DNA from: Actinomycetota bacterium
GTDB taxonomy: Bacteria > Actinomycetota > Thermoleophilia > BMS3ABIN01
DNA length: 64,000 nt
Reading direction: 5' to 3'
Assembly (NCBI GenBank): GCA_016235065.1
Contig: JACRMB010000010.1
Span: 196,281-260,280 of the forward strand
Below the pieces are notes generated by a model that was not told the DNA's origin, made no database searches, and saw only the letters and a list, made by a program, of their open reading frames with translations. A program made the translations under genes and the position numbers. Shown here one piece after another: positions 1 to 64,000 of this stretch; position 1 is the stretch's first letter, and every line of letters begins with the position of its first letter.

Positions 1-3000
1 AGCCCGAGTACTCAGAAGCCATGACGGCAGTCTCGGAAATGTTGGGTGATGCAGCGCTGATTACCAGCTCGCCTGAATCGGAATCATCGCCGCCATAACG
101 TATAAGGCTCTTGGTGATGCTGCCGTTGCTGCCCGCCTCAAACCTGATACTCCTCCAGTCGCCGGGTCCTGCGCCACTTGTAGCCGGATCATTGTCAGCA
201 TCGCCGCCGAACTCGTCATCATAGAAAGAGGTGAATACAGCTCCAGTAGCGTTAAGAACACCCTCTACCAACAGCGTCCTGTTGGTGTTGACGTGAAAAG
301 AGCCATTCGCGTCTGCCTTGAACTTAACAACCGCGCGATCGTCAACGGTCAGTGTTATCCCCTGCATTACCTTGGTCTGCATGACCTCTGCGCCTGGATT
401 GGGTGGTATACCCTCAAGCACGTAGGGCGAATTGGAAGCCGGCCAGGTCGTGTCCATGGTTACGTGGTCGGTCAGATACATGGCGTTCATGCCGTTGCCT
501 GAATAAGTATTGCCGGTCACAGCCGCGCCAATGGTTGCCGGCAGTTTGACGGCTATGTCGCTGTTGTCAGTAAAGGTGTTTGAGGCAAGATTTGAAAGAG
601 ACGTCTGGGAAAAAAGCCCATCAGAGCCATTCCTGACTATGAAGCAGTTGTTGATTGTGGGATCCCCGGAATATATATCGATTCCGCGGCCAAGGGAGTC
701 GCTGATGCTTGAACCTGTAATGCTCAGGGAGGAGCCATCGATTGCAAGCATGCTCCCATCTATAGCGCCGCCACCAAAGCTGATTGCCGAATTAGTGATG
801 CCGCCAGTGCTGCCACTGGTGAACCTGATTTCGTACCAGTCCCCGGGAAGCGGTTCGACAGCGCTGCCATAGCCATCGGTATCACCACCATGAGAATCGT
901 CAAAGAACGAGGTAAAGACGGACCCGGTTGCATTTAGGGCGCCGCTCACCTGCAGATAATGAGTTGTGTTGACATGTCTGCCATCTGACAGGCCGGCAAG
1001 GAACTTCACGGTGGCCCCCGGCTCTACATTCAGGGTGGCTCCAGCCGCTACATTCGTGCGAGTGGGATTGTAGAGGCCCGAATCGCCGGCTAGAACATAT
1101 GGAGCGTTGCTGGCCGGCCAATTGGAATCAGCATCAACATCGCCGCTCAGGTACATGGCGTTATAGATATTTCCGGAATAAGTGTTATTGGTGACGCCGT
1201 TGCCAAGAGTGGCCGGTATTTTTACAGCTATGCCATTGTTGTCACTGAATGTATTGTTTGCCAGCGTCCCGACGACTGAATTGGAGAGAAGTCCGTCGGA
1301 ACCGTTGCGAGTGATGGTTGAGCCGGTGATGACGGGCCTGTCCGCAAAAGTAGTTATGACGCCGCGTGTAAACGAGTCGGATATCGTGGAATTGATAATA
1401 GCCGTCGAGCCCGCGCTAAGCTGAAGCTGGGCTTCGCTGCCGGCAATGCCCGAGCCTCCGAACGATATCTGGCAGGCATCCACGGTGGCTGCAGGGCCGT
1501 TGAGACTGATCAAGGCCCAATCGCCAGGAATGGGAACACTGGCATCCGCGTCTGAATTGGTATCGCCCCCATGAACGTCATCAAAATATGATGTGAATAT
1601 GGCGCCACTGGCAAGAAGCGAGCCATGCACCTCAAGTGATCGATTGGTATTTACATGGTTTCCCTCATTGAGGTCTGCCATAAATTTGACTACCGCACCC
1701 TGCTCGATAGTCAGAATCACGCCAACATCGACGTTTGCGCTTGGAACTGTGTCTTTCCCTTCAAGCACGTACGGCGAGCTTGAAGCTGGCCAGGTGCTAT
1801 TGGAGATAATGTCGTCCGACAAAAACAAACCGTCACCGGTATTTCCCGAGTAGGTGTTATTGAACACTCCGGTGCCGGTTGTTGCCGGGATTCGGACGGC
1901 TACACCGCCGTTACCAGTAAATGAATTACCCGAAAGGACACTCATAATTAACTCGGACTCGAGACCCACCCCGGCGTTACCGGTTATCGTGTTGCCTGAC
2001 ACCGATGGGCTTCCCGACGTTCCTGAGACGTATATGCCACGCGAAGCCGAATCACTTATCGTCGAGTTGGCGATGCTGGGCGATGAGCCCGATACAGTGA
2101 CCTCGGCGTTGCTTGAGCCACCCCCATAACTGACCTGGCAGCCATCGATGCTTCCAAAGCTGCCCGCTGAGAACTCGATATTCTGCCAGTCGCCTGGAAC
2201 TGGCGAGGTGGCCCCACCATCGCCATCCGTGTCACCGCCATGAGCATCGTCGAAAAAGGATGTGAATACGGTATTGCTGGCGTTAATGCTGCCGTTGATG
2301 CTAAGCAAATGATCCGTGTTAACGTGCGTGGAGCCGATTAGATCAGCCTTGTATTTGACAATGGAACCGGGCCCGATGTCGAGGGTGACGCCAGCAGCAA
2401 TGCTGGTAACGGCTGGGCCTGGGTAACTACGGATCCCTTCAAGGACATAAGGCGTGCCAGAAGCACCCCAGGTACTGTTTGCGGTGACGTCCCCGGTAAG
2501 GAATATGCCATCACCCTGGTTGCCGGACGCCGAATTGCCCGACACCAGCGCTCCCGTGGTCGCCGGGATACGGGCCGCGATCCCGCTGTTATCTACAAAT
2601 ATATTGTCTGTGAGCGCACCAGGGGTGGTGCTTGCCACAAGGCCGTCACCACCGTTATTGGAGACGAGATTGCTCGAAAGCGAGGGACTGCCGGAGTAGA
2701 CGTATATCCCTTTCGCGTTCGAGTTGCTGATGAATGAGCCGTTGATCGCAGGTGAGGAACCGCTTATGAAGAGCTGCGCCTCGGATGGTCCGCCGCCGCC
2801 ATAACTGATCAGCGAGTCGCCAATGCTTCCGGTGCTGCCATCGGAAAACTGCAGTTGATACCAGTCGCCTGGAAGCGGTGAGGTAGCCGTACCATCGCCA
2901 TTGGTATCGCCGCCATATGTGTCATCAAAGAAAGATGTGAATACGGTGCTGGAGGCGTTGAGTGCTCCTTTGACAACCAGGTTATGGGCAGTATTTGCAT

Positions 3001-4300
3001 GCTGACCGTTGGAATAAGCAGCCAGCGGCTTGATAACCGCGCCATCACCAACCGTTAGCGTCACGCCTGTCTCGATATTGGTGTTTGCCGCTGAACCCCA
3101 TACACCCTCCAGGACATATGGAGAGTTGCTGCCCGGCCAGGTGGTATTTTGGGTCACATGGCCGGTCAGATACATCCCATTTATCTTATTGCCCGCGTAG
3201 GAGTTGCCAGCGACGTTTACGCCAAGGTTGGCGGGCAGAATGACAGCGGTCCCGTTGTTATCGCTGAAGATATTGGCCCAGACGGTTGATAGGGGCACGA
3301 TGGACTCAAGGCTGTTGTTACCATTCGATGTGAATGTAGTAGAGCTTACCGAAGGATTGCCGGCACTCACGTACATACCGCGGTTCTTGGAATTACTTAG
3401 AGTGCATCCTGTGAGAGTGGGTGAAGCGCCGGCAATGGTGAGCAGATTGCCGGAAGTGGCGCCACCGCCATATGCGAGCGTTGAGCCATCGAGAACACCA
3501 CCGCCGCTTGCATAGAACTTAATATCGTACCAGTCACCGGAAAGCGGGCCACTGGCCCAGCCATCGTTGTTGGTGTCACCGCCATGTATATCATCAAAAA
3601 ACGAGGTAAAAACCGTGTTGGTGGCGTTCAGTGTCCCATAAACCAGGATCGACCGGGTGGTGTTGGTGTGAGTCTGACCACTTAGGCCAGCGAACATCTT
3701 AACAGTGGTCCCGGCTTCGATATCAAGCGAGTTTCCCGCGGTTACATCAAAATGGAAATTGCCGCTTGAAATTCCTTCGACCACGTATGGAGAATTCGAG
3801 GCTGGCCATGTGGTGCTCTGGGTCACATGGCCAGTTACATACATGGCGTTTATCTTGTTGCCAGAGTATGTGTTGTTGAAAACCCCGGTGCCGATAATGG
3901 CCGGCAGCCGGATGGCTTTGCCATTGTTGCCAGTGAAGCTATTGCCCGAAAGAGATGAGAGCGGTTTTGTCGAGTAGATCCCGTCGGAACCGTTATTGGA
4001 AAAAGTCGAAGAGGATATTGAGATCGCCCCGGTATCAGCAGCAACATTGAGGCCATACCCTTTGGACTGCCGGATAGTAGAGCCAGTGAGAGTCACATTG
4101 GTGGCTGAACCAGATGTCCCGACAAGGTTCCCACTGGATGAGGTAGAGCCGCCCCAGAGGATCAGACAGCCCGAAAGTGTTCCGCCGCCGTTGATGAAAT
4201 TGATGTTTTTCCAGTCACCGGCAGCAGGCGCTGAAGCGGAGCCGTCACCGTTGGTGTCGCCGCCATAGGTGTCATCCTTATAAGAAGTGAAGATAGCATC
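1..4300 (-). repeat. Tandem repeats of about 675 nt inside the beta-helix gene
   Basis: The block encoding the (S/T)(F/Y)xDDxxGGDxxxD motif recurs near 211, 885, 1562, 2231, 2905, 3574 and 4255, a steady spacing of about 660-690 nt. Each unit also repeats GDW and phrases such as SGNxYNAMYL and NxPYVLEG. DNA identity between copies is moderate, so these are old, diverged protein repeats rather than a recent expansion. At least six full units are visible and more may follow past the left edge. Confidence 0.85.
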
Positions 4301-4609
4301 GGTGGCGTTCAGCGTTCCTCTTACGGTAAGAGCATCGTAAGCGCCCCGTCCCTTAACGACCACACTGGGATCGATGGTGAGAGTGACACCTGACGCCACG
4401 GTCACGCTGCCATTGATCACATACGGGCTGCCGGCAGTAGTCCAGGTAGTATTTTGGCTGATGGTGCCATTGACAGTGGTGGCGGCCTGAGCAGATGCGG
4501 TAAAGAATACAGCGAAGAATAATATGAGAAACGCAATAGCTGAAATAAACCTGGAAAGACGGAAAACGGAAGTGCGTGGTTGCCATTGCCCCCAAGAAGA
4601 AGCGCCCAA
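1..4609 (-). CDS. Giant secreted right-handed beta-helix repeat protein, 3' end beyond the window
   Basis: An open frame of about 1536 codons runs from a TTG at 4609 to the left edge without a stop, so the protein is C-terminally incomplete here. The TTG follows a GGGGAGG ribosome site by 4 nt. The first 45 residues form a signal peptide: a basic stretch, a hydrophobic core rich in Phe, Leu and Ile, and a likely cleavage after ASAQA. The rest is made of repeats of about 225 residues, each with a line such as DDTYGGDTNGDG, then GDW, then Asn/Gly/Ser/Thr-rich strands of the kind that form right-handed parallel beta-helices (NNTFSDNNG-like turns). Such proteins are usually exported adhesins, surface-layer components or polysaccharide-active enzymes. 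I see no catalytic motif, so substrate and role are unknown. It stands alone, 165 nt after cobB, and shares an upstream element with the secreted-protein gene at 42091-45273. Confidence 0.85.
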   Translation of the reverse strand, partial: MGASSWGQWQPRTSVFRLSRFISAIAFLILFFAVFFTASAQAATTVNGTISQNTTWTTAGSPYVINGSVTVASGVTLTIDPSVVVKGRGAYDALTVRGTLNATDAIFTSYKDDTYGGDTNGDGSASAPAAGDWKNINFINGGGTLSGCLILWGGSTSSSGNLVGTSGSATNVTLTGSTIRQSKGYGLNVAADTGAISISSSTFSNNGSDGIYSTKPLSSLSGNSFTGNNGKAIRLPAIIGTGVFNNTYSGNKINAMYVTGHVTQSTTWPASNSPYVVEGISSGNFHFDVTAGNSLDIEAGTTVKMFAGLSGQTHTNTTRSILVYGTLNATNTVFTSFFDDIHGGDTNNDGWASGPLSGDWYDIKFYASGGGVLDGSTLAYGGGATSGNLLTIAGASPTLTGCTLSNSKNRGMYVSAGNPSVSSTTFTSNGNNSLESIVPLSTVWANIFSDNNGTAVILPANLGVNVAGNSYAGNKINGMYLTGHVTQNTTWPGSNSPYVLEGVWGSAANTNIETGVTLTVGDGAVIKPLAAYSNGQHANTAHNLVVKGALNASSTVFTSFFDDTYGGDTNGDGTATSPLPGDWYQLQFSDGSTGSIGDSLISYGGGGPSEAQLFISGSSPAINGSFISNSNAKGIYVYSGSPSLSSNLVSNNGGDGLVASTTPGALTDNIFVDNSGIAARIPATTGALVSGNSASGNQGDGIFLTGDVTANSTWGASGTPYVLEGIRSYPGPAVTSIAAGVTLDIGPGSIVKYKADLIGSTHVNTDHLLSINGSINASNTVFTSFFDDAHGGDTDGDGGATSPVPGDWQNIEFSAGSFGSIDGCQVSYGGGSSNAEVTVSGSSPSIANSTISDSASRGIYVSGTSGSPSVSGNTITGNAGVGLESELIMSVLSGNSFTGNGGVAVRIPATTGTGVFNNTYSGNTGDGLFLSDDIISNSTWPASSSPYVLEGKDTVPSANVDVGVILTIEQGAVVKFMADLNEGNHVNTNRSLEVHGSLLASGAIFTSYFDDVHGGDTNSDADASVPIPGDWALISLNGPAATVDACQISFGGSGIAGSEAQLQLSAGSTAIINSTISDSFTRGVITTFADRPVITGSTITRNGSDGLLSNSVVGTLANNTFSDNNGIAVKIPATLGNGVTNNTYSGNIYNAMYLSGDVDADSNWPASNAPYVLAGDSGLYNPTRTNVAAGATLNVEPGATVKFLAGLSDGRHVNTTHYLQVSGALNATGSVFTSFFDDSHGGDTDGYGSAVEPLPGDWYEIRFTSGSTGGITNSAISFGGGAIDGSMLAIDGSSLSITGSSISDSLGRGIDIYSGDPTINNCFIVRNGSDGLFSQTSLSNLASNTFTDNSDIAVKLPATIGAAVTGNTYSGNGMNAMYLTDHVTMDTTWPASNSPYVLEGIPPNPGAEVMQTKVMQGITLTVDDRAVVKFKADANGSFHVNTNRTLLVEGVLNATGAVFTSFYDDEFGGDADNDPATSGAGPGDWRSIRFEAGSNGSITKSLIRYGGDDSDSGELVISAASPNISETAVMASEYSG

Positions 4610-4709
4610 GTTTCCTCCCCACTGGTTATTTTATTGTTTATGGCACAAGACTACTATTATGCCCATTTTGCTACGTGGGGACTTTATACGGATAATTCAA
4701 TGTAGTCAA

Positions 4710-4757
4710 TCATCCGTTGGGTGTATTTTTAATTGTAAAAAGTCGTACTTTTAGTGA
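4710..4757 (-). promoter_or_regulatory. Upstream element shared with the secreted-protein gene at 45273
   Basis: This 48-nt stretch lies 100 nt upstream of the TTG start at 4609. It matches 45373-45420, which lies 99 nt upstream of another TTG-started secreted-protein gene, at 39 of 48 positions without a gap, including the 13-nt run AATTGTAAAAAGT. On the coding strand it contains the near-palindrome AAAAGTACGACTTTT and a TTTACA hexamer that could be a -35 box. The sequence between element and start codon is not obviously conserved, which argues for a control site rather than a recent duplication. It may be a promoter with an operator for a shared regulator; the regulator is unknown. Confidence 0.55.
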
Positions 4758-4774
4758 GAGCAAGAGCCTCTGGC

Positions 4775-6151
4775 CTAGATTGCCCCGGCCTTCTCCCCCA
4801 CAAACGCCACCAGCCCCTCCGCCCATCCGGGCGATCCCAGGCTATGCAGATGCGTATATGACGCCAGAACGTTCTTATAAAGGATGCCGTCATGCTCCTT
4901 GTCGACGCCGGTGCCTCGGCGCACCTCGTAGGCGAAGCTGGTCTTATCCGGATCAAGCCCCACCACTTCGGAGTAATGGAACTCGTGGCCACGGATGGTC
5001 AGGCCTGGCTCGAACCAGCAATTGGCGCCGATGGCTTCCAGCTCCATGTAGCCGTGGCCGCGCGGTTTTTCGTGCATGAGGATGTCACAGGGGAGCGCGC
5101 CGACCATCTCGCGGCTCTTGCCCTGCCATGACATCGTTCCCGAGAGGTACATGAGGCCGCCGCACTCGGCGTAGACCGGCATGCCGGCTTCTATGGCCGC
5201 TTTGATCTCGCCGCGCAGAGCCCGGTTGGCCTCGAGTTCCTCCATGAAGACCTCGGGGAAGCCGCCGCCGATGTAGAGTCCGTCGACCTCGGGTAGATGT
5301 TCGTCGGCGAGCGGACTGAAGGGCACCAGCTCGGCGCCTGCGGCCCGTAGCGCTTCAAGATTTTCCGGATAGTAAAAGGTGAAGGCGCGGTCCTGGGCTA
5401 CGCCCAGCCTGACCGTGGGTGCAGGATGCGGTACGGTGCCGATCTCGATGTCCGGCAGTTCCGGCGCCGCGGCGGCGATAGCGCGCACGCGGTCCAAGTC
5501 GACGCTCTCGCTGATGATCTTCTCGATCTCGGCGACCACTTCGGCCGAGCCCAGGGCCTCGCGGGCAGGCTGCAGCCCCAGATGCCGCTGGATGATGCCG
5601 ATCTCGGGACGGCGGCTGATGGCGCCTACCACCTCGATGTCACAGTAGCGCTCCAGTACAGCGCGCAGTTTTTCTTCGTGGCGGGGGCCGGAGACCATGT
5701 TGAGGATGACGCCGGCGATATTGATATCCGGTTCGAACTGGGTGAAACCCTGCACCAGCGGGGCGATGGAACGGGTCATGTTGCGCGTGTTGACGACCAG
5801 GATCACCGGCGCTCCCAGCTGCCGGGCCAGGTCGGAGGTGCTGCCTTTACCCTCCACATCGATGCTGTCGAACAGGCCCATGTTGCCCTCGATGACGGCG
5901 ATGCCGGCGTTGGCGCCGTTACGGCTGACCGACCGGGCGATCTCTTCATCCCCCATCATGAACAGGTCCAGGTTGCGGCATTCGCGGCCGGCGGCGGCGG
6001 AAAGCCACATCGGGTCGATGAAATCCGGGCCTTTTTTGAATGGTTGTACCGCCATACCGGCGCCGCTGAGCGCCGCGCAGAGGCCGATGCTCACAGTGGT
6101 CTTGCCGGAGCTGCGATGGGGGGCGGAGATGACTATTCTGGGAAGCTTCAT
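4775..6151 (-). CDS. cobB: Cobyrinate a,c-diamide synthase (CobB/CbiA)
   Basis: The 458-residue protein has the two-domain layout of CobB/CbiA. It begins with a dethiobiotin-synthetase-like ATPase domain with P-loop S14-S-G-K-T-T19 and the FKKGPDFIDP motif, and ends with a class I glutamine amidotransferase domain with nucleophile C330 in YAECGGLMYL and a C-terminal HLHS histidine. The family amidates the a and c side chains of cobyrinate, using glutamine and ATP, in corrin synthesis. Related enzymes act on Ni-sirohydrochlorin (CfbB) or on siroheme in sulfite reducers (DsrN), and the sequence alone does not exclude these. No other cobalamin gene is nearby; the gene sits alone after rluD with a 122-nt gap. 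Length and motifs look intact. Confidence 0.85.
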   Translation of the reverse strand: MKLPRIVISAPHRSSGKTTVSIGLCAALSGAGMAVQPFKKGPDFIDPMWLSAAAGRECRNLDLFMMGDEEIARSVSRNGANAGIAVIEGNMGLFDSIDVEGKGSTSDLARQLGAPVILVVNTRNMTRSIAPLVQGFTQFEPDINIAGVILNMVSGPRHEEKLRAVLERYCDIEVVGAISRRPEIGIIQRHLGLQPAREALGSAEVVAEIEKIISESVDLDRVRAIAAAAPELPDIEIGTVPHPAPTVRLGVAQDRAFTFYYPENLEALRAAGAELVPFSPLADEHLPEVDGLYIGGGFPEVFMEELEANRALRGEIKAAIEAGMPVYAECGGLMYLSGTMSWQGKSREMVGALPCDILMHEKPRGHGYMELEAIGANCWFEPGLTIRGHEFHYSEVVGLDPDKTSFAYEVRRGTGVDKEHDGILYKNVLASYTHLHSLGSPGWAEGLVAFVGEKAGAI

Positions 6152-6273
6152 TATGTGCCTATTCTTGCACGGTGCGGGTGACTAGCCAAATCGGGAACGA
6201 GCCAGCGGCTGAGTCGCCAGGCGCATGCGAGTTGAACAGCAGCGCCACAAAGCTTGACCTGCACGGAAGACCG

Positions 6274-7266
6274 TCAGTGGCCGCGCAGCTTCACCAGCAC
6301 CGAATCGAGATCCTGCGGCAGCGGTGAGCTGACGTCGACGGTGACGCCGGTGTCAGGATGGGTGAAACGGAGCCTGGCCGAGTGCAGGAACTGGCGGCCG
6401 ACGCCCAGCTCGTCCTTGCGGCGGCCATAGACCTTGTCGCCAGCAACCGGATGGCCGATCGCCGCCAGGTGAACGCGGATCTGGTGGGTCCGGCCGGTCT
6501 CGAGCCTGACTTCGAGCAGGGAATAGCCGGCAGCGCCCTTGCGTGGGGCTGCCACGGCCCGGCCGGCGGCGGCTGTCGTACCGGCGGGCGCTCCGCCCCA
6601 GCTCTCCAGCACCCGGAAATGGGTCACGGCGTCGCGGCCGCCCTTTTTGGTGACTGCCATCTGCTGCCGCTCGCGGGCGTCACGCCCCAGCGGCGCCTCG
6701 ATGGTTCCCTCCCTGGTCTCGAATAATCCGTGGACGAGACAGAGATAGGTGCGTTCGATCTTGTGACGGGAAAGGGCTTCGGTAAGGGCACGATGGGTCT
6801 CCTCGTCGCGGGCGACGATCAGCAGGCCTGAAGTATCCTTGTCGAGTCGGTGGACGATGCCGGGGCGATGCGGGTGCTCGCCGCCGGCGATCTGGCGGCC
6901 CAGCAGGCCATGGACCAGGGTGCCGGTGTTATGGCCTTTGGCCGGATGGGTGACTATGCCGGCGGGTTTGTCGACCACCAGCAGGTTCTCATCCTCGTAG
7001 GGGATGTCGAGATCCATGTCTTCCGGCTCCAGGTCCATAGGTTCTGAAGGAGCCAGGAAGACCTCGACCTGCTCGCCGGCGGAGACCTTGAAATTCTTGC
7101 TGCGCTCCTGGCCGTTCACCGAGACCATCCCGGCGGCGATCAGTTTCTGGGCGGCGGCGCGGGAGCCGATCTCCGGGGCGGCGGCGACCAGCCGGTCGAG
7201 GCGCTCGCCGGCGTCTGCCGGCGCTACCTCGATAGTGAACGGTTTTTCAGGATCGCCGGGCGTCAT
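6274..7266 (-). CDS. rluD: 23S rRNA pseudouridine synthase, RluD family
   Basis: This 330-residue enzyme has an N-terminal S4 RNA-binding domain (about residues 17-75) and a pseudouridine synthase domain with the signature HRLDKDTSGLL, where D142 is the expected catalytic aspartate. The C-terminal motif ETGRTHQIRVHLA is also typical. RluD-type enzymes isomerise uridines in helix 69 of 23S rRNA; closely related members modify other sites, so exact target positions are not proven. An Ala/Gly-rich loop (about residues 225-245, AGTTAAAGRAVAAPRKG) interrupts the catalytic domain and is probably a disordered insertion. The start overlaps the lspA stop by 4 nt (ATGA), the lspA-rluD arrangement common in Gram-positive bacteria, which suggests translational coupling. 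Confidence 0.9.
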   Translation of the reverse strand: MTPGDPEKPFTIEVAPADAGERLDRLVAAAPEIGSRAAAQKLIAAGMVSVNGQERSKNFKVSAGEQVEVFLAPSEPMDLEPEDMDLDIPYEDENLLVVDKPAGIVTHPAKGHNTGTLVHGLLGRQIAGGEHPHRPGIVHRLDKDTSGLLIVARDEETHRALTEALSRHKIERTYLCLVHGLFETREGTIEAPLGRDARERQQMAVTKKGGRDAVTHFRVLESWGGAPAGTTAAAGRAVAAPRKGAAGYSLLEVRLETGRTHQIRVHLAAIGHPVAGDKVYGRRKDELGVGRQFLHSARLRFTHPDTGVTVDVSSPLPQDLDSVLVKLRGH

Positions 7267-7790
7267 ACCGAAGCCCCTTTTTCATCCGCGGCCCGGCTTT
7301 CGCCCGCCCCTTTTCCCTCTGCGGCATCATTTCCCCGGGCATCGATCCCATGAGGCTCGCTTAGCAGCCGCCAGGCCAGCAGGCCGACGCCGATGACGAT
7401 GTAGGAATCCGCCAGGTTGAACGCGGGCCAGAACTGGAAGTGGAGGAAATCGGTGACACTGCCATTGAGGGCCCGGTCGATGAGATTGCCGGCGCTGCCC
7501 GCCACCAGCAGGGCCATGGGCCAAGCCAAGCGGGTGTTATTGCTCGAATAGATGGCAGCGCCCACCAGCAGCATCACGATAACGGAACCTACTGCCAGGA
7601 TTGTCGCAGAGTGACCGTCCATCATGCCGAACGCTATGCCGCTGTTCTGGATATGCTCCAGCCGGAAGAACGGCAGGATCGTGATCAGGTTATGGGGGTC
7701 CAGCCAAAGGCGCACCAGGTACTTGGACAGCTGATCCACGGCCAGCAGGAACAGTATCAGCAACAGGAGTTTGAACTGGGGGCGGCGCAA
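7263..7790 (-). CDS. lspA: Prolipoprotein signal peptidase
   Basis: LspA cleaves the signal peptide of diacylglyceryl-modified prolipoproteins at the membrane. The 175-residue protein has four hydrophobic segments and both conserved motifs: GNLIDR with D105 and FNLADS with D128, the aspartyl protease pair. The N-terminal motif VDQLSKYLV is also characteristic. The last 30 residues are a charged Gly/Ala tail beyond the usual family end. The start is a TTG just after the stop of the DksA/TraR-like gene, with no strong ribosome site, so translation is probably coupled to that gene. The presence of lspA implies a lipoprotein pathway; lgt is not in the window. Confidence 0.93.
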   Translation of the reverse strand: MRRPQFKLLLLILFLLAVDQLSKYLVRLWLDPHNLITILPFFRLEHIQNSGIAFGMMDGHSATILAVGSVIVMLLVGAAIYSSNNTRLAWPMALLVAGSAGNLIDRALNGSVTDFLHFQFWPAFNLADSYIVIGVGLLAWRLLSEPHGIDARGNDAAEGKGAGESRAADEKGASV

Positions 7791-7795
7791 GGAAC

Positions 7796-8161
7796 TTATC
7801 TTTTATCGTGCCGCCGCTGGCAGTCGACGCACATGGAGGCATAGGGAAGTGCCTCGAGTCTTTCCTTGGGAATCTCTTTGCCGCAGGATTTGCAGATGCC
7901 GTAGGTGCCACCCTTGATGGCGGCGATGGCGTCATCCACCCGCTCCAGCAGCAGCCGGACGTTCTCCTCGAGAGACATGTCCAGCTCACGGCCGACAGCC
8001 AGCGAGGCTATTTCGGCGATACGGTCGTCGTTACTGGACTGCTCCGAGAGCTCGCGCTGGGTTGTCTCCATGTCCTGTTCCAGCCGCTCCAGGTCATGGC
8101 TCAGCTTGTCGCGGATCGACTCCAGTTTTTCGACCTGTTTTTTCGAAATCAGATCGGTCAT
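7796..8161 (-). CDS. DksA/TraR-family C4 zinc-finger protein
   Basis: The 121-residue protein has a long N-terminal coiled coil (about residues 7-80) and a C-terminal four-cysteine zinc finger with C90, C93, C111 and C114. This is the layout of DksA/TraR proteins, which enter the RNA polymerase secondary channel in proteobacteria; in Gram-positive bacteria related small proteins are linked to sporulation or stress (YteA-like). The DxxDA coiled-coil-tip signature of true DksA is not clear (DDRIAE is present), so transcriptional activity like that of DksA is uncertain. It lies between yggU and lspA with spacings of 5-7 nt and is likely co-transcribed with them. Confidence 0.85.
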   Translation of the reverse strand: MTDLISKKQVEKLESIRDKLSHDLERLEQDMETTQRELSEQSSNDDRIAEIASLAVGRELDMSLEENVRLLLERVDDAIAAIKGGTYGICKSCGKEIPKERLEALPYASMCVDCQRRHDKR

Positions 8162-8168
8162 AGGTGAA

Positions 8169-8465
8169 TCATTCCTCTTTAAGGGCGGACTTTAACCTGT
8201 CGCGGACTTCCTCTGGCTCTATTCCCTGGAGCAGGAGGGTCTTCTCCCGGGACTTTTCCCCGGCTGCGAGCGTGACCCGGTTCTTCTTAAGCTCCAGCTC
8301 GCGGGCGACGAACCGTGTCAGCTCCCGGTTAGCCTTGCCTTCGACAGGAGGAGCCTGCAGGCGGATTCGCAGCCGCCCGCCGGCTTCCCCCATGATCTCG
8401 GATTTTCTGGCTCCGGGGCTTACCCGGACCAGGAGCAGCGTGCCGTCCGGCGTGCCGGAGAGCAC
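8169..8465 (-). CDS. yggU: DUF167 / YggU family protein
   Basis: This 98-residue protein matches the small DUF167 (YggU) family, with the conserved phrases VSPGARKSEI, LRIRLQAPPVEGKANRELTRFVA and the closing GEKSREKTLLLQG. The biochemical function of the family is unknown. It starts at a GTG one base after the divIVA stop codon, so it is almost certainly translated from the same message. In many Gram-positive bacteria yggU travels with yggT, proC, sepF and divIVA near the end of the division cluster, exactly as here. Confidence 0.85.
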   Translation of the reverse strand: MLSGTPDGTLLLVRVSPGARKSEIMGEAGGRLRIRLQAPPVEGKANRELTRFVARELELKKNRVTLAAGEKSREKTLLLQGIEPEEVRDRLKSALKEE

Positions 8466-8466
8466 T

Positions 8467-9255
8467 CTACCACTTGAACTTGTGCTCGTCGGTGTCTATC
8501 TCGACATCGGCGAAGGGATCGTCTTCGTCGGCGTTCCGGGCCGAAGGATCGAGGGAAGGAAAACGTACCGGTTCCCTTTCCTGTTCCTGCTCCTCAAGCT
8601 TGGGCTCGCCCTCTGCTTCATTTGTCAGGAAGCTTATGTCCTCTTCTGAGGCGCCGGTCTCGATCATCTCCGGTTCCGTACTGCTTTCCTCACCGAGGAT
8701 CTCGCGGGAAACCGCTGCGTCGATACCGGGAGGGAATTCTTCTTCAGTAGCGCCCGCTGCTGAATCGGAGAGAGAAGCAAAATCGGTCTCACCGGTGTCT
8801 TCGAAATCGAGGTCGCCTTCCTGGTCGAGTATCTTCGAGTAGGCATCGATCACCGATTTCAGCTGGAATCGCAGGTCTTCCTGCTTCTGCTTGAGCGCCG
8901 AGACCGAGCGCTGTATCTTCTGCCGCTCGGCGTAGGAGTCGTTCACGATCGAACGCGATTTCAGCTCGGCGTCGCGCAGGATGAGGTCGGATTCCTTCTG
9001 AGCATTCTGCTTCTGCTCCTCAGCCTGCTGCTGCGCTGACAGGAGCGTCTTTTTGAGGGTGTCCTCGATGTTCCGGTACTGTTCGATCTTCTCTTCGAGG
9101 CTCTCCAGCCTGTCCTTGTAGTCGATGTTCTCGTTGAACAGCCGCTCGAACTCGTCGGCTATGTCATCGAGGAACTCGTCGACTTCGAGGTCCTTATAGC
9201 CGCGCATGGAGCGGCCGAATTCCTTATGACGGATGTCCAGTGGTGTAAGTCTCAT
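8467..9255 (-). CDS. divIVA: DivIVA-domain cell-division/polarity protein
   Basis: The 262-residue protein begins with the DivIVA N-terminal lipid-binding region (MRLTPLDIRHKEFGRSMRGY, then DLEVDEFLDDIADEFE), followed by a long coiled coil to about residue 145 and an acidic, probably disordered C-terminal third. DivIVA proteins bind negatively curved membrane at septa and poles; in Actinomycetota (Wag31) they direct polar growth. The RSMRGY signature matches the family well. The ATG follows a GGGAGGAAAAACAG ribosome site. About 75 nt upstream, 9333-9338 reads TACAAT on the coding strand, a possible -10 box without a convincing -35. yggU, the DksA/TraR-like gene, lspA and rluD follow in tight succession. 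Confidence 0.92.
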   Translation of the reverse strand: MRLTPLDIRHKEFGRSMRGYKDLEVDEFLDDIADEFERLFNENIDYKDRLESLEEKIEQYRNIEDTLKKTLLSAQQQAEEQKQNAQKESDLILRDAELKSRSIVNDSYAERQKIQRSVSALKQKQEDLRFQLKSVIDAYSKILDQEGDLDFEDTGETDFASLSDSAAGATEEEFPPGIDAAVSREILGEESSTEPEMIETGASEEDISFLTNEAEGEPKLEEQEQEREPVRFPSLDPSARNADEDDPFADVEIDTDEHKFKW

Positions 9256-9435
9256 CTGTTTTTCCTCCCTGTTTGAGTAATTTTACAGAGTGCTTACGAG
9301 TAGTCTGGATTGATGATGCTGGTTGGACCTATATTGTACCTGTTCTGACTCCCTTCTTCCTTCCGGGCCGGATTCCTTCCGGATTGCCCAGACTGACACC
9401 GGTATCTGCCGGTGACAATGTCGGCGCCGGGGCGG

Positions 9436-10152
9436 TCAGACCGCCGCCGGCTGTCCCTCCACCCTTCTGAGCACGGCCATGGGCGTCTGTTCCTCGCCCT
9501 GGCCGAGGGGATTATCCTTAAAAGCCTGCTCAACGATAGACGGATCGACTCCTGAAGAGCCGAGGATGTTCACTCCGATGTCGTTGGCGTCGATGATGGC
9601 GACCGCCTGGCCGCCGAGGGCTGCGGATATCGTTGCCGCCGACCGCTCAGGGTCGCTGGGGCCCAGGGTAACACAGCGGTTATACGGCGGGATGGTGCCA
9701 TCCGTGGGCCCGTCGATGGCCTTCACTTTGGGTCCGGCGATGCGGTAAAAGACGCCCTTCTTGCCGAACGGCTTGGTGACCGCGCTGGCGAAGGCGGCGA
9801 GGAAGATACGCGGCGCTCCAGCCTCGCGCAGGGCGAATTCCATGGTCCAGGGGCTGCCTATACCAATGCCCGCGGGCGTCTTCTGTACGAACTTCGACAT
9901 GAAGGTGGCCAGTCGCCTTGGATGTATCTGGTCGAGCGGATAAGCGCGGCCCTCGCAGATGGCGACTATCTTCTCGCTGATGGCGAGGATATCACCGGGC
10001 TCCAGGTAGGGGACGGCGTGTTCGCGCACGACGGCGACGATGTCGTCCTTGGCGGTCACCAGATGCGAGAACAGCGGATAGCGGGCGTAGCGGCCCGCGG
10101 GTATGTCTATATACAGTTGTTTGCCCGGGTTGGGCTGGCCGAACTCGTACAT
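9436..10152 (-). CDS. Coenzyme F420-0:L-glutamate ligase (CofE) family protein
   Basis: The 238-residue protein resembles the CofE/FbiB ligase domain, which adds glutamate to F420-0 using GTP. Family-like phrases are LEPGDILAISEKIVAICEGRA near residues 50-70, VDGPTDGT-like IDGPTDGTIPPYN near 150, and the closing IIDANDIGVNILGSS. A stand-alone subfamily of this fold exists in bacteria that do not make F420, so F420 synthesis should not be assumed; no other F420 gene is in the window. It starts immediately after the asnB stop, with no spacer, so the two are probably made together. The 180 nt between this gene and divIVA hold only a weak -10-like hexamer. Confidence 0.7.
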   Translation of the reverse strand: MYEFGQPNPGKQLYIDIPAGRYARYPLFSHLVTAKDDIVAVVREHAVPYLEPGDILAISEKIVAICEGRAYPLDQIHPRRLATFMSKFVQKTPAGIGIGSPWTMEFALREAGAPRIFLAAFASAVTKPFGKKGVFYRIAGPKVKAIDGPTDGTIPPYNRCVTLGPSDPERSAATISAALGGQAVAIIDANDIGVNILGSSGVDPSIVEQAFKDNPLGQGEEQTPMAVLRRVEGQPAAV

Positions 10153-12153
10153 TTATTGCTCCTGTTCGATGACAGAAGATTCCTGCCTTGCGGCCGGCGC
10201 GACCCCTGCGCCCCGCTCCGAGTCGAAAAAGACGCGCAGCCAGACCTCCAGGTTCAGCACCCGCCAGATCGCCAGGGTCTCCTCGGCGGTGCCTTCACAG
10301 ATGCGCCCGAAGGCGCTGCGCACAGCGGTGGCGTCGAAATACGGCCGCGAGTTGAAGCTGTCTGAGCTGAAGATATCATCTACCAGGTCCCTGCGGGCTA
10401 TCAGCCAGGCCATCTCCGGCGTGGTGAAGCCGACTTTCCAGCGGCGGCGGCGGATCTTCTCCGGCAGGATGCCGGCGAGCGCCTCGCGCATCACCCGCTT
10501 GTTCCAGCCCTTGCCGATGATCGCCTCGGGCGGCAGGGAGAAGATGTACTCCACCAGCCGCGGATCGAGGAACGGCACCCGCGATTCTACCGAGAACGCC
10601 ATGGAATTCTTGTCCTCATATCTTAACAGCGCCGGCAGGCTGTGGACGAACACGTCCTCGTAAAGGCGGCCCCGCAGGCTTTTCGCGGCGTGCCTCTGCC
10701 TCCGGTCGGGCTGAAAACGCTCATTGAAGCCGGCGGCCATCAACGACCGCGCTTCGACCTTGCGCCCGGGCTTGAAGCGGTCGCTGAGATAGTTTTTGAA
10801 GAATGGCAAGGCCACGTCGCGGGCCGCCAGCATCTCCCTGAGCATCGAGATATAGCGGTGCTCGGATTTCAACTGCTGGAAGTACACGAAGAAATAAGGT
10901 GTGTAGCCGGCCATCAGCTCGTCCGCCCCCTGCCCGTCGATGACCACCTTCACCTTGTGGGCGACATCGCGCATGACACACCACTGGGCGTAAGGCCCGG
11001 TGCTGACGAAAGGCTCCTCCTGGTGATAAACGAACTTCTCCAGCTCGTCGAAGAACTCGTCGTGGGCCGGGAAGATGAAGTTGCCCTCGGCGTCGGTATC
11101 CCTGAGCACCTCGTCGATATATTCCCGCTCGTCCAGGTGCTCGCCGGGGTATACGGCCGAGAAGGTCTTCAGGCGGTCACCGATCGCCTCCGATTCGGGG
11201 ACGCTCTTTTTCAGCAGGCGGTCCATGATGCAGACGATGGCGGACGAATCGAGGCCGCCGCTGAGGCATGAACCAACCGGCACGTCGCTGATGAGACGCC
11301 GCTGCACGGAATCCTCCAGCAGGTCGCCGAACTCGCGCGCCTGGTGGGGGAAATCTTCGGCCTGGCGGCGGAAATCACGGTTACCGGCGTCGCCGGAGCC
11401 GGTTGCGCCACCCGCTGCTTCCGGCTGAGTGCTGATATCCCAGTAGCGCTCGATACGCATCCCAGTCTCATCGACGACCATGTAATGGGCGGCGGGCAGT
11501 TTCTTTATCCCCTGGAAGAAAGTCTCGGGGCGATGCTCGTGCCAGCCGTATCGAAGATATTCGTAGACGACTTCGTCGTCGGGAGCTCGCTTCAGGCCGG
11601 GCCATTCGAGCAGGGCCTTGATCTCGGAGGCGAAGAGGAAGGAGGCAGCAGGTGAAGATACGCCGGATGCGCTGCCGGCTCCGGATGCGCTGCCGGCTCC
11701 GGATGCGCTGCCATCATAGTGATAATAAAGCGGCTTGATGCCGAAATGGTCGCGAGCCAGAAATAGCTTGCGCGCCGAACGGTCGAAGATCGCCAGGGCG
11801 AACATGCCGTTGAACCGCTTGACGCAGTCTTCGCCGTATTCCTCGTAGGCGTGGAGCAGCACCTCGGTGTCAGTGCGGGTGTAGAAACTGTGGCCCATGG
11901 CCTCTAGTTCCTCGCGGAGCTCGCGGTAGTTGTAGACCTCGCCGTTGTAGACGATCCAGAGAGTCTCGTCCTCGTTGTGGATCGGCTGATGGCCGGTATC
12001 GAGGTCGATGATCGAGAGGCGCCGGTGCCCGAGGCAGAAGTCGCCCTCGACGAACCTGCCCTCGTCGTCGGGTCCCCGGTGTACCAGGGAACCCAGCATG
12101 CGCCCTAGCAGTTCCTCGTCTTTAAATCCGCTGAATCCGCATATACCACACAA
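10153..12153 (-). CDS. asnB: Glutamine-hydrolysing asparagine synthase
   Basis: The 666-residue protein starts MCGICGF, placing the amidotransferase nucleophile Cys2 directly after the initiator, here a TTG. The class II glutaminase domain (LGHRRLSIIDL, DxEVLLHAYEEYG) is followed by the synthetase domain with SGGLDSSAIV, the PP-loop that binds ATP. AsnB makes asparagine from aspartate, glutamine and ATP, but many homologues amidate cell-wall or natural-product substrates. Two low-complexity insertions stand out: a Gly/Ser/Ala stretch from DNA repeats at 11665-11712, and a Gly/Asp-rich loop around residues 240-265. It lies in a cell-division gene group and abuts the F420-ligase-like gene, so its substrate here could be something other than free aspartate. 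Confidence 0.88.
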   Translation of the reverse strand: MCGICGFSGFKDEELLGRMLGSLVHRGPDDEGRFVEGDFCLGHRRLSIIDLDTGHQPIHNEDETLWIVYNGEVYNYRELREELEAMGHSFYTRTDTEVLLHAYEEYGEDCVKRFNGMFALAIFDRSARKLFLARDHFGIKPLYYHYDGSASGAGSASGAGSASGVSSPAASFLFASEIKALLEWPGLKRAPDDEVVYEYLRYGWHEHRPETFFQGIKKLPAAHYMVVDETGMRIERYWDISTQPEAAGGATGSGDAGNRDFRRQAEDFPHQAREFGDLLEDSVQRRLISDVPVGSCLSGGLDSSAIVCIMDRLLKKSVPESEAIGDRLKTFSAVYPGEHLDEREYIDEVLRDTDAEGNFIFPAHDEFFDELEKFVYHQEEPFVSTGPYAQWCVMRDVAHKVKVVIDGQGADELMAGYTPYFFVYFQQLKSEHRYISMLREMLAARDVALPFFKNYLSDRFKPGRKVEARSLMAAGFNERFQPDRRQRHAAKSLRGRLYEDVFVHSLPALLRYEDKNSMAFSVESRVPFLDPRLVEYIFSLPPEAIIGKGWNKRVMREALAGILPEKIRRRRWKVGFTTPEMAWLIARRDLVDDIFSSDSFNSRPYFDATAVRSAFGRICEGTAEETLAIWRVLNLEVWLRVFFDSERGAGVAPAARQESSVIEQEQ
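11665..11712 (-). repeat. 18-bp tandem repeat inside asnB
   Basis: The unit GGATGCGCTGCCGGCTCC (plus-strand sense) occurs at 11665-11682 and 11683-11700 and partly at 11701-11712. It encodes repeated Gly-Ser-Ala-Ser-Gly-Ala in AsnB. Eighteen bases keep the frame, so copy number can change without breaking the protein. It lies in a loop of the glutaminase domain. Confidence 0.85.
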
Positions 12154-12239
12154 ACAGACATCAACCCCATTGAATTTTTACAGGAGCCCGCCGGCCGGAT
12201 CCACGGAGGCTACGGGCTCGGAGAACATGAGCCCGGGGC

Positions 12240-12515
12240 TCAAAGACTGACGACGATCTCCGCGGCGATCCGGTGGATGATCATCAGCACGATCATCCCG
12301 ATGAACGGACTGAAGTCGATCGGCCCTGCCGCCGGGATGAACCGCCGGAAAAGCCCGAGGTACGGCTCGGTCACATTGTGGACGAAGCGAAAGATCTCGT
12401 AGAGGGCGCCATGGCTGGGGATCCCCACCCAGCTGAAGATGACCCTGGCGAATATCAGCGCGTAGTAGATCCAGAAAAGGGCGTCGAGGAATCCGAGTAT
12501 GCCTGCCTTGGACAT
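12240..12515 (-). CDS. yggT: YggT-family membrane protein
   Basis: The 91-residue protein has two hydrophobic segments (about residues 8-30 and 66-88) separated by the family motif of the YggT/Ycf19 group: RVIFSWVGIP, then a short Glu-containing stretch (VTEPYLGLFRRFIP) and a closing SPFIGMIVL segment. The function is not settled; homologues in plastids affect nucleoid and thylakoid organisation, and bacterial copies sit beside sepF in division clusters. It begins 3 nt after proC ends and so belongs to the sepF-proC-yggT unit. Confidence 0.85.
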   Translation of the reverse strand: MSKAGILGFLDALFWIYYALIFARVIFSWVGIPSHGALYEIFRFVHNVTEPYLGLFRRFIPAAGPIDFSPFIGMIVLMIIHRIAAEIVVSL

Positions 12516-12518
12516 GGC

Positions 12519-13325
12519 CTAGCCCAGCTCGGTGGCGCGGCCGGCCGCGACCTGTACCGCATCGATTATAGCCGACCTGGCGCCGTCGCGTTCGAGCTGA
12601 GCGATGCCTGACGCGGTCGTCCCCGCCGGGGAAGTGACCATGTGCCGCAGTTCACTGGGCAGCATGCCTTTTTCCATGAGGAGCTTGGCGGTCCCGTGAA
12701 GCATCGTCACCGTCAGCTCGCGGGCGATGGGGACCGGCAGGCCGGCCATCACGCCGCCGTCGATGAAGGCGTCGGCAAAAAGTGCCATGAAGCCGGGGCC
12801 GCTGCCGCCGATGGCGGTTGCCGCAGCAAAAAGTTTTTCCTGCAATACGATGACCCGGCCGAGGGGACGGAAGAGCTCGAAGACCTCTTCCTCCGTCTGG
12901 GGGTCGACGTTACTGCCGGTGGCGAAGCAGATGGTGCCTGCGTTGACCTCGACTGCTACATTAGGCATAAGCCGGAACACGGCCACTTCCACAGGGAAGA
13001 TCGTCTCCAGGGAGATGATGGTGCGGCCGGCGGCGACCGATACCAGGATCTTGCCGCGGCCGAACTGTTCCAGGGTGCCTTCGAGGGCATGCTCGATATC
13101 CGGCGGCTTGACGGCGATCATCACCAGGTCCGAGTTCTCCACCAGCTCCAGGTTGGATGATGCCACCGCGACGCCGGTTTCCTTGGCGAGCCGTTTGGCC
13201 GATGAGGGGACAGCGTCGGTGACGGTGATGCGTTCCACCATGCCGGGGTCAGCCTTGAGCCAGCCCCTGACCATTGCCGAGCCCATGTTGCCGGCGCCTA
13301 TGAGGCCGATGCGCTTGACACTCAT
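12519..13325 (-). CDS. proC: Pyrroline-5-carboxylate reductase
   Basis: ProC reduces pyrroline-5-carboxylate to proline with NAD(P)H in the cytoplasm. The 268-residue length is normal. The N-terminal Rossmann motif IGLIGAGNMGSAMVRGW is clear, as are the C-terminal active-site phrases IGGSGPGFMALF, LTVTMLHGTAKLL and MVTSPAGTTASGIAQLE, which bind substrate at the dimer interface. The ATG overlaps the sepF stop (ATGA), giving translational coupling. The occurrence of proC inside a division cluster is common in Gram-positive genomes; whether the link is functional is unknown. Confidence 0.93.
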   Translation of the reverse strand: MSVKRIGLIGAGNMGSAMVRGWLKADPGMVERITVTDAVPSSAKRLAKETGVAVASSNLELVENSDLVMIAVKPPDIEHALEGTLEQFGRGKILVSVAAGRTIISLETIFPVEVAVFRLMPNVAVEVNAGTICFATGSNVDPQTEEEVFELFRPLGRVIVLQEKLFAAATAIGGSGPGFMALFADAFIDGGVMAGLPVPIARELTVTMLHGTAKLLMEKGMLPSELRHMVTSPAGTTASGIAQLERDGARSAIIDAVQVAAGRATELG

Positions 13326-13858
13326 GACTGGTTGAAGAAGCCTTTCTCCATCAGCCGCGCCCGCTCTTCGGCGGAGACGTCGACGTTACGCGGAGTCAGC
13401 AGGAATACCTTGTCGGCCACCCGCTGCATGCCGCCGTCGAGGGCATAGGTAAGCCCGCTGGAAAAATCGATCAGCCGCTTGGCCAGCTCGTTGTCGGTGC
13501 CCTGCAGGTTGAGGATGACCGGGATGTCCGACTTGTACTTGTCGGCCACCTGCTGGGCGTCGTTGAAATTCTTGGGAAGCACCAGATGCACGCTGACGTT
13601 CGCCGGCGAGGCAGCGGCGCGGAGCGGCCTTACCCGCGAGACCTTGCGGTGGCTGTTCTCTTCCGGATAGATGTCGTCGTAGTCGACCCGGCGCTTGCTG
13701 CGCGCGGACCGGCTGATCTTGCGGACGTTGGGGCGCTCCTTGTATGACTCCTCCAGCTCGCGGTGCGCCGCCAGATGCTCTTCCTCCTCGTCGAAATCAT
13801 CCTTCTCGTCGAGGCTGTCTTCGACCAGCCCGAAATATACCATTGTCTTTTGCCACAT
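13322..13858 (-). CDS. sepF: Cell-division protein SepF
   Basis: SepF tethers FtsZ to the membrane and aligns protofilaments, and is the main FtsZ anchor in many Actinomycetota. The ATG at 13858 gives MWQKTMVYFGLVEDS, the amphipathic membrane-binding helix expected at the N terminus. An upstream TTG at 13888 would add ten residues before the helix; a strong GGAGGTGA ribosome site lies between the two and is 14-17 nt from the ATG, longer than usual, so the start deserves care. An acidic and then basic linker (about residues 15-85) leads to the C-terminal SepF domain (VHLVLPKNFNDAQQVADKY, VILNLQGTDNELAKRLIDFSSGL). The final FLLTPRNVDVS is typical. proC is coupled downstream. Confidence 0.9.
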   Translation of the reverse strand: MWQKTMVYFGLVEDSLDEKDDFDEEEEHLAAHRELEESYKERPNVRKISRSARSKRRVDYDDIYPEENSHRKVSRVRPLRAAASPANVSVHLVLPKNFNDAQQVADKYKSDIPVILNLQGTDNELAKRLIDFSSGLTYALDGGMQRVADKVFLLTPRNVDVSAEERARLMEKGFFNQS

Positions 13859-14007
13859 GTTGCTGATGGAAATCACCTCCGGTAACAATAGAGAGTCGGG
13901 TCTGTATTTCTTCGCCCGTCCCGCTATCCCTTTAGTTCTACTTCACAGTTCAGCCCTGTTCGATCGATCCTGGTTCAGCCATGCGCGCTTGCGTCCGCCT
14001 TCGAGAC

Positions 14008-14718
14008 TCAGCCGAACACCACGCTGCCGACCCGGATGATGGTCGCCCCTTCTTCCACCGCTACCACGTAATCGCCGCTGGTCCCCATGGACAGATGCCG
14101 GAAATCGTGGCTTCCGCTCCATTTTTGATTCAGTTGGGATTGCAGACGGCGCAGCGCCGCGAAGTGGGGCCGGACGGCTTCGGGGTCTGCCGCCAGGGGC
14201 GGCATGGTCATCAGTCCGGTGAAGTTCACCTTCGGGTATCGTGATGCCTCCTCGAGAAAGCGGTCAACTTCGGATGGAATGATACCATACTTGCCCGCTT
14301 CTCCGCCAATATTGACCTCCAGGAGGGCTTCGGCTGGCCCGGCAGCGCGGCGGTCGATCTCGCCGACGGTCGAGAGCGAATCCACCGAGTGGATCAGCCT
14401 GGCCAAAGGCAGTATCTGGCGCACCTTGTTGCTCTGCAGGTGACCGATAAAGTCCCAGGTGAAGCGGTCGCCATAAAGGGCGTGTTTGGCTGCCAGATCC
14501 TGGGCGCGGTTCTCGCCGACAAGGGTTATTCCAGCCTGGGCCAGCGCTTCCATTCCTTCGAGAGTGACGTATTTAGTGGCGACCAGGATCTCCACATCTT
14601 CCGGCGCGCGGCCGGCGCGGCTGCAGGCGGCCGCGACCTCATCCTTTACTCGAGAGAAGTTGGCGCGGATGAGGTTGTGGTCGAGGGTTTCGGGTGTGTA
14701 GGTCGCGCGTCGGGCCAT
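14008..14718 (-). CDS. yggS: YggS-family PLP homeostasis protein
   Basis: The 236-residue protein is a single-domain alanine-racemase-like TIM barrel that binds pyridoxal 5'-phosphate without known catalysis and buffers PLP levels. The PLP-lysine motif is LVATKYV near residue 48; other signatures are GENRAQDLAAKH, WDFIGHLQSNKVR and the closing LSMGTSGDYVVAVEEGATIIRVGSVVFG. It starts directly after the pgeF stop codon with no spacer. The pgeF-yggS-sepF order after ftsZ matches other Gram-positive clusters. A 119-nt gap separates it from sepF; I see nothing definite there. Confidence 0.93.
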   Translation of the reverse strand: MARRATYTPETLDHNLIRANFSRVKDEVAAACSRAGRAPEDVEILVATKYVTLEGMEALAQAGITLVGENRAQDLAAKHALYGDRFTWDFIGHLQSNKVRQILPLARLIHSVDSLSTVGEIDRRAAGPAEALLEVNIGGEAGKYGIIPSEVDRFLEEASRYPKVNFTGLMTMPPLAADPEAVRPHFAALRRLQSQLNQKWSGSHDFRHLSMGTSGDYVVAVEEGATIIRVGSVVFG

Positions 14719-15591
14719 TTATCGCTCCTCGATCCAGGCGATGGCGCCGTGGCGGCCGGTGATGCCGTCGCGGCGGTAGGAATAGAAGTCATAGTCGCAA
14801 CAGGTACAGATTTCCAGCACATGGATGTTCTCAGGAGCGAGGCCTGTCTCAAGGAGTGCTGTTTCTGTCGCGCTATGCATGTCGAGCCATGAGCCTTCAT
14901 CATCACGGACGACAACGTCCGGCCCGAAGCGGGATTCGAACTCAGAGGCGATATCGTCGCCTACCTGGTAGCAGCAGGCTCCGATCGCCGGACCAACTGC
15001 AGCGACGATCTTTTCCGCAGGGATGCTGAAGATATCAGGCATCAGCCTGACACCGTTCTCGACCACGCCCTCCATGACGCCCTTCCGGCCGGCATGAAGA
15101 ACGGCGATCACCGGTTTGTCACCAGAGTCGGAGCCTGTCAGCACAACCGGCGTGCAATCCGCGAAATGAAGGAGTATGGGCGCCTGTTCGAGGGAGGTGA
15201 CCAGTCCGTCACACGGGTCGAATCCGGAATCCTCGCTGAATGCCCCGCTGCCGACCTGGCTTTCGTTTTCAAGAAGTTCGACGATCGCCGTATGCTGCTG
15301 TCGGGGAGAAGTTATACGGCCTGCCTTGACACCAAGCACGTTTGCCAGGAGCGCACGGTTCTGCGTGACGTGCTCGGGAAGATCCTCAACATGGAAACCA
15401 AGGTTGAGAGAACTGTACGGAGGCTGGCTGACTCCGCCATGCCTGCCTGAGAAAACGATATTCACACCTTCGGGAGCCATCCGAAAGCGCCAGAGGACGA
15501 TATCGCCCCAGTCTTCACGGGAGTATGCTTCTCCGGCTATCTCTTCTTCAGCTTTGTTGAATCCGAAAATCATCGATTTATCACTTCTCAT
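14719..15591 (-). CDS. pgeF: Multicopper-oxidase-fold purine nucleoside phosphorylase family (PgeF/YfiH)
   Basis: The 290-residue protein has the laccase-domain fold of the PgeF/YfiH/LACC1 family. Members have been reported as purine nucleoside phosphorylases or adenosine deaminases, and in E. coli PgeF removes misincorporated L-Ser from peptidoglycan precursors. Expected metal-binding residues are visible in RQQHTAIV, HFADCTPVV and VLHAGRKGVMEG, plus IGACCYQVG near the C terminus. The position directly after ftsZ and next to sepF fits a role near wall synthesis. It begins shortly after the ftsZ terminator, so it relies on read-through or an unseen promoter. A second ATG at 15573 is an alternative start. 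Confidence 0.88.
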   Translation of the reverse strand: MRSDKSMIFGFNKAEEEIAGEAYSREDWGDIVLWRFRMAPEGVNIVFSGRHGGVSQPPYSSLNLGFHVEDLPEHVTQNRALLANVLGVKAGRITSPRQQHTAIVELLENESQVGSGAFSEDSGFDPCDGLVTSLEQAPILLHFADCTPVVLTGSDSGDKPVIAVLHAGRKGVMEGVVENGVRLMPDIFSIPAEKIVAAVGPAIGACCYQVGDDIASEFESRFGPDVVVRDDEGSWLDMHSATETALLETGLAPENIHVLEICTCCDYDFYSYRRDGITGRHGAIAWIEER

Positions 15592-15602
15592 CAGTACTTA
15601 AC

Positions 15603-15628
15603 AAAAAAGGCCCCTTTCGGGGCCCTTT
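15603..15628 (-). terminator. Intrinsic terminator after ftsZ
   Basis: On the minus strand this reads GGCCCC, a GAAA tetraloop, GGGGCC and then six T: a strong rho-independent terminator. It lies about 45 nt past the ftsZ stop and directly before pgeF, and so closes the mraZ-to-ftsZ transcription unit. A second hairpin, GCCGGT...ACCGGC at 15642-15668, sits right at the ftsZ stop codon. Confidence 0.88.
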
Positions 15629-15669
15629 GATTTAAAGTCATGCCGGTCTGTTCGACGATCGAACCGGCC

Positions 15670-16767
<1,098 letters not shown>

Positions 16768-16787
16768 TTTGTCAAAACCTCCAAGGT

Positions 16788-18182
16788 CTAGGCCTTGCCT
16801 GTTTGTCCAAACCAACCCTTGACCTTCGCCAGAACCTCGTTCCACAACCCTACAGTAGCGGTAGAGGGTTCCGGCGGCTGACTTGGCCCCCTCAAAAAAA
16901 TACGCCTGCTTCCATACAAAAGCAAGCCTACGGCAGTAGCATAGACAGGATTAACAGGGATGTCAACAGCCCCCGAGCCAGCCGTCGGCTCCCCCAGCCG
17001 CGCCGGTAGTTTGGTCACATTTGTGGCCAGTCCGCAGATACCCTCGAGCTGGCTCGAGCCACCCGTGACCACCATCCCTGCAGCGACACTTGAGAGATAT
17101 CCGCTGTCCTTAGCCTGTCTCATGACCAGTGAGAATATCTCCGCGACCCTGGCTTCGATGACCCTTGAAAGAAACTTTTTTGAGAAAGTCACGGTCCGGT
17201 CCCCTCCAGTGCCCAAGCCTGCGCCAGCGGCCGTGATCGGCACTTTGACCATCTCGATATCCTCGACCAGAAAACTCTCGGCGTGGCCGTACCTGAGCTT
17301 GATGTCCTCGGCGGCGGCAAGCGGCACTTTCAGGCCGACGGAAATATCCTTGGTCACGTGATTGCCGCCGACCGGCAGCACGGCGGTATGAACCAGCCTC
17401 CCATGGACGAACATGGCGACATCAGTGGTACCGCCACCGATGTCGACAAGGATCACACCCGAGTTCAGGTCTGAATCGTCCAGGCAGGCTTCGCTGGAGG
17501 CCAGCGGTTCAAGGACGATGTCCGCGGTGGAAAGCCCGGCCTGGCCCACGGCCTCAACCAGGTTCTGGATCGAATTGATGGCTCCGAAAACCAGGTGTCC
17601 TGACATCTCGATCTTTTTGGCCCACATGCCTACCGGCCTGCGGATGCCATCCTGGCCGTCCAGGGTGTACTCGCGCGGCAGTGCATGTATCAGTTGCAGG
17701 TCAGCTGACACCTCCACCTTTTTCAGCTTCGCCAGCAGCGCTTCTCGCTCGGCCCTGGTCACCCGGCCATCCTCATTGGGATTGGCGAGCGAGACTTTAC
17801 GGTTCATCGAGACTACATGAGCGCCGGCTACGCCGACAAAAGCTTCCTGTACCTGGTAGCCCGCGGCAGTCTCAGCTTCAGCAACCGAATCCCTTATCGA
17901 CCGGGCGGCATCTTCCAGGTCGACTACCACACCCTTGTGCATCCCCCTGGCCGGGGCATGGCCGCTACCAGCGAGGCGGGCGAGGTTACCCTCCGAATCC
18001 AGCTCACCGATCAGGCAGGCTATCTTGGTTGTGCCGACATCAAGGGCGACAACGGGCGGGAATTCTGAAATGGGCGGCTGGGACACAGTCAGCTCCGGCT
18101 CCTGCTTCCTTGGCTTTTTCGATTTCTCTTTAATGGATTTCATAAAGTCACTGGGTCCCGGCAACCGGCGCTCCGGCTCCAT
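16788..18182 (-). CDS. ftsA: Cell-division actin homologue FtsA
   Basis: FtsA is an actin-fold ATPase that links FtsZ to the membrane. Phosphate-binding motifs are visible as [16 protein letters not shown] and [16 protein letters not shown], and the 1C subdomain lies between them. The C-terminal 15 residues ([17 protein letters not shown]) form the amphipathic membrane-targeting helix. I favour the ATG at 18182 because GGAAGGA lies upstream at a suitable distance; it overlaps ftsQ by 35 nt. The ATG at 18143 would remove the overlap but lacks a good ribosome site. About 45 extra residues precede the conserved domain. Having both FtsA and SepF as FtsZ anchors is typical of Firmicutes and unusual for most Actinomycetota, which lack FtsA. 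Confidence 0.93.
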
Positions 18183-19047
18183 CGACAGCGGTTCCTTCCT
18201 GCCCCGTTCCCTGCAGGGCGGCATTATCCTGCGCGGCAGCCGCGGGATCCGGCTCTGCAGGAACCGGTTCTTCCTCTACCGGCGCCGGCTCTTCGGCAGG
18301 TTCCGGCTCCACCGGCGCCGGGGGCGGCGGTGGAGCTATCTCCCTGGTCACCGGCCGCTCCGGAACTGAAACATCGATGATGACCTGGACACCGGCCGCA
18401 GTCGCGCGGGCCAGCAGCTGTCTCAGGACCTCGAACTTCAGCTCATAGTCAGCGAGTGATCCAAAATGGACGCTGACCCCGGATTTCGTCTTGGCGTTGA
18501 TGTCGCCGTTATCCACCGACACTTCGGCCAGCTCGTAATTGAAATTCACCGGGATGTTGGCCAGGAACCTGGCACCGGTGAGAACATCCGGACAATCGGC
18601 CTGCCTGCCTACTTCGGCCGAGCAGGGTTCTTTGGTCGTCAGTACCGGGAATGCAGCGGCGGCCGCTCCCTGCTCAGCCAGGACTTTACCTTCCGCCGAC
18701 AGGATGAAGTTTTTGCCACCTGCTGCCGCCAGGCAGATAAATGGCCGGTGCTCCCTGACGCGGATAACTATTGTGCCGGGAAAATCCCGGTCGAATTCGA
18801 TGTCCTCGACAAAAGCGAAATCACCGAGTTCTCCCCGTACGGTATCGAAAGGCGGACGGACCAGGCTCTGGCCGCGCAGCAGCGGCCCGGCTTTTTCCAT
18901 GATCTCCTCGCTGGTGACGGCGCGATTGCCCTCGATGACGATCTCGTCGATAGCCAGCACCGATGACTGGCTGAGCCAGAAGGCTGCGCCGGCGCCGATG
19001 CCGACCACAAGGACCACCATCAGGATCTTCCAGATGTATGTGAACAT
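18148..19047 (-). CDS. ftsQ: Cell-division protein FtsQ (POTRA domain)
   Basis: The 299-residue protein has one N-terminal membrane segment (about residues 7-27), then a POTRA domain (IDEIVIEGNRAVTSEEIMEKAGP) and the FtsQ beta domain (FPGTIVIRVREHRPFICLA). FtsQ/DivIB recruits FtsL and FtsB to the septum on the outer face of the membrane. From about residue 235 an unusual tail follows, composed largely of Pro, Glu and Ala (PPPPPAPVEPEPAEEPAPV). This low-complexity tail is likely extracytoplasmic and may span or bind the wall. The gene lies between murB and ftsA in the conserved order. Confidence 0.9.
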   Translation of the reverse strand: MFTYIWKILMVVLVVGIGAGAAFWLSQSSVLAIDEIVIEGNRAVTSEEIMEKAGPLLRGQSLVRPPFDTVRGELGDFAFVEDIEFDRDFPGTIVIRVREHRPFICLAAAGGKNFILSAEGKVLAEQGAAAAAFPVLTTKEPCSAEVGRQADCPDVLTGARFLANIPVNFNYELAEVSVDNGDINAKTKSGVSVHFGSLADYELKFEVLRQLLARATAAGVQVIIDVSVPERPVTREIAPPPPPAPVEPEPAEEPAPVEEEPVPAEPDPAAAAQDNAALQGTGQEGTAVDGAGAPVAGTQ

Positions 19048-19058
19048 CTGCCGTCCTC

Positions 19059-19985
19059 CTATAGGGGCGCGAGGCCGATGTCGCCGAGGAACCTCACCTC
19101 GGGCTCGAGAACGATGCCTTCACTGTCGTGTACCCGGCGGCGGCATTCATCCATGAGCCAGATGACATCTGCCGCAGTCGCCGTGCCGCGGTTGACGATG
19201 AAGTTCGCGTGCACCTGCGAGACTGAGGCGCCGCCATGTTCCAGGCCCTTGCAGCCGCTACGGTCGAGGAGTTCGCCAGCGCTCGCACCCTCCGACGGAT
19301 TGCGGAAGACGCTTCCACAGGTGCGCTCGCCCGAAGGCTGAGCGTCTCCCCGGCGGCGGCTGTACTCCGCCATCGTCTCACGGACCGCTTCAGGTTCTGC
19401 AGGTTCCAAGGCCAGCACCACGCGGGTCACGACCGAATCTTTGGGCAGTTCGCAATGCCGATAAGAAAAACTCAGGGAACCGGCCTCAAGCGCCCGGCAT
19501 TCTCCCGGCAGGCAAAGTAGCACCCGCGCCGCGAGGCTGCCGATCTCGGTCCCCCAGGCGCCGGCGTTCATGGCGATGGCGCCGCCGACTGATCCGGGGA
19601 TGCCGGCGAGTGGTTCCAGGCCAGAGAGTCCGGCTGCAGCGGCCAGGGATGCGGCGCGGGTGAGGGAAGCACCGGCTCCACATTCGAGACGCCCCCCGGA
19701 CTGCGCTTTGCATTCCTTCAGTTCCCCGCTCAGCCTGATGACCAAACCGTCCCAGCCGGTATCAGCCACCAGCAGATTCGACCCATAACCGAGAACAAAC
19801 CAGTCGATCCCATGGGCGGCGGCTACAGACATTGCGGCAGCAAGCTTTTCTGATGAATCAATCTCAAGGAGGAGGGCGGCGGGACCGCCGCAGCCGAGGG
19901 TGGTAAGCCGGTCCAGACTGGCGTCAGTGGTTCCCGCGCGACCGGCGGCCGCTTCGAATTCTTCGAGGACCTTTCGGTCAAACAA
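19059..19985 (-). CDS. murB: UDP-N-acetylenolpyruvoylglucosamine reductase MurB
   Basis: MurB reduces UDP-GlcNAc-enolpyruvate to UDP-MurNAc with NADPH and FAD. The FAD-binding motif VLGYGSNLLVADTGWDGLVI and GIPGSVGGAIAMNAGAWG are clear, with catalytic residues in FSYRHCELP, GSVFRNPSEGASAG (proton-donating Ser) and the final VLEPEVRFLG (Glu). I choose the TTG at 19985, which overlaps the murC stop by 8 nt and follows GGCAGGAAAG; a longer frame to 20027 reads through murC coding sequence. The protein is about 308 residues, normal for a bacterial MurB. ftsQ follows after 11 nt. Confidence 0.93.
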   Translation of the reverse strand: MFDRKVLEEFEAAAGRAGTTDASLDRLTTLGCGGPAALLLEIDSSEKLAAAMSVAAAHGIDWFVLGYGSNLLVADTGWDGLVIRLSGELKECKAQSGGRLECGAGASLTRAASLAAAAGLSGLEPLAGIPGSVGGAIAMNAGAWGTEIGSLAARVLLCLPGECRALEAGSLSFSYRHCELPKDSVVTRVVLALEPAEPEAVRETMAEYSRRRGDAQPSGERTCGSVFRNPSEGASAGELLDRSGCKGLEHGGASVSQVHANFIVNRGTATAADVIWLMDECRRRVHDSEGIVLEPEVRFLGDIGLAPL

Positions 19986-21369
19986 GGCTTTCCTGCCTTT
20001 GGAGGGCGGCCAGCAGGTCTTCACCAACCTTGAAGATATCGCCGGCGCCGATCGTCAACAAAAGATCTCCCGGGCGAAGCTCGCGTAACAGCAGCGGCAC
20101 GATATCGCCCTTCCTGGGGATGTAGGCCACATTGGCGTTGGGCGACCACTTGAGCGCCGAATCGATGACAAGCTTGCCGCTGATACCCGGTTCGGGCTCC
20201 TCTCGGGCGCCATATATGTCGGTGACGATGGCGAGATCGCAATTGTTGAGCGCCTTTCCGAACTCGTCGTGCAGGTAGCGGGTGCGCGAATAAAGGTGTG
20301 GCTGGAAAGCTCCGATCACCCGGGTCCAGCCGCCGGAGCGTGCTGCCTCGAGAGTCGCTGCGATCTCGGTGGGATGATGGGCATAGTCGTCGACTATGGT
20401 GACGCCCGCGGCTTCGCCCTTGACCTGGAAACGGCGGGCGGCGCCGCTGAAACTGGCGAGCGCTCCCGCAGCTGATGGCGGTTGGGTCCCGATAAGATCG
20501 AGCACGGCGATCGCGGCCAGGGAATTGAGCACGTTGTGGAGGCCGCGCACCATGAGCGAGACGCGGCAGGGCTCGGCGTCGACGCCGGCGGTCTCCGGCC
20601 ATGCAAGACTAAACGACGTCCCGGCGCGGTTCGAATCAAGGTCCATCGCACGATAATCTGCGCCTTCGTCGGTTCCGTAGGTCACTACCCTGGCGCGGGT
20701 GGATTTGGCGATCTCGCGCAGAAGCGGCTGGTCCCATATGACCAGGGCACCGTCCTCGGGAAGCTCCGAGACGAACTGCCTGAAGACCTCAACGACTTCG
20801 TCCAGCGAAGCGTAATGGGAATGATGGTCCAGCTCCACGTTGGTGATGACTGCGATCTCGGGCCTCAGATGCAGCAGGGAGCCGTCGCTCTCGTCGGCCT
20901 CGGCAACCAGCCATTCGCCTTCTCCTGCCCGGGCGTTGCTGCCAACGTCGTTGAGCTCGCCGCCGACCACGAAAGACGGTTTGAGGTCCAGCAACTCCAT
21001 GGTATTGGCTATCATCGAAGTGGTCGTCGTCTTGCCATGGGTGCCGGCGACGGCGATACCACGCTTCATGCTCATGAGCTCGGCCAGCATCTGGGCCCGC
21101 TGGAACACGGGGATGCCCCGCTGCGCCGCCGCGACCAGCTCGGGATTATGCGGCGGGATGGCCGTCGAGACGACGACCGCGTCCGGGCGCTCCAGGTTCT
21201 CTGCCGCATGGCCGATGGCCACGGTCACGCCGGCCTCATCCAGCATGCGGGTGTAGCGCGAACGTTTGAGGTCCGAGCCACTGACCTCGTAACCCAGGGT
21301 ATGGAACACCTGGGCGATGCCGCTCATGCCCGCCCCGCCTATGCCTATGAAATGGATTTTTTTGATCAC
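19978..21369 (-). CDS. murC: UDP-N-acetylmuramate:L-alanine ligase MurC
   Basis: MurC adds L-alanine to UDP-MurNAc using ATP, the first amino-acid step of the stem peptide. The 463-residue protein begins with the Rossmann motif IHFIGIGGAGMSGIAQVFHTLG, has the ATP P-loop GTHGKTTTTSMI near residue 112, the central motif EADESDGSLL, and the C-terminal ligase domain motif VDDYAHHPTEIAATLEAAR. It starts at a GTG, 51 nt after murG, and its stop overlaps the murB start. Length and motifs are normal. Confidence 0.95.
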   Translation of the reverse strand: MIKKIHFIGIGGAGMSGIAQVFHTLGYEVSGSDLKRSRYTRMLDEAGVTVAIGHAAENLERPDAVVVSTAIPPHNPELVAAAQRGIPVFQRAQMLAELMSMKRGIAVAGTHGKTTTTSMIANTMELLDLKPSFVVGGELNDVGSNARAGEGEWLVAEADESDGSLLHLRPEIAVITNVELDHHSHYASLDEVVEVFRQFVSELPEDGALVIWDQPLLREIAKSTRARVVTYGTDEGADYRAMDLDSNRAGTSFSLAWPETAGVDAEPCRVSLMVRGLHNVLNSLAAIAVLDLIGTQPPSAAGALASFSGAARRFQVKGEAAGVTIVDDYAHHPTEIAATLEAARSGGWTRVIGAFQPHLYSRTRYLHDEFGKALNNCDLAIVTDIYGAREEPEPGISGKLVIDSALKWSPNANVAYIPRKGDIVPLLLRELRPGDLLLTIGAGDIFKVGEDLLAALQRQESLV

Positions 21370-21420
21370 TGCCTCCCGGCTGAATTATTTCTCTTCGTCA
21401 ATGACTGTAAGCCGGCCATA

Positions 21421-22536
21421 TCAACGCTTCCCGGACAGACTATATATCTCATCCGCGATGCGTCCGGCCCCATCGCGCCTGCCCAGAACCGAGCTGGCGG
21501 CCGCCATCGCGGCCAGACGCTGCCTGTCGCCGAGCAGGGCTTCCACCCTTTGTTTGAGCACGGCGCCGCTGAGATCGCCATCGAGGATGATCTCCGCCGC
21601 GTCCGCTCCGGCCATCCACTCGGCGTTCTTCAGCTGGTGGTCAGCGGTTGCATACGGATAGGGGATCAGCACTGCCGGTTTTCCCAGGGCCGCGACCTCC
21701 AGGACCGAGGCGCCTGAGCGTCCCACGACCAGATCCGCGGCAGCCGTGGCCAGCGGTAAATCAACTGTATAGTCTAGCAAATGATAATTCTCCGGGTCGG
21801 CGCCTCGCTTATCCAGCATCTCCCTGACCATCTCGTGATCGCGGCGGCCGCTCACATGCACCAGCTGAAAATCGAGCCGTGGTACACCGAAGGCCTCGAC
21901 ACAGGCGATATTGACCGACCTGGCTCCCAGGGAGCCGCCGCTGACCAGCACGACCGGCCTGCCGGCTGAAAGGCCGAACCTGTGACGGCCTGCTTCGGCC
22001 GACGCTTCGAGCAGTTCGCGCGACATGGGCCGTCCCGCCATCAGGTATTTGCGGCCCTCACGGCCCGGGATGGAGAAGCTCAGGGCCACGCGCCGGGCAA
22101 ATGGCGCCAGAGCCCGGTTGGCAAGGCCCATGTGGGAATCGAGTTCGACGATCAGAGTCGGAGTCCGCCTCAGGAAAGCAGTGAAGACCGGCGCCCAGCT
22201 AACGTAGCCGCCGCCGCCAACGACCACATCCGGCCGCCGCCGGCCCAGGATCCTGAAACAGTCGAGGCTGCCCTTGATCAGCGACCAGATGAAAAGGAAC
22301 AGTTGCAGAGAGAAATGGCGGTCGAGACCCCTGAGGTCGGCAAGATCGAGCTCGTACCCGGCCTGCGGTACCAGCTCCATCTCCAGCCCCCTTCCGGTGC
22401 CGATGAATGAGACCTGGGCGCCTCTATCCGTGAGCGCGCCGGCGAGAGCGAGCGCCGGCACCAGGTGCCCGGCCGTCCCGCCTGCCGCGATCACGACTTT
22501 CAACGGCTTTGTTTTTTCTCTGGGGAGCTGCGGCAA
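21421..22536 (-). CDS. murG: Lipid II synthase MurG
   Basis: MurG is the peripheral glycosyltransferase that transfers GlcNAc from UDP-GlcNAc to lipid I to give lipid II. The N-terminal glycine loop VVIAAGGTAGHLVPALALA, the membrane-side VVGGGGYVSWAPV, the C-domain SGGSLGARSVN and the UDP-binding VVGRSGASVLEVAALGKPAVLIPYP are all present. The start is uncertain: TTG at 22536 (GGGG 5 nt upstream) or TTG at 22503, directly before the conserved domain; both overlap the basic tail of ftsW. The longest frame, to 22587, is unlikely. The gene lies between ftsW and murC, the canonical place. Confidence 0.93.
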   Translation of the reverse strand: MPQLPREKTKPLKVVIAAGGTAGHLVPALALAGALTDRGAQVSFIGTGRGLEMELVPQAGYELDLADLRGLDRHFSLQLFLFIWSLIKGSLDCFRILGRRRPDVVVGGGGYVSWAPVFTAFLRRTPTLIVELDSHMGLANRALAPFARRVALSFSIPGREGRKYLMAGRPMSRELLEASAEAGRHRFGLSAGRPVVLVSGGSLGARSVNIACVEAFGVPRLDFQLVHVSGRRDHEMVREMLDKRGADPENYHLLDYTVDLPLATAAADLVVGRSGASVLEVAALGKPAVLIPYPYATADHQLKNAEWMAGADAAEIILDGDLSGAVLKQRVEALLGDRQRLAAMAAASSVLGRRDGAGRIADEIYSLSGKR

Positions 22537-23689
22537 TTTTACCCCGTGGGTTGACGGCGATGTTAAGTAATATACCGATGCTGGCAAGGACGACGATCAG
22601 GCTGCTGCCGCCGTAGCTCACAAGCGGCAGCGGCACGCCGGTGAGAGGCAGAAGGCCGGTCACGGCACAGAGGTTGATCGCGGCCTGGCCCACCAGCATG
22701 GAGGTTATCCCGGCTGCCACATATTTGCCGAACCTGTAGCGGCAGTTGAGGGCGATGCGGAACCCTATATAGGCGAAGGCGATAAAACCGCCGACGACCA
22801 GCAGCGCACCCAGGATGCCGGTCTCCTCGCTGATGATGGAAAATATCATGTCCGTGTGAGATTCCGGCAGGTAGTTGAACTTCTGTACGCTCTGCCCCAG
22901 GCCGACGCCGGACATGCCGCCGGAACCGATGGCGACCCACGACTGGATGATCTGATGCCCGGTTCCCGAAGGGTCCTGCCAGGGATCGAGGAACGCCGTG
23001 ATGCGGTCCATCTGATGCGGCTTGACGAAGACCGAGAGCAGGAACAGGAACGCGGCTCCCATCGCCGGCAGCGCCAGTACCCTGAGGCTGACGCCGGCTA
23101 CCAGCAACATGCCGGCCAGGGTCACGCTGAGAGTTATGGCGGTGCCCATGTCCGGCTCCAGCAGCACCAGGAAGCAGGCGGCCACCGGGATGGCAAGCAC
23201 CGGCAGGGCCATGTCCTTCAGGGAGACCAGAAGCCGCGGCCTCGAACTCATGACCGCGGCCGCGAACAGGATGACAGCCAGCTTGGCGAACTCCGCCGGC
23301 TGGAAGGTCGCCTGACCGGCGCCGAGCCAGCGGCGAGCACCATTGACGCTGATTCCTACTCCTGGTATAAGGACCACAAAGAGCAGCACCATGGCTATCG
23401 CCATCAGTACCGGGGCCAGCTTGCGCAGGCGGGTGAAATCATATCTGGCCATGAGGAACATGGCCACCACACCCCAGGCGGCGAAGAAGAGTTCGCGCTT
23501 GAGGTAGTAATAACCGTCCTGGTTCTCGAAATAAGCCCTTGCCAGGCTGGCGCTGAAGACCATGACCACACCAAGCGCCAGCATCCCCATGGCTACGATG
23601 GCAAGGAAGACATACTCGAAGTTGCCTTCCTCACTCCGCATTCGTGAACGCGCAGTTGCCTCCTGTTTTCGCCGGGTCATCAGGCTCAT
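22424..23689 (-). CDS. ftsW: Septal peptidoglycan polymerase FtsW (SEDS family)
   Basis: FtsW is the membrane glycosyltransferase that polymerises lipid II at the septum together with FtsI. The 421-residue protein has about ten membrane segments. Family signatures include GARRWLGAGQATFQPAEFAKLA, the glycosyltransferase loop region with HTDMIFSIISEETGILG, and the closing LTGVPLPLVSYGGSSLIVVLASIGILLNI. A strongly basic C-terminal tail of about 40 residues (RKNKAVESRDRGRRDG) extends beyond the last helix and overlaps the murG start region. The ATG overlaps the murD stop (ATGA). Confidence 0.94.
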   Translation of the reverse strand: MSLMTRRKQEATARSRMRSEEGNFEYVFLAIVAMGMLALGVVMVFSASLARAYFENQDGYYYLKRELFFAAWGVVAMFLMARYDFTRLRKLAPVLMAIAMVLLFVVLIPGVGISVNGARRWLGAGQATFQPAEFAKLAVILFAAAVMSSRPRLLVSLKDMALPVLAIPVAACFLVLLEPDMGTAITLSVTLAGMLLVAGVSLRVLALPAMGAAFLFLLSVFVKPHQMDRITAFLDPWQDPSGTGHQIIQSWVAIGSGGMSGVGLGQSVQKFNYLPESHTDMIFSIISEETGILGALLVVGGFIAFAYIGFRIALNCRYRFGKYVAAGITSMLVGQAAINLCAVTGLLPLTGVPLPLVSYGGSSLIVVLASIGILLNIAVNPRGKIAAAPQRKNKAVESRDRGRRDGRAPGAGARSRRRAHG

Positions 23690-25188
23690 TCCGACCCGGC
23701 CTTCATCTGATTGACTAGATTCACGAAATGTGTGCCTCTCTGCTCAAAGTTGTCATACTGGTCGAAGCTGGCACACGCAGGTGACAGCAAAATGGTGTCT
23801 CCGGGCTCCGCATGCTCCCGGGCAACCCGCACCGCCTCCTCAAGATCCCCCGCGATCAGGACATCGCCTCCCACCAGGTCGAAACTTGCTGCGATGACAG
23901 ACGCCGCCTCGCCGATGAGGATGACCTCAGTGACCTTTGGGTCCGAAGCTGCCACGGCCAGGTCGTCAAAGTCACAACCCTTGGTCCGGCCTCCAAGGAT
24001 CAGATGGATACCGCGCTGATAAGCGGTCAGCGCCTTGAGCGCCGCGTCCACGTTCGTAGCCTTGGAGTCGTTCACATAAGTGACGCCGTCGACCACGCCC
24101 ACCTCCTGAAGCCTGTGGGGGATACCGGGAAAACTCTTGATCCCGGCAGCGATCTCCTCAGGCGAAAGCCCCAGGCACAGGCAGGCCGCAGTGGCGGCGA
24201 GGCAGTTATCGAGGTTGTGCTCACCCCTCAGGGAGGATTCAGACCACTCGAGTATCGCCGTCGACGCGCCTTCTTTTCTGACTTCGCCGCTGGTGGTGTC
24301 AATCCTGCCGGAATATTCCCTAGGCAGCCGGGAACGCAGCCCGGTGCTGGCTATATCAAGTCCGTGGAGGCTCGCCCGGATGACGCCCTGCCGCTTGAAT
24401 ACGATCGGCTCACCGGATTCGCCGGCGTCGGGCCTGGCATCGCCGGCACTGCGGCTGAACCAGACCCGCGAGGCGTGCCCAGGGACCGGACGCCTGCAGT
24501 TGCCGTCATCCAGGTTGATGATCGATATGTCTTCCGGTTGCTGATTCTCGAACACCCGCAGCTTGGCGATGAAATAAGCTTCGATATCAGGGTGCCGGTC
24601 CAAATGATCGGGCGCCAGGTTCAGAAGGATGGCGATATCTGCCCTGAAGCTGATCATGTCTTCAAGCTGGAAGCTGGAGAGCTCGAGTACGAGGACCTCG
24701 TCTTCGTCCACCTCGCCGACCAGCGAAGAGAGGGCGACGCCCACGTTCCCCGCTACCCGGCACGGCCTGCCCGTGGCGCCGATGATGTGCCCGAGCAGCT
24801 CAGCCGTGGTGGTCTTGCCATTGGTTCCGGTTACCCCCACGATGATATTGGGAAGGAACCGCCAGGCGAACTCCACTTCTCCCCATATGGGGATGCCGCG
24901 CATCTTCGCCTCTAGCAGCAGAGAGCTTTCCGGGGGAACTCCCGGGCTCTTGACTACAAGGCTGCAGCCATCCAGCAGGGAGTTGTCCTCGCGGCCGGGC
25001 TCGACCCGGATTCCGGCCGCCTGAAGCCGCTCGATCTCCTCGGCCATAACCGGCGCAGGATCACGATCTGCGAGGATGACTTCCGCAGCAGGCAACATCC
25101 TGCGCGCGGCAAGCGCCGCGGCGATGCCCGACCGGGCCATGCCGACTATCAGCAGGCGACCGGTGTCGTCGAGGCCGCTGAAGCTCAT
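23686..25188 (-). CDS. murD: UDP-N-acetylmuramoyl-L-alanine:D-glutamate ligase MurD
   Basis: MurD adds D-glutamate to UDP-MurNAc-L-Ala. At 500 residues it is slightly longer than usual; the extra length comes from a loop in the central domain (about residues 240-310) containing DARPDAGESGEPIV and a Ser/Arg-rich stretch. The ATP P-loop is VGVTGTNGKTTTAELLGHI, the central motifs are LELSSFQLE and LNLAPDHLDRH, and the C-terminal domain has YVNDSKATNVDAALKAL and HLILGGRTKGCDF. Its start overlaps the mraY stop and its stop overlaps the ftsW start, both by 4 nt. Confidence 0.95.
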   Translation of the reverse strand: MSFSGLDDTGRLLIVGMARSGIAAALAARRMLPAAEVILADRDPAPVMAEEIERLQAAGIRVEPGREDNSLLDGCSLVVKSPGVPPESSLLLEAKMRGIPIWGEVEFAWRFLPNIIVGVTGTNGKTTTAELLGHIIGATGRPCRVAGNVGVALSSLVGEVDEDEVLVLELSSFQLEDMISFRADIAILLNLAPDHLDRHPDIEAYFIAKLRVFENQQPEDISIINLDDGNCRRPVPGHASRVWFSRSAGDARPDAGESGEPIVFKRQGVIRASLHGLDIASTGLRSRLPREYSGRIDTTSGEVRKEGASTAILEWSESSLRGEHNLDNCLAATAACLCLGLSPEEIAAGIKSFPGIPHRLQEVGVVDGVTYVNDSKATNVDAALKALTAYQRGIHLILGGRTKGCDFDDLAVAASDPKVTEVILIGEAASVIAASFDLVGGDVLIAGDLEEAVRVAREHAEPGDTILLSPACASFDQYDNFEQRGTHFVNLVNQMKAGSE

Positions 25189-26162
25189 CGTCCCGGGAGT
25201 GAGATGTAGAAGATCGTAAAGCCGGTCGAGGCAAAGATCGCCGCGATTATCCAGAAGCGCATGATGATCTTGGTCTCCGACCAGGCCATCATCTCAAAAT
25301 GGTGATGGATAGGCGTCATCAGGAATACCCGCCTGCCGTCTGTCATCCTGAAGACAAGCACCTGGATGATCACCGAGGCTGCCTCGGCTACGAAGATGGC
25401 GCCGATGACGATCAGCAGCAGCTCCGTCTGGGTGAGGAATGCCATGGCCGCCAACGCTCCCCCCAAAGCCAGGGAGCCGGTATCACCCATAAAGATCTCT
25501 GCCGGAAAAGAGTTGAACCAGAGGAAGCCGACGCAGGCTCCGCCGAGGCAGGCGGCGATGATCCCCAGATCGTTCTGATCGGTCAGGAAGGCGATAGTCA
25601 TGTATGACAGGGTAGTGATCGCGACCGAGCCAGCTGCGAGGCCGTCCAGCCCGTCGGTGAGATTCACCGCGTTGGAGAAAAAAGCCAGCCAGAGGAAGAT
25701 GATGAAATAGTAGAAGATACCCACGTCGATTACCTGGTCGCTCATCGGTATCCTGATGCTCTCGGTCAGGCCTGCATAGCGCACTGCCAGCAATCCGACC
25801 ACGAATGCCAGCACCAGCTGTAAAAGCAGCTTGCCGCGGGCGCGGAGGCCAAGCGAACGTTTCATCCTGATCTTGGCGAAATCGTCAGCGAAGCCGATGG
25901 CAGCGCAGCCCAGAGTGGTTATTACCACGATCAGGCTCTTGGCGCTGATCTCCCAGAGGATGAAATAGGGAACCAGCATACCGGCGATGATCAGGATGCC
26001 GCCCAGGGTGGGGATGCCCGCCTTTGTGGTCAGATGAGCTTCAGGGCCTTCCTCGCGGACCTGCTGGCCGAACTCGTTCTTCTTGACGAACTTGATGAAT
26101 TTTGGTCCCAGGAACAGGGTTATCAACATGGCGGCGAGGCCGGCTGCCAGAAGCTGGAACAT
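25185..26162 (-). CDS. mraY: Phospho-N-acetylmuramoyl-pentapeptide transferase MraY
   Basis: MraY transfers phospho-MurNAc-pentapeptide to undecaprenyl phosphate, making lipid I. The 325-residue protein has about ten membrane helices and the conserved cytoplasmic motifs: GFADDFAKIRMKRSLGL with the catalytic aspartate pair, NAVNLTDGLDGLAAG, FMGDTGSLALGGALA and the histidine motif MTPIHHHFEMMAWSE. Substrate arriving here must be the full pentapeptide, which needs MurE and MurF; only MurF is encoded next to it. Confidence 0.95.
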   Translation of the reverse strand: MFQLLAAGLAAMLITLFLGPKFIKFVKKNEFGQQVREEGPEAHLTTKAGIPTLGGILIIAGMLVPYFILWEISAKSLIVVITTLGCAAIGFADDFAKIRMKRSLGLRARGKLLLQLVLAFVVGLLAVRYAGLTESIRIPMSDQVIDVGIFYYFIIFLWLAFFSNAVNLTDGLDGLAAGSVAITTLSYMTIAFLTDQNDLGIIAACLGGACVGFLWFNSFPAEIFMGDTGSLALGGALAAMAFLTQTELLLIVIGAIFVAEAASVIIQVLVFRMTDGRRVFLMTPIHHHFEMMAWSETKIIMRFWIIAAIFASTGFTIFYISLPGR

Positions 26163-26168
26163 GCCGGA

Positions 26169-27719
26169 CTAACGCTCCGTATTCGTGTCGGAGGAATCTC
26201 CGGCTTCAGCGTTGGCCCGGCCGGCAGGACCAGAATCCGCGAGCGCCTCGCTCAGCTCTTCGAGCTTCATGAACCTCGACGCCTTGACCAAAGCCACATC
26301 AGATTGTCTGAGCATGCCTGGAACAGCCTCTATTGCCGCCTTTCGGTCCTCGAAATGGAAGCAGCACTCTCGGCAGCCGCCAGCCTGACGGGCGCCCTCG
26401 ATATAGCCGATAGCCTCCTGGCCGATGGCGAACAGGCAGTCGATGCCGAGTTCCGCGACCCGCCGGCCGATCTCACGATGGTATTCCCGGGAATCCCCGC
26501 CAAGCTCGCCCATGTCCCCGATGATTGCCACAGTGCGGCGGCCGGTGCCGACGCTGGCCAGGTAATCCAGGGAAGAGCGCATCGATAGCGGATTAGCGTT
26601 GTAACAATCGTTGAGGAGGGTTACTCCGCTAGGCAGCATCATCAGTTCACCGCGAAGGCCTGAGAGATGGATGCTCTCCACTGCCGCCGGCACCTCTTCC
26701 AGTGGCAGGCCGAGCATGTCGTAGGCGCCGATGGCGGCCATCATGTTGAGCAGGTGGTGATGGGGAGCAAAATTGAACCAGAGTTCGATCTCCTGGCCCC
26801 GGCAGGAGATGACCGCATGCAGGCTGCCGTCCTCCATATGCTCGTGGAAGACGGGATGGATATCCGCCAGCGGATCGAATCCGAAAGTTGTTTTTTGAAG
26901 ATCCAGACCGGCGAGATGCGGCTCCAGCAGCGGCTCACCATAAGGGACCACCAGCATGCCGCCGGGGGAGAGGCCCCGGGCGATCTCCGCCTTGCCCCGG
27001 GCGATGTTCTCGAGGCTGCCGGCATATTCCAGATGAGCCGGGCCGATGTTGGTGATCACGGCGATATCGGGAGCGGCGACCTGGCAGAGCTCGGTGATCT
27101 CGCCGGGAGCCTGCATGCCCATCTCGACTACGATGACCTCGGTTCCTTCGCCGGCTTCCAGCAGGGTGAGAGGCACCCCGACTTCGTTGTTGAAGCTGGC
27201 CCGGCTGGCGACGAACTCCAGGCGGGGAGCCAGCAGCCCAGACAGCATGTCCTTGGTGGAAGTCTTGCCGGTGCTGCCGGTTATGGCTACTACAGTGGCG
27301 CCGCTGCGGGCGGCTACCAGGGAACCTATCTTTTTTAGGGCGCCGCCTGAATCATCAACCGCGATGATAATGGCGCCGGTGCTTTCACTTGCGCCGATGC
27401 CTTCGCTGGCGCCACTTCCAGAAATTCCGCCATGGCCGCCGTTACCACCAGCAGCCGCCCTGACCGCGGCAGGCCTCTCCGCCACAATCCCCAGGGCTCC
27501 GCCAGCGATGGCCTCCTCCACGAATTCGCCGCCGTCGAAGTTCTCACCCCTGAGCGCGATGAAGAGTTTTCCGGCCAGATCGTCCCGAGTATCGGTGGAG
27601 ATCGCCTCGATCGCGGCCAGGCTGGAGCCCGCCAGGAGCTCGCCCGCGCAGGCTTCGCAGATATCTTTTGCGGTAAGCTTTATCAATTCTTCAACTTGTG
27701 TTGGTATCGCGCCCGACAT
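26169..27719 (-). CDS. murF: UDP-MurNAc-tripeptide:D-Ala-D-Ala ligase MurF
   Basis: MurF completes the stem peptide by adding D-Ala-D-Ala. The 516-residue protein has the N-terminal UDP-binding domain (AIEAISTDTRDDLAGKLFIAL, NFDGGEFVEEAI), an ATP P-loop in AITGSTGKTSTKDML, EMGMQAPGEITEL, and the C-terminal LLNDCYNANPLSMRSSLDYL. A Gly/Ser/Ala-rich insertion (about residues 95-120, GGNGGHGGISGSGASEG) lies in the N domain. The ATG at 27719 has GGAGAGG directly abutting it; a downstream TTG at 27683 is a possible alternative start. murE should precede this gene in the canonical order but does not. Confidence 0.93.
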   Translation of the reverse strand: MSGAIPTQVEELIKLTAKDICEACAGELLAGSSLAAIEAISTDTRDDLAGKLFIALRGENFDGGEFVEEAIAGGALGIVAERPAAVRAAAGGNGGHGGISGSGASEGIGASESTGAIIIAVDDSGGALKKIGSLVAARSGATVVAITGSTGKTSTKDMLSGLLAPRLEFVASRASFNNEVGVPLTLLEAGEGTEVIVVEMGMQAPGEITELCQVAAPDIAVITNIGPAHLEYAGSLENIARGKAEIARGLSPGGMLVVPYGEPLLEPHLAGLDLQKTTFGFDPLADIHPVFHEHMEDGSLHAVISCRGQEIELWFNFAPHHHLLNMMAAIGAYDMLGLPLEEVPAAVESIHLSGLRGELMMLPSGVTLLNDCYNANPLSMRSSLDYLASVGTGRRTVAIIGDMGELGGDSREYHREIGRRVAELGIDCLFAIGQEAIGYIEGARQAGGCRECCFHFEDRKAAIEAVPGMLRQSDVALVKASRFMKLEELSEALADSGPAGRANAEAGDSSDTNTER

Positions 27720-28095
27720 CCTCTCCGTCAGCTTTCGCGGCAGATGCTATAGCGAAAAACAGTACTTGCAGACCGGCGTGGTCGACGTCCTCATCCCCAT
27801 CTCTTCCACTGCCGCGCGGCCGCGGCTCAGCGACTCGGGCATGCGCGTCACGGTCGAGCCCAGGGAATCCGGTGTGACCATAGCGCTGCCAAGGGATACG
27901 GACCAAAAAAACAGCGTCCTCAAAGGAGCGCCCGGTTTGTATTTATGGGGATGGTAGACCGCAGTGGCCAGCAGGCCGTCGAGAAGGGTGAAGTATGATT
28001 CCGCCTTCATCGGGACCTTATTCTATAAAAAATTGCGGTACTTGAACACCCCGGCTGAGTCAGAGGCCAGTCGCAGCATATCCCTGAGACCGTGC
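27720..28095 (-). other. Spacer between ftsI and murF where murE is expected
   Basis: In the standard cluster murE, about 1.5 kb, lies between ftsI and murF. Here only 376 nt separate them. I translated the minus strand in all frames and found no MurE motif: no P-loop of the type GTNGKTT and no DNPR substrate motif. It contains one 87-codon open frame (27747-28010), described separately. Base composition is slightly lower in GC than the flanking genes, with short T-rich runs near 27904 and 28025. Confidence 0.6.
27747..28010 (-). CDS. Possible small protein in the ftsI-murF spacer
   Basis: An 87-codon open frame starts at an ATG preceded by a weak AAGG site and ends with TAG 27 nt before murF. 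The product (MKAESYFTLLDGLLATAVYH at the start, CKYCFSL at the end) matches no family I recognise. It has a CxxC near the C terminus and no clear membrane segment. Codon third positions are moderately GC-rich, compatible with coding but not decisive. It could equally be a chance frame in decayed sequence left by loss of murE. Confidence 0.3.
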   Translation of the reverse strand: MKAESYFTLLDGLLATAVYHPHKYKPGAPLRTLFFWSVSLGSAMVTPDSLGSTVTRMPESLSRGRAAVEEMGMRTSTTPVCKYCFSL

Positions 28096-29763
28096 TCATG
28101 GCGCAATCTCCATCTTTTGCAGGGCGAACCGGGTGATCTTCTGGAAGGCCGGAGCCGCCACCGTGGCGCCGCCGCCGAAGGGATGGGGTTCGTCCACCAT
28201 CACCAGCACGACCAGCTGCGGATCCGAGGCCGGCACCATGCCGATGAAAGAGCCGATGTAATCCTCGTCCGAATAGCCGCTGTGATCAGGCAGGAGTTTC
28301 TGGGCTGTGCCGGTCTTGCCGGCTACATGGTAACCGTCTATCCGGGCTAGCGGCGCCCCGTCACCATCGACGACCATCTGCAGGTAGCTGCGCAGTTGCA
28401 GGGAGTTCTGCTCGCTCATGATGCGTTGGCCTTCTGCCGGCGGCAACGGCTCGCCGCCGACCGCCTTGACGAGGTGCGGTGTGACCGCCACCCCATCGTT
28501 CGCGATCGTGGAATAGGCCGCTGCCATCTGGATCGCAGTCACTGAAAGACCCTGGCCGATGGGAACGTTACCGATCGTGGATTCAGACCAGTCCTCCGGC
28601 GCCCAGACGATGCCGTTCTCCTCGCCGGGAAAGTCGATGCCGGTCGGCGAACCGAATCCAAACTTGCGGATCCATTCGTCGAGCCGCTTCTCTCCCGTGC
28701 GCATGCCGACTGTGACCGCGCCGATGTTGCTGGAGTGGACCAGTATCTCTCCGAGGTCCCAGTCCACCTCGCCACGGTCGACCGCGTCCTTGATGGTGCG
28801 GCCGCCCAGCTCCAGGGTCGGCGGCAGGTAATAGGTCTGACCGGGGACGACCGCGCCTGTTTCCAGGCCCGAGGCGACGGTTACCGCCTTGAAAACCGAA
28901 CCAGGCTCATAAGTATCGACCACAGTCCTGTTCCGGCGCTGGTCTTCACTGATCTGGCTGAAACTGTTGGCATCCACGGTAGGCGCATTGGCCATCGCCA
29001 GGATCTCGCCGGTCTTCGGGTCGATGACGATGCAGGCTGCGGATTTTGCCGACCACTGGCTGACCGTCTCAGATAGCACCTTCTCCGCCTCGAACTGGAG
29101 CGCCTGGTCGATGGTCAGGGTCACATCAGTGCCGCGGCTTCCTTCCTCAAGGCTTAGCGTCTCGATCTGGTTGCCGGCCGGGTCGAAGACTATCCTCTGG
29201 CTGCCGCCGGTGCCGGCCAGGTATCCGTCCAGCTGCAGTTCCATTCCTGCCAGACCCTGGTTGTCAGTGCCGGCAAATCCCAGCACCTGGGCCGCGACCG
29301 TCTTCTGGGGGTAGCTGCGCTTCTCCTCGGAGTGGATCCAGAGGCCGGTGATATGCTCCGCTTCGATCACCGCTGCTATGGCGGGATCGACCTTGCGAGC
29401 CAGGTAGACCGAACTGGACTTCTCCCGGTCGGCCATCTTCTCCAGCAGCTCCTGCTCGCTCACCTTGAGCAGCGGCGCCAGGAACTTCGCCGTCTTGAGG
29501 GGGTCTTCGATGAAGTAAGGATCGGCTGTGATCGACTTGGCCTCTTCGCCTACGGCCAGCTCATGGCCGTCGCGGTCGAAGATGGTGCCGCGCCGGGCGG
29601 GAAAAGTGAATTCCTTGACCTGCTGTTCATTGGCCTTGGCCGAGAGCTCTTCGGCCCTGACTGTCTGCAGGTAGAGGGTCTTGCCGATAACCGCGCAGAA
29701 CACTAACAGGAAAAGGAAAAGAGTAAAGCGGATTCGCCTGTTCGGGTCGGCAAGCACCGGCAC
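28096..29763 (-). CDS. ftsI: Septal transpeptidase, class B penicillin-binding protein (FtsI/PBP)
   Basis: This 555-residue protein crosslinks peptidoglycan at the septum as the partner of FtsW. It has one N-terminal membrane anchor (about residues 12-32), a dimerisation/pedestal domain (RRGTIFDRDGHELAV), and a transpeptidase domain with catalytic S289 in EPGSVFKAVT, SSN in VHSSNIGAVTVG and KTG in VAGKTGTAQKL. No PASTA repeats follow. The start is a GTG directly after the ftsL-like gene's TAG. It is the last gene before the spacer in which murE is missing. Confidence 0.94.
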   Translation of the reverse strand: MPVLADPNRRIRFTLFLFLLVFCAVIGKTLYLQTVRAEELSAKANEQQVKEFTFPARRGTIFDRDGHELAVGEEAKSITADPYFIEDPLKTAKFLAPLLKVSEQELLEKMADREKSSSVYLARKVDPAIAAVIEAEHITGLWIHSEEKRSYPQKTVAAQVLGFAGTDNQGLAGMELQLDGYLAGTGGSQRIVFDPAGNQIETLSLEEGSRGTDVTLTIDQALQFEAEKVLSETVSQWSAKSAACIVIDPKTGEILAMANAPTVDANSFSQISEDQRRNRTVVDTYEPGSVFKAVTVASGLETGAVVPGQTYYLPPTLELGGRTIKDAVDRGEVDWDLGEILVHSSNIGAVTVGMRTGEKRLDEWIRKFGFGSPTGIDFPGEENGIVWAPEDWSESTIGNVPIGQGLSVTAIQMAAAYSTIANDGVAVTPHLVKAVGGEPLPPAEGQRIMSEQNSLQLRSYLQMVVDGDGAPLARIDGYHVAGKTGTAQKLLPDHSGYSDEDYIGSFIGMVPASDPQLVVLVMVDEPHPFGGGATVAAPAFQKITRFALQKMEIAP

Positions 29764-30213
29764 CTAGGGAGCAGCCCTCCCGGCGCCTCCGGCGCCAAGC
29801 GGGTCGAGATCTGCGTAGCTCTGGCCGGTTTCGGCCGGACTGATATATACATAGCTGACTTTTTCAGCGGGCACCATGCCAAGGCTTTTCGAGGCGATCT
29901 GCTCCACCCGCTCGGGTGAGCTGAGCGCCGCAACCTCTGTAGAAAGCCTGGCATTCTCGGCCGATAAGTCGCTCTTCTCTTCGAGCAGGCCGTTGTATTC
30001 GAGATTCTTCTGAAGGAGGCCGACGTTGACGGCCACCAGGCCGACGAGAGTCAGGGCCACGAACGACAGCCATACGCCCACATGGGCTGTGCCCCCCGAC
30101 GGGGCACGCTGGGCCCGAACACGCGGCGCCGGACGCCGCGACGGCTTGCCGTGGCGTTCGAACTTGCGCGTTATCTCGGTAAATCCCCAATCCTGCTCTG
30201 CTGCTCTGGCCAT
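29764..30213 (-). CDS. ftsL: FtsL-like septum protein
   Basis: The 149-residue protein has the FtsL/DivIC topology: a basic cytoplasmic tail with many Arg and Pro, one membrane segment (about residues 45-68) and a coiled coil (LEEKSDLSAENARLSTEVAAL) followed by SPERVEQIASKSLGMVPAEKVSYVYI, which resembles the end of FtsL. FtsL forms a complex with FtsQ and FtsB and activates FtsWI. Sequence conservation in this family is low, so the name rests mainly on topology and on its place between rsmH and ftsI. Its stop codon directly precedes the ftsI GTG. Confidence 0.82.
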   Translation of the reverse strand: MARAAEQDWGFTEITRKFERHGKPSRRPAPRVRAQRAPSGGTAHVGVWLSFVALTLVGLVAVNVGLLQKNLEYNGLLEEKSDLSAENARLSTEVAALSSPERVEQIASKSLGMVPAEKVSYVYISPAETGQSYADLDPLGAGGAGRAAP

Positions 30214-30295
30214 CTCACCCTCCCTCCCAGGTAGTACTCATCTGAACCATTTATGCTCATCCGCCCAAATCAACCTCTGTCCTGCCAGGCACTGC

Positions 30296-31267
30296 CTATC
30301 CGAGCTTCTCCACGACCCTCAACTTGGCCGACTGAGCGCGGGGATTCTCGGCTATTTCTTCTTCCGAAGGCGCGATCGGGCGCCTTGTGACTATCCGTAA
30401 CTCCGCCTTCGCCTCACAGACGCACCTGGGCAGGTCCGGCGGGCAGGTGCATTTGCCGATCCGAGCCGCGAAGAACTGCTTGGCGATGCGGTCTTCCAGC
30501 GAATGGAAGCTGATGACCGCCAGCCGTCCGCCGGGAGCCAGCAGCGAGAGGGCGTTCTCCAGGCCCCGCTCGAGTGAATCAAGCTCGTCGTTCACGGCGA
30601 TCCTGAGCGCCTGGAATACCCTGCGGGCCGGATGCCCGGCGCCGAAACGCGCCGGCGTGGGGATAGCCGCCTTGACGGTATCCACCAGCTGCAGGGTAGT
30701 CTCAAAAGGTTTTTCGTCGCGCTCGCGGCAGATGCGCCTGGCGATCTGGCTTGCATAGCGCTCTTCACCGTATCTTTTAAAGATCCGCGTGAGCTCCGCA
30801 TAGGGAAGCTCGTTGATCAGCTGCCTGGCCGTCGTCTTGCCGCTGGGATCCATGCGCATGTCCAGCGGAGCGTTGTAGCTGTATGAGAAGCCACGCTCGG
30901 GACGGTCCAGCTGCATGGACGAAACTCCCAGGTCGAGATAGATCAGGTCTGCCTCGAAGCCGTTCTGGTTCATGTCTTCAAGGGCGTCGGCAAAATTTCC
31001 GTGGACGAAGCGGCAGCGGAATGGCTGGTACTGGCTGAACAGGTCGAAGTAGCGCTTGGCTACAGGGTCGCGGTCGACACCGATAAACACGGCGTCCTGG
31101 CCCAGCTCGCGGGCGACCTTGCGGGCGTGGCCACCGGCCCCGAAGGTGCAATCGATGATCGTGTCATCCGGCTGGGGATCGAGCAGGTTGAGAAGCTCGG
31201 CTGCCAGAACCGGCACATGCGCCGAGCCGTTTGATGGTAGTCCCTGTATGCTGTCGTTCAACTGCAT
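30296..31267 (-). CDS. rsmH: 16S rRNA m4C1402 methyltransferase RsmH (MraW)
   Basis: RsmH N4-methylates cytidine 1402 of 16S rRNA using S-adenosylmethionine. The 323-residue protein has the family signatures AHVPVLAAELLNLL, the SAM-binding DCTFGAGGHARKV, LDLGVSSMQLDRPERGFSY and PLDMRMDPS, and the C-terminal ISFHSLEDRIAKQFF. It follows mraZ by 47 nt. The second-gene position in the division cluster is almost universal. Confidence 0.95.
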   Translation of the reverse strand: MQLNDSIQGLPSNGSAHVPVLAAELLNLLDPQPDDTIIDCTFGAGGHARKVARELGQDAVFIGVDRDPVAKRYFDLFSQYQPFRCRFVHGNFADALEDMNQNGFEADLIYLDLGVSSMQLDRPERGFSYSYNAPLDMRMDPSGKTTARQLINELPYAELTRIFKRYGEERYASQIARRICRERDEKPFETTLQLVDTVKAAIPTPARFGAGHPARRVFQALRIAVNDELDSLERGLENALSLLAPGGRLAVISFHSLEDRIAKQFFAARIGKCTCPPDLPRCVCEAKAELRIVTRRPIAPSEEEIAENPRAQSAKLRVVEKLG

Positions 31268-31314
31268 ACTTCCCTTCTCCCTTTACGGGGGAAACGACGG
31301 GGCCCCTCTGCCTG

Positions 31315-31740
31315 TTACTGCTCCGCCCTTTCCCGTTCCATGGATTCCGCCTCATACCGTTCCCACACACTTGCGGCCCATACTTCAAAACAGTTGCCCA
31401 TCCCCGTGAAGACCACCTCCTTGGTGATATTCGAACGATTCAGGTGATCGGCGGTAAGGCCGATCCGCCCCTGCTTGTCCACATCCCAGTGAGTCGCGCC
31501 ACTGAGGAATGTACGCATCTGGTCGCGGTCCTTGCGGCTGGTCATCGGATCCAGCCTGGCAATGCGGTCCTGCCGGAACTTCTCCCACTCATCCAGCGGG
31601 TAGACGGTCAGACAGCCATCGAATCCCTTGGTCACGACTACCTTGCCGTCCTTTATCTGCGAACGGTATTTTGCAGGAATCGCGACCCTGTTCTTCGAAT
31701 CTAATGAGTGCGTGTATGTTCCTATAAAGTCGTATTCCAT
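31315..31740 (-). CDS. mraZ: MraZ transcriptional regulator of the division cluster
   Basis: MraZ is a ring-forming DNA-binding protein with two SpoVT/AbrB-like domains that represses its own operon. Both copies are visible: FIGTYTHSLDSKNRVAIPAKYR at the N terminus and THWDVDKQGRIGLTADHL in the second half, each with the conserved D-x-x-x-R pattern. Its 141 residues are normal. The ATG follows GGAGCTT. A set of GTGGG repeats directly upstream matches its known type of operator. Confidence 0.95.
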   Translation of the reverse strand: MEYDFIGTYTHSLDSKNRVAIPAKYRSQIKDGKVVVTKGFDGCLTVYPLDEWEKFRQDRIARLDPMTSRKDRDQMRTFLSGATHWDVDKQGRIGLTADHLNRSNITKEVVFTGMGNCFEVWAASVWERYEAESMERERAEQ

Positions 31741-31749
31741 AAGCTCCGT

Positions 31750-31786
31750 CCCACAATGTCCCCCACTTTATACCACTTTTCCCCAC
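31750..31786 (-). promoter_or_regulatory. MraZ-box array and promoter of the division cluster
   Basis: On the coding strand GTGG(G) starts at 31786, 31776, 31766 and 31754, a 10-10-12 nt period placing the boxes on one DNA face. Repeated TGGG motifs with 10-nt period are the established MraZ operator in several bacteria. A -10-like TATAAA (31767-31772) lies between the boxes, with a TTGTTC about 15 nt upstream as a possible -35. Binding of MraZ here would block RNA polymerase, giving autoregulation of the whole mraZ-ftsZ unit. Confidence 0.75.
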
Positions 31787-32167
31787 GGAACAAGCATATT
31801 CATGCAACTTTTTTGGGGAATCCCCCTATTTTTTCTCGCAAATTCCATTAAAAGCCGCATTTTGCGTTGCATAACCGCGGCGAGTCCCCCTTTATTGCGT
31901 TTTGGGGTCGATTCTGTGGTCAGGTCCTGGCTATGGATGCAAACGACATCAGAGAGGCTGAATCAGGGAGACGGAACCAGATCAGAGGTAGATTTCCGAA
32001 GAGATTTCGTTACAGGGTGAGATCGCCGAAACGGGATTCGCTACCCGGTGGGGTCAAGTGGGAGCATCGTGAAGCGGAGAGCTGGTTCCCAGGGGATTGG
32101 ATAGATGAGATTGCCTGCTGCCTGGGTCCGCGGTAGATCTGTCGCGGAGCAGCGTCCTCAGAAACCG
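31787..32167. other. Non-coding stretch upstream of mraZ
   Basis: About 380 nt between the mraZ promoter and the end of the TPR gene. I found no convincing gene; a plus-strand frame of 89 codons (31867-32136) is rich in Arg and Trp and has no recognisable features. The part next to mraZ is AT-rich, the rest GC-rich. No clear terminator for the TPR gene is visible. Confidence 0.5.
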
Positions 32168-32764
32168 CTAGGGCAGCGCCGGTGCGTTGGCGTTAGCGTC
32201 AGGATTAGCCTGCTCGGCCAGCAGCTGCTGGGCGACATGGCCGAAACGGGAGTTGGGATTGATATCCCTGGCCTTCTGCCAGTAAGCAGTGGCTTCGGTC
32301 TGTTTGCCTGTCTGCGCGTAGATCGAGCCCAGATACAGCAGTATCTCCTGGTCGTTGGGATCGATCTCCAGCCCCCTCTGCAGGTCGCGCAGCGCCACAT
32401 CCACCATACCCAGGGCGAACTCGGCATCTCCCAGACGGCTGTAATAGACGGATTCATTCGGGCTGATGGCGACAGCCTTGTTGTACTGGTCCGCGGCATC
32501 GGTATACCTGCCGGACTGCATGTATACATCTCCGAGCCCGGCGACCGCCAGGGCATCATTGGGATTGGCAGCGATCAGATCCTGGAATGCCTCGATCTGG
32601 GGCGTGTAATCGACCGGCTCGTTATTCTGCATGTTCTGCAGGTCTTCTGCGGAATGGGGGGCGCTGTCACTACTGTCGCGGAGGATAAACATTGGTACGC
32701 TGACTGCAAGCAGCGCTACGATGGCAGCCGCTATGATCGCCCAGTAATAGGATTTGAACTTCAA
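32168..32764 (-). CDS. Membrane-anchored tetratricopeptide-repeat protein
   Basis: The 198-residue protein has one N-terminal membrane segment (about residues 7-28) and then three to four TPR units (LIAANPNDALAVAGLGDVYM, AVAISPNESVYYSRLGDAEF, GLEIDPNDQEILLYLGSIYA), followed by an Asn/Ala-rich tail. TPRs mediate protein contacts; no enzymatic role is implied. The TTG start has a good GGAGGTAAG site 3 nt upstream. It follows the prepilin peptidase gene by 69 nt and could be a pilus or secretion accessory protein, but no pilin gene is nearby. Confidence 0.8.
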   Translation of the reverse strand: MKFKSYYWAIIAAAIVALLAVSVPMFILRDSSDSAPHSAEDLQNMQNNEPVDYTPQIEAFQDLIAANPNDALAVAGLGDVYMQSGRYTDAADQYNKAVAISPNESVYYSRLGDAEFALGMVDVALRDLQRGLEIDPNDQEILLYLGSIYAQTGKQTEATAYWQKARDINPNSRFGHVAQQLLAEQANPDANANAPALP

Positions 32765-32833
32765 GAACTTACCTCCGGGGAGAATTCGTTCATATTATAG
32801 CTTATTCACATGAAAAAGCTGTAACGACAGGTC

Positions 32834-33625
32834 TCATTTCTGGAACAGACCCATCCAAAAGTCAAGGATGTCAGCTCCGAAAAACAGGGCGATCACCGCG
32901 CCGATCGCCAGGAACGGCCCGAAGGGTATGCGGCTCTTGCGTCCCTTTATTCCCACAGCCATGAGCACCACACCGGTTATGGCACCGATGAGAAAGCCCA
33001 GAAAAAGACCGACAAGCGTATATTCGCCCAGGAAAAATCCCATCATCCCGGCCAGTTTCACATCCCCCATCCCCATGCCGCCCGGCTTGAGCAGGGCGAC
33101 TACGAAGAAGAAGGTGGCGCTCATCAGGCCAGCAGCCAGATATGCATACCAGGGCTGCCAGGATGGCACTGTATCGTCGCCGGTAAGGCTGATGGCGATA
33201 TTCGCCGCCAGACCGATCACCGCGACCGGCAGGACGATCACGTTGGGGATGATGTAATGGTCCAGATCGATGTAATAGATGGCCACCAGCGAAGACACGA
33301 ACAGCAGGGCCGGCAACAACTCCCAGCTCATGCCGAATTCGACGCCTGCCAGCGTCCACAAGACCGCGGTCAGCAGCTCCACGGTGGGATATCGCATCGT
33401 GATCCCCTGGCCGCAATGGCGGCACTGGCCGCGCAGCAGCGCGTAGCTCAGGATCGGGATATTGTCGTACCACTTGACCGGTTGATCACATCTGGGACAA
33501 TGTGAACCCGGCGCGACAAGCGAAAGCTCTCGCGGCAACCGGTAGATAACCACATTGAGGAAGCTGCCGATGACAGCCCCGAGCACAAACAGGATAACCA
33601 GCAATGGAATCAAGGACACCACCAT
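32834..33625 (-). CDS. Type IV prepilin peptidase
   Basis: This PilD/GspO/ComC-type enzyme cleaves the leader of type IV pilins and methylates the new N terminus. The 263-residue protein has the N-terminal GSFLNVVIYRLP region, the zinc-binding cysteines CPRCDQP and CRHCGQG, and about seven membrane helices. The aspartyl-protease residues are in YYIDLDHYIIPN and GGMGMGDVKLAGMMG. The second motif is normal; the first has Asn where Asp is often found (IPN instead of IPD). It implies that type IV pili or a competence pilus is encoded elsewhere. Confidence 0.92.
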   Translation of the reverse strand: MVVSLIPLLVILFVLGAVIGSFLNVVIYRLPRELSLVAPGSHCPRCDQPVKWYDNIPILSYALLRGQCRHCGQGITMRYPTVELLTAVLWTLAGVEFGMSWELLPALLFVSSLVAIYYIDLDHYIIPNVIVLPVAVIGLAANIAISLTGDDTVPSWQPWYAYLAAGLMSATFFFVVALLKPGGMGMGDVKLAGMMGFFLGEYTLVGLFLGFLIGAITGVVLMAVGIKGRKSRIPFGPFLAIGAVIALFFGADILDFWMGLFQK

Positions 33626-33660
33626 AGAAGTCGAAGGAATCCGCCCGAAGCTGAAGCTTA

Positions 33661-34329
33661 CTAGTTTTCAGGCTCCAGCACGAATATTTTCGGGCTCGCG
33701 GGCAGATTTTCCTTCGAGAGCCCGATCTCGCTGACGCCGGGGGTCTCTAGTCCTGGTTTCCCCTGAATGAACCGGTCTACCCCGTCGATCCTGAACAGGC
33801 ACTTATCGTTGCGGTAATGCATCGGGATGGCGAGCCGCGGCGAAAGCTGCCGCAAGACCAGCGTCGCTGCCGCGGCGTCGATGGTGAAAGTGCCGCCAAC
33901 GGGAATCAGCAACAGGTCGACTTCGCCGATAGCTTCGACCTGGGCTGGTTCGAGTTCGTGACCCAGGTCGCCGAGGTGGCAAACCACGAGTCCGTCCGCT
34001 TCGATAACGAACATCACATTGTCGCCGCGCAGGGCGCCGTGCTCGATATCGTGGAAGCTCTCGACTCCCCGGATGTTGAAGCCAGAAGCCTGCCGCGCCC
34101 TTGGTGTTTTCACTATCTCCGGCATTCCTGAAACCGCCTCCACGTTACCGTGGTCCGCGTGTCCGTGGCTGACGGTGACGACATCGGGAGAAATTCCGGG
34201 AGGATCGTCCAGCGGCTTATACAGCAGGGTTCCAGGATAAGCGGTAGTGTCATAAGGGTCGGTCAGCAGCGTCGACCCTGATGCGGCGGTCAGAAGGAAA
34301 CAGCTATGTCCGAGCCACTTGACCTTCAA
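33661..34329 (-). CDS. Metallo-beta-lactamase-fold metal-dependent hydrolase (UPF0173-like)
   Basis: The core fold is clear: LKVKWLGHSCFLL at the start, the metal motif SHGHADHGNVEAVSG, LGDLGHEL and the closing AIPMHYRNDKC. This matches the UlaG/UPF0173 branch of the beta-lactamase-like hydrolases, whose substrates are mostly unknown. I use the TTG at 34329, which follows GGAAAGGA and begins directly at the domain; an open frame to 34473 would overlap the upstream gene and adds an Arg-rich stretch with no homology. It is the last gene of the hdr-flx group and may simply be co-transcribed. Confidence 0.82.
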   Translation of the reverse strand: MKVKWLGHSCFLLTAASGSTLLTDPYDTTAYPGTLLYKPLDDPPGISPDVVTVSHGHADHGNVEAVSGMPEIVKTPRARQASGFNIRGVESFHDIEHGALRGDNVMFVIEADGLVVCHLGDLGHELEPAQVEAIGEVDLLLIPVGGTFTIDAAAATLVLRQLSPRLAIPMHYRNDKCLFRIDGVDRFIQGKPGLETPGVSEIGLSKENLPASPKIFVLEPEN

Positions 34330-34381
34330 CGCAGTCCTTTCCGCACGCTGACGCAATTCCCGACGTCGCCTCGTTCCCCCA

Positions 34382-35242
34382 CTAAAGTTCGTCCGGCAGC
34401 TCCCGCAGTTCCGCCAGCGAGAAAACCGGCCCGTCGGTGCAGACGTATTTCGGACCCAGGTTGCAGCGGCCACAGAGGCCGATGCCGCACTTCATCCGGC
34501 GCTCGAGCGTAGTATAGATCTGTTCTTCCCTGAAGCCCGTTTTATCCAAACTCTGTAGCGCAAATTTGATCATTATCGGCGGGCCGCAGGTGACCGCCAC
34601 GGCGTTCTCCGGCGACGGCGCCTTCTCTTCGACGACCGAGGGCACCAGACCGACGCAGCCGTCCCAGCCGGCGCAGGCGGTGTCGATGGTGGCTGCGAAA
34701 TCCAGGTCGGCGCGAGATTCCCAGTCGCGGCGGTCTTCTGCGTAACAGAGATCGCCGGGGGTGCGGGCGCCGTAGACCAGCGTCATGTCTCCATAATCTT
34801 CCCGGTTGTCAAGCAGGTAGAAAAGCAGTGACCTGAGCGGCGCCATGCCGATGCCGCCACCGACGAGCACGATGTTCTTCCCCTTCCAGTCGTCCGTAGG
34901 AAAGGCACAACCCATGGGGGCGCGGACGGCTACCCGGTCGCCGGCCGAGAGTTCGTGGATGGCGCTGGTGACCACGCCGGTCTTCATCACCGAGAAGTCG
35001 AAGCTGCCCCGCCGTGACGGCGCCGAGGAGAGAGCGAAGGTGGACTCGCCGGCACCCATGATACTGAGCTGGCCGATCTGTCCCGGCAGGAAGCTGAAAG
35101 ATTCAGCCAAGGCGGGATCGTCGAAGGCGATCCGGAAAGTCCTGATGTTGGTGGTCTCGGTGATGACCTCGAGCACCGTGGCCGGTTCGGGCCGCAGCGG
35201 CTCGGTTGCCTTCATGCCTGCCTGTGGTATGGTCGTGCTCAT
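34382..35242 (-). CDS. flxA: FlxA-like FAD/NAD-binding oxidoreductase subunit
   Basis: The 286-residue protein has an FAD-binding ferredoxin-reductase domain (residues 18-110, TFALSSAPSRRGSFDFSV), an NAD(P)-binding domain (VLVGGGIGMAPLRSLLFYLL) and a C-terminal iron-sulfur motif C-x4-C-x2-C-x8-C in MKCGIGLCGRCNLGPKYVC, as in PyrK and the gamma subunit of sulfhydrogenases. In FlxABCD-HdrABC complexes this subunit oxidises NADH and passes electrons to the iron-sulfur subunits. Related alternatives are anaerobic sulfite reductase B or HydG. The neighbouring hdrCBA and mvhD-like genes decide for the Flx assignment. Confidence 0.85.
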   Translation of the reverse strand: MSTTIPQAGMKATEPLRPEPATVLEVITETTNIRTFRIAFDDPALAESFSFLPGQIGQLSIMGAGESTFALSSAPSRRGSFDFSVMKTGVVTSAIHELSAGDRVAVRAPMGCAFPTDDWKGKNIVLVGGGIGMAPLRSLLFYLLDNREDYGDMTLVYGARTPGDLCYAEDRRDWESRADLDFAATIDTACAGWDGCVGLVPSVVEEKAPSPENAVAVTCGPPIMIKFALQSLDKTGFREEQIYTTLERRMKCGIGLCGRCNLGPKYVCTDGPVFSLAELRELPDEL

Positions 35243-35306
35243 GGCATCCGCGGTGAGATTGTAGTCATTGTCATAACGCGACAGAGTTTTGTCATGGCTG
35301 AGCTCA

Positions 35307-36410
35307 TCATTCTTTCCGGGCAGCTTTCAGCGCATCCCTGAGGACGTCGCGGATATCAAGAGCCGCGGGGCAGCCCCTGATACAGCGGCCGCAGCCGGTA
35401 CAGAGGATCTCACCCTGGTTCTCGGGATAGTAGCTGAACTTGTGATTGATGCGGTTACGGTAACGATGAGCCAGAGTCGGCCGGGGATTGTGTCCCGATG
35501 TTTCCTGGGTGTAGAGCGCGAACATGCAGGCGTCCCAGCTGCGAAGGCGCTCGCCCTCGCGGTCGCCCTGCATCTCATCATGGATGTTGAAACAGTGGCA
35601 GGTCGGGCAGCCATAAGTGCAGAAACCACAGGAGACGCAGCGCTCGGAGACTCTCTCCCAGAAATCCAGGTCATCGAACAGCCCGGGGAGGATCTCCTGC
35701 AGCCGTTCCAGACCTTCGATCACAGCGGTCTCGGCCAGCGGCGGCGGCGCCAGTTCCGATTCCTCAAAGAAAGGTTCGCTCAGAAGTTCCCCACCCTTGC
35801 CGGTCACCCCTTCGGCCAGGAAACCACCGTCGACCGGATAGAGGATAAGGTCAGAACCGGCCTTCTCTGAAGCGCCGTTCTCAAAGGACGAGCAGAAACA
35901 GGCGTCGTCACAGGTGGTGCAGGCCAGGGTGATGACGGTGAGCCCCTCCCGCCGCGCGCTGTACTGGGGATCGTTGTAGCCTTCTCCTCCTGGATTATTG
36001 AAAAGTGCGTCGAGAACCTGGATGGATTTGGCGTCGCAGGCACGGACGCCGAAAAGGACTGTCGATGGGGCAGGCTCAGCCGGTTTGATGACGATCTGTT
36101 CGCCGCTGGTTGCAGGAGCCTGATCTGAGTCAGAGGCCGCAACCGCGGTACCTGAAGCTCCGAGACCACCACTGAACGGGCTGCCGCCAAACGCATATGT
36201 GTAACCGAACAGCTTCTCCGTGCGTGGCAGCACCACGTCTTTGGCGGACAGTGATGAATAATGTTCAAGATCTATGGGATCGCCGGGGCGCCAGCGCTCG
36301 AACATGACGGTGCCGCCGGAGCCGGTCAGCTCCCGGGGCGCCCAGACCGTCGATCGTGCCGAAAGCGCTTCGAGGAATCCCGGTATCTTCTCGCTGGATA
36401 TGAACTTCAT
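35307..36410 (-). CDS. Iron-sulfur dicluster subunit of the Flx-Hdr complex (FlxB-like)
   Basis: The 367-residue protein resembles the AsrA/HydB family of two-[4Fe-4S] electron carriers. A first half with VLFGVRACDAKSIQVLDALF and cysteines in TLACTTCDDACFCSSF is followed by two ferredoxin motifs, CVSCGFCTYGCPTCHC and CTGCGRCIRGCP. It would relay electrons from the NADH-oxidising FlxA toward HdrA. By mirrored gene order it corresponds to FlxB, but FlxB and FlxC are similar, so the letter is tentative. A Ser/Ala/Gly-rich loop at about residues 75-100 is an insertion. It is separated from flxA by 64 nt. Confidence 0.8.
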   Translation of the reverse strand: MKFISSEKIPGFLEALSARSTVWAPRELTGSGGTVMFERWRPGDPIDLEHYSSLSAKDVVLPRTEKLFGYTYAFGGSPFSGGLGASGTAVAASDSDQAPATSGEQIVIKPAEPAPSTVLFGVRACDAKSIQVLDALFNNPGGEGYNDPQYSARREGLTVITLACTTCDDACFCSSFENGASEKAGSDLILYPVDGGFLAEGVTGKGGELLSEPFFEESELAPPPLAETAVIEGLERLQEILPGLFDDLDFWERVSERCVSCGFCTYGCPTCHCFNIHDEMQGDREGERLRSWDACMFALYTQETSGHNPRPTLAHRYRNRINHKFSYYPENQGEILCTGCGRCIRGCPAALDIRDVLRDALKAARKE

Positions 36411-36416
36411 TGTTTT

Positions 36417-37334
36417 TTATTCACCATCCCAACTGTCGCCCTTGATGTCAAAAGTCAGCAGCGGCGGCTTCGCCTCCGGATCGACTCCGGCGCGGTAGTC
36501 GAACATCTCCTCGATGGCGCGGTTCTGTTCCTCCATCAGCAGCATCAACGGGATGCCCACGGGGCAGGCGCGCTCACATTCCCCACAGGCAGTGCAGCGG
36601 CCAGCGAGATGGTTGACGCGGATCAGCTGCATCATCTCCGCCTCGGCAGTGTTTATGCCGCCACCGGTCCAGTGGGGATCGGTTGTCTGCATGATACAGA
36701 CATCCCGGCAATAACACATGGGGCAGGCCTCCCGGCAGGCATGGCAGCGGATACAGCGGGCATATTGCTCGCGCCAGAAAGCGCGCCGTTCCCCGACGCT
36801 CATCGCCTGGAAATCTTCGCGCAGCTGTTGGCGGGCGTTCGCTGGTTTGCTGCCGGACGGAACTGGCTTTCCGGCCGGCGTAGCCGGCTGCCGATCCTCA
36901 CAGTCGAGGCACTTCGCCTGGACGAATGCCTCCCTCTCCACTGGTTCGCCATTCACGCGCAACTCGCTGCCATCGTCTTCTATCAAGGCGCCATAACCAT
37001 AGCGGCGCCAGATCGCCTTGACGTCGAGCGTATCAGTGCAGCTGACCTCTATGACCCTGACCTGATCCCCGTCGACCTCGCGCTCGGCGATCAGCTCGAC
37101 GATGCTCCTGGCGTCACAGGCCTTGGCGACGATGCCAACAGCCCGGCCCTTCAACCGCGGCAGATGTACGGACAGGTTATGGACACAGGTGGAATCGAAG
37201 ATGGCGACCTCGGCTTCCTCAGCCGTATGGAAACGCTCTGGCGCGGCCACACCGCCGGCGCCGGTAGCGGACCATCCGAGCACCAGGCCGGTCTCGGCCA
37301 GGACTTTCTGGATCGTGGAAACCAGTTCGCTCAT
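36417..37334 (-). CDS. Iron-sulfur subunit of the Flx-Hdr complex (FlxC-like)
   Basis: The 305-residue protein shares the early GIVAKACDARSIVELIAE motif with its neighbour FlxB, showing a common origin of the N-terminal halves. A short CLDCED sequence leads to two [4Fe-4S] motifs, CIRCHACREACPMCYC and CTACGECERACPVGIP. The role is electron transfer within the Flx module. The ATG overlaps the flxD stop by 4 nt, implying coupled synthesis. A 20-residue Pro/Ala-rich linker (about 150-170) separates the halves. Confidence 0.8.
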   Translation of the reverse strand: MSELVSTIQKVLAETGLVLGWSATGAGGVAAPERFHTAEEAEVAIFDSTCVHNLSVHLPRLKGRAVGIVAKACDARSIVELIAEREVDGDQVRVIEVSCTDTLDVKAIWRRYGYGALIEDDGSELRVNGEPVEREAFVQAKCLDCEDRQPATPAGKPVPSGSKPANARQQLREDFQAMSVGERRAFWREQYARCIRCHACREACPMCYCRDVCIMQTTDPHWTGGGINTAEAEMMQLIRVNHLAGRCTACGECERACPVGIPLMLLMEEQNRAIEEMFDYRAGVDPEAKPPLLTFDIKGDSWDGE

Positions 37335-37801
37335 GAGGTTGTCTTCCCGGTGGCATCGGTCATCGCCGTTTGCTCGGCTTTTGCAAGTGCGTTAGCCGGC
37401 ACTTCCGCCCCGATCTTCCCCAGCGCCTCGATCCGCCTCGTGAAATCCGAGACCACCCCGGCCCAGCGTGAACCCTCCGACGCACTTACCCAGGTGTAAT
37501 GGAACCGTCCGGGGTCGATGCCGAACGCCGGTAGCATCCGCTGAAGCAGTTCCAGCCGCCGCCGGGCGTGATAGTTGCCCACATTGTAGTGGCAGTCGCC
37601 CGGATGACAGCCGCTGACCAGCACGCCGTCGGCGCCTTCCATAAATGCTTTCAGGATCAGCAGCGGATTCACCCGGCCGGTGCAGGGCAGCCTGATGACC
37701 CGCAGGTCGCCTGGCTGCTTCATCCGCGCCGTACCCGCCATGTCGGCGCCGGCGTAGGAACACCAGTTGCAGAGGAAGCCTATGAGTTTCAGGTCAGACA
37801 A
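37331..37801 (-). CDS. flxD: MvhD/FlxD-type electron-transfer subunit
   Basis: The 156-residue protein is a MvhD-family [2Fe-2S] protein: FLCNWCSYAGADMAGTARM at the N terminus, RLPCTGRVNPLLILKAFMEGADGV and GCHPGDCHYNVGNYHARRR carry the conserved cysteines. MvhD docks electron-input modules onto HdrA, so its place directly after hdrA is functionally telling. The start is a TTG with AGGTGACAA upstream. The last 30 residues (Ala/Thr/Lys-rich) go beyond the usual family end. Confidence 0.92.
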   Translation of the reverse strand: MSDLKLIGFLCNWCSYAGADMAGTARMKQPGDLRVIRLPCTGRVNPLLILKAFMEGADGVLVSGCHPGDCHYNVGNYHARRRLELLQRMLPAFGIDPGRFHYTWVSASEGSRWAGVVSDFTRRIEALGKIGAEVPANALAKAEQTAMTDATGKTTS

Positions 37802-37804
37802 TTG

Positions 37805-39763
37805 TCACCTCAACAACTCCATGGTCTCGGCGATAAGCTGGCCGTCGGTGTAGCCTTTCAGGGAAATGACCGCCGGCGGGCAGGCGACGTTGCAGACGCC
37901 GCAGCCCTGGCAGAGTGAGTCAATGACGTTTGCAACCTCGCGGCCGTCACGCAGCTCCACGGCCTCGATGGCCCCATACGGGCAGACGTCGCGGCACTTG
38001 AAGCAGCCGGTGCAGCGCATCTGGTTCACCGCCGCGACCATGGGGCTGGTCTCCAGTTCGCCCCGCGAAAGCAGGCCGATGACTTTGGCCGCGGAAGCGC
38101 TCGCCTGGGCGACCGTATCGGGGATATCCTTCGGTCCCTGGCAGGCTCCCGCCAGGAAGACACCACCGGTCGTAGTCTCCACCGGCCGCAGTTTGGGATG
38201 GCTCTCAGAGAAAAACTCGTACTGGTCATAAGATATGTTCAGCTTGCGGGCAAGTTCGCCAGCGCCTTCCGCGGCTGCAAAGCCAGTCGCCAGCACCACT
38301 AGGTCGGCATCAATCTCGACCTGCTCGGCAGAAAGCGTGTCAGTTCCCATGACCACCAGGTTGCCGTTGCTCGGATAGATCTTGCCCACTCGGCCGCGCA
38401 AATAGATGGCGCCGAAATCCCGCTGGGCCCGGCGGGTGAATTCCTCATAACCCTTGCCGCCGGCCCGTATGTCTATATAGAAGACGTAAGATTGGGAATC
38501 AGGTATATGCTCCTTCGTCAGGATCGCCTGCTTGGCGATGTACATGCAGCCGACGCTGCAGCACAGCGGCCGGCCTACCGACTCGTCGCGGGAGCCGACG
38601 CAGGATATGAACACCACGTTCTTGGGCTCCTTGCCATCTGAGGGCCGCTGCACATGGCCGCCGTTGGGGCCTGACGCCGAGAGCATCCGCTCGTATTGCA
38701 GCGCGGTGACCACGTCGGGATACTGGCCACCACCGTAATCAGGGTAGGACTCGCGCCAATCAAAGAGTTCGTAACCGGTCGCGACAACGATAGCCCCGAA
38801 TTTTTCCGTTTCAATCCTGTCTTCCTGCTCGTAATCGATAGCGTCCGCGGGGCAGACTTTCTTGCAGACGCTGCACTTGCCCTTGATGAACAGACGGCAG
38901 TGCTCCTTGCGCAGGGCTGCGACCAGCGGCACCGCCTGGGGGAACGGGATGGAGATCGCCTTCGACTGGCCGACGCCGGCGTTGAACTCATCCGGCGCCT
39001 TGCCCGGGCACTTCTCCTGGCAGATCATGCAGCCGGTGCACTTCTCCGCGTCGACACAGGTAGCCTTCCTACGGATGTCCACGTCGAAGTTGCCGATGTA
39101 GCCGCGCACCTGCTCGACCTCCGAGCTGACCATCAGTTCGATGTTCTCATGCTGGGCAGCCTCGACCATCCGCGGCGTCAGAATGCACGAAGAGCAGTCG
39201 AGAGTGGGGAAAGTCTTGTCGAGCCGCGCCATGTTGCCACCGATGCTGGGTCCCCGCTCCACCAGCGTCACCGGAAGCCCGGCGTCAGCGATATCGAGAG
39301 CCGCCTGGATTCCGGCGACGCCGCCGCCGACGACCAGTACCCGCTTGGTCACCGGCACAGTCGTCGAATGCAGCGGCACCTGCCTACGCACCCGGGCAAC
39401 ACCCTTCTGCATCAGGTCGATCGCCTTGTCAGTAGCCTCATCGATGTCGGAGTGGATCCAGGAGCAGTGCTCGCGGATATTCACCATCTCCATCATGTAG
39501 GCGTTAAGGCCGGCGCGACCGACCGTCCGCCGGAAAGTATTCTCGTGCATGCGCGGCGAGCAGGAGGCGATGACCACCCTGGTCAGGCCCTTCTTCTGGA
39601 TGGCGTCGATGACGGCGCGCTGCCCTGGGTCGGAACAGGTGTACTGGATGGACTCCGCGTGCAGCACGTCGCGCATGGACAGCGCCGCGTCGACGACCTT
39701 GCCGGTAGACACAGTGGCGGCTATGTTGGTGCCGCATTCGCAGACGAAGACGCCGATGCGCAT
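37805..39763 (-). CDS. hdrA: Heterodisulfide reductase subunit A (flavin electron-bifurcating type)
   Basis: HdrA carries FAD and several [4Fe-4S] clusters and is the proposed bifurcation site in Hdr complexes. The 652-residue protein has the N-terminal domain FVCECGTNIA with CSPRMHE, the FAD motif VLVVGGGVAGIQAALDIADAG, LDCSSCILTPRM, internal ferredoxin motifs CTGCMICQEKCP and CSVCKKVCP, and a C-terminal pair CTGCFKCRDVCP and CQGCGVCNVACPP. These are the features of full-length HdrA. No selenocysteine codon is apparent. Gene order hdrC-hdrB-hdrA-flxD-flxC-flxB-flxA is the reverse of the floxABCD-hdrABC order described in sulfate reducers. Confidence 0.94.
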   Translation of the reverse strand: MRIGVFVCECGTNIAATVSTGKVVDAALSMRDVLHAESIQYTCSDPGQRAVIDAIQKKGLTRVVIASCSPRMHENTFRRTVGRAGLNAYMMEMVNIREHCSWIHSDIDEATDKAIDLMQKGVARVRRQVPLHSTTVPVTKRVLVVGGGVAGIQAALDIADAGLPVTLVERGPSIGGNMARLDKTFPTLDCSSCILTPRMVEAAQHENIELMVSSEVEQVRGYIGNFDVDIRRKATCVDAEKCTGCMICQEKCPGKAPDEFNAGVGQSKAISIPFPQAVPLVAALRKEHCRLFIKGKCSVCKKVCPADAIDYEQEDRIETEKFGAIVVATGYELFDWRESYPDYGGGQYPDVVTALQYERMLSASGPNGGHVQRPSDGKEPKNVVFISCVGSRDESVGRPLCCSVGCMYIAKQAILTKEHIPDSQSYVFYIDIRAGGKGYEEFTRRAQRDFGAIYLRGRVGKIYPSNGNLVVMGTDTLSAEQVEIDADLVVLATGFAAAEGAGELARKLNISYDQYEFFSESHPKLRPVETTTGGVFLAGACQGPKDIPDTVAQASASAAKVIGLLSRGELETSPMVAAVNQMRCTGCFKCRDVCPYGAIEAVELRDGREVANVIDSLCQGCGVCNVACPPAVISLKGYTDGQLIAETMELLR

Positions 39764-39766
39764 GGG

Positions 39767-40738
39767 TTATGCCTCCCCTGCCGCGCAGACTGCCTGGCTT
39801 GCGCCGCCCCGTCCGCTGGCATCCGCTGCGCGGGCGGTCCGCTCCGCAGCGCCCTGCTCGATCTTTGCCAGCAATTTGCGGGCGCTGACTATATGCGAGT
39901 CGATGCCAAGGTCGTCGGCGTTCAGACCCAGCGCCAGCCCCAGCACCTGCGAGAAATACAGGATAGGCATCTCGATGTTGGTTCCGAATGCTTTGTTGAT
40001 CTGCCCCTGGCGCAGGTCCAGGTTCTGATGGCATAGCGGGCAGGCGGTGACGATGGCGTCGAATCCGAGACCGTCGGCCACATCGATGATGCGGCGGCTG
40101 GCCCGGAGCACAATCTCCTTGTGGGCCAGGCCCATGTAGGAACCGCAGCACTCGCTCTTGAAAGGAAAATGATCGGCGTTGGCACCTGTAGCCATCAGCA
40201 GCGGCTTCATGCTGACCGGATTACGGGCATTGTCAAAGTTCATTATCTTGGCGGGACGCGTCAGCAGGCAGCCGTAATAGGTAGCGAAGTTCAGCCCGGC
40301 GAGCCGGCCCTGGGCTCGCTTCGCCAGCGCTTCGGGAGTGACCTCCCGGTCGAACAGCTCTACCAGGTTCAGTATCTCGATCTCATAGCGCACCGGCTCG
40401 CGCAAGACTCTTGTTGCCTGCTCGCGTATCTCTTCGCTGCCAGATAACTCGTGCTGGGCGTTTTTATGACGGTTGTAGCATCCGGCGCAGGGAGCCACCA
40501 TGGCTTCGTGCCCGTAGCCGGCAATATGAAGGTTGCGTGCCGGCAGCAGCACGCCCAGGTTGCCTCCCCAGTGATGGGGTGCCGGCGAAGCGCCGCAACA
40601 GTTCCAGTCCGGGATCTCGTCGAGACCGATGCCGAGCTCCTTCGCCACCAGGCGGAACGAAGCGTCGTATTCGCCGGCGGAGCTGGTAAGTGAACATCCG
40701 GGGAAGTAGGAATAGCGGGAAGAAGAGGCATCGCTCAT
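39767..40738 (-). CDS. hdrB: Heterodisulfide reductase subunit B
   Basis: HdrB holds the non-cubane [4Fe-4S] clusters that reduce disulfide in methanogens; the natural substrate in bacteria is unknown. Both CCG domains are complete: YFPGCSL...NCCGASPAPHH...APCAGCYNRHK and ATYYGCLLTRP...SECCGSYMG...TACPLCHQN. I prefer the ATG at 40738, one base after the hdrC stop, because the conserved sequence starts soon after; an ATG at 40756 with GGGAG upstream is also possible. The C terminus is an Ala/Arg-rich tail. It is followed by hdrA after only 3 nt. Confidence 0.93.
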   Translation of the reverse strand: MSDASSSRYSYFPGCSLTSSAGEYDASFRLVAKELGIGLDEIPDWNCCGASPAPHHWGGNLGVLLPARNLHIAGYGHEAMVAPCAGCYNRHKNAQHELSGSEEIREQATRVLREPVRYEIEILNLVELFDREVTPEALAKRAQGRLAGLNFATYYGCLLTRPAKIMNFDNARNPVSMKPLLMATGANADHFPFKSECCGSYMGLAHKEIVLRASRRIIDVADGLGFDAIVTACPLCHQNLDLRQGQINKAFGTNIEMPILYFSQVLGLALGLNADDLGIDSHIVSARKLLAKIEQGAAERTARAADASGRGGASQAVCAAGEA

Positions 40739-40739
40739 A

Positions 40740-41303
40740 TTACTTATCCCCGCCATTTATCTCCCGGAAGATCCGATGGACTTCTTGCCGGTTCTTGATC
40801 CGCGGCGGCACGATATGGATTTTCTTCCTGCGGAGGATGAGCGGCACCAGCGAGAGGTCGTTGAAAGGCCGGAAACTGCGGAAGTTTATCCAGGTGAGCA
40901 GGCGCGCCTCGTGCAGCCGGCCGTGGCGCCGCACGTTCTTGAGAAAGGCGAGCCGGAAAAGACGGATCTCTTTTTCATCACCCTCGATGCCCCGCTCGTC
41001 GGCGATCATCTTGGCATGTTCGATGACGTTGGCGACGTCGATGTTCATGGGGCAGCGGGTGGAGCAGGTCATGCAGTCGTAACAGATCTGGGCTGTGCGG
41101 GAGTTCAGCACCTCGTCGACCTGGCCCAGCTGCAGCATCCGCATGATCCGATGAGGCGGATAATCGAAGGCGAAGGCACCGGTGCAGGTGGAAGTGCAGC
41201 GGCCGCACTGGTAGCAGGCCGAGACGCGCTCACCAGAGCGGCGCTCGATATCGGCGACTACATCAGCTCCGCCTGGCACGGTGCTGGATACACGGATAGC
41301 CAA
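40740..41303 (-). CDS. hdrC: Heterodisulfide reductase subunit C
   Basis: HdrC is a small two-[4Fe-4S] protein passing electrons between HdrA and HdrB. Motifs are CYQCGRCTSTC and CYDCMTCSTRCP. I choose the TTG at 41303 because GGGGAAGGA lies 6 nt upstream and the product begins MAIRVSSTVPGGA; an open frame to 41333 adds ten unlikely residues. Unlike membrane-bound HdrE-linked forms there is no transmembrane segment, so the complex is cytoplasmic. It is the first gene of the hdr-flx operon and lies 118 nt downstream of two Rex-type operators. Confidence 0.92.
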   Translation of the reverse strand: MAIRVSSTVPGGADVVADIERRSGERVSACYQCGRCTSTCTGAFAFDYPPHRIMRMLQLGQVDEVLNSRTAQICYDCMTCSTRCPMNIDVANVIEHAKMIADERGIEGDEKEIRLFRLAFLKNVRRHGRLHEARLLTWINFRSFRPFNDLSLVPLILRRKKIHIVPPRIKNRQEVHRIFREINGGDK

Positions 41304-41420
41304 GATGAATCCTTCCCCACCACAAGAGTGCAAAAAACCCGCCGGCGCCCGGTTCCAGGTCAGCTATTCCCTGACATCAGCTTCGATGGGAGCATTTTCC
41401 TGAGGAACAAGCCAGCGAGC

Positions 41421-41438
41421 TTGTGAAACAATTAACAA
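41421..41438 (-). promoter_or_regulatory. Rex-type operator 1 upstream of hdrC
   Basis: TTGTGAAACAATTAACAA has the 7-4-7 architecture of the Rex operator (TTGTKAA-N4-TTMACAA), with both half-sites complete. Rex is the NADH/NAD+-sensing repressor of Gram-positive bacteria and dissociates when NADH is high. The site is just downstream of the predicted -10 box, in the position of a blocking operator. Confidence 0.75.
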
Positions 41439-41441
41439 TAT

Positions 41442-41459
41442 TTGTGAAAAGTTTAACAG
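41442..41459 (-). promoter_or_regulatory. Rex-type operator 2 upstream of hdrC
   Basis: TTGTGAAAAGTTTAACAG fits the same 7-4-7 pattern with one departure at the last base. Its centre is 21 bp from that of operator 1, two helical turns, so two Rex dimers would sit on the same DNA face. It covers the predicted -10 hexamer. Confidence 0.72.
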
Positions 41460-41478
41460 CGTGGGTTGTGGAAGTCAA
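41450..41478 (-). promoter_or_regulatory. Predicted sigma-A promoter of the hdr-flx operon
   Basis: On the coding strand TTGACT (41473-41478) and TAAACT (41450-41455) are separated by exactly 17 nt: 5 of 6 and 4 of 6 matches to consensus. The -10 box is inside Rex operator 2 and the expected start of transcription falls in or next to operator 1. Confidence 0.65.
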
Positions 41479-41556
41479 CGAGTGCGCAATAGACTGCCAG
41501 GCTTGCTTTATCAGCGAGGCGGTCCTGCCTGCAAGGTCTTCAGGAAAAGGGGTGAT

Positions 41557-41691
41557 TCACTGTTCCCAGTGCCTGCTCAGCCAGTCTTTGTCGTTCCAGG
41601 CAAAGGCATTGGTCCAGTATGCCTGGAGGGGAGGGTTATCTGCGTAGTTTCTATCGTTTAGCGTGCTATCGAAGGCTTGATTCGAGGGCAT
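41557..41691 (-). pseudogene. C-terminal fragment of a Vps62-like secreted protein
   Basis: A 44-codon frame encodes NPPLQAYWTNAFAWND followed by KDWLSRHWEQ and a stop. Fifty nucleotides (41588-41637) are identical to 43214-43263 in the intact secreted-protein gene 1.6 kb away, where they encode the same NPPLQAYWTNAFAWND. Outside that block the sequences differ. The fragment has no signal peptide and overlaps the end of the small membrane-protein gene, so it is most likely a remnant of a duplicated copy that ended soon after this motif. The identical stretch suggests recent duplication or gene conversion. Confidence 0.6.
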
Positions 41692-42007
41692 GTGCAAACA
41701 ATTCCGCTAACAAAAAAGCATACGCAATTATGAACAAAAAGGACATGACCAAGACCCAGACAAAATTGCCAACTCGCCTTTCAGGAAATAAATGTCTAAG
41801 TGTGAACCAATGGACCACGCCCTGAAATATCACAAATGGGATAATTATGAATAATAAATCTTTATCCCAACGATTTGTTAAAAAAATGTCGCTTGCGACT
41901 GGTGATCGAAGTAATAGGCAGTAAATTAATAAAGTTACTGCAAGACCGAGTCCCCAAACAATATTTAACAATACCCGCTTCTTTAATATCGAATCACTAG
42001 TATTTAT
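41666..42007 (-). CDS. Small AT-rich membrane protein
   Basis: The open frame encodes about 100-113 residues with three hydrophobic segments (LNIVWGLGLAVTLLIYCLLL, DLLFIIIPFVIFQGVVHWFTL and VWVLVMSFLFIIAYAFLLAEL). I recognise no family. An in-frame TTG at 41971 is the first standard start, but a perfect GGAGGT lies 4 nt before an ATA at 42007, giving the better N terminus M-NTSDSILKKR before the first helix; I extend to that ATA. Either an ATA start is used or the normal ATG was lost. Codon use is far more AT-rich than in the neighbours, which suggests transfer or relaxed selection. The region 42008-42090 up to the upstream gene is AT-rich and empty. Confidence 0.5.
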   Translation of the reverse strand: MNTSDSILKKRVLLNIVWGLGLAVTLLIYCLLLRSPVASDIFLTNRWDKDLLFIIIPFVIFQGVVHWFTLRHLFPERRVGNFVWVLVMSFLFIIAYAFLLAELFAHALESSLR

Positions 42008-42090
42008 GTTGACCTCCGAAAAAATTGTTTCTCCTATTTGCCCTTTTTTTCAAACGAACAACGTGCTCCCTCAACCCTATGCTCATAAGC

Positions 42091-45000
42091 TCACGGCATC
42101 GACCCTGGGAACCAGTACGTACTACCAGCATCGTCGTTGCAGGTAGCATAGGTAGTCGTAGTAAAACTTCCTACATTTGTCGGCACGAAGTACTTGAGTG
42201 TTACGGTTCTGCTCGATCCCGGATTTATATCACCCACCGCTGAAGGAAGTTGAGTAACGGAGTAGACTGTACTTGGGTTACAGAAAGAGGCCTGTACGGT
42301 TGATTCCAGGGCAAAGCCTGTCCCTGTGTTGCTCATCCTGTAATCTATCGAGAGTTGCCTGTTCTGATAGTCGGTCCAGTTAGCCCAATATGTCCTGAGT
42401 TTCGACCATGAAAGACTGGGGATGGTCGTTGTGCCAATGGCAACATTCGATAGCGGCGAGTATAGAGCTGACTCATCCATCGTTTTCAAGGCAAAGTTAT
42501 ACGTGGTGCCTGGGCTAAGGCCAATCACTGTTATGGATTGTGAACTGCCAGCCTGAAGTGGCGTTGGAAGACCGCTAACCGGAATAGCATCTTTCCAGTA
42601 CTGGTCGGTTATGGCAGCGGTTGAATAGCGCAGATCGTATGCCGTGGCGGTACCCGCATTGCCATCATCGCCAGGGGCGATAAAGGTCAAAGTGGCGCTA
42701 CCGGCGGAGGTTGCTGTCACCCCGAGATCAGATATTTGTGCCGGTGGAGTGAAGTCAACGATGTTGGTTGTCGTAGTATCTGGCGACTTCTGGATTGCAT
42801 TCGCTCCATCCCCATCTGGATCTATACTCATGGTGTAATTCTTATCAGAATCGAGGGTCATTGTGACCTTGGTTGAGGGATTAACCTCTACGGTATTGTA
42901 GTTTAGGGTATCAACGTAGCCCCCTGAGTGATCAGGGGCGGTTACGATGAAACTGGCGGGTCCTGTGCCGTTGCCAGTAGCCTCGAATCTGTAGCCCTGA
43001 TTGATGTCGCTACCGTGGATGATAATGCTTTTCCGGTGAAGATCGGGGTATTCCAGGTACTCCGAGTTGGGTATCTGCTGGTCGATGCTCCCATCAGCAT
43101 TTTTACCCGTATGTCTGCCTTGAGCATCATAGAGGCTGATGTCAACTGGCGAGAGCGCTGTACATTGGGTATCTGTTCCCTGTGCCCGCTCATCCTGGCA
43201 GCCATCACATGTGTTGTCGTTCCAGGCAAAGGCATTGGTCCAGTATGCCTGGAGGGGAGGGTTTGCAGAACCATCGCGCAGACCTGGCAAGTCCTCATGC
43301 AACGGAACTTCTACAACAGCGTTGGTAAACTCGCCCCACTGCCCCATGAAATTAAGCCACTCAAACCCCGAACCAATATCAACCTGGTCGACTTCAGGTA
43401 TAAGCTTGACTTGAGTAGTGATCGCATTGTTATCATCAGAGTTGTTTAAAACGTCGCCGCTGCCGCTGGCATCGTCCCATACTTTAAAGTAGCTGAGATC
43501 AATACCTTGCCCATAAATCGAGTGCTCGGCGTTGGCAGTAAAATAATTGGCATGGGAACCCACGCCTACATATACTACCGGCTGATCTGGCAATGCCTCT
43601 GATTTCTCAACACTGCCGGGGCCTTCCCAGTTTCGCCATTGACCGTAGCCATGCTGGCTGTAGTTGGCCCTATAAGGTTTCAGATTGCCGTCAAGATCGA
43701 TCTGAACTACTTCCCAGTCGCCCTCGTGAAATATTTCCGCATGATCGTTTGCAGCATAGAAAAGCCAGTATTGGATGAACGAGTTCTCATTGCCGCCGGG
43801 TCTGGAAACCACACGGGCATAGATCGTGCGAGGGAATTGACTACCCACCTGATCTCTTCTTGATTGATAGGGCACAGCATAGTTATCATGAACCTGTTCA
43901 TGATTTATTGAACGGGAAGGATTGCCACCACCAGCAGCTATCGAATCACCCTGCAAATCAATATAAAGATCGGGAGTATTTGCGTATTGAGCCAGGGTGG
44001 CCGCTGCCGGCTTAAGAATTGAGAATTCGGGATTATTTCTTTGTCTCAACGTCGAATCGGGCTCGGTAAGAAATTGCTCCACTGGCATGGGCTCGAAGTT
44101 CTCCCCCATGGTCATTCTTAACTCCGGCCGGTGTTTCTCCGCCAGTGTTTTCGCCATCACCGCTTTCGTCCCATAAATATCCAAGTTGCCGTTCCTGTCG
44201 TCCTGCCAGACGATGAATGGCTGGCCTTCGGAATCAATAGTTATTGCCGGCTCCTTCTGATCACCTGCACCCAGACAGATGGGGTATTCCCGAGAAGTCG
44301 CGAGGTCTTTCATATAGATATCGAAGTTACCGTTGCGGCTGTCTTCCCAGACGATCAGATCATGAACCTGCCCTTGTGCGTCACTGTAGCTTGCGACTTC
44401 GGCGTCTCTTTGATCACCGACGCCTCCTGCTACCACACCCTCAGCACATCTAATGTCCGCGTCATCTGAGTCGGGTTCGCCCAGATAGGCGACCAGGTCC
44501 CAGTCGCCGGTTCCTATCTTGCGGTTATAGATGATGAAGCCGCCGCCTGCCCTTGCGATGTCTCGGTTGGTATTCATCTCGCAGCCAGGTCCAGACTTAT
44601 CCACTAAGCCTAGCAGCGTGATGACGTTTGAGCGATAGCTCCCCTGCCAGGACTGCCATTTGGTCCAGATCGGACCGAGGGCGGTTACGTAGGGGTGCGA
44701 GGTGTAAATGTATGAAGAGAAATTCGAATAGGTTCCCGCGTTGAAATCCACATAGTAGATACCACCGGAGCCACTGCTGCCGTAACTGCCATCGTAAAAG
44801 ACGCCCATGCCGTCAGGATTGGCGCTGATGTTGTATCCCGTCGTAGTGGTGACACAGTTGAGTGGTGCCTGACTCCAGGGCTCAACCGAGAGGTCCTGGC
44901 TGCAGAACTTCCGGCCGGTGTCGATTTTCTGATAGATCGCGCGCTTCGATTTGATGTCGAGATTGTTTAAGCGATCGCTCAAGTTATTGGCCAGCAGTTG

Positions 45001-45273
45001 CGAACCGGCATTGCCGGCGAGGTTGATTCCATAAAGATCGGTTCCGGATCTATAAATGACGATGTCACCTTCAGCCGCGGGTATCGACTGCTCGGCGGGT
45101 CCGGTAGCGATCGGGGAAGCGTCCTGCACCAGCCAGTCCTGGGAGGGATCGGCAGCCATCGCGTACTGTTGAGAGCTGTAAACGATGAAGGAACCCCAGA
45201 TGAGGAGGCAAAACAGCAACGCTCGAGTCCACGGCACGTGTCTGTTTTTCCAATAATCCAGAGATGTAGACAA
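42091..45273 (-). CDS. Large secreted protein: beta-propeller, Vps62-like domain, fibronectin type III
   Basis: The 1060-residue protein starts at a TTG after GGGAGG, with a signal sequence or anchor (about residues 14-41, RALLFCLLIWGSFIVYSS). Residues 60-400 look like a TolB-type propeller (IVWEDSRNGNFDIYMKD, IVWQDDRNGNLDIYGTK). Residues about 455-690 resemble the Vps62/DUF946 family (FIQYWLFYAAND, FHEGDWEVVQIDLDG, YSQHGYGQW, PVVYVGVGSHANYF). A fibronectin type III domain follows (about 840-950), then a C-terminal beta domain of about 110 residues. The same Vps62-Fn3-C-terminal order is in the gene at the right edge. The biochemical role is unknown; it is exported and may be a surface or matrix protein. 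A 48-nt element shared with the beta-helix gene is upstream. Confidence 0.8.
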   Translation of the reverse strand: MSTSLDYWKNRHVPWTRALLFCLLIWGSFIVYSSQQYAMAADPSQDWLVQDASPIATGPAEQSIPAAEGDIVIYRSGTDLYGINLAGNAGSQLLANNLSDRLNNLDIKSKRAIYQKIDTGRKFCSQDLSVEPWSQAPLNCVTTTTGYNISANPDGMGVFYDGSYGSSGSGGIYYVDFNAGTYSNFSSYIYTSHPYVTALGPIWTKWQSWQGSYRSNVITLLGLVDKSGPGCEMNTNRDIARAGGGFIIYNRKIGTGDWDLVAYLGEPDSDDADIRCAEGVVAGGVGDQRDAEVASYSDAQGQVHDLIVWEDSRNGNFDIYMKDLATSREYPICLGAGDQKEPAITIDSEGQPFIVWQDDRNGNLDIYGTKAVMAKTLAEKHRPELRMTMGENFEPMPVEQFLTEPDSTLRQRNNPEFSILKPAAATLAQYANTPDLYIDLQGDSIAAGGGNPSRSINHEQVHDNYAVPYQSRRDQVGSQFPRTIYARVVSRPGGNENSFIQYWLFYAANDHAEIFHEGDWEVVQIDLDGNLKPYRANYSQHGYGQWRNWEGPGSVEKSEALPDQPVVYVGVGSHANYFTANAEHSIYGQGIDLSYFKVWDDASGSGDVLNNSDDNNAITTQVKLIPEVDQVDIGSGFEWLNFMGQWGEFTNAVVEVPLHEDLPGLRDGSANPPLQAYWTNAFAWNDNTCDGCQDERAQGTDTQCTALSPVDISLYDAQGRHTGKNADGSIDQQIPNSEYLEYPDLHRKSIIIHGSDINQGYRFEATGNGTGPASFIVTAPDHSGGYVDTLNYNTVEVNPSTKVTMTLDSDKNYTMSIDPDGDGANAIQKSPDTTTTNIVDFTPPAQISDLGVTATSAGSATLTFIAPGDDGNAGTATAYDLRYSTAAITDQYWKDAIPVSGLPTPLQAGSSQSITVIGLSPGTTYNFALKTMDESALYSPLSNVAIGTTTIPSLSWSKLRTYWANWTDYQNRQLSIDYRMSNTGTGFALESTVQASFCNPSTVYSVTQLPSAVGDINPGSSRTVTLKYFVPTNVGSFTTTTYATCNDDAGSTYWFPGSMP

Positions 45274-45372
45274 TTGCTTCCTCCCGTGGAGAGCTTAAAT
45301 AGCCGCTAACTTATAGGAAGGCAGATAAATTGATCTGCTTGATGAATCCTATTACTATTTACCCCCCTGTCA

Positions 45373-45420
45373 TCATCCTTTGGTTGTATATTGAATTGTA
45401 AAAAGTATGATTTTTATTGA
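45373..45420 (-). promoter_or_regulatory. Upstream element shared with the beta-helix gene at 4609
   Basis: This 48-nt stretch is 39/48 identical to 4710-4757 and lies at almost the same distance (99 nt versus 100 nt) from a TTG start. On the coding strand it contains CATACTTTTTACAATT and GGATGATGA. The rest of the 45274-45471 spacer shows no gene and no clear terminator for mqnC. Confidence 0.55.
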
Positions 45421-45471
45421 ATCGTCAAATCGAAGTGTCTTTGGGGTGTTTGTTTCGCGTGCTCGACGAGA

Positions 45472-46545
45472 TCAGGGATAATCCACCGGCTGATAGGCGT
45501 TATCCCGCTGCACCGGCCGCCGCCCGGCGGCTCTGATAGCGTCCACCAGCTCGTCCTTGCCCACTCGATAACTGACCCCGGCGGCGGCGACCACGTTCTC
45601 CTCGATCATGGTGCTGCCCATGTCGTTGGCGCCGAACATGAGAGACACCTGTGCAACCTTCAGCCCTTGGGTCACCCACGACGCCTGGATGCTCGGCACA
45701 TTATCGAGGTAGATGCGGCTGACGGCCAGGGTCATGAGGTAGTCGATACCGCTCGAAGAAGCCGTGCCCTCGAGTTCAGTATTTGTCTCCTGAAAGGTCC
45801 AGGGGATAAAGGCCCGGAAACCACCGGTCTCGTCCTGCAGCTCGCGGACCCGGCGCAGGTGCTCGACGCGATCGGCCTGAGTCTCGACACTGCCGAACAT
45901 CATCGTCGCTGTGGACTTCAGACCTGCTTCATGGGCTGCGCGCATGACCGACATCCAGGTGTCGGCATCGATCTTCTTGGGACTCATCCGGTGACGTACT
46001 TCGTTCACCAGGATCTCGGCGCCGCCACCCGGCAATGAGTCGAGGCCGGCAGCCTTGAGGCGCGCCAGGGTCTCATCCAGCGGCAGCCGGCTGACCTTGC
46101 TGATGTGGTAGACCTCGGGCGGCGAGAGAGAATGTATGGTGATATCGTAACGTTCCTTGATGGCGCGGAAAAGCTCTTCGTAATAATCGATGCCCAGTTT
46201 CGGATGCAGGCCGCCCTGCATCATTATGCCGGTGCCGCCCAGCTCAATCGTCTCTTCTATCTTCTGGAAGATCTGTTCGTTGGTCAGCAGGTAGCCTTCA
46301 TCTGAACCGATAGGCCGGTGGAAAGCACAGAAGTCGCAGCCGGTGGTACAGAAATTGGTGTAGTTGATGTTGCGATCGACGACGAAGGTGACGTCGTCGC
46401 CCGGCAGTACCCGGCGCCTGGTGGCGTCCGCGGCCTGGCCCACGGCGATAAGCTCGCGGCTCTCAAGCAGCGCCTGCGCTTCGGCCTCAGTTATACGAGT
46501 ACCGGCGGCAGACTTTTCGATTATTTGATCGATGCTATCTGTCAT
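45472..46545 (-). CDS. mqnC: Cyclic dehypoxanthine futalosine synthase MqnC
   Basis: MqnC is a radical SAM enzyme of the futalosine menaquinone pathway that cyclises dehypoxanthine futalosine. The 357-residue protein has the cluster motif NFCTTGCDFCAFHRP (C-x3-C-x2-C), GGTGIMMQGGLHPKLGIDYYEEL, and LDSLPGGGAEILVNEVRHRMSPKK, the last being strongly diagnostic of the MqnC/MqnE/CofH group. Position next to mqnA and mqnE confirms the assignment. It is separated from mqnA by 60 nt. The product is typical of anaerobic or respiring Actinomycetota that lack the classical men pathway. Confidence 0.93.
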   Translation of the reverse strand: MTDSIDQIIEKSAAGTRITEAEAQALLESRELIAVGQAADATRRRVLPGDDVTFVVDRNINYTNFCTTGCDFCAFHRPIGSDEGYLLTNEQIFQKIEETIELGGTGIMMQGGLHPKLGIDYYEELFRAIKERYDITIHSLSPPEVYHISKVSRLPLDETLARLKAAGLDSLPGGGAEILVNEVRHRMSPKKIDADTWMSVMRAAHEAGLKSTATMMFGSVETQADRVEHLRRVRELQDETGGFRAFIPWTFQETNTELEGTASSSGIDYLMTLAVSRIYLDNVPSIQASWVTQGLKVAQVSLMFGANDMGSTMIEENVVAAAGVSYRVGKDELVDAIRAAGRRPVQRDNAYQPVDYP

Positions 46546-46605
46546 GATCTGTAATGGTTTCCATCGAAATATGGACGTCTTGTTCCCTGGAATGTATCGA
46601 ACAGC

Positions 46606-47472
46606 TCACGAGATGAACTCCAGTTTCGGTGCCGACTCGATCGCGCCGATCTCAGCCGCCCGCCGGTAGAACTCCTCCAGGCCGCGGCGGTATTCATCAG
46701 TGAAGTCATAGCGCAGCTTGGCAAAGTACGAGCGCAGTAGTGGCTCATCGAACGGATAGACCTTCGCAGCGGCGGCAACCACTTCATCCCAATGGGAACG
46801 ACAGTAATCCACTGAGTAGAGCAGGCGCTCCTCAACTTCAAAAGTCTCGTCGGCGCGCGATGCGAAGAATTCCCTCGACACAGCCCAGAGAGCGAAGACC
46901 ATCGGCAGACCGGTGAACTCTTTCCATTCGCTGCCCAGGTCCCGGCAATGTTCCCAGGTACCGTGATAACAGGCTTCGAGGGCCTGGTCGCCGATAAGCA
47001 GCACTGCGTCGGTCGACTCCAGAGCCTCGGCGACGCCGGTTTCCAAACGGGAATAGACCGGCTGCAATCCGTACCGCTGGCTCATCAGGATCTTGAGCAG
47101 CACCACGGATGTGGCGCTCTGGCCGGTCAGGGCTACCGAGCAGACTTCGTCCATCGGCACCCGTGAGATCAGGCGGATACTGTCGACGGCGCCATCGGAC
47201 GTGATGGAAAGCCTGGGAAATAGAAGAAGTTTGTCAGCGTTACCCGCATATTCGATCGAAGAGATCGGGCTGATATCCAGCTCACCTTCGAGCAGCAGCC
47301 GGTTGAGCGTCGTGGGAACCCCGTGGACCAGGTTGAAACAGCCCCAGCCCTCGCCCTTCTCCAAGCCATAATAGAGGGGATAGCCGTTGAGGAATTCGAA
47401 GTGACCGATGGAGATGGTGGCGTAATCCGGCGAGTCGTCGCCGGCGCCGCTTTTTTCTTCCTCAGTCTTCAT
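46606..47472 (-). CDS. mqnA: Chorismate dehydratase MqnA
   Basis: MqnA removes water from chorismate to give 3-enolpyruvoyl-benzoate, the first committed step of the futalosine route. The fold is a periplasmic-binding-protein-like two-lobe domain. Family phrases are IGHFEFLNGYPLYYGL, VHGVPTTLNRLLLEGELDISPISSIEYA, VLLIGDQAL and TGLPMVFALWAVSREF. The 288-residue length is normal. It starts inside the mqnE stop region with an 11-nt overlap, so the two are translationally coupled. Confidence 0.92.
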   Translation of the reverse strand: MKTEEEKSGAGDDSPDYATISIGHFEFLNGYPLYYGLEKGEGWGCFNLVHGVPTTLNRLLLEGELDISPISSIEYAGNADKLLLFPRLSITSDGAVDSIRLISRVPMDEVCSVALTGQSATSVVLLKILMSQRYGLQPVYSRLETGVAEALESTDAVLLIGDQALEACYHGTWEHCRDLGSEWKEFTGLPMVFALWAVSREFFASRADETFEVEERLLYSVDYCRSHWDEVVAAAAKVYPFDEPLLRSYFAKLRYDFTDEYRRGLEEFYRRAAEIGAIESAPKLEFIS

Positions 47473-48553
47473 ACCGGCGGATGGTGTTATAAAGCGTGTC
47501 GCGCTCGACCGGGTTGCGGCCGGCGTCGCGGATGAGCCGGATCAGTTCGTCCTTGGCGATGGCCTCCTCGGTCTCGGCGCCGGCTGCGTGGGTGATTTTC
47601 TCCTCGACCACGGTGCCGTCGATGTCGTTGACGCCGAAGTGGAGTGATATCTGTGCCAGCTTGATGCCGATCATGATCCAGAAAGCCTTGATGTTATTGA
47701 AGTTATCCAGCATCAGGCGGCTGACCGCGAGCATCTTCAGGTCCTCGATGCCGCTGGTCCCGGGCAGGGTGTCGAGCTCGGTGTTGGCTGGATGGAAGGC
47801 CAGGGGGATGAAGCTGCCGAAGCCGCCGGTCTCGTCCTGCAGTTCCCGCAGGCGGATGAGATGGTCGATGCGCTCCTCCAGCGTCTCTACATGGCCGTAA
47901 AGCATGGTCGCGTTCGACTTGATGCCGACTCCGTGGGCGGTGCGCATGACCTCCAGCCACTTCTCGCCGGATATCTTCTTGTCGCAGACGATGCCGCGAA
48001 CCCGCTCGGCGAAGATCTCGGCGCCACCGCCGGGCATGCTGCCGAGACCGGCGTCCTTCATCTCCTGCAGCACCGCTTCTTCAGTGCGCTTCGTTCTCTT
48101 GGCAAAGAAGGCGATCTCACTGGCAGTGAAGGCCTGCAGGTGCACCTGGGGATCCAGCTCGTGCAGCGACCGGATCATCTCAAGATAATATTCATAGGGA
48201 AGGGAAGGATGCTCGCCGCCGACTATGTGAAGCTCGGTGATGCCGTCTGCCAGCGAGCCGCGAGCGCGATCGAGCACTTCCTCGAGCGTCATCGTGTAGG
48301 CGTCGTCAGCCCCCTCGTCGGCGCTGAAGGCGCAGAACTTGCAGCGGTTGCCGCAGACGTTAGTGTGATTGATGTGCCGGTTGTTGATGAAGAAGACGTC
48401 GTCGCCGACCAGGCGGCGGCGGGCGAGATCAGCCAGCTCGCCGACCTTGAGCAGGTCGGGTGACTTGAGCAGCGCCAGGCCGTCCTCAAACGAAAGCCGC
48501 TCCCCCGCCCTTACTTTTTCTTCGACGGTGTCCAAAGTGTTTGTCGAGTTCAC
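47462..48553 (-). CDS. mqnE: Aminodeoxyfutalosine synthase MqnE
   Basis: MqnE is the radical SAM enzyme that joins 3-enolpyruvoyl-benzoate with SAM-derived adenosyl radical to form aminodeoxyfutalosine. The 363-residue protein has the cluster motif NHTNVCGNRCKFCAFSADEG (C-x3-C-x2-C), LHIVGGEHPSLPYEYYLEMI, and AGLGSMPGGGAEIFAERVRG. It is a paralogue of MqnC in the same cluster; the HIVGG and NRCKFCAF features separate the two. The start is a GTG 26 nt after the M16 peptidase gene. MqnB and MqnD are not in the window. Confidence 0.92.
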   Translation of the reverse strand: MNSTNTLDTVEEKVRAGERLSFEDGLALLKSPDLLKVGELADLARRRLVGDDVFFINNRHINHTNVCGNRCKFCAFSADEGADDAYTMTLEEVLDRARGSLADGITELHIVGGEHPSLPYEYYLEMIRSLHELDPQVHLQAFTASEIAFFAKRTKRTEEAVLQEMKDAGLGSMPGGGAEIFAERVRGIVCDKKISGEKWLEVMRTAHGVGIKSNATMLYGHVETLEERIDHLIRLRELQDETGGFGSFIPLAFHPANTELDTLPGTSGIEDLKMLAVSRLMLDNFNNIKAFWIMIGIKLAQISLHFGVNDIDGTVVEEKITHAAGAETEEAIAKDELIRLIRDAGRNPVERDTLYNTIRRYED

Positions 48554-48579
48554 TGAGATTCTCGTCTCCTCTGCTTGCT

Positions 48580-49872
48580 TCAGCCCTTTTTGATCTCCAG
48601 CTCACGCTTGCCACTAAGAGTGCCAAGCGCCTTTTCAAAGACTTTTACATCCGGGCCGATGGCGACAGCCACCAGCTCGTCGGGGCGGTAGAACTCCTGC
48701 GCCAGCGCCTGTACCTCATCCGCGGTGACGGCGCTGATGCGCTCGATGATCTCGTCCAGCATCAGGATCTCTGATTCAGTCACGGTCAGCTTGCCCAGCC
48801 GGCTCATCCGGTTGTGGGTCGTCTCCATGCCCAGTACAACCCGGCCCTTGGCGCTTTCCCTGGCCCGCGTCAGTTCACTGTCGCTGACGCCGTCGTTGAT
48901 TATCGATTCTATCTGCTCGGTGACCACGCCGGTGACCTCGTCGACGCTGTCGCCGCGGCAACCGAAGTATACGCCCACGAGACCGGTGTCCGAATAGAGC
49001 GAGTCGAAGGAGTAGACCGAATATGCCAGCCCCCGCTTGTCCCGCACCTCCTGGAACAACCGCGAACTTGCCGAGCCGCCGAGGATGCTGTCAAGGATCG
49101 AAAGAGCGAAACGCCGGTCCGAGTGCCGTGAAAGTCCCAGGCCGCCAAAACACACATGGTATTGCTGCGTATCTTTCTCATAGAAGCAGGCGCTCTCGGC
49201 TTTATCCGGCACCGGGGCCGCCGGCATCGACGCCGCCATCGGCACGGAGCCGCTGCCTCCCGCCAGATGCTTTGTCGCCAGCTCGACCAGCCGCTCCTGC
49301 TCAACGTTGCCGGCCGACGCTATCACCATATTGGGAAGTGTATAGTGCCCGGAATGGTAGGCGCGTATCTGTTCAGGTGTCACCGCACCGATTATCTCCG
49401 TCGTCCCCAGCACGCTCTTTCCCAGTGGGTGGCCGTCGAACAGCGCCTGGGTCAGGTAGTCGGTGATCAGTTCGCCGGGAGAATCCTCGTACATGGCGAT
49501 CTCCTCAACCACCACCTCGCGCTCCAGGTCGATGTCGGTGAAGGCCGGATGTACGACCATGTCAGCCATGACCTCGAAAGCCTCGTCGAGATGCTCGTCG
49601 AGAAAGCGGGCGTGGACCACAGTGTATTCACGGGCTGTCGCCGCGTTAAGTTCACCGCCGAAGGAATCGAAGATCTGCGCTATCTCAGCTGCGTCGAAAC
49701 GGGAGCCACCCTTGAACAGCAGGTGCTCAATGAAATGGCTGACGCCGTTCTCGCCGGCCTGCTCGTAGCGGGAGCCCGCCCCGATCCAGAAGCCTAAAGA
49801 AATGGAGCGGACGGACGGCAGCTTCTCGCTGACGACCCGCCCGCCCCCTTCAAGCTGTTTCAGCTTATACAG
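48580..49872 (-). CDS. M16-family zinc peptidase (MlpA/YmxG-like) with a non-standard start
   Basis: Reading the frame upstream of the first standard start (GTG at 49620) reveals 84 more conserved codons: VVSEKLPSVRSISLGFWIGAG, the zinc motif HFIEH within NGVSHFIEHLLFKGG, and FGGELNAATAREYT. Starting at 49620 would delete the active site. In this frame there is no ATG, GTG or TTG between the preceding TAA and 49620. The best candidate is the CTG at 49872, overlapping the pnp stop as CTGTATAA, giving about 430 residues, a normal length. M16 peptidases of this branch follow pnp in Gram-positive genomes and their substrates are not well known. The second half (RGLAYSVYSFDSLYSDTGLVG) is complete. 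Confidence 0.85.
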   Translation of the reverse strand: MYKLKQLEGGGRVVSEKLPSVRSISLGFWIGAGSRYEQAGENGVSHFIEHLLFKGGSRFDAAEIAQIFDSFGGELNAATAREYTVVHARFLDEHLDEAFEVMADMVVHPAFTDIDLEREVVVEEIAMYEDSPGELITDYLTQALFDGHPLGKSVLGTTEIIGAVTPEQIRAYHSGHYTLPNMVIASAGNVEQERLVELATKHLAGGSGSVPMAASMPAAPVPDKAESACFYEKDTQQYHVCFGGLGLSRHSDRRFALSILDSILGGSASSRLFQEVRDKRGLAYSVYSFDSLYSDTGLVGVYFGCRGDSVDEVTGVVTEQIESIINDGVSDSELTRARESAKGRVVLGMETTHNRMSRLGKLTVTESEILMLDEIIERISAVTADEVQALAQEFYRPDELVAVAIGPDVKVFEKALGTLSGKRELEIKKG

Positions 49873-52057
49873 TTGGATTTAGGTCAACCACCCTCAGGCC
49901 GATGCGCTGCTTGCCGCGGTCTTCCTTGACTTCGATCACCTCGACCTGAACCATCTGGCCGCGCTTGACCACGTCTTCCACCTTGTTGACCCGGCCTTCG
50001 GCCAGGTTGGAGATGTGTACCAGCCCGTCGGTACCGCGCTTCAGCTCCACAAAGGCCCCGAAGTCGGTGGTCTTGACGACCTTGCCGACGAACACATCGC
50101 CGGCCTCCACGTCCTTGCACAGCTCATTGATGCGCTCGATGACCTTCTCGCCACTGGCGCCGTCACGGGCGCAGATGAAGACGGTGCCGTCCTCTTCCAC
50201 ATCGATGGAGCAGTCGAACTCGTCGACCAGGCCACGGATGGTCTCGCCGCCCTTGCCGATGAGCGCGCCGATCTTGTCCGGATTGATCTGGATGGAGAAG
50301 ATGCGCGGCGCGTACTCGGAGAGTTCCTCGCGGGCTTCCGGCAGGGCTTCGAGCATCTTGTCGATCACGTGCAGGCGGCCGCTTTTGGCCTGGGTCAGCG
50401 CCTCGGCGAATACTTCCGGCGTGATGCCTTCCTTGATCTTGAGGTCCATCTGGATGGCGGTGATGCCTTCCTTGCTTCCCGTCACCTTGAAGTCCATGTC
50501 GCCGAGATGATCCTCGATGCCGGCGATGTCGGTGAGGATCACATAGTTGGCGTCGACGTTGATGGATTTGCACTTGTCACACTGGCGCAGGAATACACCC
50601 TCGTAACCGCAGTCACGACAGCTCGAGCGCACGACCAGGCCGCAGGAGATGCCGCCGATCGGCTTCTTGATGTGGACGCCGGCATCCATCAGCGCCAGGG
50701 TCGAGCCGCAGGTGCTCGCCATAGAGGAAGAGCCGTTGCTCTCCATGATCTCACTGACGAGGCGGATCGTATAAGGGAACTCATGCTCGTCCGGGATCAT
50801 GGGCCGCAGCGCTTTTTCCGCCAGCGCTCCGTGGCCGATGTCGCGGCGCTTGGGGCCGCGCATGAAACCGGTCTCACCCACCGAGAACGGCGGGAAGTTG
50901 TAATGGTGGATGTAACGCTTGCTGTCCTCGAGGCCCAGCCCGTCGATGCGCTGGTAGTCGCCGACTGCGCCCAGGGTGAGCAGGGTCATCGCCTGGGTCT
51001 GACCGCGGGTGAACAGCGCTGAACCGTGGGTGCGGGGGGCGACCCCGACCTCGCAGGTGATGTGGCGCACTTCATCGGTGGCGCGGCCGTCGGGGCGGAT
51101 CTTGTCGACGGCGATGGTGCGCCGGACGACATCCTTCTCGATTGCCTTGGTGATGGAACTGACAGCACGGACCAGCTCGTCTGGGGAATCCTCGCCGAGC
51201 ATCTCGCCCTTGACGGTGCTGCGGATCTTCTCGATGCGGTCGGTGCGCTCCTGCTTCTCAGTGATGCGGTTGGCTTCTTCCAGGTCGGCGCGGCACATGG
51301 ACTCGATCTTCGCGTAGAGATCCTTGTCCACTTCCGGCTCCTTGAAGTCCCACTTGGGCTTGCCGATGGCCTCGCGCAGCTCGTCCTGGAACTCGCAGAG
51401 CTGGCGGATCGGACCCTGGGCCAGACGCACGGCTTCCATGGCGACCTCTTCGGTCACGTCAGTGCCGCCGGCCTCAATCATGAGGATCGACTCGGCGGTG
51501 CCGGCCACGATCATGTCCATGTCGCAATCCGGCTCCGTCATCTGCGACATCGTCGGGTTGATCACCAGTTCGCCGGCTATCCTGCCGATGCGCACCGCGG
51601 CGATCGGGCCCTGGAAAGGTATCCCGGAAATGTGCAGCGCCGCCGAAGCGCCGACCAGCGCCAGCGTGTCGTAGGCGTTCTCCTGGTCGGTGGAAAGGAT
51701 GGTGGCTACAATCTGGGTCTCGTTGGAAAAACCCTTGGGGAAGCGGGGACGTACCGGGCGGTCGATCAGACGGGCGGTGAGGATGGCCTTCTCGCTCGGC
51801 CGAGCCTCACGCTTGATGAATCCGCCGGGGATCTTGCCCGCCGCGTACATGCGTTCCTCTATATCAACGGTCAGCGGGAAGAAATCGATGCCTTCCTTGG
51901 CCTCGGTCCGGCCGGTGGCCGTGACCAGTAACATCGTGTCACCGCAGCGCATGAGCACGGCGCCGCTGGCCTGCTTGGCCAGACGCCCGGTCTCGATGGT
52001 GATTGTCTTGCCGCCGATCTCAATACTTTTCTCTGTGACGATCGTCTCTATACTCAA
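49865..52057 (-). CDS. pnp: Polynucleotide phosphorylase with a zinc-ribbon-like insertion
   Basis: PNPase degrades RNA 3' to 5' with phosphate and is part of the RNA decay machinery. The TTG at 52057 has GGAGAG upstream and gives a 730-residue protein of standard layout: RNase PH domain 1 (GGFIKREARPSEKAIL), helical domain, RNase PH domain 2, KH (IGALIGKGGETIRGLVDEF) and S1 (GKVVKTTDFGAFVELKRGTDGLVHIS). Inside PH domain 2, between GISCGLV and YVILTDI, about 25 residues are inserted with C480-x2-C483-x9-C493-x2-C496, ahead of the active-site motif EDHLGDMDFK. Other PNPases go straight from AMGLV to that segment. The insertion keeps the frame and the catalytic aspartates are present. Confidence 0.95.
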   Translation of the reverse strand: MSIETIVTEKSIEIGGKTITIETGRLAKQASGAVLMRCGDTMLLVTATGRTEAKEGIDFFPLTVDIEERMYAAGKIPGGFIKREARPSEKAILTARLIDRPVRPRFPKGFSNETQIVATILSTDQENAYDTLALVGASAALHISGIPFQGPIAAVRIGRIAGELVINPTMSQMTEPDCDMDMIVAGTAESILMIEAGGTDVTEEVAMEAVRLAQGPIRQLCEFQDELREAIGKPKWDFKEPEVDKDLYAKIESMCRADLEEANRITEKQERTDRIEKIRSTVKGEMLGEDSPDELVRAVSSITKAIEKDVVRRTIAVDKIRPDGRATDEVRHITCEVGVAPRTHGSALFTRGQTQAMTLLTLGAVGDYQRIDGLGLEDSKRYIHHYNFPPFSVGETGFMRGPKRRDIGHGALAEKALRPMIPDEHEFPYTIRLVSEIMESNGSSSMASTCGSTLALMDAGVHIKKPIGGISCGLVVRSSCRDCGYEGVFLRQCDKCKSINVDANYVILTDIAGIEDHLGDMDFKVTGSKEGITAIQMDLKIKEGITPEVFAEALTQAKSGRLHVIDKMLEALPEAREELSEYAPRIFSIQINPDKIGALIGKGGETIRGLVDEFDCSIDVEEDGTVFICARDGASGEKVIERINELCKDVEAGDVFVGKVVKTTDFGAFVELKRGTDGLVHISNLAEGRVNKVEDVVKRGQMVQVEVIEVKEDRGKQRIGLRVVDLNPTV

Positions 52058-52117
52058 GTTTCTCTCTCTCCTTGGCTTCGGATACCTGCCTTCAGGCATC
52101 CCCTCGATAAATAAATC

Positions 52118-52147
52118 AGGCCGCAGGAAGCTGCGCTTCCGCGGCCT
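52118..52147. terminator. Hairpin in the pnp leader
   Basis: AGGCCGC, a one-base bulge, GGAAG, loop CTGCG, CTTCC and GCGGCCT form a strong stem in the space between rpsO and pnp. It has no U-tract, so it is more likely a processing or stability element of the pnp leader than a terminator. In E. coli a leader hairpin near this position is cut by RNase III and governs pnp autoregulation. Confidence 0.5.
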
Positions 52148-52165
52148 GCCCCAGGCTCAAGGCTC

Positions 52166-52195
52166 AAAATCCCGGCGGTTCCCCCGGCGGGACTT
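52166..52195 (-). terminator. Weak intrinsic terminator after rpsO
   Basis: On the minus strand TCCCGCCGG, loop GGGAA and CCGCCGGGA pair with one mismatch and are followed by TTTT. It lies about 110 nt after the rpsO stop and before pnp, as the partial terminator between these genes does in other bacteria. Confidence 0.55.
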
Positions 52196-52303
52196 TCAGC
52201 CTCAGGCCCAGGACAAATGGTTCCCAAATGCGGCAGCGTTAAACGCGATAGGGCAAAAGGGATTGTTTCAGACAGAACAGGATGAAAACCGGAAATAAAG
52301 GTG

Positions 52304-52570
52304 CTACTTCCTCAGTCCTAATTCCTTGACCAGCGTGCGGTAGCGGTTGACGTTCTTGTCCTGCAGATAGGTAAGCAACCGCCGGCGCTTCCCCACCATC
52401 TTCAGCAACCCCCTGCGAGAGTGATGGTCCTTCTTGTGGGTCTTGAGGTGCTCGGTAAGACCGTTGATCCTCTCGGTCAGTAACGCGATCTGCACCTCGG
52501 GAGAGCCCGTGTCACCCTCGGCGCTGCCGAACTTCTCGATGACTGTTTCCTTGTTCTCCTTGCTTAACAC
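52304..52570 (-). CDS. rpsO: 30S ribosomal protein S15
   Basis: The 88-residue product is a full-length S15 ([69 protein letters not shown]). S15 binds the central domain of 16S rRNA and often represses its own message. The start has a strong AGGAGGTGAAACGTTAGTG upstream. The 149-nt space before ribF contains a TATGAT (52637-52642 on the coding strand) that could be a -10 box, but no clear -35. Confidence 0.97.
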
Positions 52571-52719
52571 TAACGTTTCACCTCCTTTTCTTGCTCCACG
52601 AACGGATGTGGGGAGTCTTTAATACTGTCAGAGCTTATCATAGCGGCATATAAAAGGCTAACCGCGGGCTGACCCCGGGACTGACTTCAGACTGACCGCG
52701 GGGCCTGCGTTTGCAGGGT

Positions 52720-53679
52720 TTATTTGCGGGGTTGCGAGGCGGCGAATCCCTTGTAGCGGCGGGCTGTTGCTATATCTTCCTTTATCTGGGCCACCAATGC
52801 CTCGGGCCCGTCGAACTTCTTCTCGTCACGCACCCGCTCGAGGAAGTCCACCCGCACGTTGAAACCATAAAGATTGCGGTCGAAGTCGAGGATGTGGGCC
52901 TCGATGCGCATACGTTCGCGGCTGTCCTCATCGGTTGAGCAGAAGGTCGGGTTCTGGCCGACGTTGACCAGGCAGGCGTAGGGATCCTTGCCGATGAAAA
53001 GGTCCGCCAGGTAGACCCCCCTGCCAGGGAAGATACAGTCGACCTGGGCCTCGATATTGGCGGTTCGCACGCCCAGCGCCCGCCCCCGCTTGTCCCCATG
53101 GACGACCTTTCCATGGGTAGAGGGTGGCCGGCTGAGGATCTCCCTGACTTCGGCCACGTTACCGTCAAGCAGCAGGTTGCGGATACGGGTCGAGGAGATG
53201 GGCTGCTCGCCGGCGGTCACCAGCGGTTCGGCGATGACCTTCATGCCGACCTTGCGGCCGTATTCCTCGAGGAAGGCGATGTCGCCGCCGGCCTTGTAGC
53301 CGAAGCGGAAGTTGTCGCCGACGATCACCTGGGTGGCGCCCAGGTTCGAGGAAAAAAGCATCTCGCAGAATACGGAAGGGGAAAGGTGGGAGAACTCATC
53401 GGTGAACGGGATGATCAGCAGCTCATCCGCCCCCAGGGTGCCGATGAGATCGGTCTTGATGTTAAGCGGCGTCAGGATGGGAGGGCATTTGTCCGGGGCT
53501 ATGACCGAGAGAGGGTGAGGGTGGAAAGTCATCACCATGCTCCTGGCGCCCTGCTCCTTCGCGGCGGCGACTGCGTCGCCGATGATCCGCTGATGGCCGA
53601 TGTGGACGCCGTCAAAGGTGCCGATGGCGACGATCCGCTTGCCCTTGGGTACCTCCCCGAGTTCGCGATAGACCCTCAC
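52720..53679 (-). CDS. ribF: Bifunctional riboflavin kinase / FAD synthetase
   Basis: RibF phosphorylates riboflavin to FMN and adenylylates it to FAD. The N-terminal nucleotidyltransferase domain shows IGTFDGVHIGHQRIIGDAV, and VIVGDNFRFGYKAGGD; the C-terminal kinase domain has HGDKRGRALGVRTANIE and the closing VDFLERVRDEKKFDGPEALVAQI. It starts with GTG overlapping the truB stop. The 319-residue length is normal. FAD from this enzyme would supply the flavoproteins MurB, HdrA and FlxA. Confidence 0.94.
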   Translation of the reverse strand: MRVYRELGEVPKGKRIVAIGTFDGVHIGHQRIIGDAVAAAKEQGARSMVMTFHPHPLSVIAPDKCPPILTPLNIKTDLIGTLGADELLIIPFTDEFSHLSPSVFCEMLFSSNLGATQVIVGDNFRFGYKAGGDIAFLEEYGRKVGMKVIAEPLVTAGEQPISSTRIRNLLLDGNVAEVREILSRPPSTHGKVVHGDKRGRALGVRTANIEAQVDCIFPGRGVYLADLFIGKDPYACLVNVGQNPTFCSTDEDSRERMRIEAHILDFDRNLYGFNVRVDFLERVRDEKKFDGPEALVAQIKEDIATARRYKGFAASQPRK

Positions 53680-54641
53680 GACAGCACCAGCAGTGGTCGC
53701 AGCTCGCCCGGTTTGTCACCAGGGCCGTAGATCGCCAGCAACTCCTTGCCGCTCGCAACGCGAACCGGCCCGGTGTCTTCGCCGTCAAGCCGGCGCCCGT
53801 TTTTGACAGCCCTCGCTTCGATTTCGTCCACTTGTCTCACGGGAAGGAAATATAGCGCACCCAACCCGGAAATAAAAGACGGGTTGCCGCCGGTGAGCAG
53901 CGATTCCGCTGGCAACGCGGCAAGTTCTTCGAGGCTGGCAGCCTGTTCGACCCTGTAATCACCGATCCGGGTCCGCCTGAGCGCGAGGGCATAAGCCGCA
54001 GTCCCGAGCCGGACGGCGATGTCCTCGACCAGCTGCCTGATGTAGGTTCCCTTGGAACAGGCGACCTTGAGGGATGCCTGTTGTATTTCGGTGTCGAACG
54101 ACTCCAGCGACAGCTGAGTGATCTCGATCTGGCGCACCGGCGCTTCAACTGTCTCGCCGCGCCTGGCTTTCCTGTAGAGCGCCTCGCCATCGACCTTGAC
54201 CGCCGAGAACGCGTGAGCTTTCTGATCGATGGTCCCGGTGAACTCCGGGAGGATATCAAGCAGGGCTGATTCGGTTATCGCGCCCCCGGCTACCGCGGCT
54301 ATCTCACCGTCGATGTCGCCAGTGGTCGATGAAGCTCCGAACTGCACGGTGACCAGGTACTCCTTGTCCAGCGGCATGAAATAATCGAACAGGCGGGTCG
54401 CCTTGCCGACCATCATGAGCAGCAGGCCGGTGGCAAAAGGGTCGAGCGTACCGGCATGGCCGATTTTTTTTATGCCTGTGAGCCGCCGCAGCCGGCTGAC
54501 CACGTCGTGGGAAGTAAGACCGGCCGGCTTGTCGACAAGCAGCAGGGCGCAGGGAAGCGAAGGGCCGGGGGCAGCAATGCCGCTGGCTAAATGGGCGGCG
54601 TTACCGCCAGATGACTTACTTTCGTGCCTACTGTTCTTCAA
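53676..54641 (-). CDS. truB: tRNA pseudouridine 55 synthase
   Basis: TruB makes pseudouridine 55 in the T-arm of tRNAs. The 321-residue protein has the N-terminal LLVDKPAGLTSHDVVSRLRR, the catalytic motif KIGHAGTLDPFATGLLLMMVGKA with the active-site Asp, and YLVTVQFGASSTTGDIDGE. The last 90 residues form the C-terminal PUA-like part. About 25 residues rich in Ser, Gly and Ala precede the conserved start, so the true start may be slightly downstream. It overlaps rbfA by 14 nt. Confidence 0.94.
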   Translation of the reverse strand: MKNSRHESKSSGGNAAHLASGIAAPGPSLPCALLLVDKPAGLTSHDVVSRLRRLTGIKKIGHAGTLDPFATGLLLMMVGKATRLFDYFMPLDKEYLVTVQFGASSTTGDIDGEIAAVAGGAITESALLDILPEFTGTIDQKAHAFSAVKVDGEALYRKARRGETVEAPVRQIEITQLSLESFDTEIQQASLKVACSKGTYIRQLVEDIAVRLGTAAYALALRRTRIGDYRVEQAASLEELAALPAESLLTGGNPSFISGLGALYFLPVRQVDEIEARAVKNGRRLDGEDTGPVRVASGKELLAIYGPGDKPGELRPLLVLS

Positions 54642-54972
54642 TTTCCTTCAACAACTTCTCGATCCGCAGACCGCGCTCGATGCTCTCGTCGATCAGGAAG
54701 GAAAGCGTTGGTGTCCGCTTCATGCCCAGCTGACCGGCGAGCTGCGATTGCAGATAACCGCGGCAATGTGTGAGTCCCTCGAGCGTCCGATCGCGCTCAT
54801 CATCGTCGCCCAGTACGCTGACATATACTTTAGCCGACCTCAGGTCTGGCGTTGTATCAACACTCACCACCGTCACAAAACCGATTCGCGGATCCTTGAG
54901 GCCACCCGCGATCGCTTCGCTGAGAACTTCCCTGACCGCCTCGTTGATGCGGCGCATCCTCTGCCCTGCCAT
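54628..54972 (-). CDS. rbfA: Ribosome-binding factor A
   Basis: RbfA helps mature the 5' end of 16S rRNA in the 30S subunit. I choose the ATG at 54972, preceded by AAGGTG, giving 114 residues that start MAGQRMRRINEAVREVLSEAI; a GTG three codons upstream is the alternative. Conserved features are DPRIGFVTVVSVDTTPDLRSAKVYVSVLGDD and the closing LDESIERGLRIEKLL-type helix. It lies between the DUF503 gene and truB as in Bacillus. Confidence 0.93.
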   Translation of the reverse strand: MAGQRMRRINEAVREVLSEAIAGGLKDPRIGFVTVVSVDTTPDLRSAKVYVSVLGDDDERDRTLEGLTHCRGYLQSQLAGQLGMKRTPTLSFLIDESIERGLRIEKLLKEIEEQ

Positions 54973-55031
54973 CTCAATCACCTTCCAGGTTCTGGATAAA
55001 AATCAGTGTTCGATCACGCTCGAATAAATGT

Positions 55032-55340
55032 TCAGTCGGCCTCTACCTTGACGATCTCCCGGTGCGCCATTGTCAGCGAGTAATCCCTCGCCTCCAGGAA
55101 CGACACCGCCAGGTCCAGGGCGCGTTAGGTTTCTGTACAAGAGTTGCCGCAGAGGGAGAGGATGATCCTGGAGCGTTGCCAGAGGTCATGATAGCCGACT
55201 TCGGACACGGAGGCGCCCAGCTTGCGCGCCAGTCCTGCCTTCAGGCTGCGGAGGTACTGGCGCTTGTCCTTGAGGGAGCCGTTCTCCGGAAAAAGGATGT
55301 CCACCGCCAGGATACCGACATAACCGTCAGGTTGCTGCAA
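55032..55340 (-). pseudogene. DUF503 (YlxP-like) gene with an in-frame stop
   Basis: The frame from a TTG at 55340, overlapping the infB stop, encodes VGILAVDILFPENGSLKDKRQ and ASVSEVGYHDLWQRSRIILSL, clear DUF503/YlxP signatures. A TAA at 55125-55127 (codon 72) interrupts it. The same frame continues beyond the TAA with RALDLAVSFLEARDYSLTMA and a stop at 55032, which is the expected C-terminal helix region; together 102 codons match the family length. No frameshift is needed, only one nonsense codon. A real nonsense mutation, read-through, or a base-calling error could explain it. YlxP is a small ribosome-maturation-associated protein (RbfA neighbour) with a poorly known role. Confidence 0.8.
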
Positions 55341-57435
55341 CTTCTTTCGTCTCGAAGAACTCAAGGACGTCGCCTTCCTTGATGTCATTGAAGTCTTCCA
55401 GGAGGACGCCGCATTCGTAGCCTTCCTCGACCTCACGGGTGTCTTCCTTGAAACGCTTGAGAGACGCCAGCTTGCCAGTCCAGACGATGGTGCCTTCGCG
55501 GACCAGGCGCACCTGGGCGTTGCGGGTCACCTTGCCGCGGGTGACGTAACAGCCGGCGATGTTGCCGAGCTTCGAAGCCTTGAAGATGCTGCGGATCTCC
55601 GCCTCGCCGAGTTCCTCCTCGACGAAGGTGGGGGCCAGCATGCCGATGAGGGCGGCCCTGACATCCTCGGTGACCTTATAGATGACGCTGTAGGTCCTCA
55701 CATCGACGCCCTCGATGTCCGCGACCGTCTTGGCAGCGGCGCTTGGGCGTACGTTGAAACCGAGGACGATCGCCTGGGAAGCAGCCGCCAGCATGACGTC
55801 CGATTCGTTGATGGCGCCGACCCCGGTGTGGATGATGTTGATCTTGACCTCGACGTGCTTGATCTGCTTGAGCGCTTCTTCCAGCGCTTCCACGGAACCG
55901 GCGACGTCGGCCTTGATGACCAGGTTGAGGTCCTTGACCTCGCCTTCCTTGATCCGGGCGAAGATGTCGTCAAGGGTGAACGCCCGGCGCTTGGCCAGGA
56001 TCTCAGCCTTGATACGGTCGGAACGCTGCCCGGCGAGGGTGCGGGCGCGCCGCTCGTCCTCGACCACGCGGCAGGATTCGCCCGCCTGCGGCACGATGTC
56101 GAAACCGAGGATCTCCACCGGAACCGAGGGACCGGCTTCTTTCAGGGGCCGTCCCTTGTAATCGCTCATTGCTTTGACCTTGCCCGATGCCTGTCCCGCG
56201 ACGATGGCGTCACCTACGTGCATGGTGCCGCGGTTGACCAGCACGGTCGCGACCACGCCGCGGCCGGGATCGAGCTTCGACTCGATGACCACGCCGCTGG
56301 CCTCAGCGTTGGGATTGGCTTTGAGTTCCTGCACGTCTGCGACCAGCTGGATCATCTCCAGCATGTTCTCGAGGCCGGTCCTCTGCTTGGCGCTGACGTC
56401 GACGAAGACTGTATCGCCACCCCAGTCCTCAGGGATCAGCGCATGCTCCGTGAGTTCCTGCCGGACCCGCTCAGGGTTTGCTTCCGGCTTGTCTATCTTG
56501 TTGACCGCCACGACGATCGGCACTCCGGCCGCCTTGGCGTGGTCGATGGCCTCGATGGTCTGCGGCATGACGCCGTCGTCCGCCGCCACGACCAGCACGG
56601 CCACATCGGTCACCTTGGCGCCGCGCGCTCGCATGGCGGTAAAAGCCTCGTGGCCGGGAGTATCCAGAAAAGTTATGCGCTTGTCAGCGTGGGTGACCTG
56701 GTAGGCGCCGATATGCTGGGTGATTCCGCCGGCCTCGGTCGCCGTCACTTCGGTCTCGCGCACAGCGTCGAGCAGCGAGGTCTTGCCGTGATCCACGTGG
56801 CCCATGATGGTCACGACCGGAGCCCGCGGCAGCAGGTCTTCGGCCGTATCGGCGTATACTTCTTCTTCCTGCTCGTCAGCGGCGTGGATGATCTCGACCT
56901 TGCGCTCCAGGTCGTCAGCGAGGGTGCTTATCGCCTCGTCACTGAGCGACTGCGTGATGGTAGCCATCTCGCCATAACTCATGAGCAGCTTGATGATCTC
57001 GGAAGTGGAGATGCCGAGCGCCGCCGAGATGTCCTTGACGGTAGCACCGGAGTTGATCTTGACGACCACGCTGGTATCGAGAGTCGCGACCTGCTCCTGG
57101 CGCTCGGCGACAGCGGTGACTTCACCTTTGCGCCCTTTATGCCGCGCCCGCTGATGCCGGCCAGCAGGAACGAAACTGCGCCTCTTGGCAGCCGAGGGAT
57201 CGATTATGACGCGACGGCGCTTGCCGAGGTTGGTCGCCTTGACCGGAGCCTTCCGCTGCTTCTTGGGAGCAGCTGCCTTGCCCCCGATGGCTTTCAACGC
57301 CACTTCTTCCTCGACACTGGCCAGGGAACCGCTGACTTCGACACCGGCAGCCTTGAGCTTCTCGACCAGCTCAGCGCTGGTCAGTTTGTTTTCCTTGGCA
57401 ATCTCGTAGATTCTTTTTTTGGCCATATTCGCCAT
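55327..57435 (-). CDS. infB: Translation initiation factor IF-2
   Basis: IF-2 is the GTPase that places initiator tRNA on the ribosome. The 702-residue protein is at the short end for bacteria. An N-terminal IF2N helix bundle ([24 protein letters not shown]) is followed by a short basic linker with [16 protein letters not shown], a second IF2N domain, then the G domain with [27 protein letters not shown] and NKIDKPEA, and C-terminal domains II-IV. Most of the length saving is in the linker. A second ATG at 57426 is a possible start. ylxR lies 30 nt upstream. Confidence 0.96.
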
Positions 57436-57465
57436 CCTCGCGCCAGCCGGCGCTTAAGTCCTGCT

Positions 57466-57804
57466 TTACCGCGTCTCGATAAGACGCGCGAAATCCTCTC
57501 TCAAACCGCTGGCCTCAGCAGTTGCCTTCAGCCTCCGGACCAGGGTCTTTCTGGCGAGCGCCTTGTCAAGACATTCGAGGGAAGCACAGACATAGCCTCC
57601 CCTTCCTGAGACTCCCCTGCCAGAGCCACCCTCTCCCGGGTGGCCGCTACCGGCCGAGCCGCTGACGTTACCCGGCACGTCGCCTAAAACCAGCATCATT
57701 CCATCCGGGGTTTCTCGCACAGTAAAGCGAACCAGAGCTGCTTTGGCAAATCGATTGCCGCAGCCGGCGCACATCCGTCGCGGGACATGCCCCCTGTGAA
57801 CCAA
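57466..57804 (-). CDS. ylxR: YlxR-family RNA-binding protein
   Basis: YlxR (DUF448) proteins are small nucleic-acid-binding proteins next to nusA. The 112-residue protein shows [20 protein letters not shown] at the N terminus and [20 protein letters not shown] in the second half, the family signature. Between them about 25 residues of Gly/Ser/Pro ([20 protein letters not shown]) form an insertion absent from most members. The TTG start follows the nusA stop by 5 nt. The YlxQ/L7Ae gene often found next in Firmicutes is absent. Confidence 0.88.
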
Positions 57805-57809
57805 CTCCG

Positions 57810-59315
<1,506 letters not shown>

Positions 59316-59368
59316 CTGTACTCCTTTTATCGATCATTGCCAGCCCCTGTCTGCATCCAGGGCATCAA

Positions 59369-59848
59369 TCACTCTTTTTTACGCCGCTTCTTTCGCGGCT
59401 TCTCCAGCTGGTCGAACTCGAAGACCGTGCGGGCTATCGCCACATCTTCAAGAGGCAGCGATATCCGACTGCCATCTTCAAGCTCGAGCTCCAGCTTTTC
59501 CCCGTCCGCAGAGAACAAAAAACCGGTGAAGTTTCGCCTGCCTTCCACCGGGCCGAATGTCTTAACATTGATCTTTTGTCCGACCGCTTTCCGGAAATGT
59601 TCCGGCTTTCGCAGTCTTTTTTCCAGACCCGGCGAGGAGACCTCGACCGTGTGGTCCTCCTGGTAGCGGCCCAGCAGGCCGGTAACCAGTGCGCACAGCT
59701 CGTGGTCAACGCCATCCGGATGGTCGATAAAAACCCTCAAAACCTGGTTTCCACCGCCTCCGGCAACCTCGACATCGACCAAGTCGACATCCGGCAAATC
59801 TTTTGCCAGAGTCAGTTCCACATCTTCGATTATGGTTGCTTTTTTCAC
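59369..59848 (-). CDS. rimP: Ribosome maturation factor RimP
   Basis: RimP assists early assembly of the 30S subunit. From the GTG at 59848 the protein has 159 residues: ATIIEDVELTLAKDLPDVDLVDVEV, QVLRVFIDHPDGVDHELCALVTGLL and VEVSSPGLEKRLRKPEHFRKAVGQ, the family signatures, and a very basic Lys/Arg C terminus. An open frame extends upstream to 60034 but crosses a promoter and two hairpins, so it is rejected. No purine-rich ribosome site precedes the GTG; the U-tract of a terminator-like hairpin is only 11 nt upstream, which suggests control at this point. Confidence 0.9.
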   Translation of the reverse strand: MKKATIIEDVELTLAKDLPDVDLVDVEVAGGGGNQVLRVFIDHPDGVDHELCALVTGLLGRYQEDHTVEVSSPGLEKRLRKPEHFRKAVGQKINVKTFGPVEGRRNFTGFLFSADGEKLELELEDGSRISLPLEDVAIARTVFEFDQLEKPRKKRRKKE

Positions 59849-59859
59849 TGCAAGTGAGC

Positions 59860-59886
59860 AAAAAAGAAGTGGGCTTAAAACCCACT
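59860..59886 (-). terminator. Hairpin and U-tract in the rimP-nusA leader (possible attenuator)
   Basis: On the coding strand AGTGGG, loop TTTTAAG, CCCACT and then TCTTTTTT form a complete intrinsic terminator. It lies downstream of a good promoter and directly upstream of rimP, so transcripts starting at 59913 must pass it. That is the layout of an attenuator. NusA, encoded in the same operon, controls its own operon through leader terminators in E. coli. Confidence 0.7.
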
Positions 59887-59912
59887 CCGACAGGTACCTC
59901 GCAGTTTGTAAA

Positions 59913-59942
59913 ATTATATCACACCGCCGAAACAGCCCGCAA
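59913..59942 (-). promoter_or_regulatory. Promoter of the rimP-nusA-infB operon
   Basis: On the coding strand TTGCGG (59937-59942) and a perfect TATAAT (59913-59918) are separated by 18 nt. Transcription would start near 59905, about 20 nt before the hairpin and 57 nt before the rimP start. Confidence 0.7.
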
Positions 59943-59978
59943 GGATGGAGGCCGGTTCCGGCTGGGTTCCAGGCAATA

Positions 59979-60006
59979 AAAAATCCCTCGAATAACGGGG
60001 ATTTTT
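59979..60006. terminator. Intrinsic terminator after the rhomboid gene
   Basis: AAAAATCCC, a 10-nt loop and GGGATTTTT form a symmetric stem flanked by A and T runs, able to stop transcripts in either direction. It lies about 30 nt past the rhomboid stop codon and separates that gene from the rimP promoter. Confidence 0.85.
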
Positions 60007-60035
60007 CCTGCCTGAAGACTTTCCCTTGAGCCATT

Positions 60036-60734
60036 CTACATGTAGCCCCTCTTAATGTGAACCCTACCCTTTCCCAGGGTGAACAATTTGATCGCCAGAA
60101 GGCCTGCGATGAACCCCCCGATATGGGCGAAATATGCTACGCCACCGGATGTGCTTCCCAGTTCGGAGAGACCGTAAAAGAGCTGGAACAGGAACCAGAA
60201 CATCAGCACGAAGATGGCAGGCAGCTGCACCACGGTGATGAATACCAGCAGGAAGACCAGAGTCGTGACCCTGGCCCGGGGATAAAGCAGCAGGTAGCCG
60301 CCAAGGACGCCGGCGATGGCGCCGCTGGCGCCGATGTTGGGGATATCGGAAGCAGGATCGATGGCGATCTGCGCCATGCTGGCCAGAAGGCCGCAACCCA
60401 GATAAAAAACCACAAAACGGAAGCGGCCCATGGAGTCCTCGACATTGTTACCGAATATCCACAGGTACAGCATATTGCCGCCGAGATGGAGCCAGCCGCC
60501 ATGAAGGAACATCGAGGTGAGAAGGGTGATGTAGACGGGAAGGCCGCGGGGAACCAGTGAGACGCCATGGGTTATCTCGTAGGGAGTCATGCCGTATTGG
60601 GTCAGAAAGCCGTCGAGCTGACCGCTGGCTTCGAGAGTGAGTTCATAGAAGAACATGGCGATATTGATCGCCATGAACACCACCGTCATCAGCGGAAAAC
60701 GATCTGTGGGGATGTTGTCCTTGAACGGCAGCAT
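60036..60734 (-). CDS. Rhomboid-family intramembrane serine protease
   Basis: Rhomboids cleave substrates within the membrane. The 232-residue protein has about six helices, the HGGWLHLGGNMLYLWIFGNNVED motif after the first helix, the catalytic serine in NIGASGAIAGVLGGYL, and the catalytic histidine in YFAHIGGFIAGLLAI. All three active-site elements are intact. Substrates cannot be read from the sequence. It is followed by a terminator and is probably its own unit, or co-transcribed with the membrane protein upstream. Confidence 0.93.
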   Translation of the reverse strand: MLPFKDNIPTDRFPLMTVVFMAINIAMFFYELTLEASGQLDGFLTQYGMTPYEITHGVSLVPRGLPVYITLLTSMFLHGGWLHLGGNMLYLWIFGNNVEDSMGRFRFVVFYLGCGLLASMAQIAIDPASDIPNIGASGAIAGVLGGYLLLYPRARVTTLVFLLVFITVVQLPAIFVLMFWFLFQLFYGLSELGSTSGGVAYFAHIGGFIAGLLAIKLFTLGKGRVHIKRGYM

Positions 60735-60780
60735 CTGGCTTTCAGTTTAGATGCTGCCACGGCAAATTAAAACTGTACGG

Positions 60781-61884
60781 TCACCTGGGCCTGGCAGTGA
60801 AAGCCAGGCTCACCCCTGGAGCTTCGGGGGAACTCCCTCCCGGCCTGGCGACGACTTCGAGACCGTCTCCCCGCATAAGGATCGACTTGCCGGCTAAACC
60901 GGGTTGCTGCACTGAGACTATCTCCAGCGGCGAACTCGTGTAGGCGCCCGCCAGGTCAAGCACCGCTTCCTGAGTCCGCCTGCCTTCCCCGGAATCATCC
61001 CATGGCGCCCCGGCTGGAATATCCGTAGCCGGCGCCCACAGGGAAGCAGAGATCTCCCTGATGTCAAAATCGTAATCTCTGCGCTCACCGATGACATCGA
61101 CTGAAAAGGTGCGCCCGCCTACATCCTGGACGCCGGTTGCCTTGAAGTGGACATTCTTCTCGAGTGAATCGGATCCAGAACTCTCTGGGGCGATCGACAT
61201 GGAAAAGCCAGCGGGCAGCCTGAAATATTCAGATGCCTGCTGTTGTGCCTCCTCGCTGAAGCTGCGCCGCGCCTGCCACATGAGAAGGAACGGCAATGAC
61301 ATGGCAAACAGGCACATCAGTGCTGTGATCAGCGCTACGCGAACGCCCCTGCCTGGGTGCCTTGCCGGATCGATGCCCGCGCTGCCGGGTAAGCCCTTCA
61401 CTCGCCTGTTTTGAAAAGCGAGACCAGCAAAGAGGATCATGCCCGCGGTTATCCCGGACAGGGTCAACTGCAGCAGATATAGCAGCTCAGGCCAGTCGAA
61501 CGGATCAGAACCCGGCCCCGATGTGACCAGCCAGACTATCGCCATCGAAGCTGCGCCGAAGCCGGCTCCTGTCGCGATTGCCGTGCGCATCCTTATAAGG
61601 CCAAGCTCGGCGCGGCCGGCAGACAAGCCAACGATGGGGAATGCGACAACCACCACAAGAGCGCCCAGCATAAAGGGCAGGGACAGCATGAAAGGGTATT
61701 CGGGGCTGAAGTCCAGCAGGGCGCCATATGAATAACCGACCACCATCAGGATCAGCGACATGGCAACGAACACCAGAGCTGCCACCAGCCCGATGACTAC
61801 GGCGCCAAATGCACCGCTCGTTCCTGTTGCCAGGGCAGGCTCCCGATCCTCGACATCGTCCTTCTGGTTCCAGCCATTATCCAT
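60781..61884 (-). CDS. Membrane protein with five helices and a C-terminal external domain
   Basis: The 367-residue protein has five predicted membrane segments in its first 215 residues (AVVIGLVAALVFVAMSLILM, MLSLPFMLGALVVVVAF, AIATGAGFGAASMAIVWL, LLYLLQLTLSGITAGMILFA and VALITALMCLFAMSLPFLLM) and then about 150 soluble residues rich in beta-strand-like sequence. I recognise no family and no catalytic motif. The ATG has a strong AAAGGAGG 5 nt upstream. It follows the secreted Vps62-like gene by 89 nt, with a hairpin between, and could be an associated surface or export factor, but this is only positional. Confidence 0.75.
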   Translation of the reverse strand: MDNGWNQKDDVEDREPALATGTSGAFGAVVIGLVAALVFVAMSLILMVVGYSYGALLDFSPEYPFMLSLPFMLGALVVVVAFPIVGLSAGRAELGLIRMRTAIATGAGFGAASMAIVWLVTSGPGSDPFDWPELLYLLQLTLSGITAGMILFAGLAFQNRRVKGLPGSAGIDPARHPGRGVRVALITALMCLFAMSLPFLLMWQARRSFSEEAQQQASEYFRLPAGFSMSIAPESSGSDSLEKNVHFKATGVQDVGGRTFSVDVIGERRDYDFDIREISASLWAPATDIPAGAPWDDSGEGRRTQEAVLDLAGAYTSSPLEIVSVQQPGLAGKSILMRGDGLEVVARPGGSSPEAPGVSLAFTARPR

Positions 61885-61913
61885 TCATCCCTCCTTTGAG
61901 TTTGTTTCCGGCA

Positions 61914-61941
61914 GGGCGGGGTTGCGTCCGCAACCCCGCCC
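61914..61941. terminator. GC-rich hairpin between the secreted-protein and membrane-protein genes
   Basis: GGGCGGGGTTGCG and CGCAACCCCGCCC are perfect inverted repeats separated by 2 nt, so about 11 base pairs with a short loop. No T-run follows on either strand, so it may be a pause or stability element rather than a true terminator. Confidence 0.5.
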
Positions 61942-61973
61942 CGCGGGCTTTCAGACAACGGTTACGCCAGATT

Positions 61974-64000
61974 TCAGGCACTTCCCGGCGCCGGCGCCGG
62001 GAACCATAACTCGTTGCCGACCTCATCCCTGCAGCCGGCATACAGCCGGGTAGTAAATCGCCTTGTTCCAGGTGGACAGTAAAAACGGACCTCCATATCA
62101 ACAGCCTGGCTGACTCCCAGCATCGCGTACGGCGGCGGCGGCGGACCTGGAATCACGGAAGCCGGCTCTGCATCGATCTGGTTTATTACAACTTCGCGCG
62201 CACCACCATCTCCGATGTTGCGCAGGCGATACCTGACTGACAGGTTGCCGCTGAGATAGTCCTCATAGCTTCCCCAGAAAACAGATGCAATCGACAGTGC
62301 CAGGCGGGGCTGTGTGCATGATGCCAGGTTGGATATACCGGATTCGTTTCCGGCATCATCCGTTGCCTTCATCGCAAAATAGACCGCTTCGCCCGAAGGA
62401 ATCTCGCTCGTCATCACGCTTTCGTTAAAACCGGCGGCCTCCGGGCCAGCCGACATGCTAATGGGCTCAGCCGACGCCCAGGTCTGCTCGTTGATCGGCT
62501 GCCCCGAGTAGCGGATCGAGTACAGCGCAGCCGCCCCTTCGTTTCCGTCGTCGCCTGGAGCCATCCATTCGAGTCGGATGGCGCCGTCGTCCTGCCGCTG
62601 TGCTGTCAGATCCATCACGGGCGCAGGCGGTGCAGAGTCCAGTTCGCTCACTGCCATTCCATCGGGCGCCAGAAAAGAATCGGCTGCCCCGTCGCCGTTG
62701 CTGTCTATCCCGATCCTGTAGCCCTCCCTTTGGCTGTCGGGACCAGTCGACAATCCGGCCACGATCCCGGGGCCGACCTCGATGCTGTTGTAATCCAGGC
62801 TGGTAGTAGTTCCCTTCGCGGGATCAGAAAGTACGATTCGCAGTGGCGTCACGGCGGGAGCCGCTGCGGTGATCTCCAGGCGATAGTCCTCCAGATACCC
62901 GCCGCCGGCGGCGATTATTGCCTTCTGTCCGATTTCCGGGATCGACAGATAGCTCGATCCCGGCAGGTTATTCTCGATAAGGCCGGACAGGTCTTCACCT
63001 ACGGACCCGGCCATACCTGACAGACTGGCTGTCACGGTATTGTTGATCCTGACCTCGATGCCGACAAGCCTGCCCCTGATTCCCGAGAAGCCATCCCAGT
63101 CAAGCCCCTGCCAGGCGAATGGCCTCTGCCACCTGTCGCCGGACCAGACAGGGCCCAGAGGTGGATCGGCTTCCGGCGCGCCGTTGACTTCACCCCATCG
63201 GCCAGGGAAACTGAGCCATCTCTGGCCGGGAATATCGGTCGCTGCCCCTGCCAGTGGCAGCACTCTCGGCATGGTCATCCTGCCGCCTTCGTATGTATCC
63301 GCTTCATCGATGAACATCGGCACCGGCAAACCGGAGGCCTCGACGCTGTGGCTACCCGGTTCAAAGTAGTTGGCATGCGAGCCCCGGCCCACATATATGA
63401 CCGGATGTCCATCACGGACCTCAACGTCCCGCCAGTGGCGCAACTTTCCATAGCCATGTTGTGAGACCGACACGCGGACCGGTTGCGCGCTGCCGTCCAG
63501 CTCTACCTCCACAAGCTCCCAGTCCCCCTCATGGCTGAGCAGCGGGTGATTGTTGAAGTAGTAATTGATCCAGTACTGAAGCACTGTGCGTCCCCCCATA
63601 TGGACGACCCGGCCGTATATTGCATCCTCGTAACCACCACCGGCGATGACAGCGGAGTAAGGCCGCTGGTATTGGGCCCGGACTACCCGGTCGAACGACG
63701 GATCGGGCAGGCGTGGGCCGCAGATCGCGCATTTGCCCGGCAGGTCGATGAAGGCGTTCACGCCAAAATCGCCAAGGGAATCCAGGGAAAGTGCTCCCGG
63801 CGACCTCAGCCTTTCAATACCATCCTCCATGAGCACGGCACCTGGAGCCGCCAGCATCACCCCTGCCTCCTCCGGGGCAAAATCCTCGTTATGATGGAGG
63901 ACCAGCGAGGGTGAATACTGCTCCAGCAGGCTGGTGTCTTCTGAGGCTGGAGCAAGCACCGCCGCATAAACATCCCAGTCGCCATCCCGGTTATCCTGCC
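61974..64000 (-). CDS. Secreted Vps62-like/Fn3 protein, 5' end beyond the window
   Basis: The frame continues to the right edge: the GTG at 63959 is internal, since codons before it read QDNRDGDWDVYAAV, a propeller-type motif like that at the N-terminal half of the 42091-45273 protein. Residues then form a Vps62/DUF946-like domain (QYWINYYFNNH, LSHEGDWELVEVELDG, VSQHGYGKLRHWRDVEV, VIYVGRGSHANYFEPGSH, FPGRWGEVNGAPEADPPLGP), a fibronectin type III domain (IRLEWMAPGDDGNEGAAALYSIRY) and a C-terminal domain ending FYCPPGTRRFTTRLYAGCRDEVG. Domain order and many phrases match the relative at 42091-45273, so the two are paralogues. The start, signal peptide and promoter are not visible here. Confidence 0.82.
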   Translation of the reverse strand, partial: QDNRDGDWDVYAAVLAPASEDTSLLEQYSPSLVLHHNEDFAPEEAGVMLAAPGAVLMEDGIERLRSPGALSLDSLGDFGVNAFIDLPGKCAICGPRLPDPSFDRVVRAQYQRPYSAVIAGGGYEDAIYGRVVHMGGRTVLQYWINYYFNNHPLLSHEGDWELVEVELDGSAQPVRVSVSQHGYGKLRHWRDVEVRDGHPVIYVGRGSHANYFEPGSHSVEASGLPVPMFIDEADTYEGGRMTMPRVLPLAGAATDIPGQRWLSFPGRWGEVNGAPEADPPLGPVWSGDRWQRPFAWQGLDWDGFSGIRGRLVGIEVRINNTVTASLSGMAGSVGEDLSGLIENNLPGSSYLSIPEIGQKAIIAAGGGYLEDYRLEITAAAPAVTPLRIVLSDPAKGTTTSLDYNSIEVGPGIVAGLSTGPDSQREGYRIGIDSNGDGAADSFLAPDGMAVSELDSAPPAPVMDLTAQRQDDGAIRLEWMAPGDDGNEGAAALYSIRYSGQPINEQTWASAEPISMSAGPEAAGFNESVMTSEIPSGEAVYFAMKATDDAGNESGISNLASCTQPRLALSIASVFWGSYEDYLSGNLSVRYRLRNIGDGGAREVVINQIDAEPASVIPGPPPPPYAMLGVSQAVDMEVRFYCPPGTRRFTTRLYAGCRDEVGNELWFPAPAPGSA

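What the first reader, a model, noticed from the sequence alone, without database searches (positions are those of the whole stretch)
41421..41478. Two tandem Rex-type operators over the promoter of an Hdr-Flx operon
Two 7-4-7 inverted repeats (41421-41438 perfect, 41442-41459 with one deviation), 21 bp centre to centre, cover the -10 box and probable start site of a TTGACT-17-TAAACT promoter leading into hdrCBA-flxDCBA. Rex senses NADH/NAD+, and FlxA is the predicted NADH-binding subunit, so the operon's substrate would control its own expression. The match is seen directly; binding by Rex is an inference from known operators.
Basis: partly seen in the sequence, partly recalled or inferred. 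Interest (0 to 1): 0.75.

Follow-up and report, generated by a model that had tools for sequence, protein, structure and literature searches.

The report
Rex-type operators over Hdr-Flx promoter
A switch-like DNA site of the kind bound by the NADH-sensing repressor Rex sits on the start site of an NADH-using electron-transfer operon in every one of 19 related uncultured actinobacterial genomes, and a conserved RNA stop-signal-like hairpin lies between it and the first gene; binding itself is untested.

Summary
The two 18-bp sites (41421-41438 and 41442-41459, minus-strand operon) are the only matches within one mismatch of the Rex consensus in the 64-kb window, and the genome has two complete rex genes. 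The site sits just 3' of the same TTGACT-17/18-TAxAxT promoter upstream of hdrC in all 19 genomes of the family (7 genera). At exact match it occurs at no other gene in those genomes, with one exception. The second, -10-overlapping site 21 bp upstream is confined to the window's genus; a degraded copy is seen in one neighbouring genus. It is found in 16 of 19 relatives at this locus only; the other three have different hairpin/U-tract sequences there. A related site also precedes the pyruvate:ferredoxin oxidoreductase operon in five genomes. The organism is a Thermoleophilia (Actinomycetota) with dsr genes and DsrC, the probable disulfide partner of Hdr. Rex repression relieved by NADH is the best reading (about 0.72). 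The main rival is a CRP/FNR-family regulator. Binding was not tested. One relative has the site but no detectable rex.

The parts
41421..41438 (-). Primary Rex-type operator, TTGTTAATTGTTTCACAA in operon orientation; starts 11 nt 3' of the -10
   Evidence: ortholog present in 19/19 family genomes
41442..41459 (-). Second Rex-type operator, CTGTTAAACTTTTCACAA, overlapping the -10; 21 bp from the first
   Evidence: conserved at the same 21-bp spacing in the 7 genomes of the genus, degraded in one other genus
41473..41478 (-). -35 hexamer TTGACT
   Evidence: TTGAC[TA] in 19/19 relatives
41450..41455 (-). -10 hexamer TAAACT (17-nt spacer)
   Evidence: TAxAxT-like in relatives
41332..41420 (-). Leader hairpin ending in a U-tract (terminator-like; proposed attenuator): 5' arm 41411-41420, 3' arm 41337-41346, U-tract 41332-41337
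   Evidence: not in Rfam
40740..41303 (-). hdrC (proposed start codon TTG at 41303-41301 after GGGGAAGGA)
   Evidence: start set from relatives' alignment
39767..40756 (-). hdrB (CCG domains)
37805..39763 (-). hdrA (FAD plus 4Fe-4S; HdrA2-like by NCBIfam, below that model's cut-off)
37331..37801 (-). flxD (FlpD/MvhD domain)
36417..37334 (-). flxC (4Fe-4S)
35307..36410 (-). flxB (4Fe-4S dicluster, Fer4_22)
34382..35242 (-). flxA (FAD_binding_6, NAD_binding_1, DHODB Fe-S): predicted NADH-binding subunit

Best explanation
The sites are operators for the redox-sensing repressor Rex, most likely the hemL-linked copy Rex1. At low NADH/NAD+ a Rex dimer bound just downstream of the -10, and in this genus a second dimer two helical turns upstream over the -10 itself, blocks RNA polymerase at the hdrCBA-flxDCBA promoter. 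When NADH rises Rex lets go and the NADH-oxidising Flx-Hdr complex is made, so its substrate induces it. Transcripts then meet a conserved 5' hairpin with a U-tract before hdrC, which I propose acts as a second, attenuation-type checkpoint with an unknown trigger. Shown: sites, promoter, conservation, rex genes, leader. Inferred: binding, direction of control, identity of the Rex copy, attenuation.
For: Only two matches in 64 kb, chance 0.01. Site present in 19/19 family genomes across 7 genera at the same place relative to a conserved promoter, with mean column identity 0.86 in the site against about 0.54 in the flanks. Exact matches in 19 genomes fall only at this promoter bar one (C4:78411); the reversed-pattern control found one site, in G003. 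Two full-length Rex proteins (NCBIfam Rex models above cut-off) keep the Tma Rex DNA-contact residues Q46, R48, S52, G58, R60, G61 and Y64; position 49 is Lys in Rex1 and Arg in Rex2 (residues from PMC8836258). All hdr sites keep the contacted G3/A6 and their complements, and the g5/g6 variants (e.g. TTGAGAAAACTTTCACAA) closely resemble the crystallised T. maritima operator (TTGAGAAATTTATCACAA, PMC8836258). Location over -10/+1 suits a repressor. A second plausible Rex target, por, carries a related site 3' of its -10 in 4 genomes, plus one upstream of the -10 in a fifth.
Against: No binding or expression data. One relative (G007, 90% complete) has the site but no detectable rex. The genome also has a CRP/FNR-type regulator and relatives have TTGTGA-N6-TCACAA sites at multihaem cytochrome operons, only a few letters away from the hdr sites. 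No Rex site was found at the rex genes within the fetched loci of this genome. The sister family's hdrC promoters lack the site although some of those genomes have Rex.
Confidence: 0.72

Rival explanations
1. The sites are operators of a CRP/FNR-family regulator whose half-site TTGTGA-N6-TCACAA overlaps the Rex consensus; here it would act as a repressor because it covers the start site.
For: One CRP/FNR protein over the Pfam cut-off in the genome; TTGTGA-N6-TCACAA sites upstream of multihaem cytochrome operons in relatives; por sites fit this pattern slightly better than the Rex one.
Against: Most hdr sites have TGTTA in the left half instead of TGTGA and keep A7 (17/19) and T12 (19/19), which the Rex consensus asks for and the CRP pattern does not. 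A position over the start region is unusual for CRP/FNR activation (general knowledge). A published study assigned similar TTGTGA-N6-TCACAA sites at multihaem cytochromes to Rex (PMC7306483), so even those may be Rex sites.
Confidence: 0.18
2. The sites are real regulatory elements bound by another, unidentified dimeric regulator.
For: The transcribed half TTCACAA is invariant in 19/19 while the other half drifts, and TTCACAA is often followed by GCTC at both hdr and por, which a symmetric dimer site does not require.
Against: Rex is present in 18/19 genomes and the motif matches published Rex consensus sequences.
Confidence: 0.08
3. Chance or promoter composition: AT-rich promoter DNA happens to look like Rex sites.
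For: One site overlaps the -10 box, where TTAAA-like letters are expected.
Against:: conservation in 19/19 genomes and near-exclusive genomic location.
Confidence: 0.02
4. (About the leader only, not exclusive with the others.) The leader hairpin is only a terminator for read-through from the upstream mqn genes or a 5' mRNA stabiliser, not a regulated attenuator.
For: An mqnC-like gene lies directly upstream in several relatives with the promoter over its end (sequence); loop sequences vary strongly and folding z-scores are modest (-3.1 to +0.3), arguing against a ligand-binding aptamer.
Against: The hairpin starts at the operator, downstream of the promoter, and only about 28 nt separate the U-tract from the hdrC start in the window, so transcripts from this promoter must pass it. 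It is kept in 16/19, and three relatives have other hairpin/U-tract sequences there.
Confidence: 0.35

Closest known systems
Rex operators of Gram-positive bacteria and Thermotogales (TTGTGAANNNNTTCACAA, TTGTTAANNNNTTAACAA)
   Same: Length, 7-4-7 geometry, contacted bases, location over the promoter, NAD(H)-linked target; T. maritima operator closely similar to the g5/g6 variants
   Different: Here the two half-site types are mixed (TTGTTAA / TTCACAA), with the transcribed half invariant; almost a single target per genome at exact stringency
Rex regulation in sulfate reducers (D. vulgaris sat; Rnf and sulfate-reduction genes in D. alaskensis; predicted site at hnd of S. fructosivorans)
   Same: Redox control of anaerobic sulfur-respiring electron transfer genes (PMC11451228, PMC4215793, PMC10084766)
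   Different: Different phylum (Actinomycetota); target is hdr-flx, not sat/rnf/hnd. I found no open paper that assigns a Rex site to hdr-flx, but Ravcheev 2012 and Christensen 2015 were not readable here
FlxABCD-HdrABC of Desulfovibrio vulgaris
   Same: All seven subunits; DsrC with C-terminal CX10C in the same genome
   Different: Gene order hdrCBA-flxDCBA, no adjacent adh noticed in the region read; promoter and leader described here

Membership tests
Rex operator | 18-bp 7-4-7 inverted repeat matching a Rex consensus | tested here: met
   0 and 1 mismatches to TTGTKAANNNNTTMACAA
Rex operator | Located at a promoter so as to block RNA polymerase | tested here: met
   over -10 and start region, promoter conserved in 19/19
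Rex operator | rex gene in the same genome | tested here: met
   two copies; one relative (G007) lacks a detectable rex
Rex operator | Conserved upstream of orthologous genes | tested here: met
   19/19 family genomes; not in sister family
Rex operator | Binding by Rex, released by NADH | not testable with these tools
   Needs gel shift or footprint
Rex operator | Distinct from CRP/FNR-type sites | tested here: inconclusive
   hdr sites fit Rex slightly better, por sites fit the CRP pattern slightly better
FlxABCD-HdrABC | All seven genes adjacent, FlxA with NAD/FAD domains, FlxD with FlpD domain, HdrA with FAD and Fe-S | tested here: met
FlxABCD-HdrABC | DsrC partner with two C-terminal cysteines encoded in the genome | tested here: met
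   L215:8639-8974
Intrinsic-terminator attenuator | GC-rich hairpin followed by U-tract between promoter and first gene | tested here: met
Intrinsic-terminator attenuator | Base pairs kept across sequences, with compensatory changes | tested here: inconclusive
   90% of cells paired, 2 pairs with both-side changes; shuffled controls only partly exceeded
Intrinsic-terminator attenuator | Conditional termination and an antiterminator state | not tested
   No experiment; no alternative fold searched systematically
Known riboswitch or Rfam leader | Match to a curated family | tested here: not met

The most novel reading that the evidence does not exclude
A lineage-specific two-lock control of an electron-bifurcating complex: a nearly dedicated Rex operator at the start site plus a conserved 5' terminator-type attenuator beginning right at the operator, so that NADH sensing by protein and a second signal read by RNA jointly set Flx-Hdr expression in uncultured dsr-bearing Actinomycetota.
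Probability: 0.4. Interest if true: 0.6.

Novelty: new member of a known kind. Interest (0 to 1): 0.48.

Why it matters
Flx-Hdr complexes link NADH, ferredoxin and disulfide (DsrC) pools in anaerobes, but how they are controlled is little known. A site conserved in every member of a family and almost nowhere else gives a clean, testable case that the enzyme's own substrate ratio sets its expression, in organisms that cannot yet be grown. The conserved leader hairpin adds a possible second regulatory layer for which I found no description.

Tried and rejected
Rfam search of the leader and of 16 relatives' loci gave nothing convincing. Rex sites at rex genes: none within 3 mismatches in this genome's two loci, and only weak scattered hits in relatives. 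Rex sites at Hdr loci of Desulfobulbaceae, Armatimonadota, archaea and the sister family: none clearly above chance; the TTGTG in sister-family promoters looks like their own -35 box. Other 1-2 mismatch hits in the genome (for example glyA region C2:96339, C6:21951) were not followed as targets because they lie in coding sequence or showed no counterpart in the family pattern scan. C4:78411 is an exact match 16 bp before a large surface-protein-like ORF; no counterpart was seen in relatives, so it is left as possible chance. A true riboswitch was considered and disfavoured because loop sequences are not conserved.

Full report
What is there. The window lies in a 2.37-Mb, 98.9%-complete genome whose nearest named relatives are Thermoleophilia (Actinomycetota) metagenome assemblies (taxonomy). 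On the minus strand, hdrC, hdrB, hdrA, flxD, flxC, flxB and flxA follow each other. They are the only sites within one mismatch of TTGTKAANNNNTTMACAA in the window; shuffles give 0.01 on average and none of 100 gave two. Neither is a perfect palindrome: the arms differ at one and two positions. The TTGACT-17-TAAACT promoter is confirmed. The start codon of hdrC is probably TTG at 41303, judged from the protein alignment and the ribosome-binding sequence GGGGAAGGA.

Conservation. Searching hdrC in 149 relatives gave 19 close homologues, one in each genome of the same family (seven genera). All 19 have TTGAC[TA], 17-18 nt, a TAxAxT-like -10, then 8-12 nt, then the site. Positions 2, 3, 6 and 12-18 are invariant; the mean column identity is 0.86 in the site against 0.55 and 0.54 in the flanks. 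Exact matches to YTGTKAANNNNTTMACAA in the 19 genomes fall at the hdrC promoter in 14 genomes, with a single extra site (C4:78411 in the window's genome); the reversed pattern found one site, in one genome (G003). The other five genomes have the site with one mismatch. The tandem second site, 21 bp upstream and overlapping the -10, is found in all seven genomes of the window's genus and in degraded form in one other genus. The single site is therefore the probable ancestral state and the duplication recent (inference). Twenty-one base pairs is two helical turns, so two dimers could sit on one face (inference).

Who binds. The genome has two complete Rex proteins. Rex1 is encoded directly after hemL; Rex2 is divergent from dnaK. 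Both match solved Rex structures, best with T. maritima Rex. Tma residues Q46, R48, S52, G58, R60, G61 and Y64 that touch DNA (PMC8836258) are kept in both; K49 is kept in Rex1 and is Arg in Rex2. PF06971 is found in 18 of 19 family genomes. Rex1 is present in the family genomes with a single copy (G006, G010, G011, G015, G018), so Rex1 is the better candidate. G007 has the site but no Rex by two searches; its assembly is about 90% complete. The Tma crystal operator TTGAGAAATTTATCACAA closely resembles the TTGAGAAAACTTTCACAA form seen in relatives. Published consensus sequences TTGTTAANNNNTTAACAA (PMC8457756) and TTGTGAANNNNTTCACAA (PMC5317091) bracket the site seen here.

The main rival. One CRP/FNR-family protein passes the Pfam cut-off. 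Relatives carry TTGTGA-N6-TCACAA sites upstream of multihaem cytochrome operons. The hdr sites are one to three letters from that pattern and zero to two from the Rex pattern. The constant T12, nearly constant A7 and the TGTTA half favour Rex, and the position over the start site favours a repressor, but sequence alone cannot settle it. A study of Calderihabitans assigned such TTGTGA-N6-TCACAA sites, including at multihaem cytochromes, to Rex (PMC7306483).

A second target. The pyruvate:ferredoxin oxidoreductase operon (porC) has TGGTGAGTNATTTCACAA just 3' of a TAGAAT -10 in four genomes (two genera; TTTTT spacer variant in the window's genome) and TTGAGATTTTTTTCACAA upstream of the -10 in a fifth; twelve other genomes lack it. 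At the genome-wide rate of about 16 such sites per 2.37 Mb, finding five in 17 upstream regions of 400 bp is far above chance, though the genomes are related.

The leader. Between operator and hdrC runs an 89-nt hairpin in the window: GCUCGCUGGC pairs with GCCGGCGGGU, followed by a six-U tract. Sixteen of 19 relatives have a recognisable homologue. A covariance model built from them finds it at the hdrC locus of 16 genomes with E at or below 1e-5 and at no other locus with such a score (window hit 41332-41420); the members it was built from match by construction, so the informative part is the absence of other strong hits. In the other three (L027, L028, L032) the leader has different hairpin and U-tract sequences; in L028 and L032 a long stem runs straight into a U-tract, while in L027 the corresponding arms are far apart. 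Pairing is 90% of cells against 25-52% for slid partners, with two pairs changed on both sides, but shuffles that keep column make-up are only partly exceeded, and folding z-scores are modest. Loops are not conserved, so a small-molecule aptamer is unlikely. The hairpin lies inside the transcript and leaves no room for another promoter in the window, so I propose attenuation; the trigger is unknown. The por leader also has a terminator-like hairpin before its ribosome-binding site in most relatives (sequences), while loose scanning finds few such cases at other genes in the window (5 of 51).

Physiology. A dsr gene cluster including dsrA, dsrB, dsrK, dsrO and a DsrC with C-terminal CX10C lies about 7 kb left of the window. 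Dsr-bearing Thermoleophilia are known (PMC10591310). In D. vulgaris DsrC interacts with FlxABCD-HdrABC (title of a reference in PMC11451228) and the complex is described as coupling NADH to ferredoxin and DsrC (PMC10084766). So induction by NADH through Rex would raise the capacity to spend NADH when it accumulates (inference).

Verdict. It is a new member of a known kind in a new lineage, made more interesting by its near-exclusive target and by the leader.

Noticed in passing
41332-41420 (minus) and homologues in L019-L036: Conserved terminator-like leader hairpin between operator and hdrC, absent from Rfam and with no other strong hit in 19 genomes
   Followed up: partly
L198, L201, L204, L213, L205 (upstream of porC): Rex/CRP-like site at the pyruvate:ferredoxin oxidoreductase promoter in five genomes, and a terminator-like hairpin just before the por ribosome-binding site in most
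   Followed up: partly
L176-L180: TTGTGA-N6-TCACAA sites upstream of multihaem (doubled CXXCH) cytochrome operons in several relatives
   Followed up: partly
L215 (contig C10:180281-196281, just left of the window): dsr gene cluster with DsrC (CX10C); a second DsrC-like protein without either cysteine at L216:4586-4975
   Followed up: partly
42091-45273 and 41666-41971 (minus): Large 1060-aa secreted-looking ORF and a small membrane ORF sit between mqnC and hdrC here, whereas in several relatives the hdr promoter overlaps the 3' end of an mqnC-like gene
   Followed up: no
L028, L032 leaders: Strong hairpin AUAGCUCAGGACCUUAUCC...GGAUAAUxUCCUGGGCUAUU followed by U-tract in place of the usual leader hairpin
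   Followed up: no
L037, L038, L046, L047 upstream of hdrC (sister family): Repeated CCTGCAAAA element upstream of the -10 in sister-family hdrC promoters
   Followed up: no
G000:C4:78411-78428 (L003:1501-1518): The only other exact match to the Y-form Rex pattern in the genome, 16 bp before a surface-protein-like ORF
   Followed up: partly
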